Positions 1 through 64,000 of a stretch of 64,000 nucleotides of DNA are shown here, piece after piece. The position numbers were made by a program, and so were the translations under genes. Source of the DNA: Flavobacterium sp. 20NA77.7 (lineage in GTDB: Bacteria; Bacteroidota; Bacteroidia; Flavobacteriales; Flavobacteriaceae); the NCBI RefSeq assembly GCF_031326205.1, contig NZ_CP133721.1, positions 496,001 through 560,000 on the forward strand. Direction: 5' to 3'. Under the pieces are notes generated by a model. That model was not told where the DNA came from, made no database searches, and worked only from the letters and a program-made list of their open reading frames with translations. Within the stretch, counting starts at the first letter, position 1; each line of letters starts with the position of its first letter.

Positions 1-2466
1 TCCAGCAGGGGGAGTATAAGTACTTGTTAAACTATTGACATCGGAAAATGTACCACCATTTGAAGATGTCCAACTTCCCGTTGAAGCCGCTCCGCCTACA
101 ATTCCATTTAATTGTAAGGAGCTATTTTGACAAACAGGATTGTATGTGCCCGCTTCTGCGGTGGCTTGAGCATTAACAACTACTGGAAATGAAATTGTTT
201 TGAAAGGGCAAGGACCTGCAGGATCAGCAGAGGTCAATGTAAAAGTTATTGTTCCTGTATAATTTATTGGAGGTGTATAGGTAGGAGATAAAGCTGTTGC
301 ATTTGGCGAAAATGTTCCCCCTGTAATTGAAGCCGTCCAAGTTCCAGTAGTTGCGCCACCAGAAATTGAACCGGTTAATGGAATACCTGTGTTTAAACAA
401 GTAGCACTAGGTCCAGATGCTGTAATTTGCACTGCTGGATTAACCATAATACTGCTGGAAAACGTATTACTACCACATTCATTGGTTAGTGTCAAAGTAT
501 AGTTATAAGTGCCGGCTGTAGCAAAAGTAACTATGGGACTACTAGATGTTGTACTAGAAATAGAGGTAGGAGGTGTACTACCAAAATCCCATAAATAGGT
601 AACCGCTTGCGTAGCATAGCAATTAAAAACGGTTGGATTTAAGGTTAAAGTAGTTCCTTCACAAATAGTTTGTGTAGTTAGTGTAGTTCTAGGTTTGTCT
701 TTAATAGTTATGGTTCGTGTTTTTACATTAGGTTGACACAAGGGTCCAGCCACAGCGCTTTGTAAAGATGTGGTTAGTTGTACGGTATAAATACCTGCAC
801 TTGTAAATGTAATTTCCGGTTCAAATGAAGAGGAAGTTCCTGAGGTAAAACTCCAACCTGGATTGGTAGCGTTAGGACAGCTTTCAGGATTAGTATGTGT
901 TACTTGCCAACTATAAACATTTGTATTTGAGCATCCTGGTAAACTTGATAAATTATCTAAAGCTACGGTTGTAGGCGCACACCCTGTTGTTGGACTTAAT
1001 GTAAAATCAGCAATAACTTCAGGGTTAACACAGATGGTTTGTGTTTCAGATGTAATTCCACAAGTGTTGGAGCCTGTGTAAAGTGTTATTGTGTAAGTTC
1101 CAGGCGTATTAAAGGTCACGTTTAATTGACCAGCAGTAGTTGGTAACCACGCACCTGAATTATTTGGTTGACCATTATTGTAACCAAAGTTTTCGCTAGC
1201 AGAAATAAAGGGATTAGCAATTAATGTCCCAGAAGTAGTTACAGGAATATTTCCTGAAGGCCCTACAACAGTCCAATATTTTCTATAATTACTTGTACAG
1301 GTGTACGTTGGTGCTCCACCAATATTAGAGCCGCCGGTTGTGGTGTCATTGAAAACAACAATAGTGCCCTTGCAAATTGTATTTGCACTTGGGGTTCTTG
1401 TGAAGTTAGCATCTGGTGGAGTTTGAATATTAATAGGACCAAATGCACTACTCGTAGTTCCACAAGGGTTAGAAACTGTTATTGATGCTTGAAATGAATT
1501 TGGATAAAGCGTTCCATTTATGGTTGAATTTATACCACAAGAAGTTGTAGTGTAATTATGTGTATAACTTGCAGGCGGCGGATGGTTAAAAACTACTGGG
1601 GGACTACCATCATTTACTTGAAAGGTATAAGTAGTATTTGGACTATTTTGAGCTCCCGGTAAAATATTATAGGTTACACTTCCGGGCGAACAAAGCACAG
1701 GAATACCTCCTGGGTTTATTGTAGCAGTTGGACTAGCTCCTACGTATATATTGTAATTTTTTATTGTTGTACACCCCGACGGGTTAGTAATGGTATAAGT
1801 TAAGGTGTATGTACCTGAATTTTGATAAAAATGAAACGTTTCGGGAAGATTTGCTCCTGTATACGTGTCACTTTGACTATCTCCCCAATTGAAAATATGT
1901 TGTGTTGTTGAAGTGGTATTGGTCGAATTCGTTGTAAATGAAAAAAGTCCTCCATTTGTGTTTGCATCACCTGAACAATAAGTAAAATATTGGTTGCCGT
2001 TAAATGTAGATGCTCCCCAAAAATTCCCATCCACTAGTTGAATAACAGCAACACTAGCAGGACTATTTAATACCACCACATTTACACTACTACTCGAACC
2101 ACCAATAGTTAATGTAGTAGTAAAATTTCCAGGAGTATTGTAGGTAATAGTATGCGGACCTACTGAAGTTGAAGATGTAGTAGTTCCTCCAGGGAAAGAC
2201 CAAGCGTATGTTGGGTTAGTGCCTACGCCCGTTGATGTGTTTGTATACGTAATTGCTTGACCTTGACAAATAGTTATGGTACCACCTATTGCAGCGGGAT
2301 TAGTGGTAAAACTAACTGCTACTAAATTATTTTTTTTTGAAAGGAGATGGTTTACTGATTCAGAGTTATAAGCCTCTGATGTATAAGTTCCAAGATTATA
2401 CATCACAAAAAACCATAACAAACGATTAACAATCAGTTTATTAATTTTACTAGTTTTTATTTTCAT
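1..2466 (-). CDS. Giant PKD-domain cell-surface protein, C-terminus outside window
   Basis: An open frame of 822 codons runs from an ATG at 2466 to the left edge without a stop, so only the N-terminal part is visible. It begins with a basic, hydrophobic stretch (MKIKTSKINKLIVNRLLWFF) that can act as a signal peptide. The rest is rich in Thr, Ser, Gly and Asn and contains repeated PKD-like units, with motifs such as YAWSFPGG, VTYLWDFGS and several copies of GTYTxTL. Many regularly spaced cysteines occur. Proteins like this in Flavobacteriia are exported by the type IX system and normally end in a type A or B sorting domain, which cannot be seen here. Role inferred: surface adhesin or surface-layer component. 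The family is clear; the ligand is unknown. Confidence 0.8.
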   Translation of the reverse strand, partial: MKIKTSKINKLIVNRLLWFFVMYNLGTYTSEAYNSESVNHLLSKKNNLVAVSFTTNPAAIGGTITICQGQAITYTNTSTGVGTNPTYAWSFPGGTTTSSTSVGPHTITYNTPGNFTTTLTIGGSSSSVNVVVLNSPASVAVIQLVDGNFWGASTFNGNQYFTYCSGDANTNGGLFSFTTNSTNTTSTTQHIFNWGDSQSDTYTGANLPETFHFYQNSGTYTLTYTITNPSGCTTIKNYNIYVGASPTATINPGGIPVLCSPGSVTYNILPGAQNSPNTTYTFQVNDGSPPVVFNHPPPASYTHNYTTTSCGINSTINGTLYPNSFQASITVSNPCGTTSSAFGPINIQTPPDANFTRTPSANTICKGTIVVFNDTTTGGSNIGGAPTYTCTSNYRKYWTVVGPSGNIPVTTSGTLIANPFISASENFGYNNGQPNNSGAWLPTTAGQLNVTFNTPGTYTITLYTGSNTCGITSETQTICVNPEVIADFTLSPTTGCAPTTVALDNLSSLPGCSNTNVYSWQVTHTNPESCPNATNPGWSFTSGTSSSFEPEITFTSAGIYTVQLTTSLQSAVAGPLCQPNVKTRTITIKDKPRTTLTTQTICEGTTLTLNPTVFNCYATQAVTYLWDFGSTPPTSISSTTSSSPIVTFATAGTYNYTLTLTNECGSNTFSSSIMVNPAVQITASGPSATCLNTGIPLTGSISGGATTGTWTASITGGTFSPNATALSPTYTPPINYTGTITFTLTSADPAGPCPFKTISFPVVVNAQATAEAGTYNPVCQNSSLQLNGIVGGAASTGSWTSSNGGTFSDVNSLTSTYTPPAG

Positions 2467-2471
2467 TAAAA

Positions 2472-2508
2472 AATTATTGTTTTAGGGAAATGCATGAAAA
2501 CAATAATT
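2472..2508 (-). promoter_or_regulatory. Stem-loop in the leader of the giant PKD gene
   Basis: AATTATTGTTTT at 2472-2483 is perfectly complementary to AAAACAATAATT at 2497-2508, a 12-bp stem with a 13-nt loop. It ends only 5 nt upstream of the ATG at 2466. There is no U-tract on the gene side, so it does not look like a simple terminator for the preceding gene. A translational control structure or mRNA-stabilising hairpin is inferred. Confidence 0.5.
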
Positions 2509-2611
2509 AAGTAAAAACATTCGTCTTACTACTTAACACTAATTTTCCTCACAAAATTAAGAAAATAATCTGAGAAAAAGTTAGGAAATAAAATTTCTGT
2601 TTATGAGAAAA

Positions 2612-3244
2612 TTATAAATTAGGTTTTTGAGTCTTTGTTCCTGATACTAAGGAAATTAATTCTGATTTACTATTAATTTTTAATTTTTTATAAATACTTC
2701 TGATATTCATTCGAACAGTATCAAGGGAAATATTATGTCGAGTAGCAATTAATTTATATGAAAGTCCATCAATAATTCCATTTGCAACATCTGTTTCTCT
2801 TTTGGTTAAACTCTCTAGATGATTTTTTTGTTTTTGGAAAAAATCGAATACTTTTCTAGCAATTTTTGGCGTCATAAAAGCACCGCCATTACTTACAGAT
2901 GCTAATACTTCTTCTAGATATTCAAAAAAGTTCTGCTTGTCGATGTAGCCAACGGCACCTTGCTTTAATGCAGATAAAATTACATCTGTTTCATCCTTTA
3001 TAGAATTAATAACTATAGCTACATTAGGATGTTTGTCTAAAATTGGAATAATTGCATCTAGGCCATTCATTTCAGGCATTACTAAGTCAAGGAGAATGAT
3101 GTCTGGTTTCGATTTTGCATTTAAAAACTCTATTGGATTTAGATAATATTCTTCGCAAATAAATCCTTCTAAATTGTTTACTGCATTCACTTGAAGTTTT
3201 GCAAATACAGCATCATCTTCAATTACTATAACTTTATAATCCAT
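2612..3244 (-). CDS. LuxR/NarL-family response regulator
   Basis: This 210-residue protein has an N-terminal receiver domain (about 1-120) with the acidic pair D10/D11, phosphoacceptor D53 in ILLDLVMPEM, switch S81 and conserved K103 in GYIDK. A C-terminal LuxR-type helix-turn-helix (about 143-200) carries LTKRETDVANGIIDGLSYK and the recognition helix around HNISLDTVRMNIRSIYKKL. All key receiver residues are present. It starts 4 bp after the stop of the propeller-type histidine kinase at 3249-6104 and is surely co-transcribed with it, so it is that kinase's cognate partner. The giant PKD protein gene lies 145 bp downstream in the same direction and is a plausible target. The target is inference; the family is certain. 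Confidence 0.95.
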   Translation of the reverse strand: MDYKVIVIEDDAVFAKLQVNAVNNLEGFICEEYYLNPIEFLNAKSKPDIILLDLVMPEMNGLDAIIPILDKHPNVAIVINSIKDETDVILSALKQGAVGYIDKQNFFEYLEEVLASVSNGGAFMTPKIARKVFDFFQKQKNHLESLTKRETDVANGIIDGLSYKLIATRHNISLDTVRMNIRSIYKKLKINSKSELISLVSGTKTQKPNL

Positions 3245-3248
3245 AGTT

Positions 3249-6104
3249 TTAATAAATTTTAAAATAGAGTGTTATTTTGAAATTAGTTTCTGTTTTTTCG
3301 ACAAAAACATCTCCATTATTTCTTTTGGTTCTTTTTTTAATATTGCCTAATCCATTTCCAGAAGTATTGTCAAAATCAAAATTAGTACCATTTTCGGTGA
3401 CGCTAATATACAAATTTTTATTGTTTTCAGTAATTGATAGTGATACTTCGGTTGCGTTGGAATGTTTTATGATGTTATTTGAAATTTCATACAAGCAGAG
3501 TTTTACATCTCTATAAAGCCCAGATAATATTTCTTGTTTTTTATTTCCTTTAAAATCAGCTGTAAATGTAATATTTTTTATCGATAAAGATTTTTGATAC
3601 ACTTCATTTGTTTCATCATACAATTCAATAATTGGTTTTTTGCCTGCATTGATAGTGTTTATATAAATTCGTAAACCAAAATTAGCCTCATTTAAATATT
3701 CTATAATTTGTTTACGTGTTTCTGAATTGATTTCGTTTTGTGATTTTGTCAATAAAGTAGTTCTAGATAAAATAGTGCCTATTTCATCATGTAAATCCAT
3801 TGATATTTGCTCATAAATAGCATTTTTAGCTTTGTTTTTCTTTATGTTAAGAATAGCAACGTATGTAACTAAAAAGATTACTAAAATAAAAATGAGTATG
3901 CTAAAATTTGTGGATTTATAAAATTTTTGAGTAACTATTACTTTTAAATCGTCAAATGTAATTAGGCGACCATATTCATCAAATCCTCTAATGTTAATTT
4001 TATAATAATTATGTGATAATCCGACTAAGTCAAAATAGCCTCGTCCTTTTAGATTTATCCAAGGACCATTATTTATTTTGTATTCAAAGTTAGATTTTGA
4101 AGGATTAATGTTTTTTGTTGTAGTTAAATAAACTCTTGAAAAATAATTATTTTCATCATAGCTAAATTCTCTGTTTTTTTCAAATTTTGAAAACAATGTA
4201 TCCTTATTTGTAAATAAATGAATACCAGATATTACGCCATTTTTCTTGAACGAATTGAAAGGAATTTTTTTTGGATTAATAATGTCATAGCCGTTTAATC
4301 CTCCAAAAATAAGTTTGCCATTGTTTAATTTAGCTCCCGATTTGAAATTAAATTCTTCATTAATTAACCCGTTGTTTTTTTGAAGTCGAATGAAAACGTT
4401 GTTTTCGTAGTCATAACCGCTAATTCCACTAAACGTACTAGTCCAAATTTTATTGTTATTATCTATTTGAATGGATGCAACTTTTGGATTGGAAAAAAAG
4501 TTTAGGGAAACATGCCGTTTTCTTTTGTAGGTTTTTAAGTCAAGTACATCCATACCTTTATCATGACCAATCCAGGCTAAATTTCTACTATAGTCTATAC
4601 AAATGTCTCCAACTATTGAACCTGTTAAGGATTTCTCATAAGATAAATTTTTGATAATTTTATGTGTTTTACAATCTACTATATATACGCCGTTATCTGT
4701 CCCAATTAGTAATCTTTTATTGACTTTATCTTTGACAATAACTTTTGTCATGTTGTTAGGAAAGGGATTTCTAATATAATATTGCTTATTTGTTCCATTT
4801 TTAAAGTAACACACATACTCATATCCTCCTACGTAAATTAAGTCTTCGTCTTTGTCATAGTATAAGGCACAATATAAACTGTAGTCATATTTTTCTTCGG
4901 CACTCAGTTTAATTTTTTTGAATTTTAGTAATTTATTGTCATAAAACAATAGTCCTTTTCCTTCTGTTGCAGCATAATACCCATTTTCTGTTTTTATGGC
5001 ATCATAAATTGAAGTAGCGGGACCTGGTAAAACATTAAATTTTTTAAAATCATATTTTACTATTGCGGGATTTCCAAACAAAAAAAGTTGGTTTCCCTCT
5101 TCTAGTATCTTTCGTCGCACTCTAAAATATTCACTAGATACAGGGTAGTCATTTGTGAGGTTTTCTAAAATAGCATTTGGAATGGTTATTTCTATAAGAC
5201 CTTTATTTGTGGCAATATAGATTAAATTTCTGTTAGAAATTTGAATTTTTCTTAGTTCAATGTTCTTGTCATTAGTGTATTCAATTTCGTTTAGCTCCCC
5301 AGCTTTAAAATGAATTAATTTTTTATTTCCTAATATATAATAGTATTCATTATTAGAAATAAATTGTATATCACTTACCACCGTTCTGTTTAGGTTTTTT
5401 GGAACAGAAATTTTAGAAATTTTATCTTCTTTGATTGTATAAGGGTAGCTTAATCCTATGTAATATAAATTAGTGTTAGAGATGTCAAATCTTTCTTTGT
5501 AGCCTCCTGGATAAGACTGTTGGTTTGAAATTTTTTTGAACTCATTATTCTTATATATAAATATACCTGTGTTTGGTACGGATACATATAAGTATTTGTT
5601 GTAACTAATGCTTCCAATGTTTACTTTGGTATTTATCTTGTCATTCAATAATGGAATTTTTCTGATTTGTGTTTTTCCATTTTTGATGATTTTAACGGTG
5701 TTACGAGAGGTTAATAAATACGTAGTATCTTTCTTAAGATATATATCGTCTACATTTTCAGTAGAAATTAAGGTGTATTCAAAATTAGATAGATTCAAGG
5801 AAATACAGCCTTTTTCATTGTATATGATATAAAGTGCATTATTAAATAAAATTAATTTTCTAATGCTTCTCTTGTTAAACGAAGGATTTTTTATTTTTAT
5901 ATCAATAAAATTAATACCATCAAATTTTTTCAAACCTACATCGGTTCCTAGCCAAAAATTACCTTCTTTATCTTTAATAATATCATTTACGCCGTTGGCA
6001 TTTAATCCGTTTTCAATAGTGTAGAGAATAGATTCTCTTTTTTGACCATAAGAGAAGGATGAGTTTAAAAAAAAGGCAATAATAAAAAGTTTAAAAAATC
6101 TCAT
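3249..6104 (-). CDS. Two-component sensor histidine kinase with periplasmic beta-propeller
   Basis: This 951-residue protein has a signal peptide (MRFFKLFIIAFFLNSSFSYG). About 650 residues of two-component-regulator propeller repeats follow (for example DIIKDKEGNFWLGTDVGLKK, RKLLIGTDNGVYIVD, NNKIWTSTFSGISGYD). Next come a Y_Y_Y-like domain (around FEYKINNGPWINLKGRGY), one membrane segment (about 733-752), a HisKA_3 dimerisation helix with H772 in DLHDEIG and a HATPase_c domain. The layout resembles periplasmic glycan or surface-state sensors of Bacteroidota, but no AraC domain is fused. Instead the kinase pairs with the LuxR regulator 4 bp downstream. The ATP-binding N-box (NNIIKH) and the GNGLGNIKKR box look normal. 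The G1 box reads ENGTN where DxGxG is usual, so activity may be altered. The ligand is unknown. Confidence 0.9.
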   Translation of the reverse strand: MRFFKLFIIAFFLNSSFSYGQKRESILYTIENGLNANGVNDIIKDKEGNFWLGTDVGLKKFDGINFIDIKIKNPSFNKRSIRKLILFNNALYIIYNEKGCISLNLSNFEYTLISTENVDDIYLKKDTTYLLTSRNTVKIIKNGKTQIRKIPLLNDKINTKVNIGSISYNKYLYVSVPNTGIFIYKNNEFKKISNQQSYPGGYKERFDISNTNLYYIGLSYPYTIKEDKISKISVPKNLNRTVVSDIQFISNNEYYYILGNKKLIHFKAGELNEIEYTNDKNIELRKIQISNRNLIYIATNKGLIEITIPNAILENLTNDYPVSSEYFRVRRKILEEGNQLFLFGNPAIVKYDFKKFNVLPGPATSIYDAIKTENGYYAATEGKGLLFYDNKLLKFKKIKLSAEEKYDYSLYCALYYDKDEDLIYVGGYEYVCYFKNGTNKQYYIRNPFPNNMTKVIVKDKVNKRLLIGTDNGVYIVDCKTHKIIKNLSYEKSLTGSIVGDICIDYSRNLAWIGHDKGMDVLDLKTYKRKRHVSLNFFSNPKVASIQIDNNNKIWTSTFSGISGYDYENNVFIRLQKNNGLINEEFNFKSGAKLNNGKLIFGGLNGYDIINPKKIPFNSFKKNGVISGIHLFTNKDTLFSKFEKNREFSYDENNYFSRVYLTTTKNINPSKSNFEYKINNGPWINLKGRGYFDLVGLSHNYYKINIRGFDEYGRLITFDDLKVIVTQKFYKSTNFSILIFILVIFLVTYVAILNIKKNKAKNAIYEQISMDLHDEIGTILSRTTLLTKSQNEINSETRKQIIEYLNEANFGLRIYINTINAGKKPIIELYDETNEVYQKSLSIKNITFTADFKGNKKQEILSGLYRDVKLCLYEISNNIIKHSNATEVSLSITENNKNLYISVTENGTNFDFDNTSGNGLGNIKKRTKRNNGDVFVEKTETNFKITLYFKIY

Positions 6105-6380
6105 TTTTTGTAGTAATAGTAAGGTAAAAGTAATAAAATAATTTTTATAAATAATAAATCATTTGATTGGTTGATGTTTCAAAATATAATTATTTTATTA
6201 AAATCATTTTAAAAATAATAAAAACTTAAATAGTTTATGTTATTGTTGCTTAATTTATAACATATTAACAAATATAACAAAAATATGTTTTTTGTATGTT
6301 TTTTATTTTGTAAGTTTATATCGACAATGAGATTCGTTTTGTTGCAGCCTCAAATATATTAACCATTAATTATAACTACT
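6105..6380. promoter_or_regulatory. Divergent intergenic region between sensor kinase and small secreted protein
   Basis: These 276 bases are extremely AT-rich and separate a leftward kinase-regulator operon from a rightward small secreted protein. They must hold both promoters. I saw no perfect TAnnTTTG box, RNA gene or strong inverted repeat here. Confidence 0.4.
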
Positions 6381-6791
6381 ATGAAAACAACTGTACTTCT
6401 TATATTGTTTTTAGTGTCAAGTTTACACGCTCAAAAATCAAATGAAATAAAATATTATAATTATGGTAAAAACGGAATTGAATTTATTGTAAAAGAAGCT
6501 GGTGGAGCGACTATTATTATTAGTACGTTTAATGCACGCCCATCTATAAAAGATGAAGTGGCATTAGGAGTATTGCGCTATTTTGATGAAAAACATCCTA
6601 AGAATGGTGAAAAAATAAAAATTGAGACAAAAGAAGCAATCGTTGAAGGTACTTTTAATGTAATTTATAAAGAAAATCTAATTTCTATAGAGTTTCATTA
6701 TGAAACAGTTATTTGGTTTAAAAAAGGACTTAAAGAAGTTTATGATAATCCAGAAGGGTTTAACATAAAGAATATATTGGTTGAAAATTAA
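6381..6791 (+). CDS. Small secreted protein of unknown function
   Basis: This 136-residue protein starts with a clear signal peptide (MKTTVLLILFLVSSLHAQ, cleavage after Ala-Gln). The mature part of about 118 residues alternates charged and hydrophobic residues and looks like a small beta-rich fold. I recognise no domain and no catalytic motif, and the mature part has no Cys. It sits alone between two opposed two-component systems, 148 bp upstream of the kinase gene at 6940 and in the same direction. An accessory or periplasmic input role for that kinase is possible but only inferred from position. The coding call is supported by the signal peptide and clean frame. Confidence 0.65.
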   Translation: MKTTVLLILFLVSSLHAQKSNEIKYYNYGKNGIEFIVKEAGGATIIISTFNARPSIKDEVALGVLRYFDEKHPKNGEKIKIETKEAIVEGTFNVIYKENLISIEFHYETVIWFKKGLKEVYDNPEGFNIKNILVEN

Positions 6792-6939
6792 AATGTTAAT
6801 ATGTAATTTATTTTTGTTTATGTCGTTTTTTATTTACAACTTTGTGCGCTTTACAATTAAAGTGTAGAATTTTTCTTTTCATAGAAGTTGTGAATGAATT
6901 ACTTATACAGCATATAATTTTAAGCGTCTAATTCCCCTA

Positions 6940-8685
6940 ATGAAAAAAATCATTTCCGATTTTAAATCTTTAAATTTTAAACATAGAAAAGTAATTCACT
7001 TTTCATTACTTTTTTCTATTGTACTTTTTCAAATATTATTGTTTACAGCCGTTTATAACGAATTTTATAATGAATCAAAATTAACGACTATAGAAAATGA
7101 TTTGAAGTATGCCAATCGATTAAAAAAACTATCTGAGAATTCAAAAGCTAATTATAGTAAAGCACAAAGAAATCTTCATGAATTTTTAAAGACTAAAGAT
7201 GTGTTCTTTTTAAAAGAGTACAATTCTAATTTAGGATATTTGAATTCTAATCTTGATAGTTTAGCTACTTTTTCTAAAGAAAATAAACAATTTGTCGCTT
7301 TTCAAAATGTTCAGCATTCCTCAAGCGAATCTGAACAAAAACTCCAAGCAGTTATCGATTCGTTATTGCAAATTGATATTGCACCTAATACAAAATTAGA
7401 ATCTGATTTATTTAAATTAAATCAATTTGATTATAGCGATATCTTAAATAGCGTAAATGTAGAATCGTCTGTCAAGGTTGACAGTGTTAAGAAAAAAGGG
7501 TTTTTCAATCGCTTAGGTAAAGCCATTGCCGGTAAAGTAGATGTTCAAAAAGAAAAATTGAACGTCTTGGTTACTATGAAATTTGGTAACAAAGTAAGCA
7601 CAGGCAATGTGCAAGAGCAGTTAGCAAATGCTTTTAAAAATACAAACGCCTATTATGTAAAAGAGTTTGATATTTTAAAGAAAAATATTGCTAATTTAAA
7701 AAATCAAGATGCGGCATTTATTAAACGAAATGAAGAATTGTTAAATTATAGTAACTTATTATTAGACAGCTATGAAAGTACAATTAATGGATTTAAAAAT
7801 GTTGTTTCAAAAAAGTATGATAAACAATACCAAACAAATAAAACTATTAGGCGTTTTTATATTTTTGGACTAATAATTGGTGTAGTTATAGTTTCTATAA
7901 TTTTGTTCTATTTTACTAGAATGGCTTTTGAATATGAACATCGTTTGTCAAAAGCAAATCAAATTATTTCTGAAAATTTACGTTTTAAAAATAGAATAGT
8001 GGGCATGATTAGCCACGAAATACGGTCGCCTTTAAGTATCATTTCAATTTATAGTAAAATGATACTATCAAAAATCAAAGATGAAGGGATTCAAAATTTA
8101 TTTAGCGCGATTCAGTTCACAACCAATTCTTTGACATTGTTGTCAAACCAAATTTTAGACTTTTCTAAGAATGAAAACAAGAAATTAACACTAAATAAAA
8201 AAGAGTTCAATCTTAAATTGGAGCTGTCAGAAATCATGAAAACTTTGGCTACTCTTGTTGAAAATAATGAAAATAAACTACTTGTTGAAAATAACATTCA
8301 AAAACAATATATAGCTCATTCAGATGTTGTAAAATTATATCAGTTGTTTTATAATATTATAGGAAATGCAAATAAATTTACTACGAAAGGTCTTATTAAA
8401 GTAATCATACAGGCTGTTGAGTTATCTCCATCAAAAATAAATTTTGAAGTGGTTGTAGAAGATAATGGTAAAGGGATTTCTAAGTCCGACATTGAACATA
8501 TTTTTGATAACTTTTATCAAGGAATTGTTGAAGAAAAAATACATAACTTTGGCGCAGGATTGGGGTTAAACTTATGTAAAGAACTTGTGGAATTGTTTCA
8601 AGGGAATATACATATATCAAGCGATATTAATAAAGGAACCAAAGTAACTTTTAATTTGTTATTTAAAGTCAGAACATCAGAATAA
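6940..8685 (+). CDS. Transmembrane sensor histidine kinase
   Basis: This 581-residue inner-membrane kinase has a first membrane segment at about 18-40, a large extracytoplasmic region rich in charged, probably coiled-coil helices (about 41-300), and a second segment at about 304-325. A HisKA domain with phosphoacceptor H359 (MISHEIRSPLSI) and a HATPase_c domain follow. The ATP site is intact: N box NIIGNANKFT, G1 box VVEDNGKGIS, G2 box FGAGLGLNL and a final NKGTKVTFNL. The sensor region matches no domain I know. The gene is followed after 2 bp by a LuxR-type response regulator, so the two form an operon. The hybrid of a HisKA-type kinase with a NarL/LuxR-type regulator is common in Bacteroidota. 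The signal sensed is unknown. Confidence 0.93.
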   Translation: MKKIISDFKSLNFKHRKVIHFSLLFSIVLFQILLFTAVYNEFYNESKLTTIENDLKYANRLKKLSENSKANYSKAQRNLHEFLKTKDVFFLKEYNSNLGYLNSNLDSLATFSKENKQFVAFQNVQHSSSESEQKLQAVIDSLLQIDIAPNTKLESDLFKLNQFDYSDILNSVNVESSVKVDSVKKKGFFNRLGKAIAGKVDVQKEKLNVLVTMKFGNKVSTGNVQEQLANAFKNTNAYYVKEFDILKKNIANLKNQDAAFIKRNEELLNYSNLLLDSYESTINGFKNVVSKKYDKQYQTNKTIRRFYIFGLIIGVVIVSIILFYFTRMAFEYEHRLSKANQIISENLRFKNRIVGMISHEIRSPLSIISIYSKMILSKIKDEGIQNLFSAIQFTTNSLTLLSNQILDFSKNENKKLTLNKKEFNLKLELSEIMKTLATLVENNENKLLVENNIQKQYIAHSDVVKLYQLFYNIIGNANKFTTKGLIKVIIQAVELSPSKINFEVVVEDNGKGISKSDIEHIFDNFYQGIVEEKIHNFGAGLGLNLCKELVELFQGNIHISSDINKGTKVTFNLLFKVRTSE

Positions 8686-8687
8686 TT

Positions 8688-9335
8688 ATGATAAAAGATA
8701 GTGAATATAGTTTTTTAGTTGCAGATGACCACAGTATTATTAGAAATGGTTTGTGTTTATTAATTAATGATACATTTAGCAAAGCAAAGGTAACTCAAAC
8801 CGAGTCATTTGACGATATTTTAAGAGTAGTAAAAGATGTTAAGCTTGATTTGCTTATATTAGATATAAATTTTCCTGAAGGGAATAGTTTAAGTCTTATT
8901 CCAACGCTTAAAAAATTACAACCTTCAATGAAAATACTCATCTTTACTTCCTATGATGAAGAGGTATATGCACTACGATTTTATAGTGCGGGTGTTGATG
9001 GATATTTGTCAAAGTTAAGTTCCCCAGATCAAATTGAGCACGCACTGCTAACTATTTTAAAAGAAGGAAGATATGCAAGTGATACCATCAAAAATAAAAT
9101 ATTAAATAATTATTTATTTAATAAGTCAGCAAATCCTTTAGATGCTTTGTCGGACAGAGAAATGGAAATTGCTAAATTAATGGTGCAAGGGCTTGGAAAT
9201 TTGGAAATTTCTAATGTGCTAAATTTAAAATCTACAACTGTAAGTACTTATAAATCAAGAATATTTGAAAAATTATCCATTGATAATTTGTCTGCTTTAA
9301 TTAATGTTTTTAATATTCATAATATATTGAATTAA
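8688..9335 (+). CDS. LuxR/NarL-family response regulator
   Basis: This 215-residue regulator has a receiver domain (about 1-125) with acidic D13/D14, phosphoacceptor D59 in LLILDINFP, switch T87 and K109. A LuxR helix-turn-helix (about 150-210) contains LSDREMEIAKLMVQGLGN and STYKSRIFEKLSI. It begins 2 bp after the kinase at 6940-8685 and is translationally coupled with it. The next gene in the same direction is the giant repeat adhesin at 9558, so control of the surface cassette is a reasonable guess. Every residue needed for phosphorylation is present. Confidence 0.95.
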   Translation: MIKDSEYSFLVADDHSIIRNGLCLLINDTFSKAKVTQTESFDDILRVVKDVKLDLLILDINFPEGNSLSLIPTLKKLQPSMKILIFTSYDEEVYALRFYSAGVDGYLSKLSSPDQIEHALLTILKEGRYASDTIKNKILNNYLFNKSANPLDALSDREMEIAKLMVQGLGNLEISNVLNLKSTTVSTYKSRIFEKLSIDNLSALINVFNIHNILN

Positions 9336-9406
9336 AAGTTTGTAGATATAATTCTACATGATCTCCAAAATACTACTACAAATTTTATCTAATATACTTT
9401 TTACCT

Positions 9407-9430
9407 TTGAATTTTAATTTTAAAATTCAA
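9407..9430 (+). terminator. Hairpin after the kinase-regulator operon
   Basis: TTGAATTTTA (9407-9416) and TAAAATTCAA (9421-9430) form a perfect 10-bp stem with a 4-nt loop, 72 bp after the regulator stop. It lacks a good U-tract, so terminator or operator are both possible. Confidence 0.4.
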
Positions 9431-9522
9431 CAGATTATAATCATTTAACATTTAGTTGGTTAAAGCTAAAATACACACCAACATGTGTGTTTAATAATGT
9501 TAATCTTATAGAAATTGTTTAG

Positions 9523-9530
9523 TATATTTG
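9523..9530 (+). promoter_or_regulatory. Bacteroidota -7 box of the adhesin cassette
   Basis: TATATTTG matches the TAnnTTTG consensus, 27 bp before the ATG of the giant adhesin. A well-spaced upstream TTTG is not seen, which suggests an activator-dependent promoter. Confidence 0.5.
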
Positions 9531-9557
9531 CACACTTTTATTTAACAAAGTAAAATA

Positions 9558-12500
9558 ATGAAAATAGAATTTATTGGATTCCCCAAAAAAGCAAGAACTT
9601 TTATTTGCTTTCTCTTATTTATAAATACATTTATTTACTCACAATGTAATACTACTAATTTCACAGTTACTAAAACGAATGGAACGTGTTTTTCAAATGC
9701 ATCTATAACTGTAAATGTTCCAACTTCGACAGATTGTTCGGCTTGGGTAGCTGTTATTACTAGACCAGCTGATGGTTTTTCTACTCAATTAAATATTCCT
9801 ACTATAGGCGGTAGTGTTACTTTTACTAGTTTGCCCCCAGGAAATTATAACGTTTCGCTTTCTAATGGTTTTACTACGTTAAATTATGCTAGTAATCCAG
9901 TAGTAGTTTCAACGTCGTATGTGAATATGAGTATTTCTGCTACATCTAATCCTCCAACTTGTCAAAATTCTGCACCTGGATATGCTCCCAATGGGACTTT
10001 AACAATAACTGTAGCAAACGGTACGGGAATAGGACCTTTTGTATATACATTAACTGCTTCAAATGGTACTCAAACCGCTACAAGTTCAAATAGAGTTTAT
10101 ACTTTTTTGAATGTTCCAGGAGGAGAAGTTGTTGGTATTTCAGTTACTGATCAAGCAGGAGGTTCTCCTGGGTGTTCTGTAACTTCTACACAATCTCCAA
10201 CAACTGCGACAAATACAGCAGCAATAATGGCTTTTAATGATAGACCATTTAATTATGAAAGGGATTGTTCAAATCCTACATCTAGTTGTAATAATGTAAA
10301 CTTATTTGTTAATATTAAAAATTTAAATGCTACCAAACTTGCAATTGTTCAACAACCGGGTAATGCAACAATAACAATAGCAGGCAATACATATAACCTA
10401 ACTTATTTATCTGGTTCTGCTCGATTTAAATATGACCCCGTTGCAACAGGTGGGCCACAATTAGTTAATGGTACAGTAATAACTACCACTTTTTTTGATG
10501 GATGTAATACTATATCGAAAACGAGTACGGTACAAATGAATGATACGTTTCTTTCTGCTAATCCAACAACTCTTACAAATACTTCTAATTGTACAGTTTC
10601 TTATAGAATTCAGCTTTTAGGAGATCAAGATGTATCTGGAGGAAATGGTTTTGTTGATAGAGCAGTTTATTTTTGTCAACAAAACACCATTTTATTTGAA
10701 AGAAGAATTTCGACATCTCCAGATGTATGGCAAGTAGTGCCTAGTACAGATATTACACCAAATCCTTCAGCCTCTACTAATCCTCTAGGGGTAAATATAG
10801 GTGTCGCAATTCCGTCTGCAGGAACTAATTTTTTTGTTAATCAACCAGGATATTATCGTGTAACCGTTTCAGATGCTTGTCATTCGGTACAGCGTTTTGT
10901 AAATGTAGTTTCAACAAATCCTTTTACAAATGTATCTGCAGCTCAAACTACTTCTGTTTTACAGGGAACTTCTGCAATTAAAGTAAGTTTTAGTGGTTTA
11001 CCGCCATTGACATCTCCTGTAAAAGTTAAAATTACTAGAGTAGACGGACAAACTAGTATGACTATTAATCCGACTCAGCCTGCATATTTGGCAGGTACTT
11101 ACACAATTAATTTTCCAATAGAAAGAAGTGTTGGTTATCCTGTAAATGCTACTTATATTCAAGACTTACCTTTAGGACAGTATATTGTTGAATTATCTGA
11201 TGGCTGTTCTGCTTCCACTGGTTTTACAAAAACAATAAATGTTAATTTAACCAATGCGGTATCATATAACCCGCAGTTTTCTGTTACTACAGGGTGTATA
11301 GGCTCGAATAGCATTTCTTATAATATGAATCCTGTTAATTCGCCTAATTCTGATAATCAAGTACGATTGTATACTGCTAATAGTAATGGAAGTTTAGGAA
11401 CTTATCTACAAATATCCCCTTCTGGTTCTTTGTCAGGTTCGTTTTTAAATTTAAATTCTGGAAATTATTATATTCAATTTGGTAATATCAAATCAGAAGC
11501 TATGGGAGGAGGAGCTTTCTATTCTGCAGCAATGAATAATATGGGCCCATGGCAATATTTAGTGCCAATAACTATTCAGCCTTATCAAGATATTACGGTA
11601 GCAACAGTTACTTCCTTTTGTGATATTGGTAACACCAATTCCGGAATCATATTAACGCAAGTTACGGGAGGTAATATAGTTTATCCTATTACTTTTCAAT
11701 TATTTTCTGTTTCAAATCCCACTACTCCTTTACAATCAGCTACTTTTCAAAGTTTAGTTGACGCGGTTGCTTTTGAAGATGTATCTGTTGGTAATTATTT
11801 TGTTAGGGTTACAACTGCTTGTTATTCGGTCGATACAAATGTAACATTATCTACTTCAGGAACAGTTCCTCAGGCAGAAGTTAGTAATCCAGTTATTTGT
11901 CCTGGAAGTCCAACTACAGTAGCAATTATTGCAGCCTCTCAAAATTTATTTGATGTAACATGGTCGGCAAATGGACAAGTTGTAGGTACGGGAATGCCAA
12001 TTACATTAGCGCCTACAGTAACCACTACTTATACAGCAACTTATACATTGAAGAGCATCTATGGTTGTACTAATAGTCCCGTTTATACTTCGAATGTAAC
12101 TGTTACAGTTACACCTAATCCAAATTTAGGACTTGCTGTTTCCGATATTAATTTATGTGATGGTTCTGCACCAAGTGTAACCATTTCAAATACGCAAAGT
12201 GAATTTACATATGAAATAGTTAACTCAAATGGAACTTCTTTTTCACCTCCTTTATTAGCAAATGGTAACGGAGGAAGTTTAACCATTGCTATTCCTAATA
12301 CGATAACATTAACTGCTGGCCAAGTATTAAAAGTTAAATCCACTAATGGAAATGCAGGTTGTACAGGATTGTTAACGGATGTATGTAATGTTTTAAATGG
12401 TACTTTTAATATTACTTGTCCAACTTTTCCTTTATCTTCTGTGCAATGTTATGCGGATTTACCTTCTCAAACATCTTATACAATTTCACAATTTCAAGCA

Positions 12501-15500
12501 TTAGGTAATGGTGATGGAATCATTAATGTTGTAGGATGTGGGGTTATTGAAATTACAGCTACAAACGGTCCAAATCCAGGTTGTAATGCAAATGCAATTA
12601 GAACATATACTATTACTGAATATGCCGATCCAAATAACAATGATGTAAGAGATGCAGGAGAAAATACTATCTTACATACAACTAATTGTACTCAGACAAT
12701 CAATATTAACGATACTACAGCTCCTACTATCACTGGAACTTTATCAGTTTTAAATGTATCTGGACTTCAACCTTTAATTACTAACGCTATTGCTTTATCT
12801 ACAACAAATCAAGTTGTAGTAAATTCATTAAGTACATTAGACTTTTTAACTGTTACAGGTGGTGAAATGTATGGTCCAAGTATCGTATCAAGTCCTGTTA
12901 TTGCTAGTGTTGCAAAATTAAATAACAACCAGTGGATATTTGCTTGTTGGAATGGAAGCGGAGTGCTTTACACTAAAATGGTATTAGTAGAGTTTTCAAT
13001 AATATCAGGTCAATTACATGCAAAAATAGTTCAGTCAAAATACACAACTTCAAATTCTGTTTCGAGTGCAGCAAGTATTTTAGCTGCCTGGAATGCTTCA
13101 AGTACAACTACTTCTCCTTCACCAAATGCATATGGTGTAAGGTTTGTAACTTTATCATCACTTGCTTGCGATGTTTTATCATCACCAGCAGCAATGACTA
13201 CAGTAGCGGCATTAGAAGCAGCAGGCTTAACGATATCAGACAACTGTACTACAGATGCTAATTTAGTTGTAACGAGTGTAGATGGCACAGCTACAGGTAC
13301 GTGTCCAATTACATTTACAAGAACTTACACAATAAAAGACGCTTGTAACAATGCTTCAACAGCTACTCAAATTATCAACATCAACGATACAACTGCACCA
13401 GTTGTAACAGGTACATTACCAGCAGTAAATGCCACTGGTTGTGCTATCGCAGATGCCCCAGCAGCAATGACTACAGTAGCGGCATTAGAAGCAGCAGGCT
13501 TAACGATATCAGACAACTGTACTACAGATGCTAATTTAGTTGTAACGAGTGTAGATGGCACAGCTACAGGTACGTGTCCAATTACATTTACAAGAACTTA
13601 CACAATAAAAGACGCTTGTAACAATGCTTCAACAGCTACTCAAATTATCAACATCAACGATACGACCGCGCCAGTTGTAACAGGTACATTACCAGCAGTA
13701 AATGCCACTGGTTGTGCTATCGCAGATGCCCCAGCAGCAATGACTACAGTAGCGGCATTAGAAGCAGCAGGCTTAACGATATCAGACAACTGTACTACAG
13801 ATGCTAATTTAGTTGTAACGAGTGTAGATGGCACAGCTACAGGTACGTGTCCAATTACATTTACAAGAACATATACAATAAAAGACGCTTGTAACAATGC
13901 TTCAACAGCTACTCAAATTATCAACATCAACGATACGACCGCGCCAGTTGTAACAGGTACATTACCAGCAGTAAATGCCACTGGTTGTGCTATCGCAGAT
14001 GCCCCAGCAGCAATGACTACAGTAGCGGCATTAGAAGCAGCAGGCTTAACGATATCAGACAACTGTACTACAGATGCTAATTTAGTTGTAACGAGTGTAG
14101 ATGGCGCAGCTACAGGTACGTGTCCAATTACATTTACAAGAACTTACACAATAAAAGACGCTTGTAACAATGTTTCAACAGCTACTCAAACTATCAACAT
14201 CAACGATACAACTGCACCAGTTGTAACAGGTACATTACCAGCAGTAAATGCCACTGGTTGTGCTATCTCAGATGCCCCAGCAGCAATGACTACAGTAGCG
14301 GCATTAGAAGCAGCAGGCTTAACGATATCAGACAACTGTACTACAGATGCTAATTTAGTTGTAACGAGTGTAGATGGCGCAGCTACAGGCACGTGTCCAA
14401 TTACATTCACAAGAACCTATACGATTACTGATGCTTGTAACAATACAAACACAGCTACACAAACAATTAATATCAACGATACGACTGCACCAGTTGTAAC
14501 AGGTACATTACCAGCAGTAAATGCCACTGGTTGTGCTATCGCAGATGCCCCAGCAGCAATGACTACAGTAGCGGCATTAGAAGCAGCAGGCTTAACGATA
14601 TCAGACAACTGTACTACAGATGCTAATTTAGTTGTAACGAGTGTAGATGGCACAGCTACAGGTACGTGTCCAATTACATTTACAAGAACATATACAATAA
14701 AAGACGCTTGTAACAATGCTTCAACAGCTACTCAAATTATCAACATCAACGATACGACCGCGCCAGTTGTAACAGGTACATTACCAGCAGTAAATGCCAC
14801 TGGTTGTGCTATCGCAGATGCCCCAGCAGCAATGACTACAGTAGCGGCATTAGAAGCAGCAGGCTTAACGATATCAGACAACTGTACTACAGATGCTAAT
14901 TTAGTTGTAACGAGTGTAGATGGCACAGCTACAGGTACGTGTCCAATTACATTTACAAGAACATATACAATAAAAGACGCTTGTAACAATGCTTCAACAG
15001 CTACTCAAATTATCAACATCAACGATACGACCGCGCCAGTTGTAACAGGTACATTACCAGCAGTAAATGCCACTGGTTGTGCTATCGCAGATGCCCCAGC
15101 AGCAATGACTACAGTAGCGGCATTAGAAGCAGCAGGCTTAACGATATCAGACAACTGTACTACAGATGCTAATTTAGTTGTAACGAGTGTAGATGGCGCA
15201 GCTACAGGTACGTGTCCAATTACATTTACAAGAACTTACACAATAAAAGACGCTTGTAACAATGTTTCAACAGCTACTCAAACTATCAACATCAACGATA
15301 CAACTGCACCAGTTGTAACAGGTACATTACCAGCAGTAAATGCCACTGGTTGTGCTATCTCAGATGCCCCAGCAGCAATGACTACAGTAGCGGCATTAGA
15401 AGCAGCAGGCTTAACGATATCAGACAACTGTACTACAGATGCAAATTTAGTTGTAACGAGTGTAGATGGCGCAGCTACAGGTACGTGTCCAATTACATTT

Positions 15501-17183
15501 ACAAGAACTTACACAATAAAAGACGCTTGTAACAATGCTTCAACAGCTACTCAAATTATCAACATCAACGATACGACCGCGCCAGTTGTAACAGGTACAT
15601 TACCAGCAGTAAATGCCACTGGTTGTGCTATCGCAGATGCCCCAGCAGCAATGACTACAGTAGCGGCATTAGAAGCAGCAGGCTTAACGATATCAGACAA
15701 CTGTACTACAGATGCTAATTTAGTTGTAACGAGTGTAGATGGCACAGCTACAGGTACGTGTCCAATTACATTTACAAGAACGTATACAATTACAGACGCT
15801 TGTAACAATGCTTCAACAGCTACTCAAATTATCAACATCAACGATACGACCGCGCCAGTTGTAACAGGTACATTACCAGCAGTAAATGCCACTGGTTGTG
15901 CTATCGCAGATGCCCCAGCAGCAATGACTACAGTAGCGGCATTAGAAGCAGCAGGCTTAACGATATCAGACAACTGTACTACAGATGTTAATTTAGTTGT
16001 AACGAGTGTAGATGGCGCAGCTACAGGTACGTGTCCAATTACATTTACAAGAACATATACAATAAAAGACGCTTGTAACAATGCTTCAACAGCTATTCAA
16101 ATTATCAACATCAACGATACGACCGCACCAGTTGTTCAAACAACAATAGGATCTTTAAATATTTCATTAGAATGTTCAGATGTTACTGGAATAGCAAGTG
16201 CTTTAGCACAATTACCTTCCGCTACTGACAATTGTTCGGTACCAATACTACATTTAGTAAGTGATGTAACGACGGGGGATGCGACTTGTTCTAATGCTTA
16301 TGTTAGAGTTCGAACATGGAATTTTACAGATTCTTGTGGAAATACAAGTATAAATTTTGTACAAACGATTACTGTTCAAGATACAACAGCTCCTATTTTT
16401 TCAGGTACGTTGCCTCAAGATGTTACTTTAGAGTGTAATCAAACTATTCCTTCGGTACAGTCTTTAACAGCAACTGATACTTGTGGAGGTAATGTAATAG
16501 TTACTTTTGCAGAACAAACAATTGCAGGTTCTTGTCCTAATAATTATACTATTTTTAGAACATGGACAGCAACAGATGTATGTGGTAATTTTGCCACCCA
16601 TATACAAGAAATTATTGTTCAAGATACCACACCTCCTGTTTTTGTAGGAACTTTACCAGCGTCTGAAATTTATGCAAAATGTGAAGGCATTCCAGTTGCT
16701 CCGATATTAACAGCTACTGATAATTGTGGTACACCAATAGTAAGTTATAATGAAGTTAGAATTGATGGAGATTGTACAAATAAATATAGATTAGATCGAA
16801 CGTGGACGGCAACAGATGCTTGTGGAAACGAAACAGAGTTTAAACAAACGGTTTATTTAGCTTGTTACGTGACGCCATTCAATGCATTGTCTCCCGATGG
16901 TGATGGATTGAATGATACATTTATTATTGAAGGACTTGAGTGTTATCCTAACAATTCTGTAGAAATATTTAATAGATGGGGTGTTAAGATTTTTGAAGCC
17001 TCATTCTATGATAATGTAAATACAGTATTCAGAGGTTTATCTGATGGAAGGGTAACCATTTCACGAAATGATAAATTACCTACAGGAACATACTATTATG
17101 TTTTAAAATATGAATATGATTTGTATGGAAGAGAAAAAGAAAATATTGAAAAGACAGGATATATTTATATTCAAAATGAATAA
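9558..17183 (+). CDS. Giant repeat adhesin with T9SS type B (gliding-motility CHU_C) sorting domain
   Basis: This 2541-residue protein begins with a signal peptide (to about residue 29, ending NTFIYSQ). Residues 30-1200 are Ser/Thr/Asn-rich Ig-like modules with scattered Cys. Residues about 1210-2193 are eleven nearly identical 91-residue repeats, each with [21 protein letters not shown] and INDTTAPVV motifs (HYR/Ig-like). Three divergent repeats follow, each with TDxCGN and QDTT(A/P)P. The last 100 residues form a CHU_C domain ([40 protein letters not shown]), the type B signal for T9SS. By analogy with SprB the protein is a cell-surface adhesin exported by T9SS. Type B cargo needs a partner PorP/SprF protein, and exactly such a gene lies immediately downstream. 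The exact adhesive role is inferred. Confidence 0.92.
13185..16135 (+). repeat. Tandem array of 273-bp in-frame repeats (10 full copies and a partial)
   Basis: Copies begin (Pro codon of [14 protein letters not shown]) at 13185, 13458, 13731, 14004, 14277, 14550, 14823, 15096, 15369, 15642 and 15915, an exact 273-bp period (91 residues). Copies are nearly identical in DNA. They differ at few sites: [53 protein letters not shown]. The last copy diverges after DTTAPVV. Low divergence implies recent expansion or ongoing gene conversion. Confidence 0.97.
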
Positions 17184-17208
17184 ATTAATCATGAATAAAG
17201 TAATTAGA

Positions 17209-18138
17209 ATGAAAGAAACATTAAACAAACTTATATTACTAATGTTGTTTATGTTTTTAGGAGTTACTTCGGTAGAAGCACAACAAGATTCCCAATTTAC
17301 GCAATATATGTACAATACAATAAACGTGAATCCCGCGTATGCTGGTTCAAGAGGAGTATTGAGCGTTTTTGGGATGTATAGAGCACAATGGGTTGGATTA
17401 GACGGAGCGCCTACAACTAGTGCGGCTTCAATACATTCACCCATTAATAATTCACATGTAGGTTTAGGTCTTTCAATTCTAAAAGATGAAATAGGCCCTT
17501 CAGATAGAAAAACTATTTCGGCAGACGTTTCCTATTCGGTTCAAACTTCAGACACTTATAAACTATCTTTTGGATTAAAAGGTTCAGCTAGTTTATTAAA
17601 TGTAGATTATACTAAGCTTACTCGATATGATTTAAATGACCCCAGATTTCAAAATAATATTGATAATCAATTTTCACCAAATATTGGAGCAGGAGTTTAT
17701 TATCATTCCGATAAATTGTATGCAGGAATTTCCGTTCCTTTTATGTTAGAAACAAAACATTTTGACGATAATGCATCTTCAGTAGCTAAAGATGGCCTAC
17801 ATTATTATTTTATTGGAGGATATGTATTTGATTTGTCTGAGACAACAAAGTTTAAACCTGCTTTTTTAATTAAATCAGTTAAAGGAGCACCACTTCAAGC
17901 TGATTTAACTGCAAATTTCATGTTTAATGATAAATTTGTAGTAGGTGGGGCTTGGCGTTGGAGCGCGGCATTTAGTGGTTTGGTTGGTTTTCAAGTGAAT
18001 AGCAATTGGTTTATAGGTTATACTTATGATGCAGATACAACTAAACTAGCTAATTACAATTCTGGGTCACATGAAGTTTTTTTAAGATATGAATTTAGAG
18101 GAAAACAAGAAAAAATTGTTTCACCAAGATTCTTCTAA
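17209..18138 (+). CDS. PorP/SprF-family type IX secretion membrane protein
   Basis: The ATG at 17209 gives a 309-residue protein starting with a good signal peptide (MKETLNKLILLMLFMFLG, ending SVEAQ). In-frame ATGs at 17176 and 17191 would only add residues ahead of it. The mature start QQDSQFTQYMYNTINVNPAYAGSRG is the hallmark of the PorP/SprF family, predicted outer-membrane barrels that work with type B cargo. GLGLSILKDEIGP, ISVPFMLETKHF and the C-terminal EVFLRYEF are also typical. The start lies 25 bp after the adhesin stop and the PorE-like gene follows 13 bp later, so the three form one operon. By analogy with SprB-SprF, it is likely the dedicated secretion partner of the upstream adhesin. 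Confidence 0.92.
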   Translation: MKETLNKLILLMLFMFLGVTSVEAQQDSQFTQYMYNTINVNPAYAGSRGVLSVFGMYRAQWVGLDGAPTTSAASIHSPINNSHVGLGLSILKDEIGPSDRKTISADVSYSVQTSDTYKLSFGLKGSASLLNVDYTKLTRYDLNDPRFQNNIDNQFSPNIGAGVYYHSDKLYAGISVPFMLETKHFDDNASSVAKDGLHYYFIGGYVFDLSETTKFKPAFLIKSVKGAPLQADLTANFMFNDKFVVGGAWRWSAAFSGLVGFQVNSNWFIGYTYDADTTKLANYNSGSHEVFLRYEFRGKQEKIVSPRFF

Positions 18139-18151
18139 TAAGATAAAAGGT

Positions 18152-20098
18152 ATGAAATTTAAAAATAAGCTTTTCGTTTGTATTGTTTTATTTAGTTTTT
18201 TTGGTGTTGCACAAGAAGTTCAACTTAAAAAAGCGAATACCAACTATGAACAATTTCAATATGTTGATGCAATCAAAACGTATGAAAAGGTTGCTGCAAA
18301 GGGGTATAAATCAGTAGAGCTATTCAGTAAATTAGGAGATTCCTATTATTTTCAATCAAATTTGAAAGAAGCGAATAGATGGTACGAACAGCTTTTTGCA
18401 CTTAAAGAAAATGTAAATTCAGAGTATTATTTTAGATATGCACAAACCCTGAAAGCTGTTGGTAAGTATGAAAAAGCAGACCTAATGATGTCGGAATTTA
18501 ATAAATTAAACAGTTCTGATTTACGAGCAATTTTAGCAAATGAGCAGGTTAATTATTTAGAAGAAATTAAGAAAAATTCAGGTAGATACCGTGTGCAAAA
18601 TGCAGGTATAAATTCTGCATATTCAGATTATGGCACGTCGTTTTATAAAAACACACTTGTTTTTACATCAGCAAGAGACACAGGCGGTGTTTTTGTCAAA
18701 AAACATAATTGGACCAATCAATCATACACAAATCTTTATGGGGCATTAATTACAGATAATGGAAATCTTTCGGAGCCCGTAAAATTTTCCAAAAAAATTG
18801 ATTCAAAGTATCATGAGTCTACACCTGTTTTTACAAACGATGGTATGACAATGTATTTTACACGTAATAATTTTTTAAATGGTAAAAAAGGGAGAGATAG
18901 CGAAAAAACTATTTTATTGAAAGTATACAAAGCCACTAAAAATGGAGATACTTGGGAAAATATAACCGAATTACCATTTAATAGTGATGAATATAGTTGT
19001 GCACATCCCGCATTAAGTCCAGATGAGAAAACCTTGTATTTTTCGTCTAACATGCCGGGTACAAAAGGATTATCAGATATTTTTAAAGTTGCAATTCTTG
19101 AAAATGGTAATTTTGGAACTCCTGTAAACTTAGGTGATAAAATTAATACAGAAGCGAGAGAAACATTTCCTTTTATTTCTAACAAAAATGAATTGTATTT
19201 TGCTTCGGACGGACATCCAGGATTAGGCGGATTAGATGTGTTTATAACGCAATTAAATGAAGACGGCACCCATGGAAAGATTAAAAATGTAGGTGAGCCT
19301 GTGAATAGCAATGCAGATGATTTTGCTTTTATTATGGATACAGCTACAAAAAATGGTTTCTTTAGTTCAAATAGACAAAGAGATAATTTAGGTTTTGATG
19401 ATATTTATAAATGTACAGAAACAATACCTGTTCCAAAAGATTGTCAACAAGCGCTAACGGGTTTAATTACTGATGGAGAAACACAATTACCAATAGAAGG
19501 AGTTAAAGTAGTGTTGTATGATGCAAACTATGTTAAAATGGATGAAGTACGTTCTGATAAAGAGGGTAAATTTGATTTTGGTTCAGTTGATTGTGAAAAT
19601 AAATTTAGAATCCGCACAGAACTTAAAGAATATTCACCCAATGAAATAGCTGTCTTTACACCTAAAATTTCGGGTACTACAGATACTAAAATTAGTTTAA
19701 CGCCTTTACTACAGCCATTGAAAGTAGGTAGAGATTTAAGAAGAACATTAGGAATTGAAATTATTTATTTTGATTTAAATAAAGCTACTATACGTCCAGA
19801 TGCAACCGTTGAATTAGCTAAAATATTAGAAGTAATGAAACAATTTCCCGATATGGAAATTGATGTTAGATCACATACCGATAGTCGTCAAACAGCAAAA
19901 TATAATTTAAATTTATCCGAAAGAAGAGTAAAAGCTACGATACAATGGTTAGTTGAAAATGGCATAGAAGCTAAAAGACTAACCGGAAGAGGCTACGGCG
20001 AATCGCAATTGGTTAATCATTGTGAAGACGGTGTTAAATGTACAGAAGAAGAACACCAAGCCAACAGAAGAAGCGAGTTTATAATTACAAAATTGTAA
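18152..20098 (+). CDS. PorE-like TPR / PD40 propeller / CarboxypepD / OmpA protein
   Basis: Translation from the ATG at 18152 gives about 648 residues with signal peptide MKFKNKLFVCIVLFSFFGVA. Domains in order: TPR-like helices (about 30-125); PD40/WD40 propeller strands (about 150-425; TPVFTNDGMTMYFTR, PALSPDEKTLYFSSN, LGGLDVFIT); a carboxypeptidase regulatory-like domain (about 430-520; GVKVVLYDANY); and an OmpA C-terminal peptidoglycan-binding domain (about 535-648; IEIIYFDLNKATIRPDA, VRSHTDSRQ, LSERRVKATIQWLVENGIE). This order is that of PorE, the T9SS component that tethers PorP-type proteins to peptidoglycan. Unlike many such proteins no lipobox Cys is visible. It follows the PorP/SprF gene by 13 bp and probably anchors the cassette to the wall. 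Confidence 0.9.
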   Translation: MKFKNKLFVCIVLFSFFGVAQEVQLKKANTNYEQFQYVDAIKTYEKVAAKGYKSVELFSKLGDSYYFQSNLKEANRWYEQLFALKENVNSEYYFRYAQTLKAVGKYEKADLMMSEFNKLNSSDLRAILANEQVNYLEEIKKNSGRYRVQNAGINSAYSDYGTSFYKNTLVFTSARDTGGVFVKKHNWTNQSYTNLYGALITDNGNLSEPVKFSKKIDSKYHESTPVFTNDGMTMYFTRNNFLNGKKGRDSEKTILLKVYKATKNGDTWENITELPFNSDEYSCAHPALSPDEKTLYFSSNMPGTKGLSDIFKVAILENGNFGTPVNLGDKINTEARETFPFISNKNELYFASDGHPGLGGLDVFITQLNEDGTHGKIKNVGEPVNSNADDFAFIMDTATKNGFFSSNRQRDNLGFDDIYKCTETIPVPKDCQQALTGLITDGETQLPIEGVKVVLYDANYVKMDEVRSDKEGKFDFGSVDCENKFRIRTELKEYSPNEIAVFTPKISGTTDTKISLTPLLQPLKVGRDLRRTLGIEIIYFDLNKATIRPDATVELAKILEVMKQFPDMEIDVRSHTDSRQTAKYNLNLSERRVKATIQWLVENGIEAKRLTGRGYGESQLVNHCEDGVKCTEEEHQANRRSEFIITKL

Positions 20099-20175
20099 TG
20101 GGTATACCTTGTTAGCTTTTTGAATATTAGCTATATATTCTCCACATTTATTTTTAAGGTAATCAAATAGTATTA

Positions 20176-21651
20176 ATGGCTACTAAAAACACAATATTTA
20201 ATATTATTAAATCGTTGTCAATGAATGAGAAAAGATATTTCAAAATTTATTGCAAACAACATGTGTTAAATGGTCAAAATAAATATGTGTTGTTGTTTGA
20301 TTTAATAGATAATCAGTATTTTTTTGATACAGATTTTATTAAAAAAGAGCTTAATAAACATAGTTATTCCATAAAAAATTTTTCGTCAGATATTAATTAT
20401 CTCACAAAAATTTTATTAAAGTGTTTAAATGAATTTCATTCAGAAAAAACCTCTGATTTGAAAGTAAAACAGAATTTAATCACCATTGAAATTTTATTTT
20501 ATAAAGGCTTGTATGAAGAATGTTTACAATTAATTTCAAAAACTAAACGCATTAGATTAGCCAATGAAAATAAAAATTTGTTGTCTGACTTATTGAATTG
20601 GGAAAAAAAATGTGTGGGATATTCTAAGGGTTTACCACATGCTATTGAGGTAAATAATAAATTAGATATCTATTTTGATGATTTAAAAGAAAAAAAAGTA
20701 ATAACAGATTTGTATTATAAAAGCTATAATTACAAAAACAATATAGGTAAAATTTCACCAGAAGCTCTTGTTGCTGAGTTTAAAAGTGCAGTATTAATTC
20801 CATTAGAAGAACAAAAATTTTCTCTTAAAACCTTGCAGTCAAATGTGTTTTACAACTTGATTTATGCTAATTATTTTAAGGTAAATAATGATAAAGAAAG
20901 TGAATTAACTTATTTAAAAAAGGTTTCTTTACTATATGAGAACAATGAAGAGTATAAATTTGAAAACCCCCTTGATTTTATATCGATATATATAAGGATA
21001 ATAGATATAAATAAAAAGAAAGATACTTCAATTTTTTATGCAGATTTGGCAAAATTAAAAGGCTTTACTAACATTATTAGTCTGCAGAATAAAGTAGCTG
21101 AGGAAAGGATATTTTTACATGCAAATCAATTAGAATTAGAGCATTTACTCTATATAAATAAGACTAAAGAAGCATTTGTGATATTAGACTTGCTTAAGGC
21201 TGCTTTATTAGAAAAAAGATATACGGTAGAGCCTTATTATATCATTTCAACCTATTATTTATTTGCGGCGGCATATCTTTCAATCAAAAATTTCTCATTA
21301 GCTCTAAAATATATAAATACGATTCTAAATGAATATCAATTTGTGCAACATCCAAAGTCATTTATACAAGCTGAATTTTTAAATATTGTAATACATTATG
21401 AATTGAAAAATTATTTTCTTGTCCTTAAGTTTATTGCTCAATTACAAAAAAAATATAAATCAAATTTCAGATTTAGCTATTTTGAATTAGAAATATTAAA
21501 GGTGATTACTAAAGTAGCTAAAAATCCACATATTGTTAATGAGAAAGTAGTTTTTACCAAACTTAAAAATGAAATATATGAGAAATTTGAATTGTCGCAA
21601 TTAGTGAATAATAATTATTTAAAATATATTATATCAAAAACTTCGGCTTAA
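20176..21651 (+). CDS. Hypothetical helical-repeat cytoplasmic protein
   Basis: This 491-residue protein has no signal peptide or membrane span. It is Lys/Asn/Ile/Leu-rich and almost all helical by inspection, with repeating helix pairs (for example FYKGLYEECLQLISKTKRI and FAAAYLSIKNFSLALKYI) that suggest TPR-like solenoid repeats. It has no catalytic motif that I recognise. It lies 77 bp after the PorE-like gene in the same direction and ends in front of a strong bidirectional terminator, so it may be the last gene of the adhesin cassette. A scaffolding or regulatory role is possible but only inferred. The coding frame is clean over its full length. Confidence 0.75.
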   Translation: MATKNTIFNIIKSLSMNEKRYFKIYCKQHVLNGQNKYVLLFDLIDNQYFFDTDFIKKELNKHSYSIKNFSSDINYLTKILLKCLNEFHSEKTSDLKVKQNLITIEILFYKGLYEECLQLISKTKRIRLANENKNLLSDLLNWEKKCVGYSKGLPHAIEVNNKLDIYFDDLKEKKVITDLYYKSYNYKNNIGKISPEALVAEFKSAVLIPLEEQKFSLKTLQSNVFYNLIYANYFKVNNDKESELTYLKKVSLLYENNEEYKFENPLDFISIYIRIIDINKKKDTSIFYADLAKLKGFTNIISLQNKVAEERIFLHANQLELEHLLYINKTKEAFVILDLLKAALLEKRYTVEPYYIISTYYLFAAAYLSIKNFSLALKYINTILNEYQFVQHPKSFIQAEFLNIVIHYELKNYFLVLKFIAQLQKKYKSNFRFSYFELEILKVITKVAKNPHIVNEKVVFTKLKNEIYEKFELSQLVNNNYLKYIISKTSA

Positions 21652-21700
21652 TACAATATTTTTAGTTTTTTGGCTTAAAACAAGTATCTAATATAAACAA

Positions 21701-21730
21701 AAAAGGCTGTCTAGAAATAGACAGCCTTTT
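21701..21730. terminator. Bidirectional intrinsic terminator
   Basis: GGCTGTCTA (21705-21713) pairs with TAGACAGCC (21718-21726) across a GAAA loop, with A-run on the left and T-run on the right. It serves both the rightward gene ending at 21651 and the leftward giant gene ending at 21749. Confidence 0.92.
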
Positions 21731-21748
21731 TATTAATAAATAGGTTAT

Positions 21749-24700
21749 TTAGTTTTTAATTAAACGTTGTGATTTACTATTTTCACCTTGTTTAACAACT
21801 ACATTATAAATACCGCTTGGTAAATTAGAACCTATGTTAATTGAATTTAGATCTTCTTTCTTAACTATTTTAGTTTCAATAGTTCTTCCTTGAATATCAT
21901 AAATACTAATCTCAATAGCGTTACCACTATCAGATACAATATTAACAGAGAATGCATCAACAGTAGGATTTGGATATAATATTACATTATAATTTATTAC
22001 TGTTTCTTTTCCTTTGTTTTCATCATTTTGTCTATTAATAACATAATTACATTCATTAACTACAAACGTTGATGAAGTTAGAGTTGTACCATTATTTAAA
22101 GTAACTGTAACAGAATAATTACCTGGTTGATTTACAGAAATAATTGGGTTTGTAGATCCATTTGACCATAAATAACTAACAACATTATTGTTGTTTAATA
22201 AAGATAGGGTAGTAGATGAACCATTACAAATCTCATGATTACCAACAATAACTGCACTTGAATTAGCACAATCATAGTAATTTAAATTAATGTCGTCAAT
22301 TAAATTACCAGCTCCAGGACTATTACCTGTCAATCCTTCAATTTTTACCCTTACTTTAGTTTGGTTTACAGCACTTGTATAATTAGCTGTGATTTTTTTC
22401 CAAACATTGTAAGTAGCAGTAGAATTAAATGAGTAAATATTAGTATTAGTAATAGGATCGTAAAGAGTAACTTTAATAGATTCAGTAGAAGTTGTACGTC
22501 CTCTAAACATGAAACTCAATTGTAGTGTTTTATTAGTTAATACAGTTACATCTTGATAGATTTTACCATAAGTACTTCCATTTAATTCAATATATTGACT
22601 TCCGTTTGGTATTGGAATATTCAATACGTTTTTATGTACTTCAATTTTATTTCCATCAACTAAGTTAGTCCAATTTGGAACTGAAACTGTATTCCAAGAA
22701 GTTGTTATTGCAGGGTTCTCAAAAGATCCATTAGTTAAAAGGTTATTTGAACTTGGACAATAACCAGGTGTGCATGCAGAAGTATTCACGATAATTTGTT
22801 TTACTACACTACAACCATTAGGATTTGAAATAGTTACAGAATAAGTGCCTGAATTTGTTACAGTGATTGAAGCTGTTGTAGCTCCTGTATTCCACAGGTA
22901 AGAAGTACCACCAGTAGCGGTTAATACACTAGAAGTTCCTGAACAAAACGCAGTAGTTCCATTAATTGTAGCGCTTGTTAAGAAGTCAGCAACTACAAAC
23001 GGATCAGAAATACTGCTTGTTCCATTAGCAAAAGTAACCTTAACATAATAACTACCTGCTTGACTAACTGTAATTGTAGGAGTTGTAGCTCCTGTAGACC
23101 ATAAGTAGCTTACCGCATTAAGTGTATTTGTTACGCTTAAAGTTGAAGAAGCTGCACTAGTACAAATATAATTTGAACCTGTAATTGCAACTCTATTTGG
23201 GCCACAATCTTTATAGTTTAAGATTACATTGTCTAAGTAGTTTCCGCTACCTGGGAACATTGATGCAATTGTTTGTAATCTTACTCTAACCGAAGTTTGA
23301 TTAGGACCAGTCACATAGCTGCCTGTTACTTTTTTCCAAACACCATAAACAGCTGTTACGTCAAATGTATATACGTTGCTATTGTCTGTTGGATCAGAAA
23401 GAGTAACGCGTAATTTTTCTACACCTACAGCACTTTCTCTTGCTCTATGCATAAAGCTTAGGTCCAGTGATTTGTTTGGTAATACAGCAACATCTTGGTG
23501 AATGTTTCCTCGGTTATTTGCATTTAATTCAATAAATTGGATACCGTCTGATGGAGCTGTCCAACATCCAACACAATATAAATTAGCTCCCATGATTTCA
23601 ACTTTATTTCCATCGGCTGCATTTGTCCAATAAGGCATTTGTTCGAATCCATAATAACCATATTTTGATGGATTTTCAAATGAACCATTTTGTAATAAAT
23701 TGTTAGTTGAAGGACAAGCAGGAGTGCAATTATTTGCATTTATTGCTAATGAAGCAGTTGCTTGACAACCATTGCTATTTGTAACTGTTACAGAATATGT
23801 TCCACTAACTGCAACAGAAATTGTAGCGGTTGTAGCACCTGTATTCCATAAATAAGAAGCTCCATTTGAAGCAGATAGCGTAGTAGTTTCTCCAAAGCAG
23901 AAAGAATTCCCTTTTGAAGAGGTAATTGACGCTGTAAAAGCGGCAGGTTCAGTTAATGTTACAGTAGTAGAAGTTGTACAACCATGAGCATCAACAATTG
24001 TGAATTCATGTGTTCCTGCTGTTAAACCTGTTTGCGCAGGAGTAATTGTATAAGGTGCAGTTCCTCCTACTACATCAATTTCAACACTTGTTGTTCCACC
24101 GTTACATAAAATTGTTCCAGCGTTAACTGTAACAAATAAAGATTTTGGCTGTGGAATATCTATTGTAGCCGTAGCTGTACATCCATTAGCATCTGTAACT
24201 GTAAAGTCATGTAATCCAGCAGATAATCCAGCTTGTTCAGGTGAAATTGTGTATGGTGCTGTTCCCCCTACAGGTGTTACTACAACATCGGTTACACCAC
24301 CATTACAAGCAATTGTACCTGTAGTTGTTGTTAAACTTAAAACAGCTGGTTCAGTAATTGTAACTGAAACTGTAGCTGTACATCCGTTAGCATCAGTAAC
24401 AGTAAAACTGTGTGTGCCAGCTGCTAAACCTGTTTGAGCAGGAGAAATTGTATAGGGTGCTGTTCCACCATTAGCAGAAACAGTAACATCAGTTGTTCCA
24501 CCATTACAAGTAATAGTTCCAGCAGTTGCAGAAGCTGTTAATGTATCAGGTTCAGTAATTGTAACTGAAACTGTAGTTGTACATCCATTAGCATCAACAA
24601 TTGTAAATTCATGTGCTCCAGCTGCTAAACCTGTTTGAGCAGGAGAAACTGTATATGGCGCTGTTCCACCAGTAGCAGAAACAGTAACATCAGTTGTTCC

Positions 24701-27700
24701 ACCATTACAAGTAATAGTTCCAGCAGTTGCAGAAGCTGTTAAAGCTGTTCCTGTTACATCCCACGCACAAGTAGTTGTATTAAACGTTGCTGTTTCATAA
24801 CAAGCTAATGTTGGTTGCTCAGGTTGTGTTCCTGTTACGTCCCATCCACAAGTAGTTGTATTAAACGTTGCTGTTTCATAACAAGCTAAAGTAGGTTGAG
24901 CAGGTTGAGTTCCTGTTACGTCCCACGCACAAGTAGATGTGTTAAACGTTGCTGTTTCATAACAAGCTAAAGTAGGTTGAGCAGGTTGTGTTCCTGTTAC
25001 GTCCCACGCACAAGTAGATGTGTTAAACGTTGCCGTTTCATAACAAGCTAAAGTAGGTTGAGCAGGTTGAGTTCCTGTTACATCCCACGCACAAGTAGAT
25101 GTGTTAAACGTTGCTGTTTCATAACAAGCTAAAGTAGGTTGAGCAGGTTGAGTTCCTGTTACATCCCACGCACAAGTAGTTGTATTAAACGTTGCTGTTT
25201 CATAACAAGCTAAAGTAGGTTGAGCAGGTTGTGTTCCTGTTACATCCCACGCACAAGTAGATGTGTTAAACGTTGCTGTTTGATAACATGCTAAAGTAGG
25301 TTGAGCAGGTTGAGTTCCAGTTACGTCCCACGCACAAGTAGATGTGTTAAACGTTGCTGTTTCATAACAAGCTAATGTTGGTTGCTCAGGTTGTGTTCCT
25401 GTTACGTCCCATGCACAAGTAGATGTATTAAACGTTGCTGTTTCATAACAAGCTAAAGTAGGTTGAGCAGGTTGTGTTCCTGTTACGTCCCACGCACAAG
25501 TAGATGTGTTAAACGTTGCCGTTTCATAACAAGCTAAAGTAGGTTGAGCAGGTTGAGTTCCTGTTACATCCCACGCACAAGTAGATGTGTTAAACGTTGC
25601 TGTTTCATAACAAGCTAAAGTAGGTTGAGCAGGTTGAGTTCCTGTTACATCCCATGCACAAGTAGCTGTGTTGAACGTTGCTGTTTGATAACATGCTAAA
25701 GTAGGTTGTGCTGGTTGCGTTCCAGTTACTTCCCAAGTACATGTAGCAGCATTTAACGTTGCCGTTTGATAACATGCAATTGTAGGTTGAGCTGGCGCTG
25801 CAGTTATTTTAATTGTACTTGTTGTAGTACAAGTTGGATATGAAGTATTAGGGGTATAAGTAATAGTATACGTTCCAGCCGTAGATGTCGATGGATCAAT
25901 TTCACCTGTAGTAGCATCAATTGTTAATCCTGATGCACTTGTGAAAGTTCCTCCTGCAGGGCTAAATGTAGGTGTAACAGCTGCACTTGCAGAACATACT
26001 TCTGTGTTTGGATATGATAAACTTGGGTTGCACGTATAACAACCACTTAACGTAAGTACCATTGTACAAGTAGTGTTTGGACTGTTTGGACTTTGGTCAC
26101 TTACAGTAAAGGTAATAGTGTGATTTCCATTTCCTAAAGTACTTAATGACGTTCCAGGAGCTGGAGATTGCGTAATAGTGAAATCACAATCGTCAAAAGC
26201 AGCAATTAACGGTCGGTAATCAGGTAAAGTACCTGAACAAGAAGACAACGTTTGATTTGGTGCACAAGCAGTAATTACTGGCGCATTGGCTTCAGTAGCA
26301 CAGTTTACTGCAATTGTACATCCTGCAATAGTTGTACCACAACTTGCTGTTGCATCTGAAGTTGCTACTGCTGAATTACTTCCAGTAGTTAATGTTCCTG
26401 ATAAAGAAAAGTTATTACCTGTAACTCCATCGCGATTAGCTGTTGCAGATGCTCCAGAATTAGTAACAATTACTTTTTGAGTAGTGTTGTTTAAAGTACC
26501 TGATATAAAGATGTTTCTTGCTTTAGAAGCACTAAGATTTGTTAAGTCATTAGCAAATTTACAGTTATTAATAGTTAATAACATAGCTCCGCTAGGTTGT
26601 ACATAAAAATCTAAACCATTGTCAAAATTTAGAGCTGGCATATTTGAATTATCAAATAAACACGTATCAAATGTAAAAGTACCTGAAGTTCCTCTTAAAG
26701 AAAATGCAGCACCATCATTTGATGTATTAGTACTTGATTCACATAAATACCCGGTTGGATTTGTAGTAGCACAAAAGAAAGCCCCTTGAAATTTACAATT
26801 GGTAAAACTAGCAATTAGGTTTGTATCTGTACTTACAGCATAATAATGACCACCACCATTTGTACTACTTGATGAATCACCTTGAATGTAATTTCTGTTA
26901 AAACACGAGTTAGTTACGTATAATTTTCCTTGGTTTTGCGCAATGGCACCTCCGGCACGAGCCGAGTTTCCATCAAAAGAAGTGTTGTCTACAGTTACTA
27001 CAGAAGTAGTTCCAGAGATTTCAATTGCTCCTCCTTTACCATCTGCATCACGCGATTGTGAAAATGCAGAATTTTTAACTTCTAAAGTACAAGAGTTTAC
27101 TTTAATAGCTCCCCCCGAAGCACCATTAAATCCTGAACAACTGAAAAATAATCCGTCAAATGTAGAGCTAGATCCACTAGATAAATAAATACTTTCTCCA
27201 GTTCCACTTGATCCGTAATTCTTTTTCATTACTACATTAGTAAGTTTAAAACCGGTAACGTTTGCATTGACTAACAAGGCTTGTCCATTTCCTGTTGCAA
27301 GGAAAAAGTCATACAACTGTAAGTTTTGAATACTCACGTTGTTTGCTGCAATTGTAGCAAAACGATCATCAGTGTGGCTGGTAAAAATAGTATTTCCAGT
27401 TCCTGCGCCAATAATAGTAATGGCTTTATTTAATGTTAAGGATTTGTTACCTGTGCCTGTAAAAGTTCCTTTGTCGACATAAATAATGTCTCCAGAAGCC
27501 GCAGCTGTATATGCAGCGCCTAAAGTTAATTTTGGTGCACTAGCAGATGTTCCTGCATTGGCATTGTTACCGATTGCGGTAGTATAAATGTCTCCACTCG
27601 TGGAGTTGTCATTTACATACCACTTGGTCTGGGCTTGGAGCGTGACGCTCGCAAGCATTAGGAAAAACAAATACTTTGTTTTCCTAATCGTGTCCTTAAG

Positions 27701-27721
27701 ACTAGTAAAAAATTGATTCAT
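21749..27721 (-). CDS. Giant beta-helix / SprB-repeat surface protein with T9SS type A sorting domain
   Basis: The ATG at 27721 gives about 1990 residues and a better signal peptide (MNQFFTSLKDTIRKTKYLFF, ending TLQAQ) than the ATG at 27745. Domains in order: right-handed beta-helix (about 35-480; WYVNDNSTSGD, IIYVDKGTFTG, GGAIEISG); HYR-like and Ig-like modules; thirteen 27-residue Cys-pair repeats; four SprB-type repeats of 67 residues (ITCNGGTTDVTVSA, DANGCT); and two jelly-roll, carbohydrate-binding-like domains that start NLLxNGSFENP, separated by Ig-like SYLWNTGATT modules. The last 75 residues are a T9SS type A signal (YPNPTVDAFSVNI, IYDIQGR, LPSGIYNVVVKQG, QRLIKN). It is therefore secreted and attached to the surface. 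Adhesion or glycan binding is inferred. Unlike the type B adhesin it needs no SprF partner. Confidence 0.92.
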   Translation of the reverse strand: MNQFFTSLKDTIRKTKYLFFLMLASVTLQAQTKWYVNDNSTSGDIYTTAIGNNANAGTSASAPKLTLGAAYTAAASGDIIYVDKGTFTGTGNKSLTLNKAITIIGAGTGNTIFTSHTDDRFATIAANNVSIQNLQLYDFFLATGNGQALLVNANVTGFKLTNVVMKKNYGSSGTGESIYLSSGSSSTFDGLFFSCSGFNGASGGAIKVNSCTLEVKNSAFSQSRDADGKGGAIEISGTTSVVTVDNTSFDGNSARAGGAIAQNQGKLYVTNSCFNRNYIQGDSSSSTNGGGHYYAVSTDTNLIASFTNCKFQGAFFCATTNPTGYLCESSTNTSNDGAAFSLRGTSGTFTFDTCLFDNSNMPALNFDNGLDFYVQPSGAMLLTINNCKFANDLTNLSASKARNIFISGTLNNTTQKVIVTNSGASATANRDGVTGNNFSLSGTLTTGSNSAVATSDATASCGTTIAGCTIAVNCATEANAPVITACAPNQTLSSCSGTLPDYRPLIAAFDDCDFTITQSPAPGTSLSTLGNGNHTITFTVSDQSPNSPNTTCTMVLTLSGCYTCNPSLSYPNTEVCSASAAVTPTFSPAGGTFTSASGLTIDATTGEIDPSTSTAGTYTITYTPNTSYPTCTTTSTIKITAAPAQPTIACYQTATLNAATCTWEVTGTQPAQPTLACYQTATFNTATCAWDVTGTQPAQPTLACYETATFNTSTCAWDVTGTQPAQPTLACYETATFNTSTCAWDVTGTQPAQPTLACYETATFNTSTCAWDVTGTQPEQPTLACYETATFNTSTCAWDVTGTQPAQPTLACYQTATFNTSTCAWDVTGTQPAQPTLACYETATFNTTTCAWDVTGTQPAQPTLACYETATFNTSTCAWDVTGTQPAQPTLACYETATFNTSTCAWDVTGTQPAQPTLACYETATFNTSTCAWDVTGTQPAQPTLACYETATFNTTTCGWDVTGTQPEQPTLACYETATFNTTTCAWDVTGTALTASATAGTITCNGGTTDVTVSATGGTAPYTVSPAQTGLAAGAHEFTIVDANGCTTTVSVTITEPDTLTASATAGTITCNGGTTDVTVSANGGTAPYTISPAQTGLAAGTHSFTVTDANGCTATVSVTITEPAVLSLTTTTGTIACNGGVTDVVVTPVGGTAPYTISPEQAGLSAGLHDFTVTDANGCTATATIDIPQPKSLFVTVNAGTILCNGGTTSVEIDVVGGTAPYTITPAQTGLTAGTHEFTIVDAHGCTTSTTVTLTEPAAFTASITSSKGNSFCFGETTTLSASNGASYLWNTGATTATISVAVSGTYSVTVTNSNGCQATASLAINANNCTPACPSTNNLLQNGSFENPSKYGYYGFEQMPYWTNAADGNKVEIMGANLYCVGCWTAPSDGIQFIELNANNRGNIHQDVAVLPNKSLDLSFMHRARESAVGVEKLRVTLSDPTDNSNVYTFDVTAVYGVWKKVTGSYVTGPNQTSVRVRLQTIASMFPGSGNYLDNVILNYKDCGPNRVAITGSNYICTSAASSTLSVTNTLNAVSYLWSTGATTPTITVSQAGSYYVKVTFANGTSSISDPFVVADFLTSATINGTTAFCSGTSSVLTATGGTSYLWNTGATTASITVTNSGTYSVTISNPNGCSVVKQIIVNTSACTPGYCPSSNNLLTNGSFENPAITTSWNTVSVPNWTNLVDGNKIEVHKNVLNIPIPNGSQYIELNGSTYGKIYQDVTVLTNKTLQLSFMFRGRTTSTESIKVTLYDPITNTNIYSFNSTATYNVWKKITANYTSAVNQTKVRVKIEGLTGNSPGAGNLIDDINLNYYDCANSSAVIVGNHEICNGSSTTLSLLNNNNVVSYLWSNGSTNPIISVNQPGNYSVTVTLNNGTTLTSSTFVVNECNYVINRQNDENKGKETVINYNVILYPNPTVDAFSVNIVSDSGNAIEISIYDIQGRTIETKIVKKEDLNSINIGSNLPSGIYNVVVKQGENSKSQRLIKN
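23939..24742 (-). repeat. Four SprB-type 67-residue repeats
   Basis: Four tandem 201-bp units encode the SprB repeat pattern: xTxxxGTIxCNGGxT, GGTAPYTxxPxQ, AGxHxFTxxDAxGCT and a closing xEP or QP. Units 1 and 2 are most alike; units 3 and 4 diverge. They directly follow the 81-bp array. Confidence 0.9.
24743..25795 (-). repeat. Thirteen tandem 81-bp in-frame repeats
   Basis: The span is exactly 13 x 81 bp. Each unit encodes 27 residues built on P(A/E)QPTLACY(E/Q)TATFN with a second half TxTC(A/G)WDVTGTQ. Two Cys per unit are invariant. The first unit (reading along the gene) is the most diverged (TIACYQTATLNAATCTWEV); internal units differ by only a few bases. Confidence 0.96.
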
Positions 27722-28109
27722 ATAATAATTGTTTAAATGTTTCAAAAGTTGAATTTTTTTATTTGTTTTAAGGCGAATAATGACTATTTATTTAGTTGTG
27801 CGCGAAAGTAATTTGGATATTGTGTAATTGTTAAATATTATTTTTAAAAAATAGTAAGTCAGAATAAGTGCTTAAAAACTTACAATTGCATAATGTATTG
27901 AAAAGTAAGTTATTAAGTGTTTTGCCAAATGTAAAAAATCAATATTCAGAAAAAAATATTTTGTTAAAAAAAGATAAAACATTTTGATGTGTAGTTAAAA
28001 TTCTACAAAAAAAGTATATGTTTTTTTAGGAAGTTAATTTTGAAGTTTGATATATTTGTCAAAGTAAAATTTCAGTTAAAAAAAATAATTGTAATTATCC
28101 TTTACCCAA
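27722..28109. promoter_or_regulatory. Long AT-rich divergent promoter region
   Basis: About 390 bases separate the leftward giant gene from the rightward OmpA-like gene and hold no coding frame or RNA gene that I can see. TATATTTG at 28051-28058 fits the TAnnTTTG -7 box and faces the OmpA-like gene, leaving a leader of about 45 nt. No convincing box was found for the giant gene. Confidence 0.45.
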
Positions 28110-28598
28110 ATGAGAAATTTTTTTATTGTTAGTGTTGCTTTTATTAGCTTTTTTAGTTTTGGTTTTGAAAACTATTCAAGTTCAAGTTGTACCATACATT
28201 TAAAATCGGGAAGTTTTACGAAAGGGACAAAGGATATTAATTCAATTTTTACTTTCAAAGCTGTCTATTTTGATAAAGATAGTTATGAATTAAGAGAAGA
28301 AGCTAAAGCAGAATTGCAAAAAGTTCTTGAAGTAATGAAAGCAAATCCTTCTATAAAAATAGAAGTACGCTCACATACAGATAGTAGAAATTCTGAAGAA
28401 GAAAGTATGAAATTATCTATTCAAAGGTCATATGTTATTGTCAATTGGCTAGTAGCAAATGGAATAGAAGCAAATAGATTAATAGCAAGAGGATTCGGTA
28501 AATCCCAGCTTATAAATACATGTACTGATAGTGTTCCTTGTTCAGAAGAACAACATCAGGAAAATAGAAGAAGTGAGTTTGTTATTTCTGAAATATAA
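28110..28598 (+). CDS. Stand-alone OmpA-family peptidoglycan-binding protein
   Basis: This 162-residue protein has a signal peptide (MRNFFIVSVAFISFFSFG), a short Ser/Cys-containing linker and one OmpA C-terminal domain (about 48-162). Conserved parts include AVYFDKDSYELREEA, VRSHTDSRNSEEES, IQRSYVIVNWLVANGIE and RLIARGFGKSQL. The NRRSEFVI end is that of OmpA/MotB domains. Its closest relative in the window is the C-terminal domain of the PorE-like protein, with many identical blocks. It looks like a detached copy of that domain. It is divergent from the giant type A protein and closed by its own terminator. Binding to peptidoglycan in the periplasm is expected. Confidence 0.88.
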   Translation: MRNFFIVSVAFISFFSFGFENYSSSSCTIHLKSGSFTKGTKDINSIFTFKAVYFDKDSYELREEAKAELQKVLEVMKANPSIKIEVRSHTDSRNSEEESMKLSIQRSYVIVNWLVANGIEANRLIARGFGKSQLINTCTDSVPCSEEQHQENRRSEFVISEI

Positions 28599-28686
28599 AA
28601 ATAGAGATTTGGGGAAATACTCTATTGATGCTTGTAAAACTTCACTCATTTAATGACAATTATTTCTACAATTGTAACAAGCATCT

Positions 28687-28726
28687 AAAAAAGGGATAGG
28701 ATATTTAATCCGATTCCCTTTTTTTT
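28687..28726 (+). terminator. Intrinsic terminator after the OmpA-like gene
   Basis: GGGATAGGAT and ATCCGATTCCC form a stem with one mismatch and one bulge, flanked by an A-run and followed by eight or more T's. Confidence 0.75.
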
Positions 28727-28742
28727 ATTTATAACGATTAAA

Positions 28743-28772
28743 TTGTACTTCGCTAAAGAAGTTTTACCTTTG
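28743..28772 (+). promoter_or_regulatory. era promoter
   Basis: TTG at 28743-28745 and TACCTTTG at 28765-28772 are separated by exactly 19 bp, a textbook Bacteroidota -33/-7 pair 13 bp before the era ATG. Confidence 0.75.
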
Positions 28773-28785
28773 TAAAAAAATATTC

Positions 28786-29670
28786 ATGATGCATAAAGCA
28801 GGTTTTGTAAATATAATCGGAAATCCAAACGTAGGTAAATCAACTTTGATGAATGCTATGGTAGGCGAACGTTTGTCTATTATCACAAGTAAAGCACAAA
28901 CAACACGTCATCGTATTTTTGGTATTGTAAATGATGAAAATTACCAAATCGTGTTTTCGGATACACCAGGAATTATCAAACCTGCTTACGAGTTGCAAAG
29001 TTCTATGATGGATTTTGTTAAAACTGCCTTTACGGATGCAGATATTTTAATTTATATGGTTGAAATAGGCGAAAAAGAACTTAAAGATGAAGCTTTTTTT
29101 ACCAAAATTATCCATGCAAAAATTCCAGTGTTACTTCTTTTAAATAAAATTGACAAATCGAATCAGGAATTGTTAGAATCTCAAGTAGCACTTTGGAAAG
29201 AAAAAGTACCTAATGCAGAGATATTTCCCATTTCGGCATTAGAAAATTTTAATGTAGAAGAAGTTTTAAATCGAATTTTAGAATTATTACCTGTTTCACC
29301 TCCTTTTTATCCAAAAGATCAATTGACAGATAAAACCGAACGTTTTTTTGTTAATGAAACCATTAGAGAAAAAATTTTATTAAATTACGATAAGGAGATT
29401 CCGTATGCTGTGGAAGTTGAAACAGAAGAATTTAAAGAGGAAGAAACTATAATTAAAATAAAAAGTGTCATTATGGTCGAAAGAGAAACTCAAAAGGGAA
29501 TCATCATAGGTCATAAAGGAAGTGCTTTAAAAAAAGTAGGTATGCAAGCACGTGCCGATTTAGAGCAGTTTTTTGCCAAACAAATTCATATTGAAATTTT
29601 TGTAAAAGTAAATAAAGATTGGCGAAATAGTTCGTTTCAACTAAGACGATTTGGTTACAATCAAAAATAA
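28786..29670 (+). CDS. era: GTPase Era, ribosome biogenesis
   Basis: This 294-residue protein is close to the usual 300 of Era. The N-terminal GTPase domain has G1 GNPNVGKST (from residue 11), G3 DTPG, G4 NKID and G5 SAL. The C-terminal KH RNA-binding domain carries VERETQKGIIIGHKGSALKK. Era binds the 3' end of 16S rRNA and helps assemble the small subunit. An ATG directly after the first (28789) could also serve. It has its own promoter and stands just upstream of der, another ribosome-assembly GTPase, but 236 bp and a second promoter separate them. Confidence 0.97.
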   Translation: MMHKAGFVNIIGNPNVGKSTLMNAMVGERLSIITSKAQTTRHRIFGIVNDENYQIVFSDTPGIIKPAYELQSSMMDFVKTAFTDADILIYMVEIGEKELKDEAFFTKIIHAKIPVLLLLNKIDKSNQELLESQVALWKEKVPNAEIFPISALENFNVEEVLNRILELLPVSPPFYPKDQLTDKTERFFVNETIREKILLNYDKEIPYAVEVETEEFKEEETIIKIKSVIMVERETQKGIIIGHKGSALKKVGMQARADLEQFFAKQIHIEIFVKVNKDWRNSSFQLRRFGYNQK

Positions 29671-29857
29671 GTAATTCTTTTTTCTTCAAGCGCTAGGGTT
29701 AAATGAGGATACCACTATTCATGTTTAATTCCAAAAACTGTTAGTTGAATATGATTTCCTCGAATTTTCATTAGATAATCATAAACGAAGTATTATGTCG
29801 GAATGGGTCTCTATGGTACGTTCGGTTAAAATAGTTACGTCTAATGTACTAAAAATA

Positions 29858-29887
29858 TTGATAATACGGGATTAAATAGTAACTTTG
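29858..29887 (+). promoter_or_regulatory. der promoter
   Basis: TTG at 29858-29860 and TAACTTTG at 29880-29887 have the ideal 19-bp spacer and sit 19 bp before the der ATG. Confidence 0.75.
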
Positions 29888-29906
29888 TACACAAGTTTAG
29901 AATAAT

Positions 29907-31217
29907 ATGAATAATATAGTTGCCATTGTTGGAAGGCCTAATGTAGGAAAATCTACTTTTTTTAATCGTTTAATACAACGAAGAGACGCTATTGTGGACT
30001 CAGTTAGTGGTGTTACTCGTGATAGAAATTATGGAAAAAGTGAATGGAATGGAAAAGAGTTTTCTGTCATTGATACGGGAGGATATATTAAGGGCTCTGA
30101 TGATGTTTTTGAAGCTGAAATTAGGAAGCAAGTAGAATTGGCTATTGATGAATGCGATGCTATTATTTTTATGGTCGATGTAGAGGAAGGTATTACGCCA
30201 ATGGATGCAGAAGTTGCCAAATTATTAAGAAAAGTAACTAAACCTGTTTTAATTGCAGTAAATAAGGTAGATAATTCGAAAAGAGTAGCAGATGCAGTTG
30301 AGTTTTATAACTTAGGACTTGGCGAATATTTTACAATTGGCGCAATGAATGGAAGTGGAACAGGAGACTTGTTAGACGAATTGGTAAAAGTATTACCAGA
30401 AATGCCGCCCGTTGTAGAAGAAGAAAATCCGTTACCAAGATTTGCCGTTGTAGGCCGCCCAAACGCAGGTAAATCATCCATTATTAATGCGTTAATTGGT
30501 GAGGATAGATTTGTAGTTACAGATATTGCTGGAACAACAAGAGATGCTATTGATACTACATACAACCGTTTTGGATTTGAATTTAATTTAGTTGATACTG
30601 CAGGAATAAGAAGAAAAGCCAAAGTAAAAGAAGATTTGGAATTTTACTCGGTAATGCGTTCAGTTCGTGCTATCGAGCATAGTGATGTATGTATCTTGGT
30701 TATTGATGCAACAAGAGGATTTGAAAGCCAGGATCAAAATATTTTTTGGTTAGCAGAAAAAAATAGAAAAGGAATTATAATCTTAGTTAATAAATGGGAT
30801 TTAGTAGAAAAAGATACCATGACAGCTAGAGATTATGAACGTAAAATTAGAGAAGAAATAGCACCTTTTACTGATGTGCCTATTCTATTTGTATCCGCTA
30901 AAGAAAAACAACGTTTGTTAAAAGCCTTAGAGGCAGCTGTAGAGGTTTTTGAAAATAGAAAACAGCGGGTTGCTACATCAAAATTCAATGAATTAATGTT
31001 GCCTATTATAGAAGCTTATCCGCCTCCAGCATTAAAAGGAAAATATGTAAAAATAAAATATTGTATGCAATTGCCTACACCTGTGCCACAGTTTGTATTT
31101 TTTGCAAATTTGCCACAATATGTAAAAGAACCGTATAAGCGTTTTATAGAAAATAAACTGAGAGAACATTACAATTTTAGTGGTGTACCCATTGATATTT
31201 ACTTTAGACAGAAATAA
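29907..31217 (+). CDS. der: GTPase Der (EngA), 50S ribosome assembly
   Basis: This 436-residue protein has the tandem GTPase domains unique to Der. Domain 1 has [13 protein letters not shown] and NKVD; domain 2 has [17 protein letters not shown] and SAK. A C-terminal KH-like domain follows ([36 protein letters not shown]). Length and motifs are standard. It acts in late 50S assembly. The gene is monocistronic, between its own promoter and a strong terminator. Confidence 0.98.
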
Positions 31218-31220
31218 TAT

Positions 31221-31253
31221 AAAAAAACCGATAAGTATTTATCGGTTTTTTTT
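31221..31253. terminator. Bidirectional terminator between der and the TPM operon
   Basis: CCGATAA and TTATCGG pair across a GTAT loop, with seven A's on the left and eight T's on the right. Confidence 0.92.
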
Positions 31254-31331
31254 GTATTAGAACCCCTCAAGGTTTTATTTTTTTAAAAGTTTATAAACTG
31301 AACACTAAAAACTGCCAACTGATTACTAAAG

Positions 31332-32141
31332 CTACCAACTCCCTCCAGCACCTCCACCAGAAAAGCCGCCTCCGCCAAATCCACCACCGAAGCCTCCGCC
31401 AAATCCACCACCAGATGATGAACCGCCGCCAAAACTTCCGCCTCCACGACCCAAACTACTTAATATAATAATATCCATTAAGTCAGGACCACCCATTCCA
31501 CCAGAATTGCCGCCGTTATTCCCTTTGTTTTTAGAAGCTATGATTAAAAATAAAATTACAAAAACTATTATGATTAGCATTGGAATACTACTTCCTTTAT
31601 CTTTTTTTCGTTCGCCTTTGTATTTTCCAGTTAATACTTTAAAAATGGCATCAGTACCTTTGTCTAATCCATTATAATAATTTCCTGCTTTAAATTCCGG
31701 AATTATAACATTTCTAACAATTTCACCAGTCATACCGGCTACAAGTTGTACTTCGGTTCCATAACCTGGAGAAATCCAAATTTTACGATCGTTTTTTGAA
31801 AGCAAAATTACAATTCCATTATCTTTTTCAGCATCTCCAATCCCCCAAGCTTCTCCCCAATTTGGCGTTAAAGTTTGGATATTGTCTCCGTTTAAATCTT
31901 CAATTATAATAGCAACAATTTGTGTAGAAGTGGAATCAGAATATCTAACTAATTTTTCTTCTAATTGTGTTTTTTCAACGTCAGATAAAAGTTTTGCATA
32001 ATCATAAACTGAAGTTTGTAAACTGGGTTTTTCAGGAATTGTAAATTGTCCTAACGAAAATTGAGAAAACAATAAAAAAGCAAAAAAGGCAATACAACTA
32101 CTACTTTTTAGAATTTGGAACTTAAATTTTCGAATTTCCAT
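31332..32141 (-). CDS. TPM-domain membrane protein, YgcG-like
   Basis: The ATG at 32141, 1 bp after the stop of the previous gene, gives 269 residues; upstream in-frame ATGs would overlap that gene. A signal segment (CIAFFAFLLFSQFSLGQ) is followed by a TPM domain (about 35-175: VYDYAKLLSDVEKTQLEEKL, NDRKIWISPGYGTE), a membrane segment (about 190-205: IPMLIIIVFVILFLII) and a Gly/Ser-rich tail ending GGAGGSW. This is the layout of YgcG-type proteins. They occur with LemA and a second TPM protein, as here, and are thought to act in envelope maintenance. No enzymatic role is proven for this subgroup. Confidence 0.9.
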   Translation of the reverse strand: MEIRKFKFQILKSSSCIAFFAFLLFSQFSLGQFTIPEKPSLQTSVYDYAKLLSDVEKTQLEEKLVRYSDSTSTQIVAIIIEDLNGDNIQTLTPNWGEAWGIGDAEKDNGIVILLSKNDRKIWISPGYGTEVQLVAGMTGEIVRNVIIPEFKAGNYYNGLDKGTDAIFKVLTGKYKGERKKDKGSSIPMLIIIVFVILFLIIASKNKGNNGGNSGGMGGPDLMDIIILSSLGRGGGSFGGGSSSGGGFGGGFGGGFGGGGFSGGGAGGSW

Positions 32142-32142
32142 A

Positions 32143-32583
32143 TTAACCTTTTGAAATTTCATTAGACAATTCATTTGTGTCGGTTTCATCATCATATGGA
32201 AAATGTTTTTTCAATTGTATACCAGCTTCTAAAATCCCTTTAATTAAACCGTCTTTATATTGTCCAGCTTTGAATTTTTCAATCACTATATCTTTGGTAG
32301 AATTCCAAAAATCGGGTGCTACTAAATCATTAATGCCTTTATCACCAAGAATTGCAAAACTTTTTGTTTGTGTGCAAATGTAAAAAAGCACTCCATTTTT
32401 CAATTCGGTGGCATCCATATTAAGGATATGAAACACCTCTTTCGCTCTTTCCATTAAAGGTTTGGTGCTATTTTCTTCAATATGTACACGAATTTCACCC
32501 GAAGTGTTTTTTTCGGCAATCACAATCGCTGCAACAATTTCTTGTTCGTCAACTTTAGATAAAAACGCTGTGCTTTCTGGCAT
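32143..32583 (-). CDS. Short TPM-domain protein
   Basis: This 146-residue protein has no signal peptide and consists of one TPM domain: IVAAIVIAEKNTSGEIRVHI, VLFYICTQTKSFAILGDKG, and a final KAGQYKDGLIKGILEAGIQL. It lies between lemA (21 bp upstream) and the larger TPM gene (1 bp downstream), so all three are co-transcribed. Soluble TPM partners of this kind are usual in Bacteroidota. Molecular function is unknown. Confidence 0.88.
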   Translation of the reverse strand: MPESTAFLSKVDEQEIVAAIVIAEKNTSGEIRVHIEENSTKPLMERAKEVFHILNMDATELKNGVLFYICTQTKSFAILGDKGINDLVAPDFWNSTKDIVIEKFKAGQYKDGLIKGILEAGIQLKKHFPYDDETDTNELSNEISKG

Positions 32584-32604
32584 TATTTGAATGTTTAAAC
32601 TGAA

Positions 32605-33186
32605 TTAGAATTTTACTTTCGGAGCATTTTCTGCTCCAGCAACTGCTTTAAAGTACGCTTTTTCAGTGTAACTACCTAAAAATATATTTTGCGGCATAGC
32701 TAAAACATAACCATTATATGCTAATACGGATTCGTTAAAACGAGTTCTTGCAGTTAAAATTTGGTTTTCTGTACTCGCTAATTCATCTTGTAATTGCTTG
32801 AAATTTTCTGTTGCTCTTAATTGAGGATACGCTTCAACGCTAACTAAAAGTTTCGATAATGAACTCGTAATACCACTTTGTGCTTGATTAAATTGATCTA
32901 ATTGCGCAGGAGTAATGTTTTTCGGATCGATAGTTACCGATGTAGCTTTTGCTCTTGCTTCTACAACTGCTGTTAAGGTACTTTTTTCAAAATCCGCAGC
33001 GCCTTTAACGGTATTGACTAAATTGTCAATTAAATCAAGTCTTCTTTGGTATGCGGTATTTACATTTCCCCATTCTTTTTCTGTGACTTGACTAAATAGT
33101 AACGCTTTATTTTTTACATTCATAAAGTATAAAAAGCCTAAGATAAGAATACCTACGACAACTAATACGGGAGCAAATTTTTTCAT
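32605..33186 (-). CDS. lemA: LemA family membrane protein
   Basis: This 193-residue protein has an N-terminal membrane anchor (FAPVLVVVGILILGFLYFMN) and a helical LemA domain. Family motifs are seen: VTEKEWGNVNTAYQRRLDLI, LVNTVKGAADFEKSTL, VEAYPQLRATENFKQLQDEL and the TARTRFNESVLAYN segment. It is the first gene of a three-gene operon with two TPM proteins. The function is unknown; an envelope role is inferred from the constant pairing. Confidence 0.94.
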   Translation of the reverse strand: MKKFAPVLVVVGILILGFLYFMNVKNKALLFSQVTEKEWGNVNTAYQRRLDLIDNLVNTVKGAADFEKSTLTAVVEARAKATSVTIDPKNITPAQLDQFNQAQSGITSSLSKLLVSVEAYPQLRATENFKQLQDELASTENQILTARTRFNESVLAYNGYVLAMPQNIFLGSYTEKAYFKAVAGAENAPKVKF

Positions 33187-33265
33187 AATTTTTTATTATT
33201 TTAAGTTAATTTATTTTATTGTTAATTTTTTACTGTTTACTAATCACTGAACACTGATTACTTAA

Positions 33266-33595
33266 TCAAAGTCCTTTTTTCAATTCTTGCAATTTATTTT
33301 TGATGCCCTCTAATTTAGTAACAATACCAAAATTATCTAGTGTTTTTTTCTTGTTTTCTTTTAAATGCACTTTTGCACCTTCAAGTGTAAACCCTCGCTC
33401 TTTAACTAAATGATAAATGAGTTGTAACGTTTGCACATCATCAGGCCTAAACATTCTATCGCCCTTTGCATTTTTCTTTGGGTTAATTTCGTCAAATTCT
33501 TTATCCCAAAAACGAATTAACGACGCATTTACATTAAACGCTTTAGCTAATTCGCCTATGCTGTAATATCTTTTTTCAGGTAAGTTTAATAACAT
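33266..33595 (-). CDS. MerR-family transcriptional regulator
   Basis: This 109-residue protein begins with a MerR winged helix (YYSIGELAKAFNVNASLIRF, then KGDRMFRPDDVQTLQLIYHL), followed by a short Lys-rich helix for dimerisation. There is no effector domain and no metal-binding Cys, so it belongs to the small MerR type without an obvious ligand. It sits 62 bp after the M23 peptidase gene in the same direction. The target is unknown. Confidence 0.9.
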   Translation of the reverse strand: MLLNLPEKRYYSIGELAKAFNVNASLIRFWDKEFDEINPKKNAKGDRMFRPDDVQTLQLIYHLVKERGFTLEGAKVHLKENKKKTLDNFGIVTKLEGIKNKLQELKKGL

Positions 33596-33657
33596 ATTAT
33601 ATGTTTTATTCTATAGTATTAGTCTTGTTAGTTATAAATTGTTACACAAATTTAGCA

Positions 33658-34635
33658 TTAATCTAGTGACTGATTTTCTTGATTCGCTAATTTAGCCAAA
33701 AGTACATATTCTTTGGCAGAAATGGAACCATAATAAAAGTTAAGCGGATTGACCACTTCACCATTCTTATGAACTTCATAATGCAAATGTGGTGCTTCAC
33801 TACGTCCTGTACTGCCTACATAGCCAATTATGTCACCTCGTTTTACACGTTGTCCTGCACGTACTTTGTATTTGCTTAAATGCGCATATAACGTCAAATA
33901 GCCATATCCGTGCAAAATTTCAATATGATTTCCATAACCCGAAAGTGAACCATCTGCTTTTTTTACAACACCATCGCCCGTTGCATAGATAGGCGTGCCA
34001 TTTCTTGCAGAAAAGTCCATACCCTTATGAAACTTCTTAATTTTTGTAAAGGGATCGCTTCGGTACCCAAAACCTGAGGCCATTTGCTTCAAATCTTCAT
34101 TTTTTACTGGTTGTATTGCAGGAATAGCCGCTAGCAATTGCTCTTTTTGTTTGGCAAGTTTTGTTATTTCATCTAAAGAAACAGATTGAATAGCAAGCGC
34201 TTTCATCAATTCATCTACTTTTTTAGAAGAAGCAATGACTAATTCACTCGTGTTAAATCCTTCCAAATCTTTATACCTATTTGCACCACCCATGCCTGAT
34301 CTTCGCTCTTCTTCCTTGATAGGTGCACTGTTAAAATATACGCGATATATGTTGTTATCCCGTTCTTCAATAGCGGTTAATGCCTCGTCCATTAATGCCA
34401 TTTTATTGCGCAATAATTGGTAATTTAATTGCATCGTTTCTAATTCTCTAGCCTGTAATTTCGTTTTTGGCGTTTCAAAAAATGACGTGTTAGCTAAAAT
34501 GAAAAAACACAGAAAACCAAATAGGGCAGAGGCTACTAAAAATAATAATACATATCCAAATTTTTGCCCCCTTTTAGGAATAATCCTTTTAAAAGCTAAT
34601 TTTTCAGAATCGTAATAAAATTTTACCTTCGCCAT
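33658..34635 (-). CDS. M23-family metallopeptidase (membrane-anchored peptidoglycan hydrolase)
   Basis: The ATG at 34635 gives 325 residues (MAKVKFYYDSEKLAFKRIIP). One membrane helix (about 29-50) is followed by a coiled coil and a C-terminal M23 domain with metal ligands in FHKGMDF and HLHYEV plus the usual GYGNHIEILHGYGYLTLYAH. It is expected to cut peptidoglycan cross-links in the periplasm during growth or division. It is divergent from alaS, an arrangement usual in Bacteroidota. Family certain; start moderately certain. Confidence 0.94.
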   Translation of the reverse strand: MAKVKFYYDSEKLAFKRIIPKRGQKFGYVLLFLVASALFGFLCFFILANTSFFETPKTKLQARELETMQLNYQLLRNKMALMDEALTAIEERDNNIYRVYFNSAPIKEEERRSGMGGANRYKDLEGFNTSELVIASSKKVDELMKALAIQSVSLDEITKLAKQKEQLLAAIPAIQPVKNEDLKQMASGFGYRSDPFTKIKKFHKGMDFSARNGTPIYATGDGVVKKADGSLSGYGNHIEILHGYGYLTLYAHLSKYKVRAGQRVKRGDIIGYVGSTGRSEAPHLHYEVHKNGEVVNPLNFYYGSISAKEYVLLAKLANQENQSLD

Positions 34636-34744
34636 TACTAAAAATATACTATTTTTGTGCTCGTTACCACAAAGTAACAACTATTATACGGAAAAACTAT
34701 AAAAATGTTTCAATTTTGAAGCAGATATTTAGTGAATAAAGTAC

Positions 34745-34802
34745 TTTTAGTCCTGCTGTCCGCTATACAAGGTGCCGCTACCATCAGGGCTATACTTGCC
34801 GT
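34745..34802. repeat. Remnant of a flavobacterial intergenic repeat
   Basis: The segment with TAGTCCTGCTGTCCGCTATA near its left end and TACCATCAGGGCTATA near its right end is more GC-rich than its surroundings. It resembles intergenic elements that I recall as common in Flavobacterium genomes. A related piece occurs at 49195-49256. Confidence 0.5.
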
Positions 34803-34869
34803 ATAGTATTAAAAACATAATTTGTTTGAAGGCTATACTTTAAACACATAATTTTTTAAACACATAAAA

Positions 34870-37575
34870 ATGACATCACAAGATATCAGAAAAGCCTATT
34901 TACAATTTTTTGAAAGCAAAGGACATCTTATTGTTCCTTCTGCACCCATTGTTTTAAAAGACGACCCCACCTTGATGTTTAACAACTCAGGAATGGCGCA
35001 GTTCAAAGAATTTTTCTTAGGAAACGGAACGCCAAAGAGTCAAAGAATAGCTGATACGCAAAAATGTCTTCGTGTTTCAGGAAAACACAATGATTTAGAG
35101 GATGTAGGTTTTGATACCTATCACCATACAATGTTTGAAATGTTGGGCAACTGGTCATTTGGCGATTATTTCAAAAAAGAAGCATTAGCATGGGCATGGG
35201 AATTTTTAACAGAAGTGCTGAAGTTAGATAAAGACCGATTGTATGTTTCTGTTTTTGAAGGAAATCCTGCTGAAAATGTTCCGTTTGATCAAGAGGCATT
35301 TGATATTTGGAAACAATACGTTTCGGAAGACCGCATCATTCTTGGAAATAAAAAAGACAATTTTTGGGAAATGGGTGATCAAGGTCCGTGTGGTCCGTGT
35401 TCTGAAATTCATATTGATTTGCGTTCCGATGCTGAAAGAAATGAGGTTTCTGGAAGAAGTTTAGTCAACGCCGATCATCCGCAAGTAGTGGAAATTTGGA
35501 ACAATGTATTTATGGAATTCAACCGTAAAGCTGATGGTTCGTTAGAAAAATTACCTGCACAACACGTAGATACCGGAATGGGATTTGAGCGTTTGTGTAT
35601 GGCAATGCAAAACGTAACTTCTAACTATGATACCGATGTTTTCACACCGCTTATCGCGAAAGTAGAGGAAATTACAGGATTTAAATATACTTCAAACGAA
35701 GTTAAAAATATATCAGAAGAACAAAACAAAACCAACATTGCCATTCGTGTAATAGTTGACCACGTTCGTGCGGTGGCTTTCGCTATTGCCGATGGTCAAT
35801 TGCCCTCTAATACTGGTGCTGGTTATGTAATTCGTAGAATTTTACGCCGTGCTATTCGTTACGGATTCACATTTTTAGGTACAAACGAACCGTTCATTAA
35901 TAAATTGGTTGAGGTATTAGCCAATCAAATGGGTGAATTTTTCCCTGAAATCAAATCGCAACAACAATTGGTTACCAATGTAATTCGTGATGAAGAAGCT
36001 TCTTTCTTGAGAACATTAGAGCAAGGATTACAATTGTTAGACAAAGTAGTTGCGGAAACATCTGGAAAAGAGGTTTCTGGTGAGAAAGTATTCGAATTGT
36101 ACGATACTTTTGGTTTCCCGAAAGATTTAACGGCTTTAATTTTAAAAGAAAAAGGCTATTCATTTAATGAAACTGAATTTGAAACTGAATTACAAAAACA
36201 AAAAGCCCGTTCTCGTGCGGCTTCTGAAGTAATAACTGATGACTGGATATATTTAAATCAAGGAAATGTTGACTCGAGCGGTAGTGAACAGGCGAAGCAA
36301 ACGTTTGTGGGATATGACCAAACGGAAAGTGAAGTAAAAATCACTCGTATTCGTAAAGTAGATTCTAAAAAAGACGGCATTTTATACCAAATTGTTTTAG
36401 ACAATACGCCTTTTTATCCAGAAGGTGGTGGACAAGTAGGAGATAAGGGAATTTTAATTAGTCGAAAGTCAAAAGTCGAAAGTCAAAAGTCAGATGAAGA
36501 GAGTCAAGAAGAAATTATTGAAATAATCGATACAAAAAAGGAAAATAATTTAATTATTCATTATTCAAAATATTTGCCTGAAGATTTGAATCAAACATTT
36601 ATTGCAAAGGTAAATACCGATTTAAGAACGTCAACTTCTAAGAATCACTCGGCTACGCATTTAATGCATTTGGCTTTAAGAACTATTTTAGGAACGCATG
36701 TTGAGCAAAAAGGTTCGTTAGTAAATCCTAATTACTTACGTTTCGACTTTTCGCATTTTTCTAAAGTTTCTGATGAAGAATTACGTCAAGTAGAAGCAAG
36801 TGTCAATGCGCAAATTGAAGCCCAATTGCAATTAGTGGAGCACCGAAATATTCCAATCAAAGAAGCATTAGACAAAGGTGCAATGGCTTTATTTGGTGAA
36901 AAATATGGTGATTCTGTAAGAATGATTGAATTTGGTGACAGTAAAGAATTATGTGGAGGCATTCACGTAAAAAATAGTGCTGATATTTGGCATTTCAAAA
37001 TTATTTCGGAAGGTGCTGTAGCGGCAGGTATTCGAAGAATTGAAGCCATTACAGGAGATGCTGTTAAAGATTTTTATAAAAACCAAGAAAATACCTTGTC
37101 GGAAATTAAAGAAGTTTTGAAAAATCCGCAAGATGTATTAAAATCGGTTGCTTCGTTACAAGACGATAACGCAAAATTGAAAAAACAACTAGAGCAATTA
37201 GTAAAAGAAAAAATTGAAGGATTAAAAAATACTTTAGTTGCTGAATTTCAAGAAATAAACGGAATTAATTTCATAGCCAAACAAGTTGATTTATCGATGG
37301 CTGCTACGAAAGATTTAGCACAAGCTATCGGAACTTCAAAACCAAATGCGTTTGTGGTTTTAGCTTCAATTGAAGATAATGCGCCAAATATTCACTGTTA
37401 TATCGCTAAAGAATTAGTGGCAAACAAAAGTTTAAATGCTGGAACTGTTATCAGAGAATTAGGAAAATTCATTGATGGAAATGGCGGTGGACAACCGTTC
37501 TTCGCATCTGGAAAAGGGAAAAATGTAAATGGAATTAAAGAGGTATTGGAGAAAGTGGTAGATTATATCAAGTAA
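34870..37575 (+). CDS. alaS: Alanine--tRNA ligase
   Basis: This 901-residue class II synthetase charges tRNA-Ala. The catalytic domain has [24 protein letters not shown] and [11 protein letters not shown]. The editing domain has the zinc site H593-x3-H597 (HSATH) and C695GGIH699. The C-terminal DHHA1 domain ends in [15 protein letters not shown]. It is somewhat longer than usual because residues about 531-548 carry a Lys/Ser/Glu-rich insertion coded by a tandem DNA repeat. It is followed 2 bp later by a small membrane protein gene. Confidence 0.98.
36461..36491 (+). repeat. Tandem 14-bp repeat inside alaS
   Basis: GTCGAAAGTCAAAA occurs twice in tandem plus a further GTC and is read in frame as Ser/Arg/Lys-rich residues ([10 protein letters not shown]). 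It resembles low-complexity repeats usually found between flavobacterial genes. Confidence 0.8.
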
Positions 37576-37577
37576 AG

Positions 37578-38075
37578 ATGAAAAAAATTGTTGTTGTTTT
37601 TTTATTAGTTGTAACACTAATATCATCTTATTTTGGATACAACTATTTTAGTAGTAGAAATTTAGATTTTGATGAGGTTTCACATTATGTAATTTCTGAT
37701 GATGTTTTGCCAATTCCTACAATTACGCATAGTATTACTAAATTAGAAAATCTATTAGTATATAAAGAATATCCTTATAGTTTGGATATTTCAATTCATA
37801 ACGAGTTAATTAAAGTTGGATACAGGAAAAAAGAAATTGATAAAGCAAAATTTTCTAAATTAATTGAAGTTTTAGAATATGAGATTAATTTCAAGTTTGG
37901 TATTAGCAAATGTGAAACAACTTATAGAGATGTTCTAGTTTTTCAAAAAAATAAAAAAATCGTTGGCATTGTTAAAATCTGTTTTGATTGTGGCAAATAT
38001 TATTCAATTGGAGAAAATCTACCCAATTTTAATTTTGAAAACTATGATCAATTGGAAAATTTGTTAGAAAAATAA
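37578..38075 (+). CDS. Small membrane-anchored protein of unknown function
   Basis: This 165-residue protein has an N-terminal membrane or signal segment (IVVVFLLVVTLISSYFGYNY) and a roughly 140-residue outside domain with many charged residues and a CDF-C-type cysteine pair late in the sequence (KICFDCGKYYS). No known domain is recognised. It begins 2 bp after alaS and is probably co-transcribed with it, though the link to translation is unclear. Confidence 0.65.
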   Translation: MKKIVVVFLLVVTLISSYFGYNYFSSRNLDFDEVSHYVISDDVLPIPTITHSITKLENLLVYKEYPYSLDISIHNELIKVGYRKKEIDKAKFSKLIEVLEYEINFKFGISKCETTYRDVLVFQKNKKIVGIVKICFDCGKYYSIGENLPNFNFENYDQLENLLEK

Positions 38076-38184
38076 TTTAAACCCATAAATTTAGCTGTTT
38101 GCAATAGATAAAAACTAAAACAAGTTCAGCTTGACACAAATAGATTTTTAAATAGCCTTGCTTTTTTTGTATTACATTTGAATA

Positions 38185-38222
38185 AAATTGGCAAATTTTC
38201 AAATTTTCAAATTGGCACATTA
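38185..38222. repeat. Low-complexity AAATTTTC repeat in the leader of the GSCFA gene
   Basis: Two tandem CAAATTTT units flanked by AATTGGCA-like ends lie between a TACATTTG -7 box (38173-38180) and the ATG at 38227. Confidence 0.6.
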
Positions 38223-38226
38223 ATCT

Positions 38227-39183
38227 ATGAACTTCACCACAAAAATTTCTATTCAAAAACACAACCATTCGATAACCTATGATTCTAAAATCATGTTGTT
38301 GGGCTCGTGTTTTGCAGAAAGTATGGGAAAGAAATTTGACTATTTTAAATTCCAAAATACAACGAATCCGTTTGGTATTATTTTTAATCCGATATCATTG
38401 GCCAAAATTATTGAAAGAAGTGCTCAAAAAGAATATTTTACCGAAGATGATATTTTTTTTCATAATGACTTATGGCAGTGCTATGAAGTGCATTCTGAAC
38501 TTTCGCATCCAGATAAAGCAATATTTTTACATTCTTTAAACGAATTAATCAATTCGACACATACACAATTAAACGATTTAACACACCTTATCATTACCTT
38601 AGGAACATCTTGGGTTTACAGAAATATTGAAACCAATGCTATTGTTGCTAATTGTCATAAAGTGCCGCAAAAGCAGTTTACTAAAGAATTGTTGTCAATT
38701 AATCAGATTGAAGAGAGTTTAAAAAGTATTATTTCTCTAATTCAAGAAGTAAATCCAAATTGCAACTTCATTTTTACCGTTTCGCCTGTACGACACATCA
38801 AAAATGGATTTGTAGAAAATACACTTAGCAAATCCCATTTAATTACAGCATTACACAAAACAATCACCCATCACCCATTATCCATCACCTATTTCCCGTC
38901 ATACGAAATCATGATGGATGAATTACGTGATTATCGCTTTTATGCCGAAGACATGTTACATCCAAGTCAAACGGCTATTGATTATATTTGGGAACAATTT
39001 AGTGATTTTGCTTTTAGTGCCGATACAAAGATACTACTTAAAGAAGTAGAGGGTATTCAAAAACGAATGGCTCACAAATCGTTTCAACCACAATCGGAGG
39101 GCCATAAACTATTTAAACAGAAATTAGCAAGTGATTGTCAATCATTACAAGCTAAATTTCCTTTTATGCAATTTGAATTATAA
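38227..39183 (+). CDS. GSCFA-domain protein
   Basis: This 318-residue protein carries the defining motif LLGSCFAESMG near residue 24, then ITLGTSWVYRN, FTVSPVRHIKNGF and a late AEDMLHPSQTAIDYIW, which may supply the Asp/His partners of an SGNH-like hydrolase fold. No signal peptide is present. The substrate of GSCFA proteins is not known; the fold suggests an esterase or acyl hydrolase. A run of HTITHHPLSIT is coded by a low-complexity stretch at 38861-38895. The gene overlaps the 3' end of the convergent rhodanese gene by 6 bp. Confidence 0.9.
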   Translation: MNFTTKISIQKHNHSITYDSKIMLLGSCFAESMGKKFDYFKFQNTTNPFGIIFNPISLAKIIERSAQKEYFTEDDIFFHNDLWQCYEVHSELSHPDKAIFLHSLNELINSTHTQLNDLTHLIITLGTSWVYRNIETNAIVANCHKVPQKQFTKELLSINQIEESLKSIISLIQEVNPNCNFIFTVSPVRHIKNGFVENTLSKSHLITALHKTITHHPLSITYFPSYEIMMDELRDYRFYAEDMLHPSQTAIDYIWEQFSDFAFSADTKILLKEVEGIQKRMAHKSFQPQSEGHKLFKQKLASDCQSLQAKFPFMQFEL

Positions 39184-39486
39184 TTTTTGCGCTAAGCTAT
39201 TCCAGCCACCACCATTAATGCATTCTATTCCGTTTTGTTTTAAAATAAACGTAGCTTGACCACTTCGCATACCAGAACGACAACAAGCAATAACTGGCTT
39301 GTTTAATTTCTTAATGTCATTAATTTTAGACGAAATAAGTTGCAAAGGAATGTTTTTCGAATCTTTAATATGCCCTTCGACAAATTCTTCATACGTTCGT
39401 ACATCAATAATAACAGCGCCTTTTGCTACAAAATCTGTAATTTCATTGGATTTATTTCCTAATCCTAAAATATCAAGTAACCCCAT
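39178..39486 (-). CDS. Single-domain rhodanese-like protein
   Basis: This 102-residue protein is a lone rhodanese domain: VIIDVRTYEEFVEGHIKDSK, the active-site loop CRSGMRS with catalytic C69, and a final NGGGWNSL. Sulfurtransferase or persulfide carrier activity is expected in the cytoplasm. A TGTAAC-N4-GTTACA palindrome overlaps its promoter, which points to a Crp/Fnr-type regulator. Confidence 0.93.
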   Translation of the reverse strand: MGLLDILGLGNKSNEITDFVAKGAVIIDVRTYEEFVEGHIKDSKNIPLQLISSKINDIKKLNKPVIACCRSGMRSGQATFILKQNGIECINGGGWNSLAQKL

Positions 39487-39502
39487 GTGTATTGTTTTTT
39501 AT

Positions 39503-39549
39503 CAAAAATACACGGAATCTAATTAATGCAATGTAACAAAGGTTACATT
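39503..39549 (-). promoter_or_regulatory. Rhodanese promoter with 20-bp palindromic operator
   Basis: On the minus strand TATTTTTG (39510-39503) and TTG (39531-39529) form a -7/-33 pair with an 18-bp spacer. The perfect palindrome AATGTAAC-AAAG-GTTACATT at 39530-39549 abuts the -33 element, the position expected of a Crp/Fnr-family activator. Confidence 0.6.
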
Positions 39550-41303
39550 TATACTAATTCTGGAAAAATAAGTTCAATTCCATTTGAAATTAGAAGGGAT
39601 ACTTCTGGTCTAATTTTCTTTAGATGTTCTAAATAGTGAAGTACTTTTTCGAGTAATTCATTATTGTTTTTTGTATGTGCTATCTCAGCTATTTCAACAC
39701 TTAACAGCCAATCGTTACTGTGTTTTGAAGTTACTTCAGAAAATAATTGTTCTAGCGTTAGTGGAGCTGTTTTGTTCTCTCTTAAATTTCTAACATGCTG
39801 ATACAATTGTTCCAATTCTTCTCTCGCTGCAGATTTTTTTTGTTTGATAGTATGACTTGAAGGCACATGGCTAATCATGTCAAAACTATTTACATCTGCA
39901 GGCCCAGCAAAGGCAGAAATTACTTCTTTACCTACGGCCATATCATAAATTCCCCATTCAGGTTGAAATAAAATAGTATTGCCTTGAGAAACAGTACAGT
40001 TTTTAAATTTGATGAGTACAATTTTCCCTTGAATATTTCGAGTTCCAGTAATAATTTCGCCCGTTACTTTAATATTTCCTTCAAATTCTAACGTAACTTG
40101 TTCGCCTTCATAAATAGCATAGGCACTTAAATCTCTGGGACTCATGTCTTCAATGGCAATATTAATGCCTTTTAGTTTTCCTATTGGAGAACCAAAACCT
40201 TCTGCGTGGTATTCCGTTCCATGACCTACAAGTTCTTTTTCACGATAGGCTAGTGCTGTTTTTCCTGTTGTTTGAACATATGCAGGTTTTCCATCATGTG
40301 CAATAACATGAGAAAAAACACCTGAAACTTGTAAGCCTGTGCTTAATTCAATTGTGCCTAAAGATTTAGAATCTATTAATTTTTGAATGCCGCTCAATCC
40401 ACCTTTTCGTAAAGCCATTGAATTTGCAAATTCTTCCAATACCATACTTAATTTTGCAAAATCTGGTGTAACAAAAAGTTGCGGTTGCGGTTTAGTAATA
40501 TCAAAGCTCACATCGGCAGCTTCTATTGAATAAGGTATTTTTTTTACATTATCTGTCATGCACCACGCACTTTCTCCAATAGAAGATAATAATCCAGCGC
40601 CATAAATTTTAGGGTTTTCTAATGTGCCAATTAAGCCATATTCTACGGTCCACCAATGTAAGTTTCTAATGCGAGACATCTCTGAAAGTTCGCCCATGTT
40701 ATTTTGTAAAAAATCAACCTGTGCTTCTGCTTTTTGTATTTCTGTTTCAGGCGTGTCTTCCGCTTCTTTTAGTATAGATAACAAACGTATAGCTTCGTAT
40801 AATTCATAATCTCTCGCTGAAGAAATAGCTTTGCAGCCGATCTCTCCAAAACGTCTTAAATATTCAGCATATTCGGGATTAGCTATAATTGGAGCGTGTC
40901 CAGCCCCTTCATGAATAATATCTGGAGCGGGTGTGTATTCTATGTGTTCTAATTGACGAATATCGCAAGCAATAACCAAAACATTATAGGCCTGAAATTC
41001 CATAAACGCATTGGGTGGAATAAAACCGTCAACAGCTACTGCAGCCCAACCAATTTCTTTTAATATTCTATTCATTCCATACATGTTTGGAATGTTGTCA
41101 ATAGAAATACCTGTTTGACGTAAGCCATCAAGATAAGAATTGTGTGCTACTTTCCCCAGATAAGAAACATTTTTTCGCATGACATAGCGCCATACGGCTT
41201 GGTTTATGGGCGTATAATCTTCATAATGCTGTGGAATAATAAATTGCTTTAAATGAGCTGGTAATCTATCAATCAATGGATTACTTTCAAACTGTGCTTC
41301 CAT
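39549..41303 (-). CDS. Aromatic amino acid hydroxylase (phenylalanine 4-monooxygenase type)
   Basis: This 584-residue protein has the biopterin-dependent hydroxylase domain in its first half. H131 and H136 in HEGAGHAP and the Glu of WWTVEYGL supply the iron ligands, and FMEFQAYNVLVIACDIRQLE is typical. The C-terminal half (about 330-584) is a Bacteroidota-specific extension with beta-rich motifs (HAEGFGSPIGKLKG) and a helical end. It probably turns Phe into Tyr. Tryptophan as substrate cannot be excluded from sequence alone. The gene lies between the rhodanese and a DUF4136 lipoprotein, with its own unit. Confidence 0.88.
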   Translation of the reverse strand: MEAQFESNPLIDRLPAHLKQFIIPQHYEDYTPINQAVWRYVMRKNVSYLGKVAHNSYLDGLRQTGISIDNIPNMYGMNRILKEIGWAAVAVDGFIPPNAFMEFQAYNVLVIACDIRQLEHIEYTPAPDIIHEGAGHAPIIANPEYAEYLRRFGEIGCKAISSARDYELYEAIRLLSILKEAEDTPETEIQKAEAQVDFLQNNMGELSEMSRIRNLHWWTVEYGLIGTLENPKIYGAGLLSSIGESAWCMTDNVKKIPYSIEAADVSFDITKPQPQLFVTPDFAKLSMVLEEFANSMALRKGGLSGIQKLIDSKSLGTIELSTGLQVSGVFSHVIAHDGKPAYVQTTGKTALAYREKELVGHGTEYHAEGFGSPIGKLKGINIAIEDMSPRDLSAYAIYEGEQVTLEFEGNIKVTGEIITGTRNIQGKIVLIKFKNCTVSQGNTILFQPEWGIYDMAVGKEVISAFAGPADVNSFDMISHVPSSHTIKQKKSAAREELEQLYQHVRNLRENKTAPLTLEQLFSEVTSKHSNDWLLSVEIAEIAHTKNNNELLEKVLHYLEHLKKIRPEVSLLISNGIELIFPELV

Positions 41304-41442
41304 AATGGGTTAATGTTGCGTGTTGTAAAATTACGAATTTTTCATAAAAATAAAAAATAATTACCATATTCATAATAACTCTTTTTATTTAGCTTGTTTT
41401 ATTGCGTAATTAAAAGTGTCTTTTCTAAAATTAAAAAGAAAA

Positions 41443-41470
41443 AAGCTATTTCTGTTAACAGAAATAGCTT
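41443..41470 (-). terminator. Terminator of the DUF4136/hutU unit
   Basis: AAGCTATTTCTG and CAGAAATAGCTT form a perfect 12-bp stem around TTAA. On the minus strand it is followed by a T-rich run. Confidence 0.9.
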
Positions 41471-41496
41471 ATAAGTAATACTTTATGTGAGGCTAA

Positions 41497-42021
41497 TTAT
41501 TTTACTTGCGGAGGATATTGCGCTAAAATTTTGTCAACAAATTCTTTGATACGCTCATCTTTTTGATTTACATCTTTGGTTAAATAACCCGTCCCTTCAC
41601 CTTGCCAAACTAGTTCTTTTGTTTTAGCGTCGATAATGTCAATAAATAGAGTTCCTTCTGGTGTAGTGTAAGTTCTGTTGTAACCCATTCCCCAATAAGG
41701 ATTCCAGCCCCAACCCATTCCAAAACCATAGTTTTGGTATACATCTACGCGTTCTCTTTCTTTAGTGAAAATACTAACCAAAACATCTGGAGTCTCTGAT
41801 TTTGAGAATCCTTTTGTAGGCATTACTTCGTCAATAGCATTAAGAATTCGTTTTTTATCTAAATCAGAAATTTCAGCTTTATCTATACCGGCTCTTAAAT
41901 AAGCATAGGTTTTATATCCATTAAAATTTGCTTTTTTATCATAATCAGCATTTACGCTAACGGAAGCACACGAGGATAAAATGAATAATCCTGCTAATGT
42001 AAGTAGTTTAATTGTTTTCAT
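41497..42021 (-). CDS. DUF4136 lipoprotein
   Basis: This 174-residue protein has a lipoprotein signal (MKTIKLLTLAGLFILSSCAS; lipobox LSSC). The body fits DUF4136: DYDKKANFNGYKTYAYL, a Trp/Gly/Tyr-rich segment (GFGMGWGWNPYWGMGY), then LFIDIIDAKTKELVWQGEGT. It is an envelope lipoprotein of unknown role. It starts 11 bp after hutU and shares its terminator, so it is probably the last gene of that unit. Confidence 0.9.
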   Translation of the reverse strand: MKTIKLLTLAGLFILSSCASVSVNADYDKKANFNGYKTYAYLRAGIDKAEISDLDKKRILNAIDEVMPTKGFSKSETPDVLVSIFTKERERVDVYQNYGFGMGWGWNPYWGMGYNRTYTTPEGTLFIDIIDAKTKELVWQGEGTGYLTKDVNQKDERIKEFVDKILAQYPPQVK

Positions 42022-42032
42022 ATGTTTAAATT

Positions 42033-44015
42033 TTAATTGTTAAATAGGTTTTCGTCAACTAAATTTGGCAATGTAACGCGTAATAAAGGTTGCGTTTCCA
42101 TCGCTCTTTTAATAGCAAAAATAGCTCCTTCATTTCTCGCCCAACTTCTTCTTGATATTCCATTATTTACATCCCAAAACAACATAGATTCTAATCGTCT
42201 TGATGCTTCTTTAGTTCCATCAAGAACCATACCAAATCCACCATTAATTACTTCGCCCCAGCCTACACCACCACCATTGTGTATAGAAACCCAAGTAGCA
42301 CCTCTAAAGCTATCTCCAATAACATTGTGAATAGCCATATCGGCTGTAAATCTTGAACCATCATAAATATTAGATGTTTCTCTGTATGGAGAATCAGTAC
42401 CCGAGACATCATGATGGTCTCGGCCTAAAATCACAGTTCCAATTTCGCCTTTTGCAATAGCTTGATTAAAGGCTTCTGCAATTTTAATGCGACCTTCAGC
42501 ATCGGCATATAAAATACGAGCTTGTGAGCCTACGACTAATTTATTTTCTTGTGCCCCTTTAATCCATTGAATGTTATCGGCCATCTGCTGTTGAATTTCG
42601 GCAGGTGCAGTTTGCATCATTTCTTCTAATACTTCACAGGCTATTTGATCTGTTTTAGCTAAATCTTCTGGTTTTCCTGAAGCACAAACCCATCGGAAAG
42701 GGCCAAATCCATAATCAAAGCACATGGGCCCCATAATGTCTTGAACATAACTAGGATATTTGAAATCTACGTTATTGGTTGCCATTACATCAGCACCCGC
42801 TCTAGAAGCTTCTAATAAAAAGGCATTTCCATAATCAAAGAAATACGTACCTTTAGCCGTGTGCTTATTTATAGCTTGGGCATGTCTTCTTAAGGTTTTT
42901 TGTACTTCTTCTTTAAATTTATCAGGATTATTTGCCATTAATTCGTTTGATTTTTCAAATGTATAGCCAATAGGGTAGTAGCCACCAGCCCAAGGGTTGT
43001 GTAAAGATGTTTGATCAGAGCCTAAATCTATATGCAAATTTTCTTGGTCAAATCGTTCCCAAACATCTACAATATTTCCTAAATAGGCTATAGAAACAAT
43101 TTCTTTAGTATCAAGCGCTTTTTTTACTCTTGCAACTAATAGATTTATGTCTTCCACTATTTCGTGAATCCAGCCTTGTTCGTGTCTTATTTTTGTAATT
43201 TTCGGATTTACTTCAGCACATACTGTAACACAGCCTGCAATAGTTCCGGCTTTTGGTTGTGCACCACTCATTCCGCCTAGACCAGAGGTAACAAATAAGC
43301 CACCTTTGGGAGATTTTTTAATTTTTCGAAAACCATTTAACACTGTAATAGTAGTTCCGTGAACAATACCTTGCGGACCGATATACATATAACTTCCCGC
43401 CGTCATTTGTCCGTATTGTGAAACACCTAATGCGTTAAATTTTTCCCAATCATCGGGTTTAGAATAATTAGGAATCATCATACCGTTTGTAACAACCACT
43501 CTTGGTGCTTCTTTATGCGAAGGAAATAATCCCATAGGATGCCCCGAATACATGACCAATGTTTGTTCATCTGTCATTTCAGACAAATATTTCATCGTGA
43601 GTCTATATTGTGCCCAATTTTGAAAAACAGCTCCATTGCCACCATAGGTAATTAATTCATGCGGATGTTGCGCTACAGCATAATCCAAATTGTTTTGAAT
43701 CATAAGCATAATCGCTTTTGCTTGTTCACTAGTACCTGGATAGTCTGAAATTGGCCTTGCTTTCATTTCATAATCGGGTCTGAAGCGATACATATATATG
43801 CGGCCATAATTTTCTAATTCGGTCTTAAATTCAGGAAGCAGTGTAGCATGATGCTTTGCCTCAAAATAGCGTAGCGCATTTTTAAGGGCTAATTTTTTTT
43901 CATCATCTGAAAGAATTTCTTTTCGTTTAGGCGCATGATTAATGGTTGTATCGTAAATTTTTGGTTGCGGCAGCACCGCTGGAATACCTTCTGCTATTTG
44001 TTCCTTAAATGTCAT
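42033..44015 (-). CDS. hutU: Urocanate hydratase
   Basis: This 660-residue protein is a urocanase: it hydrates urocanate to imidazolone propionate using tightly bound NAD. Recognisable parts are YGGNGAVFQNWAQYRLTM, MYSGHPMGLFPSH, TAGSYMYIGPQGIVHGT, TSGLGGMSGAQPKA and GRDHHDVSGTDSPYRET. It is about 100 residues longer than the Bacillus-type enzyme, as usual in Bacteroidota. No hutH, hutI or hutG lies nearby, so the rest of histidine degradation must be elsewhere. A small Cys-rich gene precedes it by 25 bp. Confidence 0.96.
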   Translation of the reverse strand: MTFKEQIAEGIPAVLPQPKIYDTTINHAPKRKEILSDDEKKLALKNALRYFEAKHHATLLPEFKTELENYGRIYMYRFRPDYEMKARPISDYPGTSEQAKAIMLMIQNNLDYAVAQHPHELITYGGNGAVFQNWAQYRLTMKYLSEMTDEQTLVMYSGHPMGLFPSHKEAPRVVVTNGMMIPNYSKPDDWEKFNALGVSQYGQMTAGSYMYIGPQGIVHGTTITVLNGFRKIKKSPKGGLFVTSGLGGMSGAQPKAGTIAGCVTVCAEVNPKITKIRHEQGWIHEIVEDINLLVARVKKALDTKEIVSIAYLGNIVDVWERFDQENLHIDLGSDQTSLHNPWAGGYYPIGYTFEKSNELMANNPDKFKEEVQKTLRRHAQAINKHTAKGTYFFDYGNAFLLEASRAGADVMATNNVDFKYPSYVQDIMGPMCFDYGFGPFRWVCASGKPEDLAKTDQIACEVLEEMMQTAPAEIQQQMADNIQWIKGAQENKLVVGSQARILYADAEGRIKIAEAFNQAIAKGEIGTVILGRDHHDVSGTDSPYRETSNIYDGSRFTADMAIHNVIGDSFRGATWVSIHNGGGVGWGEVINGGFGMVLDGTKEASRRLESMLFWDVNNGISRRSWARNEGAIFAIKRAMETQPLLRVTLPNLVDENLFNN

Positions 44016-44040
44016 ATGTGGGTGTATATTTTTTTATAAA

Positions 44041-44217
44041 TTACTTTTTAATGGTTCCCGTTTTTTTATCAAATCCATAAGGGCAATGTTTACAACCGCT
44101 TTTACAGCAATACCCTCTTTTTAGATGATAATTAGCTGTAAAACATTTATAACCTTCCGGAGTAAAATAAAAATCTTCTCCTTCTTTTAAATTTTTTGGA
44201 TCAAGTTGCTTGTTCAT
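44041..44217 (-). CDS. Small Cys-rich DUF5522-like protein
   Basis: This 58-residue protein runs from the ATG at 44217 to TAA at 44041-44043. Its core is YKCFTANYHLKRGYCCKSGC followed by KHCPYGFD, giving five Cys and two His in about 30 residues; this is the DUF5522 pattern and suggests a metal site. Basic residues are plentiful. It lies 25 bp upstream of hutU in the same direction and shares a divergent promoter region with the desulfhydrase-like gene. Function unknown. Confidence 0.8.
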   Translation of the reverse strand: MNKQLDPKNLKEGEDFYFTPEGYKCFTANYHLKRGYCCKSGCKHCPYGFDKKTGTIKK

Positions 44218-44288
44218 AGTTACAAAATTAGCAACTTTGCATCAAATTTATTTAAAAAACTCAAGAACTTTATCTTGAAATTAGTTTT

Positions 44289-45185
44289 ATGCCTGATATT
44301 TTTAAAATAAACCTTCCTAATACAAGTGATGTCAATCTTTTTATTAAAAGAGAAGATTTAGTACATCCTATCATTTCAGGTAATAAATTTAGAAAATTAA
44401 AATATAATTTAGAAGAAGCAAAAAATCAAAGCCACCACACGTTGCTTACTTTTGGTGGGGCATTTTCAAATCATATAGTAGCGGTTGCAGGAGCAGGAAA
44501 GGAATTTGGCTTTCAGACCATAGGGATAATTAGAGGAGAAGAATTAGCCTCGAAAATAGAATATAATCCTAGCTTATCATTAGCTGCTTCATTAGGCATG
44601 CAGTTTAAATTTGTGGATAGAACCACCTATCGAAATAAGACAGATGAATTTTTTACTGCTAAATTAAGTAACGAATTTGGACCTTTTTACCTTATTCCTG
44701 AAGGAGGAACAAATAGTTTAGCTGTAAAAGGGTGTGAAGAAATTCTTTCGGATGAAACGAAAATATTTGATTATATCTGTGTAGCGGTAGGAACAGGAGG
44801 TACCATTTCAGGAATAATAAATGCTTCCCAGTTGCACCAAAAAATAATTGGATTTTCTTCTTTAAAAGGTGATTTTCTAACGAATGATATTAGTAAATTT
44901 GTATCCAAATCAAATTGGTATATAGATTGCGAATACCATTTTGGTGGGTATGGAAAAGTTTCAGATGAATTAATTTCATTTATTAATCAATTTTATCGTG
45001 AACAACAAATTCCTTTAGATCCTATATATACTGGAAAGATGATGTTTGGAGTTATGGATATGATTGAAAAAAAGCAATTTCCAAAAGGCTCTAAAATACT
45101 AGTTATACATACGGGTGGATTACAAGGAATTGAAGGGATGAATCGCAAATTGCAAGCAAGTAATAAAACAATAGTAGTGAAATGA
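44289..45185 (+). CDS. ACC deaminase / D-cysteine desulfhydrase-like PLP enzyme
   Basis: This 298-residue fold-type II PLP enzyme has the Schiff-base lysine in SGNKFRKLKYNL (K33), LLTFGGAFSNHIVA just after it, [10 protein letters not shown] for the phosphate and a closing ILVIHTGGLQGIEG. Family members deaminate 1-aminocyclopropane-1-carboxylate or degrade D-cysteine to pyruvate, H2S and ammonia. In non-plant bacteria D-cysteine desulfhydrase is the more likely job. Its TGA overlaps the ATG of the next lipoprotein gene by 4 bp. Confidence 0.9.
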   Translation: MPDIFKINLPNTSDVNLFIKREDLVHPIISGNKFRKLKYNLEEAKNQSHHTLLTFGGAFSNHIVAVAGAGKEFGFQTIGIIRGEELASKIEYNPSLSLAASLGMQFKFVDRTTYRNKTDEFFTAKLSNEFGPFYLIPEGGTNSLAVKGCEEILSDETKIFDYICVAVGTGGTISGIINASQLHQKIIGFSSLKGDFLTNDISKFVSKSNWYIDCEYHFGGYGKVSDELISFINQFYREQQIPLDPIYTGKMMFGVMDMIEKKQFPKGSKILVIHTGGLQGIEGMNRKLQASNKTIVVK

Positions 45186-46015
45186 TAAAGAAAATAATTT
45201 ATATACTTATAACAATAATTCTCGTAAGTTGTGGAGGGTCTAAAATTAGAACTCAAAAAACGACTTCAACAAAACCACATACTCCTACAAAACCAGTCAC
45301 AAGTAGTGAAACGCCAAAATCACCAACAATAAAAACGAATGAAGCAGAGGTTTTAGTAGCTACATCTAAAGTAAAAGCTACAACAGAAGATGTTAAAAAA
45401 TACATTGAAGATTTTAAAGAAATTGCAAAAAATAATATGAAGCAACACGGAATTCCGGCTAGTATTATTATGGCTCAAGGAATTTTAGAATCAGGAGCGG
45501 GTTTTGGTCGTTTGTGTATAGAAGCAAATAATCATTTTGGAATAAAATGTCATACAGATTGGACTGGTGAAACCGTTACACATGACGATGATGCTGTTGG
45601 CGAATGTTTTAGAAAATACATTCATCCTTCAGAGTCTTATAGAGATCATGCCTTGTTCTTAACAAAAAGAAAGCGATATGAATCCTTGTTTAAGCTTGAT
45701 AAAGGGGATTATTATGCTTGGGCAACTGGCTTAAAACAGGCAGGGTATGCTACGGACACATTGTATCCTTCTAAATTAGTTGGAATAATAGAACGTTATG
45801 AACTATATAAATTAGATAATGAAGTTCTTGGGAGATCTTATGTTCCAAAACCAAAAGCTGAAATTATCACCCTTGATGGTGAGTATATAGTTCAAAAAGG
45901 AGATACATTATATTCTTTATCAAAAAAGTTTAATATTACAGTAGACGAATTGAAAAGATTAAATAATATTGTTGATACAGCAATCTCCATAGGTCAAAAA
46001 ATAAAAATAAAGTAA
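45182..46015 (+). CDS. Glucosaminidase-LysM lipoprotein
   Basis: This 277-residue protein has a lipoprotein signal ([21 protein letters not shown]17), a Thr/Pro/Lys-rich linker, a mannosyl-glycoprotein endo-beta-N-acetylglucosaminidase domain (about 80-215) and a C-terminal LysM (about 230-277; [18 protein letters not shown]). In the glucosaminidase domain [19 protein letters not shown] holds the likely catalytic Glu, with NNHFGIKCH after it. It should cut glycan strands of peptidoglycan while LysM holds it on the wall. The start overlaps the previous stop, and hemL follows after 1 bp. Confidence 0.95.
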
Positions 46016-46016
46016 T

Positions 46017-47294
46017 ATGTTATACCAAAGAAGCAGTCAATTATTTGTAGAGTCATCAAAGGTTATACCAGGAGGAGTTAATTCGCCTGTAAGAGCGTTT
46101 AAAGCAGTCGGAGGAACACCAATATTCATCAAAGAAGCAAAGGGCGCTTATTTGTATGATGAAGATGGCAATAAATACATAGATTACATCAATTCATGGG
46201 GGCCGATGATTTTAGGTCATGCACATGAGCCTGTAATTAATGCTATAACCGAACGGGCAAAAAAAGGAACTTCCTTTGGTACCCCAACGGCACTAGAAAC
46301 TGAAATTGCAGCTTTGGCAGTTTCAATGGTGCCTAATATAGATAAAATACGTTTTGTTAATTCAGGAACAGAAGCTTGTATGAGTGCCATTCGATTAGCA
46401 AGAGGATATACAAAAAGAGAAAAAATAGTCAAATTTTCTGGTTGTTATCATGGTCATTCCGATTCGTTTTTAATTGCCGCAGGAAGCGGATTGAGCACAT
46501 TTGGTGTGCCCAATAGTCCTGGAGTTACAGAAGGCACAGCAAAAGATACCTTACTTGCAACATATAACGATATTGAAAATGTAAAAGCGCTATTTGAAGC
46601 TAATAAAAATGAAATAGCCGCAATTATTATTGAACCTGTAGCAGGTAATATGGGGTGTGTACCTCCAAAAGAAAATTTTTTAGAGGAATTACGTGAAGTA
46701 TGTACTACTAATGGAACGTTATTAATTTTTGATGAGGTAATGACAGGATTTCGTTTGGCAAAAGGAGGCGCGCAAGAAGTATTTAATGTAAAAGCTGATT
46801 TAGTTTGCTTTGGTAAAGTAATAGGAGGCGGATTGCCTGTTGGAGCATTTGCAGGGGAAGCAAAAATTATGGATTATTTATCTCCTTTAGGACCCGTTTA
46901 TCAAGCAGGAACGTTGTCTGGTAATCCTTTAGCTATGGTAGCAGGTTTACAAATGCTTAAAGAAATAAATGCTGATGAAGAATTATTTACGAGATTAGAA
47001 CAAAAAACAGCTTATTTAGAAAAGGGAATTCGTGAGGTTTTAGTTGCTACAAAAGTTCCTTTTACCATAAATAGAGTAGGATCTATGATTTCGGTTCATT
47101 TTGATACTAGACCAGTAGTTGATTTTGAAACAGCTAAAAATGGTGATAATGATAGGTTTAAACTGTTTTTCCATGAGTTGTTGAAAAAAGGAATTTACAT
47201 TGCGCCTTCTGCTTATGAAACATGGTTCATTACAGATGCACTCACTTATGAAGATTTAGATTTTACTATACAATGTATTAAAGAAGTGTTTTAA
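46017..47294 (+). CDS. hemL: Glutamate-1-semialdehyde 2,1-aminomutase
   Basis: This 425-residue PLP enzyme makes 5-aminolevulinate from glutamate-1-semialdehyde in haem synthesis. Class III aminotransferase features: [50 protein letters not shown] and PLP lysine K267 in [13 protein letters not shown]. Length is standard. It ends the desulfhydrase-glucosaminidase-hemL operon and is closed by a strong terminator. Confidence 0.97.
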
Positions 47295-47300
47295 AACTAA

Positions 47301-47322
47301 AAAAGCCCGATATCGGGCTTTT
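47301..47322. terminator. Bidirectional terminator after hemL
   Basis: AAAAGCCCGAT and ATCGGGCTTTT form a perfect 11-bp inverted repeat with T-run on both outward sides. Confidence 0.92.
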
Positions 47323-47345
47323 TTCTTATTTTCTACTTCGTTTTA

Positions 47346-47678
47346 TTAATGCGTAAGTTTTTTCAATAACTCCGTATTTTTTTCTAACTTTTGCATCTTA
47401 TCTGCAGGTAAAGTAGCTCTTAATTTCATTTCAATAATATTAGCTAATTCAGCTTTACGCTCAGTAGATAAATTATCATTCAATACAGTAAATTTGTATT
47501 CAAATAAACGTTTTAAATCTTCGGCCATTGTTCCTTCTAAAGCAACAAACTCTGTTAATGCTTTAATGTCTTTTTGTGCTTCTACTGCGGCATCTACTTT
47601 TTTAAATTCTTTATCTTGAGCGTTTGCATTGATCGTAAAAGCTAAAAATAATACAAATACACTTAGTAATTTTTTCAT
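47346..47678 (-). CDS. Small secreted helical protein, unknown
   Basis: This 110-residue protein has a signal peptide (MKKLLSVFVLFLAFTINANA) and a mature part of about 90 residues that is helical and charged (VDAAVEAQKDIKALTEFVAL, ERKAELANIIEMKLRATLPA). It has no Cys or enzyme motif. It is divergent from the CxxxC membrane protein at 47777. A periplasmic helical protein of unknown role is all that can be said. Confidence 0.75.
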   Translation of the reverse strand: MKKLLSVFVLFLAFTINANAQDKEFKKVDAAVEAQKDIKALTEFVALEGTMAEDLKRLFEYKFTVLNDNLSTERKAELANIIEMKLRATLPADKMQKLEKNTELLKKLTH

Positions 47679-47764
47679 CTTTTTTATTTTATAGTTTTAT
47701 CAAAAGTAAAAAAAAAAAGAATTAAACAAAACATTTATCATATTTTTTATTTAAATATTATAGC

Positions 47765-47772
47765 TATTTTTG
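47765..47772 (+). promoter_or_regulatory. -7 box of the CxxxC membrane protein
   Basis: TATTTTTG fits TAnnTTTG and ends only 4 bp before the GTG start at 47777, which would give a leaderless or nearly leaderless mRNA. No upstream TTG at the ideal distance. Confidence 0.4.
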
Positions 47773-47776
47773 TCAT

Positions 47777-48166
47777 GTGAAATATTTTATTATCATAATT
47801 GCTTTATCATTTATAACAAAACCGCTAATTCCATTAGTTGATTATGTTATTAATCATGAGTATATAGCTACTGAATTGTGTGAAAATATTGCAAAACCAG
47901 AAATGCATTGTGATGGAAAATGCCATCTTAAAAAAGAATTAGCTAAAGCTGCTTCTGATGAAAAACCAATTTCCAATCAAAAATCTTCCATATCAAAACA
48001 AGAAGTAGAGCTATTATTTTGTCAGTTTGTAGATGCAATTTATTTCCGAACTTTATTTTCCACATTAAAAAATAAAATTTCAGACAGGTATCAAAATTTA
48101 TACTTCCATAACTCAATTGATACTGTTTTTCACCCACCAACTATTTTAAATTTTTTGAAACAATAA
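47777..48166 (+). CDS. Small membrane protein with HCDGKCHL motif
   Basis: This 129-residue protein starts at a GTG (47777); no later Met fits the N-terminal hydrophobic segment. That segment (about 3-24: YFIIIIALSFITKPLIPLVD) is a signal or anchor. C35 and the motif M43-H-C-D-G-K-C49-H-L, with C45 and C49 spaced by three residues and flanked by His, look like a thiol or metal site. The C-terminal half is helical and His/Tyr/Phe-rich. It lies upstream of an MbnP-family gene, so a copper-related or redox role is inferred. I know no named domain for it. Confidence 0.7.
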   Translation: MKYFIIIIALSFITKPLIPLVDYVINHEYIATELCENIAKPEMHCDGKCHLKKELAKAASDEKPISNQKSSISKQEVELLFCQFVDAIYFRTLFSTLKNKISDRYQNLYFHNSIDTVFHPPTILNFLKQ

Positions 48167-48387
48167 GCCGTCTTTCATGATGGCTAATGCTTTGTGTTTC
48201 TAGATAATAAAATGTTCCTCTATTTAGCAATAGCTTTAGATGAGGCACATGTATTGTTATACAAAGTAGTTATGGTATTGTAAGTTACTATTACTTATTG
48301 CATTTATGTATTTTTTGCAATTTGAAAGAATAGTTATGACTAAAACATACGATAAAAAATAATTCAATTAATTTAAATTTATTAAAA

Positions 48388-49185
48388 ATGATATTAAAAC
48401 ATATAAAATTTGCGGTAGTAGCATGTGCCTCATTATTCATCTTTTCTTGTTCTAAAGATGATGCAGAGGGAATTACGGGGCAAGGTAATTTAAAAGTAGA
48501 ATTTGATAATATTTATGGAGGAGCAGATATTTTGCCTACTGCTACTTATACAAACAGTAATGGTGAAGTAATAAAAATAACTAGAGCACAATATATTGTA
48601 AGCAATATAGTGTTGATAAGAGAAGATGGTTCTACTTATACAGTGCCAAAAAGCCAAAGTTATTTCATTATTAATGAATTAACCGCTTCAAGTTTACTAC
48701 TTAATTTGCCAAATATTCCAGCAGGAAATTATAACAAAATTAAATTTGGTATTGGTGTAGACCAAGAACAATTTAATCTTGGCGCAACAGGTCAAGGCGA
48801 TTTTTTAGCTCAAGCTCAAAACGAAGGTATGATGTGGTCATGGAGTGCAGGGTATAAATTTGTTGCATTTGAAGGTAAATTTACCTCATCAACCGTCACT
48901 TCTGAAACGACCTTTATGGTGCATACCGGAAAAACAGGAACAGATTATAATTATACAGAAGTTACTTTGAATTTTCCTGATTTAGCAAAAGTAAGAACAA
49001 CTATTACGCCACAAGTTCACATTATGGCCGATTTAAAGCATATTCTTGATGGCACTAACAAAGTTAGCCTAACAGAAAGTAACGCAATGGGAATGGGAGC
49101 CATGATTATGAGTGGTACAAAATTACCCTTAATTACGGGAAATTTGGTTAATATGTTTAGTGTGCATCATGTACATAATGATTAA
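48388..49185 (+). CDS. MbnP-family copper-associated lipoprotein
   Basis: This 265-residue protein has a lipoprotein signal (HIKFAVVACASLFIFSCSKD, C21). The rest matches the MbnP family: GNLKVEFDNIYGG, ITRAQYIVSNIVLIREDG, PAGNYNKIKFGIGVD, the W150-S-W152 motif of MMWSWSAGYKFVAFEG, FMVHTG and a His-rich end (FSVHHVHND). MbnP proteins bind copper after their partner di-heme enzyme MbnH oxidises a Trp to kynurenine. A MauG-like di-heme gene is 87 bp downstream. No methanobactin genes are seen. Function here is inferred from family and context. Confidence 0.85.
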   Translation: MILKHIKFAVVACASLFIFSCSKDDAEGITGQGNLKVEFDNIYGGADILPTATYTNSNGEVIKITRAQYIVSNIVLIREDGSTYTVPKSQSYFIINELTASSLLLNLPNIPAGNYNKIKFGIGVDQEQFNLGATGQGDFLAQAQNEGMMWSWSAGYKFVAFEGKFTSSTVTSETTFMVHTGKTGTDYNYTEVTLNFPDLAKVRTTITPQVHIMADLKHILDGTNKVSLTESNAMGMGAMIMSGTKLPLITGNLVNMFSVHHVHND

Positions 49186-49194
49186 TTTCTAAAG

Positions 49195-49256
49195 CTATTC
49201 CTGCCATTCACTTTAAGTCCTCAGTCTTATAGAGGCTTTCTGTTACTGCCAGGGCT
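49195..49256. repeat. Remnant of a flavobacterial intergenic repeat
   Basis: AGCTATTCCTGCCATTCACT at the left and TACTGCCAGGGCTATA at the right enclose a short core. The right end matches that of the element at 34745-34802 (CAGGGCTATA). Confidence 0.5.
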
Positions 49257-49272
49257 ATAATAATTTACAAAA

Positions 49273-50319
49273 ATGATAAAAAATATTAGTTATCTTTTAG
49301 TTTGTGCGCTGCTACTTAGTTGTGCGTCAGATTATGATGATGCAGAACAGTATCAAAATATACCCATAGATTTTCAAGTGCCCAGTAATTTTCCACCTTT
49401 GCAATATGATTTAGCAAATAACCCACTTACAGAAAAAGGGTTTGAATTGGGAAAAAAACTATTCTATGATGGTCGATTAGCCTCCGATGGTGTAGTTTCA
49501 TGCGGATTCTGTCATATTCAAGCTGATGCTTTCACACATCATGGACATAGTGTAAGTCATGGTGTAGGCGATAATATGGGCACAAGAAATACGCCTCCTA
49601 TTCAAAATTTGGCTTTTCAAAATATATTCATGTGGGACGGAGCAGCAGATCATTTAGATTTACAACCTATAATTCCATTTACCAGTCCAATAGAAATGAA
49701 TGGTAATTTCTCAAACGCCATTGCAATGATGAAAACAGATCCTGTTTATGTCAAATTATATAAACAAGCTTTTGCAGACGGTCAAATCAATACAGAAAAT
49801 ATGCTAAAAGCATTAGGTCAGTTTATGGTGTTAACAGTCTCTTCTAATTCTAGATTTGATAAATATAGAAGAAATGAGCCAGGAGGAATTTTGACAAACG
49901 ATGAATTACAAGGATATGCTCTTTTTAACCAAAAATGTGCTACTTGTCACGCCACAGATTTATTTACAGACAATTCGTTTAGAAATAACGGATTGCCTAT
50001 AAATCCAAATGTAAATGATGTTGGAAGATATCGTGTAACAGAGCAAGTTCAGGATAGGTATAAGTTTAAAGTGCCAAGTTTACGAAATGTTGAAAAAACA
50101 GCGCCTTATATGCATGATGGTAGGTTTTATACTTTGGAAGCTGTTTTAGACCATTATTCAAATGGAGTGCAAAACACACAAAATCTCGATCCGATATTGA
50201 ATACTAATTCAACATTAGGTATTTCTTTGACTCAAACTGAAAAAAATAAACTCATAGCATTTCTTAAGACTTTAACAGATAATCAATTTTTAACAAATCC
50301 TCGATTTGCAGAATATTAA
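49273..50319 (+). CDS. Di-heme cytochrome c peroxidase / MauG-MbnH-like lipoprotein
   Basis: This 348-residue protein has a lipoprotein signal (MIKNISYLLVCALLLSCASD, C17) and two haem-binding motifs, C77GFCH81 and C222ATCH226. Family marks are LGKKLFYDGRLASDG, NTPPIQNLAFQNIFMWDGA, KVPSLRNVEKTAPYMHDGRF and a late TLEAVLDHYSNG. This is the CcpA/MauG family. Directly after an MbnP gene it most likely is the MbnH-type enzyme that modifies MbnP, but a plain peroxidase cannot be excluded. It should work in the periplasm at the outer or inner membrane leaflet. It is 11 bp upstream of the next gene. Confidence 0.88.
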   Translation: MIKNISYLLVCALLLSCASDYDDAEQYQNIPIDFQVPSNFPPLQYDLANNPLTEKGFELGKKLFYDGRLASDGVVSCGFCHIQADAFTHHGHSVSHGVGDNMGTRNTPPIQNLAFQNIFMWDGAADHLDLQPIIPFTSPIEMNGNFSNAIAMMKTDPVYVKLYKQAFADGQINTENMLKALGQFMVLTVSSNSRFDKYRRNEPGGILTNDELQGYALFNQKCATCHATDLFTDNSFRNNGLPINPNVNDVGRYRVTEQVQDRYKFKVPSLRNVEKTAPYMHDGRFYTLEAVLDHYSNGVQNTQNLDPILNTNSTLGISLTQTEKNKLIAFLKTLTDNQFLTNPRFAEY

Positions 50320-50330
50320 AAACACATTAG

Positions 50331-51293
50331 ATGAAAACTATTTTACTTGCTTGTTTTATTTTTTTAAACGTTCAAGCGCATGAAAAACCAAAACAGCTAA
50401 CAAAAAAAATAATTAATTATGAAAAGAAAGATTTTAAATTCAATTATCTTGACTATTGCGACGCTTGTGGGTGTTCTGCAAATGGCGGAAGCATGGGATT
50501 TGGTTCTGTTGTAAGTGCTAATTTTTTTGGCGTTAGATATATTAATCAAAATTACGAAACAAATGATGGTTTATATACTAATTCACCTTGGTTAAAAGAA
50601 AAATTTAATACATACCAACTTTGGTCTAAAATACCTATCAACAAAAAAATTCAGCTTTCAACACTTATTCCTTATCATGCGCATAGAAAAGAAGTAGCTA
50701 CAGGTCAAAATTCTATAAAAGGGCTCGGAGACATTACCGTAATGGGATTTTATACATTGTGGAATAAAAAGAAAGATTCCATAGGTTTATCACAAACTAT
50801 ACAAGTAGGAGCAGGATTAAAAATGCCCACAGGGACTTTTGATGAAACTACGGCAGGTACAGTAAATCCAAGTTTTCAATTAGGAACAGGTAGTTGGGAT
50901 TACCTGTTTTCTACAGAATATGTCATAAAAAAACATGGTTTTGGATGGAGTAATTTACTAAATTATGTTATTAAGTCTACGAATGCGAATGCATATCGCT
51001 TTGGAAATCAACTAAATTATAATTCAACATGCTATTATCTTTTTGAAAAAGATAAAATGATAATAGCGCCACAAATAGGCTTAGCCGGAGAAGTTTATGC
51101 AAGTAATTATAAGCACCAAGAAAAAATCCGTAATACAAGTGGAGATGTGCTTTTTACCAAGCTTGGCGCTGAAATAGCTTACAAAGAATTTTCTGTTGGC
51201 GCTTTTTTTCAAACGCCTTTGCACCAACATTTAATGTCAGATTTAGTGAAAGCAAAAAACAGGTTGAGTATAAGCTTTAATTATAAATTATAA
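50331..51293 (+). CDS. Cysteine-rich predicted outer-membrane barrel of the MbnP locus
   Basis: This 320-residue protein has a signal peptide (MKTILLACFIFLNVQA). Close after it is a striking motif C43-D-A-C-G-C48-SANGGSMGFG. The remainder alternates aromatic and polar residues in strands (SKIPINKKIQLSTLIPYHAH, QVGAGLKMPTGTFDE, FGWSNLLNYVIKSTNANAYR) and ends in a barrel-like NRLSISFNYKL. Such proteins are often labelled transporter family or outer-membrane. It follows the di-heme gene by 11 bp and precedes a terminator, so it is the last gene of the MbnP operon. A role in metal passage across the outer membrane is inferred. Confidence 0.75.
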   Translation: MKTILLACFIFLNVQAHEKPKQLTKKIINYEKKDFKFNYLDYCDACGCSANGGSMGFGSVVSANFFGVRYINQNYETNDGLYTNSPWLKEKFNTYQLWSKIPINKKIQLSTLIPYHAHRKEVATGQNSIKGLGDITVMGFYTLWNKKKDSIGLSQTIQVGAGLKMPTGTFDETTAGTVNPSFQLGTGSWDYLFSTEYVIKKHGFGWSNLLNYVIKSTNANAYRFGNQLNYNSTCYYLFEKDKMIIAPQIGLAGEVYASNYKHQEKIRNTSGDVLFTKLGAEIAYKEFSVGAFFQTPLHQHLMSDLVKAKNRLSISFNYKL

Positions 51294-51296
51294 CAA

Positions 51297-51328
51297 AAAA
51301 ACCTCGCTCAAAATTTGGGCGAGGTTTT
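51297..51328. terminator. Bidirectional terminator after the MbnP operon
   Basis: AAAACCTCGC (51297-51306) pairs with GCGAGGTTTT (51319-51328) around a 12-nt loop. Confidence 0.9.
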
Positions 51329-51352
51329 ATATCTAAAGTCTTGTAAACAAAT

Positions 51353-52393
51353 TTACTTAATTATTTCAATTTTTTGACTTTCTTCGTTATTTACACTGTC
51401 AAAAAAGCCTTGTTCACTCATCCATTCATCACTATAAATTTTACTCATATAACGTGATCCATGGTCTGGAAATATGACTACTACATTACTGTTTTTAGTG
51501 AATTCACCTTCCTCAGCAAATTGTTTTATTGCTTGAAAAGCAGCGCCAGAAGTATAGCCTACAAATAAACCTTCTTTTTTAGCTAATTCTCTTGCGGTAT
51601 GCGCGCTGTCTTCATCAGATACTTTAGTAAACTTATCAATAACGTCAAAATCGGTTGCGGTAGGAATTAAATTTTTACCTAATCCTTCAATTCTGTAAGG
51701 GTAAATTTCAGCTGTATCAAATTCTTTAGTCTCATGGTATTTTTTTAATACTGAACCATACGCATCCACACCTAAAATTTTAATGTTTGGGTTCATTTCT
51801 TTCAGATACTTAGCCGTGCCTGAAATAGTTCCACCCGTGCCACTACATGCTACTAAATGCGTAATTTGTCCATTAGTTTGTTCCCAAATTTCAGGACCTG
51901 TAGTTTTATAATGCGCGTCTATATTTAAATCATTAAAATATTGGTTGATATAAATAGAGCCTTTCGTCTCTTCGTGCAATCTTTTGGCTACATTATAATA
52001 ACTTCTTTCATCATCTGCAGAAACATGTGCGGGGCAAACATATACTTTCGCACCCATAGTGCGTAACATGTCAATTTTGTCTTTTGAGGATTTAGAGCTT
52101 ACAGCAAGTATACATTCATACCCTTTAATAATACTTACCATAGCTAAACTGAATCCAGTATTGCCAGATGTTGTTTCTACAATAGTGTCTCCAGGTTTTA
52201 GAATGCCTCTTTTTTCAGCTTCTTCTATGATATAAAGTGCAATTCTATCTTTTGATGAATGTCCGGGGTTAAAAGCCTCTACTTTTGCATAAAAATTACC
52301 AACCAAACCGTCAGTAATCTTATTTAATTTTATAAGTGGCGTGTTCCCAATTAATTCGAGTATAGAATGATTTGCTTTTATTTCTTTTGCCAT
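51353..52393 (-). CDS. Cysteine synthase / cystathionine beta-synthase type PLP enzyme
   Basis: This 346-residue fold-type II enzyme has [10 protein letters not shown], the Schiff-base lysine in [30 protein letters not shown] for the substrate carboxylate and [15 protein letters not shown] for the phosphate. No C-terminal CBS domain is present. Relatives in Bacteroidota are annotated as cysteine synthase or cystathionine beta-synthase; the long [15 protein letters not shown] form and the [10 protein letters not shown] tail fit the latter better. An inverted repeat lies in its leader. Confidence 0.9.
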
Positions 52394-52410
52394 AAATAAT
52401 CACTTATGTT

Positions 52411-52472
52411 AACATCGGTATGTGATGTTTTAACTACTGCAAAGGTACAAAAAAACTTGAATTACTTGTCAA
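52411..52472 (-). promoter_or_regulatory. Promoter and inverted repeat upstream of the CBS-type gene
   Basis: On the minus strand TACCTTTG (52447-52440) is a perfect -7 box, with a TTG (52472-52470) 22 bp upstream. AACATC (52411-52416) and GATGTT (52424-52429) form a 6-bp inverted repeat just after the expected start of transcription, a possible repressor site. Confidence 0.5.
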
Positions 52473-54591
52473 TTTTTTCTAAATCAAACAAAAAGGTAAA
52501 CTCTTTTGCTAGTTCTTTTAATGCCTCAAAGCGTCCCGAAGCACCTCCGTGTCCAGCATCCATATTGGTGTCTAAAAATAACTGGTTTGTTCCTTTCTTC
52601 ATGACTCTTAATTTTGCTACCCACTTCGCAGGTTCCCAATATTGTACTTGAGAATCATGCAAACCTGTAGAAACATACATATTAGGATATACTTGTTCTT
52701 TAACTTGGTCATAAGGAGAATAAGACAACATGTAATCATAGTATTTTTTGTCATTTGGATTTCCCCATTCATCATATTCCCCAGTTGTTAAAGGAATAGA
52801 GTCGTCTAACATTGTTGTAATTACATCTACAAAAGGAACTTGTGCAATTACACCATGGTATAACTCGGGTGACATATTAACAATAGCGCCCATTAATAAT
52901 CCTCCTGCTGAACCTCCTTCGGCATATAAATGAGCAGCAGAAGTATATTTTTCGGCAATAACATGTTTTGAACAATCTATGAAATCAGTAAATGTATTTT
53001 TCTTCTTTAATAATTTTCCGTTTTCATACCATTCTCTGCCTAAATCTTCCCCTCCTCTTATGTGTGCAATCGCATAGATAAACCCTCTGTCTAACAAGCT
53101 TAATCGAGTACTTGAAAAGTATGGGTCCATAGATGCACCATAGGATCCGTAAGCATATAACAAAAACGGATTTTTACCTTCTTTTTTCATGCCTTTTCTG
53201 TATACCATTGAAATTGGAATTTTGGTACCGTCTTGAGCAGTTGCCCATATTCTTTCTTCAGCATAATTATTTTTATCAAACTTTCCGCCTAAAACAGCTT
53301 GTTCTTTCAATATCGTTTTTTCTTTAGTTCTCATGTTAAAGTCGATTACTGAAGAAGGTGTTGCCATAGATTGATAAGCAAAACGTAACACTTCAGTATT
53401 AAAATCAACATTTGTAGTCGTGTAGGCAGTATAGGTTTCGCTTTCAAAAGGTAAATAATAATCGCCTGAACCATTCCATGGCTTGATTTGTATTTTATTC
53501 AACCCATTTGAACGTTCTTCTACAACCAAATAGTCTTTAAAAATTTCAATCCCTTCTAGTAATGTTTCTTTTCTGTGAGGAATTAAATCTTTCCAATTGT
53601 CAAAGGATGTAGCCGTTTCAGGTGTTTTCATCAATTTGAAATTAGTAGCTTTATCTTTATTGGTTACAATGTAAAAGCTGTCTCCATAATGTGAAATAGA
53701 ATATTCAATTCCTCTTGTTCTAACTTGAAAAATTCTAAATTTTCCATCAGGATTACTAGCTTCTAAAATTTGATATTCTGAAGTTAAGGTGCTTGATGAT
53801 CCTATAACAATGTATTTTTTTGATTTTTCTTTGTAAACAAAAGTCGAAAACGTATCGTCTTGTTCATGAAAAATTAATTCATCTTCACTAGGATTTGAAC
53901 CTACCTTATGTTTGTAAATTTTATCAGATCGTAACGTTTGTGCGTCTTTTCTTGTGTAAAAAAGCGTTTTGTTATCACCTGCCCAAGTAGATCCACCTGT
54001 GGTATTTTCAATTTTTACGGGTAAAATTTCTCCAGTTTCTAAGTTTTTTATTTGAATAGTGTATTGCCTTCTAGAAACTAAATCTATCCCAAAAGCCGCC
54101 CATTTGTTATCCTCGCTGATGTTGATGCCTGATAAATTAAAGTAAGATTGCCCTTTTGCCATTTCATTACAATTGAATAAAATTTCTTCAGTCGCATTTA
54201 AATTTCCTTTTTTACGGGTATAAATAGGGTAGTCTTTACCGGTTTCAAAACGTGTAATATACCAGTAACCATTATAAAAATAAGGTACAGAAGTGTCGTC
54301 TTCTTTTATTCTGCTTTTCATTTCTAAGAACAAATCTTCTTGAAATTTTTTAGTATGCTCAGTAGATTTTTGGTAATATTCGTTTTCTTTATTTAAATAA
54401 TCAAGTACCTCAGGATTTTCTCGTTCGTTTAACCAATAGTAATTATCAATTCTAACATGGCCGTGTTTTTCAAGTTTTTTTGGAATAATTTTGGCTACAG
54501 GTGGTTGTATTTCGTTCATTTTAGGGTTCTTTTTTTGAGCATGAAAAGTGGTGCTAAAAAGAATAACGATTATAAAAAAATAGTTTTTCAT
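52462..54591 (-). CDS. S9-family oligopeptidase (protease II / oligopeptidase B-like)
   Basis: This 709-residue protein has a signal peptide (MKNYFFIIVILFSTTFHAQ), an N-terminal seven-bladed propeller (about 60-420) and a C-terminal alpha/beta hydrolase domain. The catalytic Ser is in EGGSAGGLLMGA and the His in MDAGHGGASGRFE; LLYAYGSYGASMDPYF and AHIRGGEDLGREWYENGK are typical of prolyl oligopeptidases of the PtrB group. The export signal indicates periplasmic peptide digestion. It lies 24 bp after a glutaminyl cyclase gene, another exported peptide enzyme. Confidence 0.94.
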   Translation of the reverse strand: MKNYFFIIVILFSTTFHAQKKNPKMNEIQPPVAKIIPKKLEKHGHVRIDNYYWLNERENPEVLDYLNKENEYYQKSTEHTKKFQEDLFLEMKSRIKEDDTSVPYFYNGYWYITRFETGKDYPIYTRKKGNLNATEEILFNCNEMAKGQSYFNLSGINISEDNKWAAFGIDLVSRRQYTIQIKNLETGEILPVKIENTTGGSTWAGDNKTLFYTRKDAQTLRSDKIYKHKVGSNPSEDELIFHEQDDTFSTFVYKEKSKKYIVIGSSSTLTSEYQILEASNPDGKFRIFQVRTRGIEYSISHYGDSFYIVTNKDKATNFKLMKTPETATSFDNWKDLIPHRKETLLEGIEIFKDYLVVEERSNGLNKIQIKPWNGSGDYYLPFESETYTAYTTTNVDFNTEVLRFAYQSMATPSSVIDFNMRTKEKTILKEQAVLGGKFDKNNYAEERIWATAQDGTKIPISMVYRKGMKKEGKNPFLLYAYGSYGASMDPYFSSTRLSLLDRGFIYAIAHIRGGEDLGREWYENGKLLKKKNTFTDFIDCSKHVIAEKYTSAAHLYAEGGSAGGLLMGAIVNMSPELYHGVIAQVPFVDVITTMLDDSIPLTTGEYDEWGNPNDKKYYDYMLSYSPYDQVKEQVYPNMYVSTGLHDSQVQYWEPAKWVAKLRVMKKGTNQLFLDTNMDAGHGGASGRFEALKELAKEFTFLFDLEKIDK

Positions 54592-54615
54592 GCTTTGTTT
54601 GTGTTTAATTAGTTC

Positions 54616-55656
54616 TTATTGATTCACTTTTAGTTCAAATAATTTATCCCAGTTTTTACCCGTAACAAAAACGGTTTTAGTAGCTGGGTTATAGGCAATA
54701 CCATTTAAAACATCGATGTTTTCATGTTGTTTTACTTTAGTTTTTAATTCTGATAAATCTATTACCGCTTCTACAGCACCGTTCTCGGGATTGATGATGG
54801 CAAGAGCGTCTTTTTGGTAAATATTGGCCCAAATTTTACCGTCTATCCATTCCAATTCGTTAATTTGATCAATTTTAGAAGTATCCGTATATACATTTAT
54901 AGAGCGAACCAATTTTTGTGTCGTTGGGTCTAAAAAATGAATGGTATTTGTACCATCACTCATGATGAGGTATTTGTCATTGTGCGTAAGTCCCCAACCT
55001 TCCATATCTTTAAAATAGGTAAAGGTTTTTTCACGTTGTAACGTTTCCGTATTATAGATAAATCCTGTTTTTTCTTGCCAGGTTAATTGATACACTTTGT
55101 TATTAAAAATCGTTAATCCTTCACCAAAATATTGAGGTTCTAACGTGCTATTTTGCGTAACGTTTCCAGTTTTATAATTTATTTTTCGCACTTTAGATTC
55201 ACCTCTTTGTCCTGTACTCTCATATAAAATTCCATTATAAAATTCTAATCCTTGCGTGTAAGAGGTAAGGTCGTGTTCGTAGGTGTTTACAATCGTATAA
55301 GATAAAATTTTAGGTGTAATTTCTGAAACGAGTTCAAAAGAAGTAACACATTCATTAGGTTTTCCTTCTGTAAAAACGAGTGCTTTAATTTCTTGTGTAC
55401 CAAAGGAAAGTTGATTGAGTTTGAATGTGGTTTTTTGGTTTTGCTTTACAGCTGCTATTTTAGTTTCATTTGCATAATAAACGACCGAATCAATTGCAAT
55501 ATTTTCCGTATTACTAATTTCTAAATCAATACTCTCGGAAGGTTTATAAATTTGTTTTAAGTTTTTAGATTCTATTGTAAATGCGTCTTTTGTTTCGCTA
55601 CAATTAACAAAAAATAAGCCTAAAGTGATGACTAATAAATAATTATGTTTTTTCAT
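54616..55656 (-). CDS. Glutaminyl-peptide cyclotransferase, lipoprotein
   Basis: This 346-residue lipoprotein (signal MKKHNYLLVITLGLFFVNCS, C19) has an Ig-like N-terminal part and a five-bladed propeller of the plant/bacterial glutaminyl cyclase family. Motifs include HDLTSYTQGLEFYNGILYES, TGQRGESKVRKI, YFGEGLTIF, GWGLTHND and a final LNGIAYNPATKTVFVTGKNW. It cyclises N-terminal Gln to pyroglutamate. That matters here because many T9SS and lipoprotein-export substrates of Bacteroidota expose Gln after signal cleavage, as seen for several in this window. It is probably co-transcribed with the S9 peptidase. Confidence 0.93.
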   Translation of the reverse strand: MKKHNYLLVITLGLFFVNCSETKDAFTIESKNLKQIYKPSESIDLEISNTENIAIDSVVYYANETKIAAVKQNQKTTFKLNQLSFGTQEIKALVFTEGKPNECVTSFELVSEITPKILSYTIVNTYEHDLTSYTQGLEFYNGILYESTGQRGESKVRKINYKTGNVTQNSTLEPQYFGEGLTIFNNKVYQLTWQEKTGFIYNTETLQREKTFTYFKDMEGWGLTHNDKYLIMSDGTNTIHFLDPTTQKLVRSINVYTDTSKIDQINELEWIDGKIWANIYQKDALAIINPENGAVEAVIDLSELKTKVKQHENIDVLNGIAYNPATKTVFVTGKNWDKLFELKVNQ

Positions 55657-55710
55657 TAGAGTTTTTATTTTCTACTACAATATTACAATTTATTTTTAAC
55701 TAATTTTTCA

Positions 55711-55741
55711 TTTGTAAAGATAATAAAAGATTGTATATTTG
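55711..55741 (+). promoter_or_regulatory. SRP RNA promoter
   Basis: TTTG at 55711-55714 and TATATTTG at 55734-55741 are 19 bp apart, an exact consensus promoter directly before the SRP RNA. Confidence 0.8.
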
Positions 55742-55842
55742 CCTCGGCAAGTCCTACACGACCAGCTCCTGCAAAATCCTCCAGGGTGGGAACACAGCAA
55801 AGGTATGTGGTTGTAGCGGTGCGATGTAGGTCGCTTGCCTTT
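55742..55842 (+). ncRNA. ffs: Signal recognition particle RNA (small bacterial type)
   Basis: The ends GGCAAG (55746-55751) and CTTGCC (55834-55839) pair, as do CCTACA and TGTAGG just inside. The apical region CCAGGGTGGGAACACAGCAA followed by AGGTA is the conserved Ffh-binding loop of 4.5S-type SRP RNA. A run of T's follows. About 100 nt, as usual. It guides Ffh to signal peptides, in keeping with the many exported proteins nearby. Confidence 0.93.
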
Positions 55843-55932
55843 TTTTATTTCTTCACATTTCTTAAAAATCTTATAATTTTTATCTAAATTTCACTTTTTT
55901 GGTTAGATTTGTGCATCTAAATTCAATCAAAA

Positions 55933-56970
55933 ATGAAAAAAATCTTTGTATTAGTAGTTTCTGGAGCATTTTTTATTAGTTGCTCAACTTCAAAAACAGT
56001 TACACAAGCTCCTAAAAAGGAAGTGGATGTTGTAAAGTACATGAACACCATCAGTGAGTCAAATCTTTCTAAAAATCTATATGTTATCGCTTCTGATGAA
56101 ATGGAAGGTAGAAATACGGGCGAACCAGGACAAAAAAGGGCAGGGCTTTACATTATTGATCAATACAAAGCATTAGGTATTTCTAATCCTCCAGGTTCAA
56201 CAGATTTTTATCAAAAAGTGCCTTCTGAATTTATGAAAAGAGGATTTGCACCAAAGTTAAATGATTCGGAAAATATATGGGCCTTCATTCCAGGATCAGA
56301 AAAGCCAGAAGAAATAATTGTAGTTTCTGCCCATTATGACCACGTAGGAATGAAAAATGGTGACGTATTCAATGGTGCCGATGATGATGGTTCGGGTACT
56401 GTTGCGTTAATTGAAATTGCTAAAGCATTCATGGAAGCTAAAAAAGATGGTTTTTCACCTAAACGTTCTATTCTTTTTTTACATGTAACAGGTGAAGAGC
56501 ATGGTTTACATGGGTCTCGATATTATTCAGAAAATCCATTATTTCCTATAAAAAATACCGTTGTTGATATTAATATTGACATGATTGGTAGACGTGATGA
56601 TTTAAACGGACACAAAGAAAATGGTAAATATGTTTATGTTGTAGGTGCAGATCGTTTGAGTTCAGAATTACATACTATTAATGAAGAAGTTAATGCTAAA
56701 TATGTAGGCTTAAATTTAGATTATAAATACAATGACAGAAAAGATCCGATGAATATTTACAAACGTTCAGATCATTATAATTTTGCAAATAAAGGTATAC
56801 CAGCGATATTTTATTTTAATGGATTACACGAAGATTATCACAAATCTACCGATACACCAGACAAAATTGAGTATGATTTATTAGCACAACGTGCCAAATT
56901 AGCCTTTGTTCTCGCTTGGGAATTAGCGAATAGAGAAAATAGAATTGTGGTTGATAGAGACGGTAAATAA
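55933..56970 (+). CDS. M28-family zinc aminopeptidase lipoprotein
   Basis: This 345-residue lipoprotein (MKKIFVLVVSGAFFISCSTS, C17) has an M28 catalytic domain: metal ligands in SAHYDHVG, GADDDGSG, TGEEHGLHGS, NIDMIGR and a last His in LHEDYHKSTDTPDKIEYD. It removes N-terminal residues from peptides in the periplasm or at the surface. A TAGATTTG box at 55904-55911 precedes it. Its stop overlaps the ATG of aroQ by 1 bp. Confidence 0.95.
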   Translation: MKKIFVLVVSGAFFISCSTSKTVTQAPKKEVDVVKYMNTISESNLSKNLYVIASDEMEGRNTGEPGQKRAGLYIIDQYKALGISNPPGSTDFYQKVPSEFMKRGFAPKLNDSENIWAFIPGSEKPEEIIVVSAHYDHVGMKNGDVFNGADDDGSGTVALIEIAKAFMEAKKDGFSPKRSILFLHVTGEEHGLHGSRYYSENPLFPIKNTVVDINIDMIGRRDDLNGHKENGKYVYVVGADRLSSELHTINEEVNAKYVGLNLDYKYNDRKDPMNIYKRSDHYNFANKGIPAIFYFNGLHEDYHKSTDTPDKIEYDLLAQRAKLAFVLAWELANRENRIVVDRDGK

Positions 56971-57383
56971 TGAAGCTTTTAATTCTAAATGGTCCTAATT
57001 TAAATTTACTAGGCACTAGAGAAACTTCAATATATGGAAGTCAAGACTTCAATTCTTTTTTTGAAGAATTGAAGTCTCAATTTCCTGAAGTTGAATTAGA
57101 CTATTATCAATCGAATGTTGAGGGGGAAATTATCACAAAATTACAAGAAGCTGGTTTTACTTACGATGGAATTCTATTAAATGCGGGGGCTTACACGCAT
57201 ACTTCTATAGGAATAGGCGATGCTATTAAAGCCATCACAGCCCCAGTTGTAGAAGTCCATATTTCTAATACATTTTCAAGAGAAACATTCAGACATCAGT
57301 CTTTTATTTCACCTCATGCAAGAGGAGTAATTATTGGTTTTGGCCTGCAGAGTTATACTTTAGCTATACAAAGTTTTTTGTAA
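56970..57383 (+). CDS. aroQ: Type II 3-dehydroquinate dehydratase
   Basis: This 137-residue protein fits AroQ: LLILNGPNLNLLGTRE with catalytic Tyr in SIYGSQDF shortly after, DGILLNAGAYTHTSIG, VEVHISNTFSRE with HQSFISPHARGVIIGFG. It is a dodecameric enzyme in the shikimate pathway that turns 3-dehydroquinate into 3-dehydroshikimate. It overlaps the M28 peptidase gene by one base (TAATG). Confidence 0.97.
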   Translation: MKLLILNGPNLNLLGTRETSIYGSQDFNSFFEELKSQFPEVELDYYQSNVEGEIITKLQEAGFTYDGILLNAGAYTHTSIGIGDAIKAITAPVVEVHISNTFSRETFRHQSFISPHARGVIIGFGLQSYTLAIQSFL

Positions 57384-57443
57384 AAACATACAACCTTTTT
57401 CACGTTTCCAAGTCTATACTATATTAACCTTAATTCTTTTGCT

Positions 57444-59900
57444 ATGAACAAAATTTATATCTTTTTTTTACTTTTATTTTCGGTATGTACAAGTGCACAA
57501 ATTAAGGGAAAAGTTACTGATAAAGAGGGAAAACCAATCGCTTTTGCAAGCGTTTCAATTGAAAAAACATATTTAGGTACTTCTACTAATGAAAACGGAC
57601 TTTTTGAACTCAATTATACAAAAGAAAAGCAAGTTGTTTTAGTAGTTAAAACCTTGGGTTACAAAACAAAGAGAGAGCAAGTTGTTTTGCCAATTGCTGC
57701 CCTTACAATAGTATTAGAAGAAGAGAATAATGTAATTGAAGAAGTAATTGTTCAAAATAAAGAAAATCCAGCAAATGCTATTATTAAGAATGCAATAGCG
57801 GCAAGAAAATCTAATACTTACAAAACAGATAAATTTGAAGCTAACTTTTATTCTAGAGGACTATTTAGAGTGAAAAATATGCCAAAAAAAATATTAGGCA
57901 TTGAAGTGGGCGATTTAGAAGGAAACCTAGATTCTACGGGTACAGGAATCATCTATCAATCCGAAACGGTTTCTAAAATTAGTTTTGAAAAGCCAAATAA
58001 TTTAAAAGAAGAAATTATAGCAAGTAAAGTCGCAGGAGATAACAATGGTTTTAGTTTTAATACGGCACTTGATACAGATTATGATTTTTATCAAAACACG
58101 ATTTCTTTTAATGTACCTATGATTTCGCCCATTGCGTCAAATGCTTTTGCATACTACAAATTTAAATTAGTGGACACGTTTTATGATGCGTATGGTAATT
58201 TTGTTACTAAAATTCAAGTAACCCCAAAAAGGGATAAAGAACCTGTTTTTGAGGGGTTTGTTTATGTTGTAGAAGATTCCTGGGCATTGTATGCTATAGA
58301 TTTAGATATTAAGGGATATCGTTCACAGAATGAGTTTTTAGAGACCTTAAAATTGGTACAAAACTATAATTTTAACCCCGAAACTAAATTGTGGGTAAAA
58401 AACCTGCAATCTTTTGATTTTCAAGCTGGTTTTTTTGGTATAAAATTCAATGGAAAATTTACCCATGTATTTAGCGATTATGTGTTCAAAGAAGCTTTTG
58501 ATAAAAAGACATTTTCAAGAGAAGTCGTTACAATAGCTGCGAATGCCAATAAAAAAGAGGCAACGTTTTGGGACAGCAATAGGCCTGTTCCTTTAACTGA
58601 AGAAGAATCGTCAAATTACATTAAAAAAGACAGTGTATTTAAAGTTAGAAGTTCAAAAGTATATTTAGATTCTATTGATGCTAAAACGAATAAATTTAAA
58701 TTGCTAAAACTTATTACGGGCTATACCTATAAAAATTCGTTTAAAAAGTCAAGTTTTACATACCAAGGTCTTTTCAATTTGGCTTCTTTAAATTTTAACA
58801 CTGTTCAGGGGTATCATATTAGTTCAGGATTTTATTTTTCAAAGTACAACGAAGAAAAACAAAAAACAACACGTATAGGAACAGATTTCGAATATGGTTT
58901 TTCTGATTTAAGATTACGTCCAACCGCTTATTTTTATCACAAATTCAATAATACAAACGATTTGTATATTCGCCTAGCAGGAGGAAATAAAGCGGCTCAA
59001 TTTAATAGAGAAGAACCTATTGGGGGGATGGTAAATACGGTGAGCACTTTATTTTTTAAAAATAATTTCATGAAAGTATATGAAAAAGAATTTGCCGAAA
59101 TTAGTGCGGGAAGAGAAGTTATCAATGGTATTTTTCTGAATGCTAAATTCGCCTATGAAAACAGAAAGCCGTTATTTAATACAACAGATTATACGCTTAT
59201 TAAATCTAGTGACGCTTACTCTTCAAACAATCCTTTCTTGCCAAATAATGATGATGTTGCAGCAATTTCAAAACACCATTTACTGAAATTTAATGTTGGT
59301 GCAAGATTTGTTTTTGGTCAAAAATACATTACGCGCCCTGATGGAAAACTAAATATAAACGATGGCAAGTTCCCTGTGCTACAACTTAATTATGAAAAAG
59401 GTTTTTCGGGGAGTTCAAAAAATTATGCATTTGATTATGTAGAAGCCAAAGTGTCTTATGCTACGAATTTGAGTAACAAGGGCGAAATTACATCTTCAAT
59501 AAAAGGCGGGAAATTTTTTAATGCTTCGGCTATTTCTTTTGTAGACTATAAACATTTTAACGGCAATCAAACACATGTTAAGCTTGATGGTAGTTTGTCT
59601 AGTTTTAATTTGTTGCCATATTATTCGCACTCCACAAATAATCAATTTGTAGAAACACATGTTTTGTATAACGACAATGGGTTTATAAGTAATAAAATAC
59701 CATTAATCAATAAATTAGCTGTCAATATTGTTGGAGGATTTCATCAACTAAATCTTTCGAATTCTAAACCTTATCAAGAAGTTTCTGTAGGCTTAGATCG
59801 TTTAGGATTTGGTAAATTCAAATTATTTAGAGTAGAATACGTAAGAAGTTATCAAGGCGGATTTAGAGGAGACGGTGTTCTATTTGGTTTAAGATTCTAA
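57444..59900 (+). CDS. CarboxypepD-regulatory / DUF5686 outer-membrane protein
   Basis: This 818-residue protein has a signal peptide (MNKIYIFFLLLFSVCTSAQ), a carboxypeptidase regulatory-like domain (about 20-105: IKGKVTDKEGKPIAFASVSI) and a long DUF5686 region. The C-terminal half reads as amphipathic strands and ends in FGKFKLFRVEYVRSYQ and GVLFGLRF, a barrel end. It is predicted to sit in the outer membrane, rather like a TonB-type receptor without plug. Function unknown. It stands in its own unit. Confidence 0.9.
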   Translation: MNKIYIFFLLLFSVCTSAQIKGKVTDKEGKPIAFASVSIEKTYLGTSTNENGLFELNYTKEKQVVLVVKTLGYKTKREQVVLPIAALTIVLEEENNVIEEVIVQNKENPANAIIKNAIAARKSNTYKTDKFEANFYSRGLFRVKNMPKKILGIEVGDLEGNLDSTGTGIIYQSETVSKISFEKPNNLKEEIIASKVAGDNNGFSFNTALDTDYDFYQNTISFNVPMISPIASNAFAYYKFKLVDTFYDAYGNFVTKIQVTPKRDKEPVFEGFVYVVEDSWALYAIDLDIKGYRSQNEFLETLKLVQNYNFNPETKLWVKNLQSFDFQAGFFGIKFNGKFTHVFSDYVFKEAFDKKTFSREVVTIAANANKKEATFWDSNRPVPLTEEESSNYIKKDSVFKVRSSKVYLDSIDAKTNKFKLLKLITGYTYKNSFKKSSFTYQGLFNLASLNFNTVQGYHISSGFYFSKYNEEKQKTTRIGTDFEYGFSDLRLRPTAYFYHKFNNTNDLYIRLAGGNKAAQFNREEPIGGMVNTVSTLFFKNNFMKVYEKEFAEISAGREVINGIFLNAKFAYENRKPLFNTTDYTLIKSSDAYSSNNPFLPNNDDVAAISKHHLLKFNVGARFVFGQKYITRPDGKLNINDGKFPVLQLNYEKGFSGSSKNYAFDYVEAKVSYATNLSNKGEITSSIKGGKFFNASAISFVDYKHFNGNQTHVKLDGSLSSFNLLPYYSHSTNNQFVETHVLYNDNGFISNKIPLINKLAVNIVGGFHQLNLSNSKPYQEVSVGLDRLGFGKFKLFRVEYVRSYQGGFRGDGVLFGLRF

Positions 59901-59920
59901 TTCGTTTTTGAATAGTAATA

Positions 59921-59948
59921 AAAAAGCTGTCTAAAAAGACAGCTTTTT
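59921..59948. terminator. Bidirectional terminator before lysS 3' end
   Basis: AAAAAGCTGTCT and AGACAGCTTTTT pair perfectly around AAAA. The stem resembles the terminator at 21701-21730. Confidence 0.92.
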
Positions 59949-59957
59949 TATTGAATA

Positions 59958-61646
59958 TTAATTTAAAACTACAGTTTTACTATCTCCTTCAACTACAACT
60001 TTGGTTAAGCCATGTTTTGCTAATCCTTTCATTGCAGCATCCCATTTCTTACCACTTAAACCTGTTTTTTCTTTTAAAGTTCCTAAAGCTTGATTGTTTT
60101 CAGCTTTTAACAAACCAATGATTAATTTTTCATCCTCACTTAACTCTATTTGTTTTTTCTCTGGTCGCATTTGCGGGAAGAACAATACTTCTTGAATAGA
60201 AGCATTATTGGTTAAAAACATAATTAAACGATCCATGCCTATCCCTAAACCAGAAGTTGGAGGCATACCATATTCTAAAGCTCTTAAGAAATCTTGGTCG
60301 ATAAACATAGCTTCATCATCGCCTCTTTCAGAAAGTGCTAATTGTGCTTCAAAACGTTCTCTTTGGTCAATTGGGTCATTTAATTCAGAATAAGCATTTG
60401 CAATTTCTTTTCCGCATACCATTAATTCAAAACGCTCTGTTAATTCAGGATTATCTCTGTGTGATTTGCAAAGCGGAGACATTTCTTTTGGATAATCTGT
60501 AATAAAGGTAGGTTGAATAAAATTTCCTTCACATTTTGCTCCGAAAATTTCATCAATTAATTTTCCTTTACCCATAGTATCATTTACTTCAATACCCATG
60601 GATTTAGCCGCTTCAAACAGTTCTGCTTCTGTTTTACCAGAAATGTCAAAACCAGTAAATTGTTTGATGGCATCTGTCATCGTAACACGAGCATAAGGTG
60701 CTTTAAAGTTAACTTTATGTTCTCCAAAAGTTGCTTCTGTTGTGCCATTTACTTGAATAGCACAATATTCTAATAAATTTTCAGTAAACTTCATCATCCA
60801 GTTGTAGTCTTTGTAAGCTACATATATCTCCATTGCGGTAAATTCTGGATTATGGGTTCTGTCCATTCCTTCATTACGGAAGTTTTTTGAAAATTCATAT
60901 ACCCCATCAAATCCGCCAACAATTAATCTTTTCAGATACAATTCATTAGCAATTCGCATATATAAAGGAATATCTAAACTATTATGATGAGTGATGAATG
61001 GTCTAGCCGAAGCACCACCAGGAATCGATTGTAATACGGGAGTTTCGACTTCCATATAACCTGCATTATTGAAAAACGAACGCATGGCATTAAATAGTTT
61101 AGTTCTTTTTACAAAAACCTCTTTTACTTGAGGGTTTACAACTAAATCGACATAACGCATTCTATAACGCAATTCAGGGTCGGTAAAGGCATCAAAAACA
61201 TGACCTTGTTCATCTACCTTTGGTAAAGGTAGCGGGCGTAGCGTTTTGCTTAAAAAACTAAATGTTGAAACACGAATACATTTTGCACCAACTTGCGTAG
61301 TAAATAATTCGCCTTCTACACCTATAAAGTCACCTAAATCGGTTAATTTTTTAAAAACTTGATTATATAGGGTTTTATCTTCGCCTTCGCAAATTACATC
61401 ACGGTTAAAATACAATTGTATTCTACCTTCGCTGTCTTGTAATTCTGCAAAAGAAGCTTTTCCTTGGTCACGAACACTCATTAAGCGACCTGCAACGGTT
61501 ACCTTCTTGCCTTCTTCAAACTGTTCTTTAACTTGCTTTGAAGTATGAGAAACTGGATATAAGTTTGCAGGATAAGGATCTATACCCAATTGGCGTAAAG
61601 CGTTTAGCTTGTCTCTTCTAATAATTTCTTGTTCTGACAATTGCAT
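59958..61646 (-). CDS. lysS: Lysine--tRNA ligase, class II
   Basis: This 562-residue class II LysRS has an N-terminal OB fold (VTVAGRLMSVRDQGKASFAE), motif 2 (KNFRNEGMDRTHNPEFT) and motif 3 (TSGLGIGMDRLIM). It is about 60 residues longer than the Escherichia coli enzyme because of a C-terminal addition (about 505-562: LIIGLLKAENNQALGTLKEK, KKWDAAMKGLAKHGL) with a winged-helix look. It has a textbook promoter and is monocistronic. Confidence 0.98.
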   Translation of the reverse strand: MQLSEQEIIRRDKLNALRQLGIDPYPANLYPVSHTSKQVKEQFEEGKKVTVAGRLMSVRDQGKASFAELQDSEGRIQLYFNRDVICEGEDKTLYNQVFKKLTDLGDFIGVEGELFTTQVGAKCIRVSTFSFLSKTLRPLPLPKVDEQGHVFDAFTDPELRYRMRYVDLVVNPQVKEVFVKRTKLFNAMRSFFNNAGYMEVETPVLQSIPGGASARPFITHHNSLDIPLYMRIANELYLKRLIVGGFDGVYEFSKNFRNEGMDRTHNPEFTAMEIYVAYKDYNWMMKFTENLLEYCAIQVNGTTEATFGEHKVNFKAPYARVTMTDAIKQFTGFDISGKTEAELFEAAKSMGIEVNDTMGKGKLIDEIFGAKCEGNFIQPTFITDYPKEMSPLCKSHRDNPELTERFELMVCGKEIANAYSELNDPIDQRERFEAQLALSERGDDEAMFIDQDFLRALEYGMPPTSGLGIGMDRLIMFLTNNASIQEVLFFPQMRPEKKQIELSEDEKLIIGLLKAENNQALGTLKEKTGLSGKKWDAAMKGLAKHGLTKVVVEGDSKTVVLN

Positions 61647-61665
61647 AATTTTATTTTTAATCGCG

Positions 61666-61696
61666 CAAAGATAATTTATTTTGTTTCAAGTTCAAA
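61666..61696 (-). promoter_or_regulatory. lysS promoter
   Basis: On the minus strand TTTG (61696-61693) and TATCTTTG (61673-61666) are 19 bp apart, 19 bp before the ATG at 61646. Confidence 0.8.
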
Positions 61697-61709
61697 AGTT
61701 TCAGGTTTC

Positions 61710-61731
61710 AAGTTTAGCTTCGCTCTGTTCG
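61710..61731 (+). repeat. Left copy of an inverted repeat flanking lipB
   Basis: This 22-bp stretch, with core TTTAGCTTCGCTCTGTTCG, is the exact reverse complement of 62663-62684. It is GC-richer than the surroundings. Confidence 0.8.
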
Positions 61732-61853
61732 ACTTCGTCTCGAGTTAGTTGTTTAATTCTAAATTCGAAAATCATTTACTTGCCCCATCATCTATCACCT
61801 AGTGCCCATACACCAACAGCCAACAGCCATGCCTAGCATTAAAAAACTATTTG

Positions 61854-61861
61854 TATCTTTG
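61854..61861 (+). promoter_or_regulatory. -7 box of lipB
   Basis: TATCTTTG matches TAnnTTTG and lies 33 bp before the lipB ATG; no good -33 element was found. Confidence 0.5.
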
Positions 61862-61894
61862 TAAAACTTTATTTTAATACAACTTCATTCAAAA

Positions 61895-62593
61895 ATGAAC
61901 AAAAAAGTCCAACTACAAGATTTAGGTAAAAAAGATTATAAAGAGACTTGGGATTATCAAGAAACGCTGTTCAAAGAAATTGTTGACATTAAAGTGCAGA
62001 ATAGAAATGCAAACGCCAAACTCCCAACTCCCAACTTTCTGCTATACGTAGAACATCCTCATGTTTATACCTTAGGGAAAAGCGGCGATATGTCTAATTT
62101 ATTGTTATCAGAAAAACAACTTCAAGAAAAGGGAGCAACATTTTACAAAATAAATAGAGGAGGAGATATAACCTATCACGGTCCTGGTCAAATAGTGGGC
62201 TATCCTATTTTAGATCTAGAAAATTTTTTTACGGACATACATAAATATTTACGTTTATTAGAAGAAGCTATCATACTTACACTAGCTGAATACGGATTAA
62301 AAACGGAACGTAGTCCCGGAGAAACAGGTGTGTGGTTTGATGTTGGTACCCCCTTTGCAAGAAAAATTTGCGCTATGGGTGTTAGAGCTTCTCGTTGGGT
62401 AACCATGCATGGGTTTGCTCTAAATGTAAATGCAAATTTAGGTTATTTTGATAATATTGTTCCTTGTGGTATAAGAGGAAAAGCTGTTACGTCTATGCAT
62501 GTAGAGTTAGGTAAAGAAGTAAACGAAGACGAAGTAAAACATAAAATAGTAGCACATTTCCAACATTTGTTTCAAGCAGAAATTGTAAGTTAG
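61895..62593 (+). CDS. lipB: Octanoyl-[acyl carrier protein]-protein N-octanoyltransferase
   Basis: This 232-residue LipB moves octanoate from ACP onto lipoyl domains. Family motifs: LYVEHPHVYTLGKSGD, INRGGDITYHGPGQIVGYPI, GETGVWFD, KICAMGVRASRWVTMHGFAL and the catalytic Cys in IVPCGIRGKAVTSM. A stretch of the N-terminal part (AKLPTPNF) is coded by a low-complexity CTCCCAA repeat. The gene is bracketed by a 22-bp inverted repeat. Confidence 0.97.
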   Translation: MNKKVQLQDLGKKDYKETWDYQETLFKEIVDIKVQNRNANAKLPTPNFLLYVEHPHVYTLGKSGDMSNLLLSEKQLQEKGATFYKINRGGDITYHGPGQIVGYPILDLENFFTDIHKYLRLLEEAIILTLAEYGLKTERSPGETGVWFDVGTPFARKICAMGVRASRWVTMHGFALNVNANLGYFDNIVPCGIRGKAVTSMHVELGKEVNEDEVKHKIVAHFQHLFQAEIVS

Positions 62594-62662
62594 TAGCAAA
62601 TCGTTTTAGATGAATAATAAAGCTAATCGAAAATTAATTTGAAACTTGACCCGAGGCATAGC

Positions 62663-62684
62663 CGAACAGAGCGAAGCTAAACTT
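62663..62684 (-). repeat. Right copy of an inverted repeat flanking lipB
   Basis: Exact reverse complement of 61710-61731, followed on the other side by a second related block (GACCCGAGGCATAGC) that resembles the block next to the left copy. Confidence 0.8.
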
Positions 62685-62765
62685 AAAAAAAACGATAACA
62701 AATCGTTAAGGCCTTCAACTTTCGATTTTGGACTATTCACTAATTACTAGATAAAATCTTCCAAC

Positions 62766-63425
62766 TTAAAATTCTAAACGTAATTGTTCAGGTAATAATC
62801 TGAAACTCATACGATGGTATTTACAGGGACCATATTTAGCAATTGCTTCTCTGTGTTCTTTGGTGGGATATCCTTTGTTTTTTTTCCAATTGTACATCGG
62901 AAACTCCTCATGAATTTGATCCATATACTCATCTCTATATGTTTTTGCTAAAACAGATGCCGCTGCAATACTTAAATACTTAGCATCACCTTTAATAATG
63001 CTCGTATTAGGGATTACCTTTAAGAGTTCAATTTCATCGGTTGAAAATTGTTTACCAATTTTATTTTTCAAGCCAAGTTTAGCATTTAGTGCTCTATTTC
63101 CATCTACAATAATATATTCGGGCGTAGTTGTTAGTTTTAAAATACTTTCTTGCATCCCTTTCATAGATGCATTTAGGATATTAATTTCGTCAATTTCCTC
63201 ATTATATATATGTGTAACTGCAAAGCTCAGCGCAACATTTTCAATAAGAGGCCTTAATACAAATCGCATTTTTTCTGATAGCTGTTTGGAATCATTTAGA
63301 AAATCTAAACCTTTTTCGTTTTTTAGCATAACGGCAGCAGCAGTGACAGGACCAGCCAGACACCCTCTTCCTGCTTCGTCAGTGCCGCATTCTAGTTTGT
63401 GTGTGCTATAATTAAATTTTAACAT
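62766..63425 (-). CDS. rnhB: Ribonuclease HII
   Basis: This 219-residue RNase HII has the catalytic start [29 protein letters not shown], the central IIVDGNRAL, and [13 protein letters not shown]. It removes RNA from RNA-DNA hybrids and single ribonucleotides from DNA. The region between it and lipB (172 bp) holds the inverted repeat copy and no other gene. Confidence 0.97.
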
Positions 63426-63624
63426 TTCATTTTTTTACAAAAATAATAATTTTCAACGCAACCTTTAACACTTTTATGTAGCTAATATATAGTTATTTCA
63501 ATGAACGAAAAATTTGGTCAAAAAAAATTTAACATAAATAAATTGATAATATTCCGAAGTATTATTTGTTTATTTAAGAAATAATTAAGAAGTTTGCGGA
63601 ATAACTAACTCAAATAAATTTAAT

Positions 63625-64000
63625 ATGAGATCGAAGTTCAAATGGATTTTTACGCTTTTAGTAGCGTTTACAATGCAGTTTTCTTTCGCGCAACAGAAAA
63701 CTGTTACAGGTACAGTTAGCAGTGAAGGAGTAGCTTTACCGGGTGCTAGTGTTAAAGTTAAAGGTACACAACAAGGTACTACAACTGATGGTGCTGGTAA
63801 GTATTCTATCAAAGCTAAAGAAGGTGACGTTTTAGTGGTTACTTTCGTTGGTAAACCTGAGCAATCTGCTACGGTAGGTGCTTCTAATCTTATCAACTTT
63901 ACATTGTCAGGTGATACTACAATTGAAGTTGTGAAAATTGAAGGTGCTTTAGGTATCAAAAAGAGAAAAGATGCAATCACATCTACTCAACAACAAATTG
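63625..64000 (+). CDS. SusC/RagA-type TonB-linked outer-membrane protein, N-terminal part
   Basis: From the ATG at 63625 the frame stays open to the right edge (about 125 codons). A signal peptide (MRSKFKWIFTLLVAFTMQFS, ending FAQ) is followed by a carboxypeptidase-like regulatory domain: KTVTGTVSSEGVALPGASVK, GTTTDGAGKYSIKA and FTLSGD. The start of a plug-like segment (VVKIEGALGIKKRKDAITST) follows. This is the SusC/RagA or OmpA-like TonB-linked barrel family. Codon use (GGT, GTT, ACT, GCT) is less AT-biased than most neighbours, which suggests high expression. The substrate cannot be inferred. Confidence 0.85.
   Translation, partial: MRSKFKWIFTLLVAFTMQFSFAQQKTVTGTVSSEGVALPGASVKVKGTQQGTTTDGAGKYSIKAKEGDVLVVTFVGKPEQSATVGASNLINFTLSGDTTIEVVKIEGALGIKKRKDAITSTQQQI

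Follow-up and report, generated by a model that had tools for sequence, protein, structure and literature searches.

What does a cluster of four genes in Flavobacterium sp. 20NA77.7 do in which an MbnP-like and an MbnH-like protein are encoded together with two cysteine-motif proteins, and do all four products belong to one copper pathway? The cluster lies in a 64,000-nucleotide stretch of contig NZ_CP133721.1 (here, the window), and a sequence-only reading had proposed four open reading frames with two distinctive Cys motifs. ORF coordinates and translations confirmed both the reading frames and the motifs. We consider it fairly likely that the genes form a copper-acquisition operon under the control of its own first gene.

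47777-48166, + strand: small leader gene, GTG start, 129 aa
48388-49185, + strand: MbnP-family lipoprotein gene, 265 aa
49273-50319, + strand: MbnH/MauG-like gene, 348 aa
50331-51293, + strand: barrel gene, 320 aa, encoding a 12-stranded outer-membrane channel with the N-terminal CDACGCSANGGSMGFG

Gene order and the three downstream products

The order leader-MbnP-MbnH-barrel was retained in 17 of 17 untruncated loci from other genera and is therefore more than chance. An 18th such locus (G015) ends at a contig edge and was left out of this count; in L066, also from another genus, a 78-aa opposite-strand ORF was called between the four genes. Across the 80 named loci, the exact order was called in 60, and 11 more contained it with an extra, duplicated or intervening ORF; with L150, where the small gene is hidden beneath a longer opposite-strand ORF, the total reached 72. 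Six of the 80 are cut by contig ends. Two (L184 and L189) display small gene-MbnP-barrel without MbnH, and MbnP must therefore act there without an adjoining MbnH. The ORF caller masks genes under longer opposite-strand ORFs and missed the small genes of L150 and L085, so that counts of absence are weak. A nonconserved gene order had been named as a refutation of the sequence-only reading; this refutation failed because the order is conserved.

The claim of an MbnP/MbnH pair was borne out by profile and structure comparisons. The 48388-49185 product matched Pfam MbnP (PF20243) at 154 bits (cut-off 27) and missed the cut-off of the NCBIfam equivalog TIGR04052 (49 bits versus 140); we file it under the Pfam family, not under the equivalog. 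It was found to have the MbnP fold and carries C-S-K-D-D after the lipobox, W150-S-W152 and a C-terminal HHVHND; W150 and W152 were invariant in the 22 rows of the MbnP alignment. Fold and WxW are common to this protein and MbnP of Methylosinus (7l6g), whereas the four-Cys motif of the latter is absent and the C terminus reads HxHN. The 49273-50319 product is a probable MbnH/MauG-like di-heme lipoprotein with two CxxCH heme motifs (CGFCH and CATCH). Its match to CCP_MauG (PF03150; 167 bits, cut-off 25.6) places it within the di-haem peroxidase superfamily, and the cut-off of NCBIfam TIGR04039 was missed (229 bits versus 363). The closest solved chain, and thus the nearest solved relative, was 6e1c (E 8.5e-42), which we take to be MbnH from Methylosinus; cytochrome c peroxidase 4aal nearly tied with it (E 3.2e-41). 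Compared to the Methylosinus pair, the window operon adds a barrel and a leader, and, as the sequence-only reading had stated, there is no methanobactin gene among the four.

Both the Phenol_MetA_deg/COG4313 profile (PF13557, 33.5 bits, cut-off 22) and a 12-strand barrel were found for the fourth product, which is a COG4313/FapF-type channel with a CDxCGC N terminus. CDACGCS occupies residues 43-49 and GGSMGFG residues 52-58. This conserved CDxCGCxAxGGSMGF N terminus is an addition relative to the COG4313 channel (4rl8) and FapF (5o65), from which the barrel also differs in its operon partners. The suggestion that a Cys-motif barrel accompanies MbnP was upheld, with CDxCxC kept in 18 of 18 barrels adjoining MbnP.

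The small first gene and the RNA behind it

The HCDGKC protein had likewise been put forward as a candidate part of the MbnP/MbnH copper path, and this claim was not sustained. The protein is not specific to MbnP/MbnH. Its genes lie ahead of outer-membrane transport modules of several kinds, some including MbnP and others not. Across Bacteroidota they are also found before other barrels and before operons for TonB receptors (in one context a TonB receptor and a PepSY_TM protein lie downstream). The gene was present in 89 of 247 sampled Bacteroidota genomes. Among the 120 leader genes having an upstream ORF in view, 35 had one on the same strand within 100 nt and may thus not head an operon.

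Residues 44-51 of the small leader protein: HCDGKCHL motif
47909-47923, + strand: C-D-G-K-C motif (C45, C49), both cysteines invariant in 28 diverse homologues
48128-48139, + strand: F-H-P-P (residues 118-121), candidate ribosome-stalling motif, with Pro-Pro near the C terminus
48166-48185, + strand: 7-bp RNA hairpin beginning at the last base of the leader stop codon, -11.2 kcal/mol, z -4.87
48188-48268, + strand: long imperfect RNA hairpin in the leader-MbnP gap; 130-nt stretch with z -4.17, 0/200 shuffles as stable
49193-49260, - strand: Flavo-1-like RNA element in the MbnP-MbnH gap, 39.3 bits, below the cut-off of 42, E 4e-6

The protein instead fits a candidate cis-acting copper-sensing leader (uORF) of the CruR/CutF type, because it combines a hydrophobic N terminus (judged by eye), a CxxxC, a near-fixed spacing to a terminal Pro-Pro and, in some relatives, RNA structure after the gene. 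The window copy contains C35 in addition to C45-x3-C49, and three cysteines including the CxxxC were kept in 123 of 123 leader copies. Pro-Pro lies in the final 16 residues of all 123 homologues, compared to 11 of 1684 other ORFs. In 114 copies no more than 2-4 residues come after it, and in 111 the residue before it is His, Arg or Lys (FHPP in the window). The central part of the protein varies, whereas overall length and the Pro-Pro near the end are almost constant, and about 69-70 residues separate CxxxC and Pro-Pro throughout the family. The small protein had no Pfam match, and DUF2946 (PF11162) gave no profile match among 28 leader members and none in 120 Flavobacteriaceae genomes.

The resemblance to CruR (Bordetella bp2923, a DUF2946 protein heading a TonB receptor operon) extends to the proposed position as first gene of a metal-uptake operon, a long gap (221 nt in the window), putative export, a Cys pair, conserved spacing and a Pro-Pro few residues from the stop, as described in PMC9426467. 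From the residue numbers given there, CxxC of CruR lies about 48 residues ahead of the RAPP Pro-Pro, whereas in the leader family CxxxC lies about 70 residues ahead of a mostly F-[HRK]-PP terminus, DUF2946 is not matched and the RNA is different. RAPP is absent from the window leader, which has FHPP instead; PMC10987492 reports that, among RAPP-like sequences tested from E. coli and B. subtilis, most failed to stall efficiently. CutF of Rhodobacter capsulatus and CutF-like proteins share with the leader the CxxxC, the C-terminal proline motif and a hairpin before the next gene. Judged by the CutF-like filters of PMC9973294, the window leader is shorter than 150 aa, has Pro-Pro (120-121) in its last 15 residues and is followed by a same-strand gene at less than 1000 nt. 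That paper reports that Bacteroidota hold 19% of CutF-like proteins (40% after normalising), and its Bacteroidota set may include the leader family. CutF turns on an oxidase with copper, unlike the role proposed for the window leader.

A three-hairpin RNA with strong covariation was found 3′ of the leader stop codon in part of the relatives. It also occurs behind leaders whose downstream genes form TonB receptor operons, and it therefore accompanies the leader and not MbnP. The rows for this RNA (A4) were picked by eye; the element was found neither in the window's leader gap, which has other hairpins, nor in 45 of 56 loci, and three weak matches of the RNA model fell at the MbnP stop, at two distinct places. 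No Rfam 15 match was seen for this module. A search for known Rfam families in the leader gap (window region and five loci) found none; it returned Flavo-1 elsewhere and matches under gathering scores. Several other explanations of the gap were rejected. The window's gap is single copy in the genome and not a repetitive element, and only 11 of 123 leader gaps look like an intrinsic terminator; the 48166-48185 hairpin was also listed as terminator-like, at a class of sites no commoner than expected by chance. Nor are leader gaps in general more structured than others, as the mean z in a comparison by a home-made shuffle was -2.56 after leader stops (46 stretches) and the same after MbnP stops (45 stretches).

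These features bear on an alternative that we regard as unlikely, in which the small protein would be a stable chaperone or relay, anchored in the membrane and passing copper from an outer-membrane port to periplasmic or inner-membrane acceptors. The hydrophobic N-terminal segment, the CxxxC with a third Cys and the steady linkage to transporters would suit such a protein, the many genomic contexts would follow if several uptake systems used it, and CutF itself was first conjectured to be one (PMC9426467). However, a variable middle combined with nearly fixed length and terminal Pro-Pro argues against a chaperone, as does the placement of that Pro-Pro so close to the end; a chaperone needs neither the Pro-Pro nor the structured RNA behind the gene in some relatives.

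Proposed mechanism and remaining alternatives

For the copper-acquisition operon, we infer the following sequence of events. The MauG-like di-heme MbnH would oxidise W150 or W152 of MbnP towards kynurenine. Copper would be bound, probably at the cell surface, by the altered MbnP with the help of conserved His residues, the C-terminal HxH among them. It would then enter the periplasm through the 12-strand CDxCGC barrel. The small HCDGKC protein would act as a cis-acting copper sensor during its own translation and export: its CxxxC (plus C35) would emerge about 70 residues before F-H-P-P, where the ribosome would pause, and copper binding would alter this pause. Structured RNA after the leader stop could convert pause or no pause into downstream expression, which is expected to be low in copper excess, as with CruR. 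CruR homologues have already been reported to head operons that contain MbnPH-like genes (Roy et al. 2022, PMC9426467). Weighing against the scheme are the missing DUF2946 match, the departure from RAPP, the 35 leaders with a close same-strand ORF upstream, the equal fold stability after leader and MbnP stops, the absence of the three-hairpin RNA from the window and most loci together with its weak matches at the MbnP stop, the two loci lacking MbnH and the missed equivalog cut-offs.

An operon for copper or redox defence at the surface appears rather improbable; here MbnH would work as a peroxidase, MbnP would soak up copper, the barrel would export and the leader would induce the operon in copper excess. 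CutF does switch on its CutO operon with copper (PMC9973294), and MbnH falls within the di-haem peroxidase superfamily; however, none of the four genes encodes a multicopper oxidase, an RND pump or a P-type ATPase, and paralogues of the leader stand ahead of TonB receptors, which import. According to PMC3621798, copper also lowers the analogous pairs MopE/SACCP and CorA/CorB of methanotrophs, although in that account MbnP is not markedly similar to these proteins. Least likely of all is a metal other than copper, with leader and barrel serving iron or another metal and MbnP/MbnH acting on a different substrate: one leader context has the TonB receptor and PepSY_TM protein, and a Pseudomonas PepSY_TM protein reduces a ferric siderophore (PMC12914433), but MbnP family membership and the WxW and His residues speak against it, and the Bordetella cruR-TonB receptor-PepSY_TM operon is itself copper-controlled (PMC9426467, PMC12914433).

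Beyond the copper-acquisition operon of the window, we see an even chance that Bacteroidota widely employ copper-sensing nascent exported leaders without a DUF2946 match. These would carry a new F-[HRK]-P-P arrest motif, with CxxxC about 70 residues upstream reaching the periplasmic mouth of the translocon as the ribosome pauses, and in Flavobacterium and close relatives they would be coupled to the three-hairpin RNA in MbnP/MbnH and TonB receptor operons alike. In a 2025 survey (PMC12992588), RAPP/RGPP leaders of copper factors are missing from some groups, e.g., Bacteroidota, and TonB-class leaders are found in Gram-negatives generally; a different terminal motif would help to fill this gap. 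If correct, one easily recognised leader would mark candidate copper-uptake operons in the sampled genomes that carry it and single out the barrels and TonB receptors worth testing for copper. A part for MbnP/MbnH in copper uptake outside methanobactin would gain support as well.

Conservation and variation of the MbnP/MbnH cassette

The four ORFs that the sequence-only reading had assigned to an MbnP/MbnH module were all found at the locus as described:

47777-48166, plus strand: small HCDGKC protein of 129 aa with a GTG start; no family was assigned in profile searches
48388-49185, plus strand: MbnP-family lipoprotein (PF20243, 154 bits)
49273-50319, plus strand: di-heme MauG/MbnH-like protein (PF03150, 167 bits; TIGR04039, 229 bits, under the cut-off of 363)
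50331-51293, plus strand: PF13557 barrel with a CDxCGC N-terminus

The host genome, a single 2.33-Mb contig, contains one MbnP and two heme-copper oxidase genes, and close MbnP relatives come mostly from Flavobacterium. A survey of 120 Flavobacteriaceae genomes, one per genus, gave matches to the small protein in 71, to the MbnP family in 57 and to the barrel profile at strong scores (at least 170 bits) in 19. The order small gene-MbnP-MbnH-barrel, proposed earlier for a conservation check, was present in the window and at 17 other of the 19 strong-barrel loci; the remaining one ends at a contig edge. Flanking genes are shared by 7 of these 17 and by the contig-cut locus, and no shared flanking gene was seen at most of the other loci; the cassette is thus retained in varied surroundings. 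The best 80 of 394 confirmed barrel relatives formed a set of named loci (60 titled Flavobacterium and 20 titled at a higher rank, for example Flavobacteriaceae or Bacteroidetes bacterium). The exact order was called in 60, was accompanied by an extra, duplicated or intervening ORF in 11 more and was present at L150 (L numbers denote comparison loci from other genomes) once a hidden small gene was counted, giving 72/80 in a set picked via the barrel, from which the frequency of a stand-alone barrel is not readable. Contig ends cut six of the 80, and the hemL-like gene upstream in the window is common to 14. L184 (5072-6843) and L189 (5154-6960) are leader-MbnP-barrel operons in which the barrel directly follows MbnP, and MbnH was not found within either locus.

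Two kinds of MbnP/MbnH pair were distinguished in Flavobacteriaceae. MbnP proteins with a small gene keep WxWxxG (18/18 with and 5/5 without the barrel), and 17 of the 18 with both small gene and barrel have a C-terminal [HD]H[VI]HN motif. The corresponding figures for the 18 labelled as lacking a small gene were 7 and 0, although one of these (L085) does carry a small-gene match. Pairs of the second kind adjoin suf genes at 15 loci (L076-L078, L081, L082, L088, L089 and L091-L098); SufB/D-like, ABC ATPase and SufA-like proteins were confirmed at L076. The suf-adjoining pairs without a leader also lie beside an LVIVD-repeat, T9SS-sorted protein, and WxWxxG is absent from 11 of the 15 MbnP proteins at these loci.

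The first gene as a candidate leader

The new point concerns the first gene, which, judged from sequence, is best read as a candidate copper-sensing leader with a putative copper ligand, putative stalling and a putative direction of regulation. Only seven residues (C35, N37, C45, G47, C49, P120 and P121) are invariant among 28 diverse members with 22-42% identity to the window's protein. A larger set of 123 copies (77 from named loci, 46 from others) has CxxxC and a third Cys throughout. Pro-Pro occurs in the last 15 residues of 122 copies versus 10 of 1684 other ORFs, and in the last 16 of all 123 versus 11 of 1684. It is preceded by His (80), Arg (17) or Lys (14), with Phe at -2 in 95. Since the collecting profile spans the C-terminus, a retest applied an N-terminal-half profile to 40 loci that belong to other orders and classes and had first been gathered by full-length search: Pro-Pro lay in the last 16 residues of 37/39 matches versus 48/1013 others. 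In the 20 loci where the full-length match had ended before the C-terminus, the count was 18/19.

The distance from CxxxC to Pro-Pro is 68.7 residues (sd 1.8) in the 123 copies and 62-73 in the distant set, with one exception at 36; in the window, C49 and P120 are 71 residues apart. Ribosome tunnel and translocon together span roughly 60-70 residues. With this spacing, CxxxC would just reach the periplasm as the ribosome meets Pro-Pro.

The ORF called directly after the small gene shares its strand in 123/123 copies and in 34/39 of the distant set. The upstream neighbor, in view for 120, is on the opposite strand in 64, on the same strand more than 100 nt off in 21 and within 100 nt in 35, distances in which start codons may be over-called. 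At 47765-47777 of the window, TATTTTTG lies 4 nt 5' of the GTG start and resembles TAnnTTTG, a Bacteroidota promoter element; the leader mRNA might thus be nearly leaderless.

Genes that follow the small gene, by context
A: MbnP-MbnH-CDxCGC barrel
B: lipoprotein, TonB receptor, MbnP-MbnH
C: TonB receptor and lipoprotein alone
D: DGHAPI barrel
E: TonB receptor and PepSY_TM protein

Receptors of contexts B and C have modest Pfam support: TonB barrel or Plug passed the cut-off in L300, L301 and L303 and fell just short of it in L305, and Plug was under cut-off in L087. A lipoprotein follows the leader in L300-L305 and L311 (YtkA-like in L300, just under cut-off). The N-terminus MKFQLKN is found in two of six printed post-leader lipoproteins (L300, L311), as in several MbnP proteins, a hint in the sequences that leader, RNA and signal peptide may have been copied together. 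Another recurrent neighbor of the leaders is a small lipoprotein that contains Met and His (HDxxMPKM, MMDWM; L111, 10425-10844; L069, 4621-5058); in L066 and L069 it sits between two leader copies. In three distant Bacteroidota loci (L265, L284, L299), the leader is directly 5' of proteins with CDFC, CDSC or CDICGC start segments, possible barrel relatives.

RNA structure after the candidate leader

Within the 221-nt gap between leader and MbnP in the window, a 130-nt stretch folds unusually well (z -4.17), and a 7-bp hairpin begins on the leader stop codon. An alignment of 22 such gaps, taken from Flavobacterium and its relatives, has three hairpins, with 88% of cells pairing and two-sided changes at 17/23 pairs; cells with such changes numbered 74, whereas shuffling gave 23.7 (sd 5.5) and sliding no more than 17. 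These gaps were chosen by eye from 90, a choice that favors structure, and covariance-model searches therefore weigh more. Applied to 56 of the other 58 named loci, the model gave 11 matches at E ≤1 (5 at ≤0.001), all between leader and MbnP, and none in the remaining 45; at L175 the sequence in view includes just the tail of the leader. Three matches extend into the MbnP ORF as called; its start is probably over-called. A search of 60 family-search loci plus the window produced four weak matches; two lay in the leader-MbnP gap, and none was in the window. From 56 short loci came 15 matches, of which 12 follow the small gene and three are at the MbnP stop; the latter represent two distinct places, as L214 and L234 are identical. 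When 16 loci, among them those of six of these 12 matches, were fetched again with longer flanks, those six were recovered (best 67.3 bits, E 1.5e-8; weakest E 0.39) and the other 10 loci had none; some genomes of the refetched and short loci may be the same species as named ones. All six have the leader on one side and a lipoprotein/TonB receptor pair on the other, at loci where no MbnP was called. The distance from the stop codon to the first hairpin is 9-16 nt (n = 16, median 13), which is roughly where the edge of a terminating ribosome would be expected.

Of six sources searched, three have a Flavo-1-like RNA (RF01705, below gathering score) directly after MbnP:

window, 49193-49260, minus strand, opposite to the genes
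L142, 4689-4830, strand opposite to the genes
L159, 4696-4838, strand opposite to the genes

Precedents and the reading of the operon

PMC9426467 describes CruR as an exported DUF2946 protein at the head of a TonB receptor/PepSY_TM operon, in which copper perceived by CxxC relieves arrest at a C-terminal RAPP; operons headed by such leaders include MbnPH-like genes. By that paper's residue numbers, the Cys-to-Pro-Pro distance in CruR is about 48, and copper is said to be sensed in the cytoplasm. The arrest was later demonstrated in vitro (PMC12992588). CutF combines CxxxC, an export signal, a proline-rich end and a stem-loop, and its authors' CutF-like list is 19% (40% normalised) from Bacteroidota (PMC9973294). 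Given these precedents, the kind of mechanism is already known, and the small-protein family may sit unnamed inside that list. DUF2946 had no match in the 120 Flavobacteriaceae genomes or among the 28 small-protein members, and no description of the family or its RNA was found in open-licence full texts.

We regard a copper-acquisition operon controlled by its own first gene as the moderately favored reading of the whole, held with slightly lower confidence because of the two operons without MbnH. The MbnP/MbnH pair with its dedicated channel likely serves copper capture, and the two heme-copper oxidases are possible users of the captured copper.
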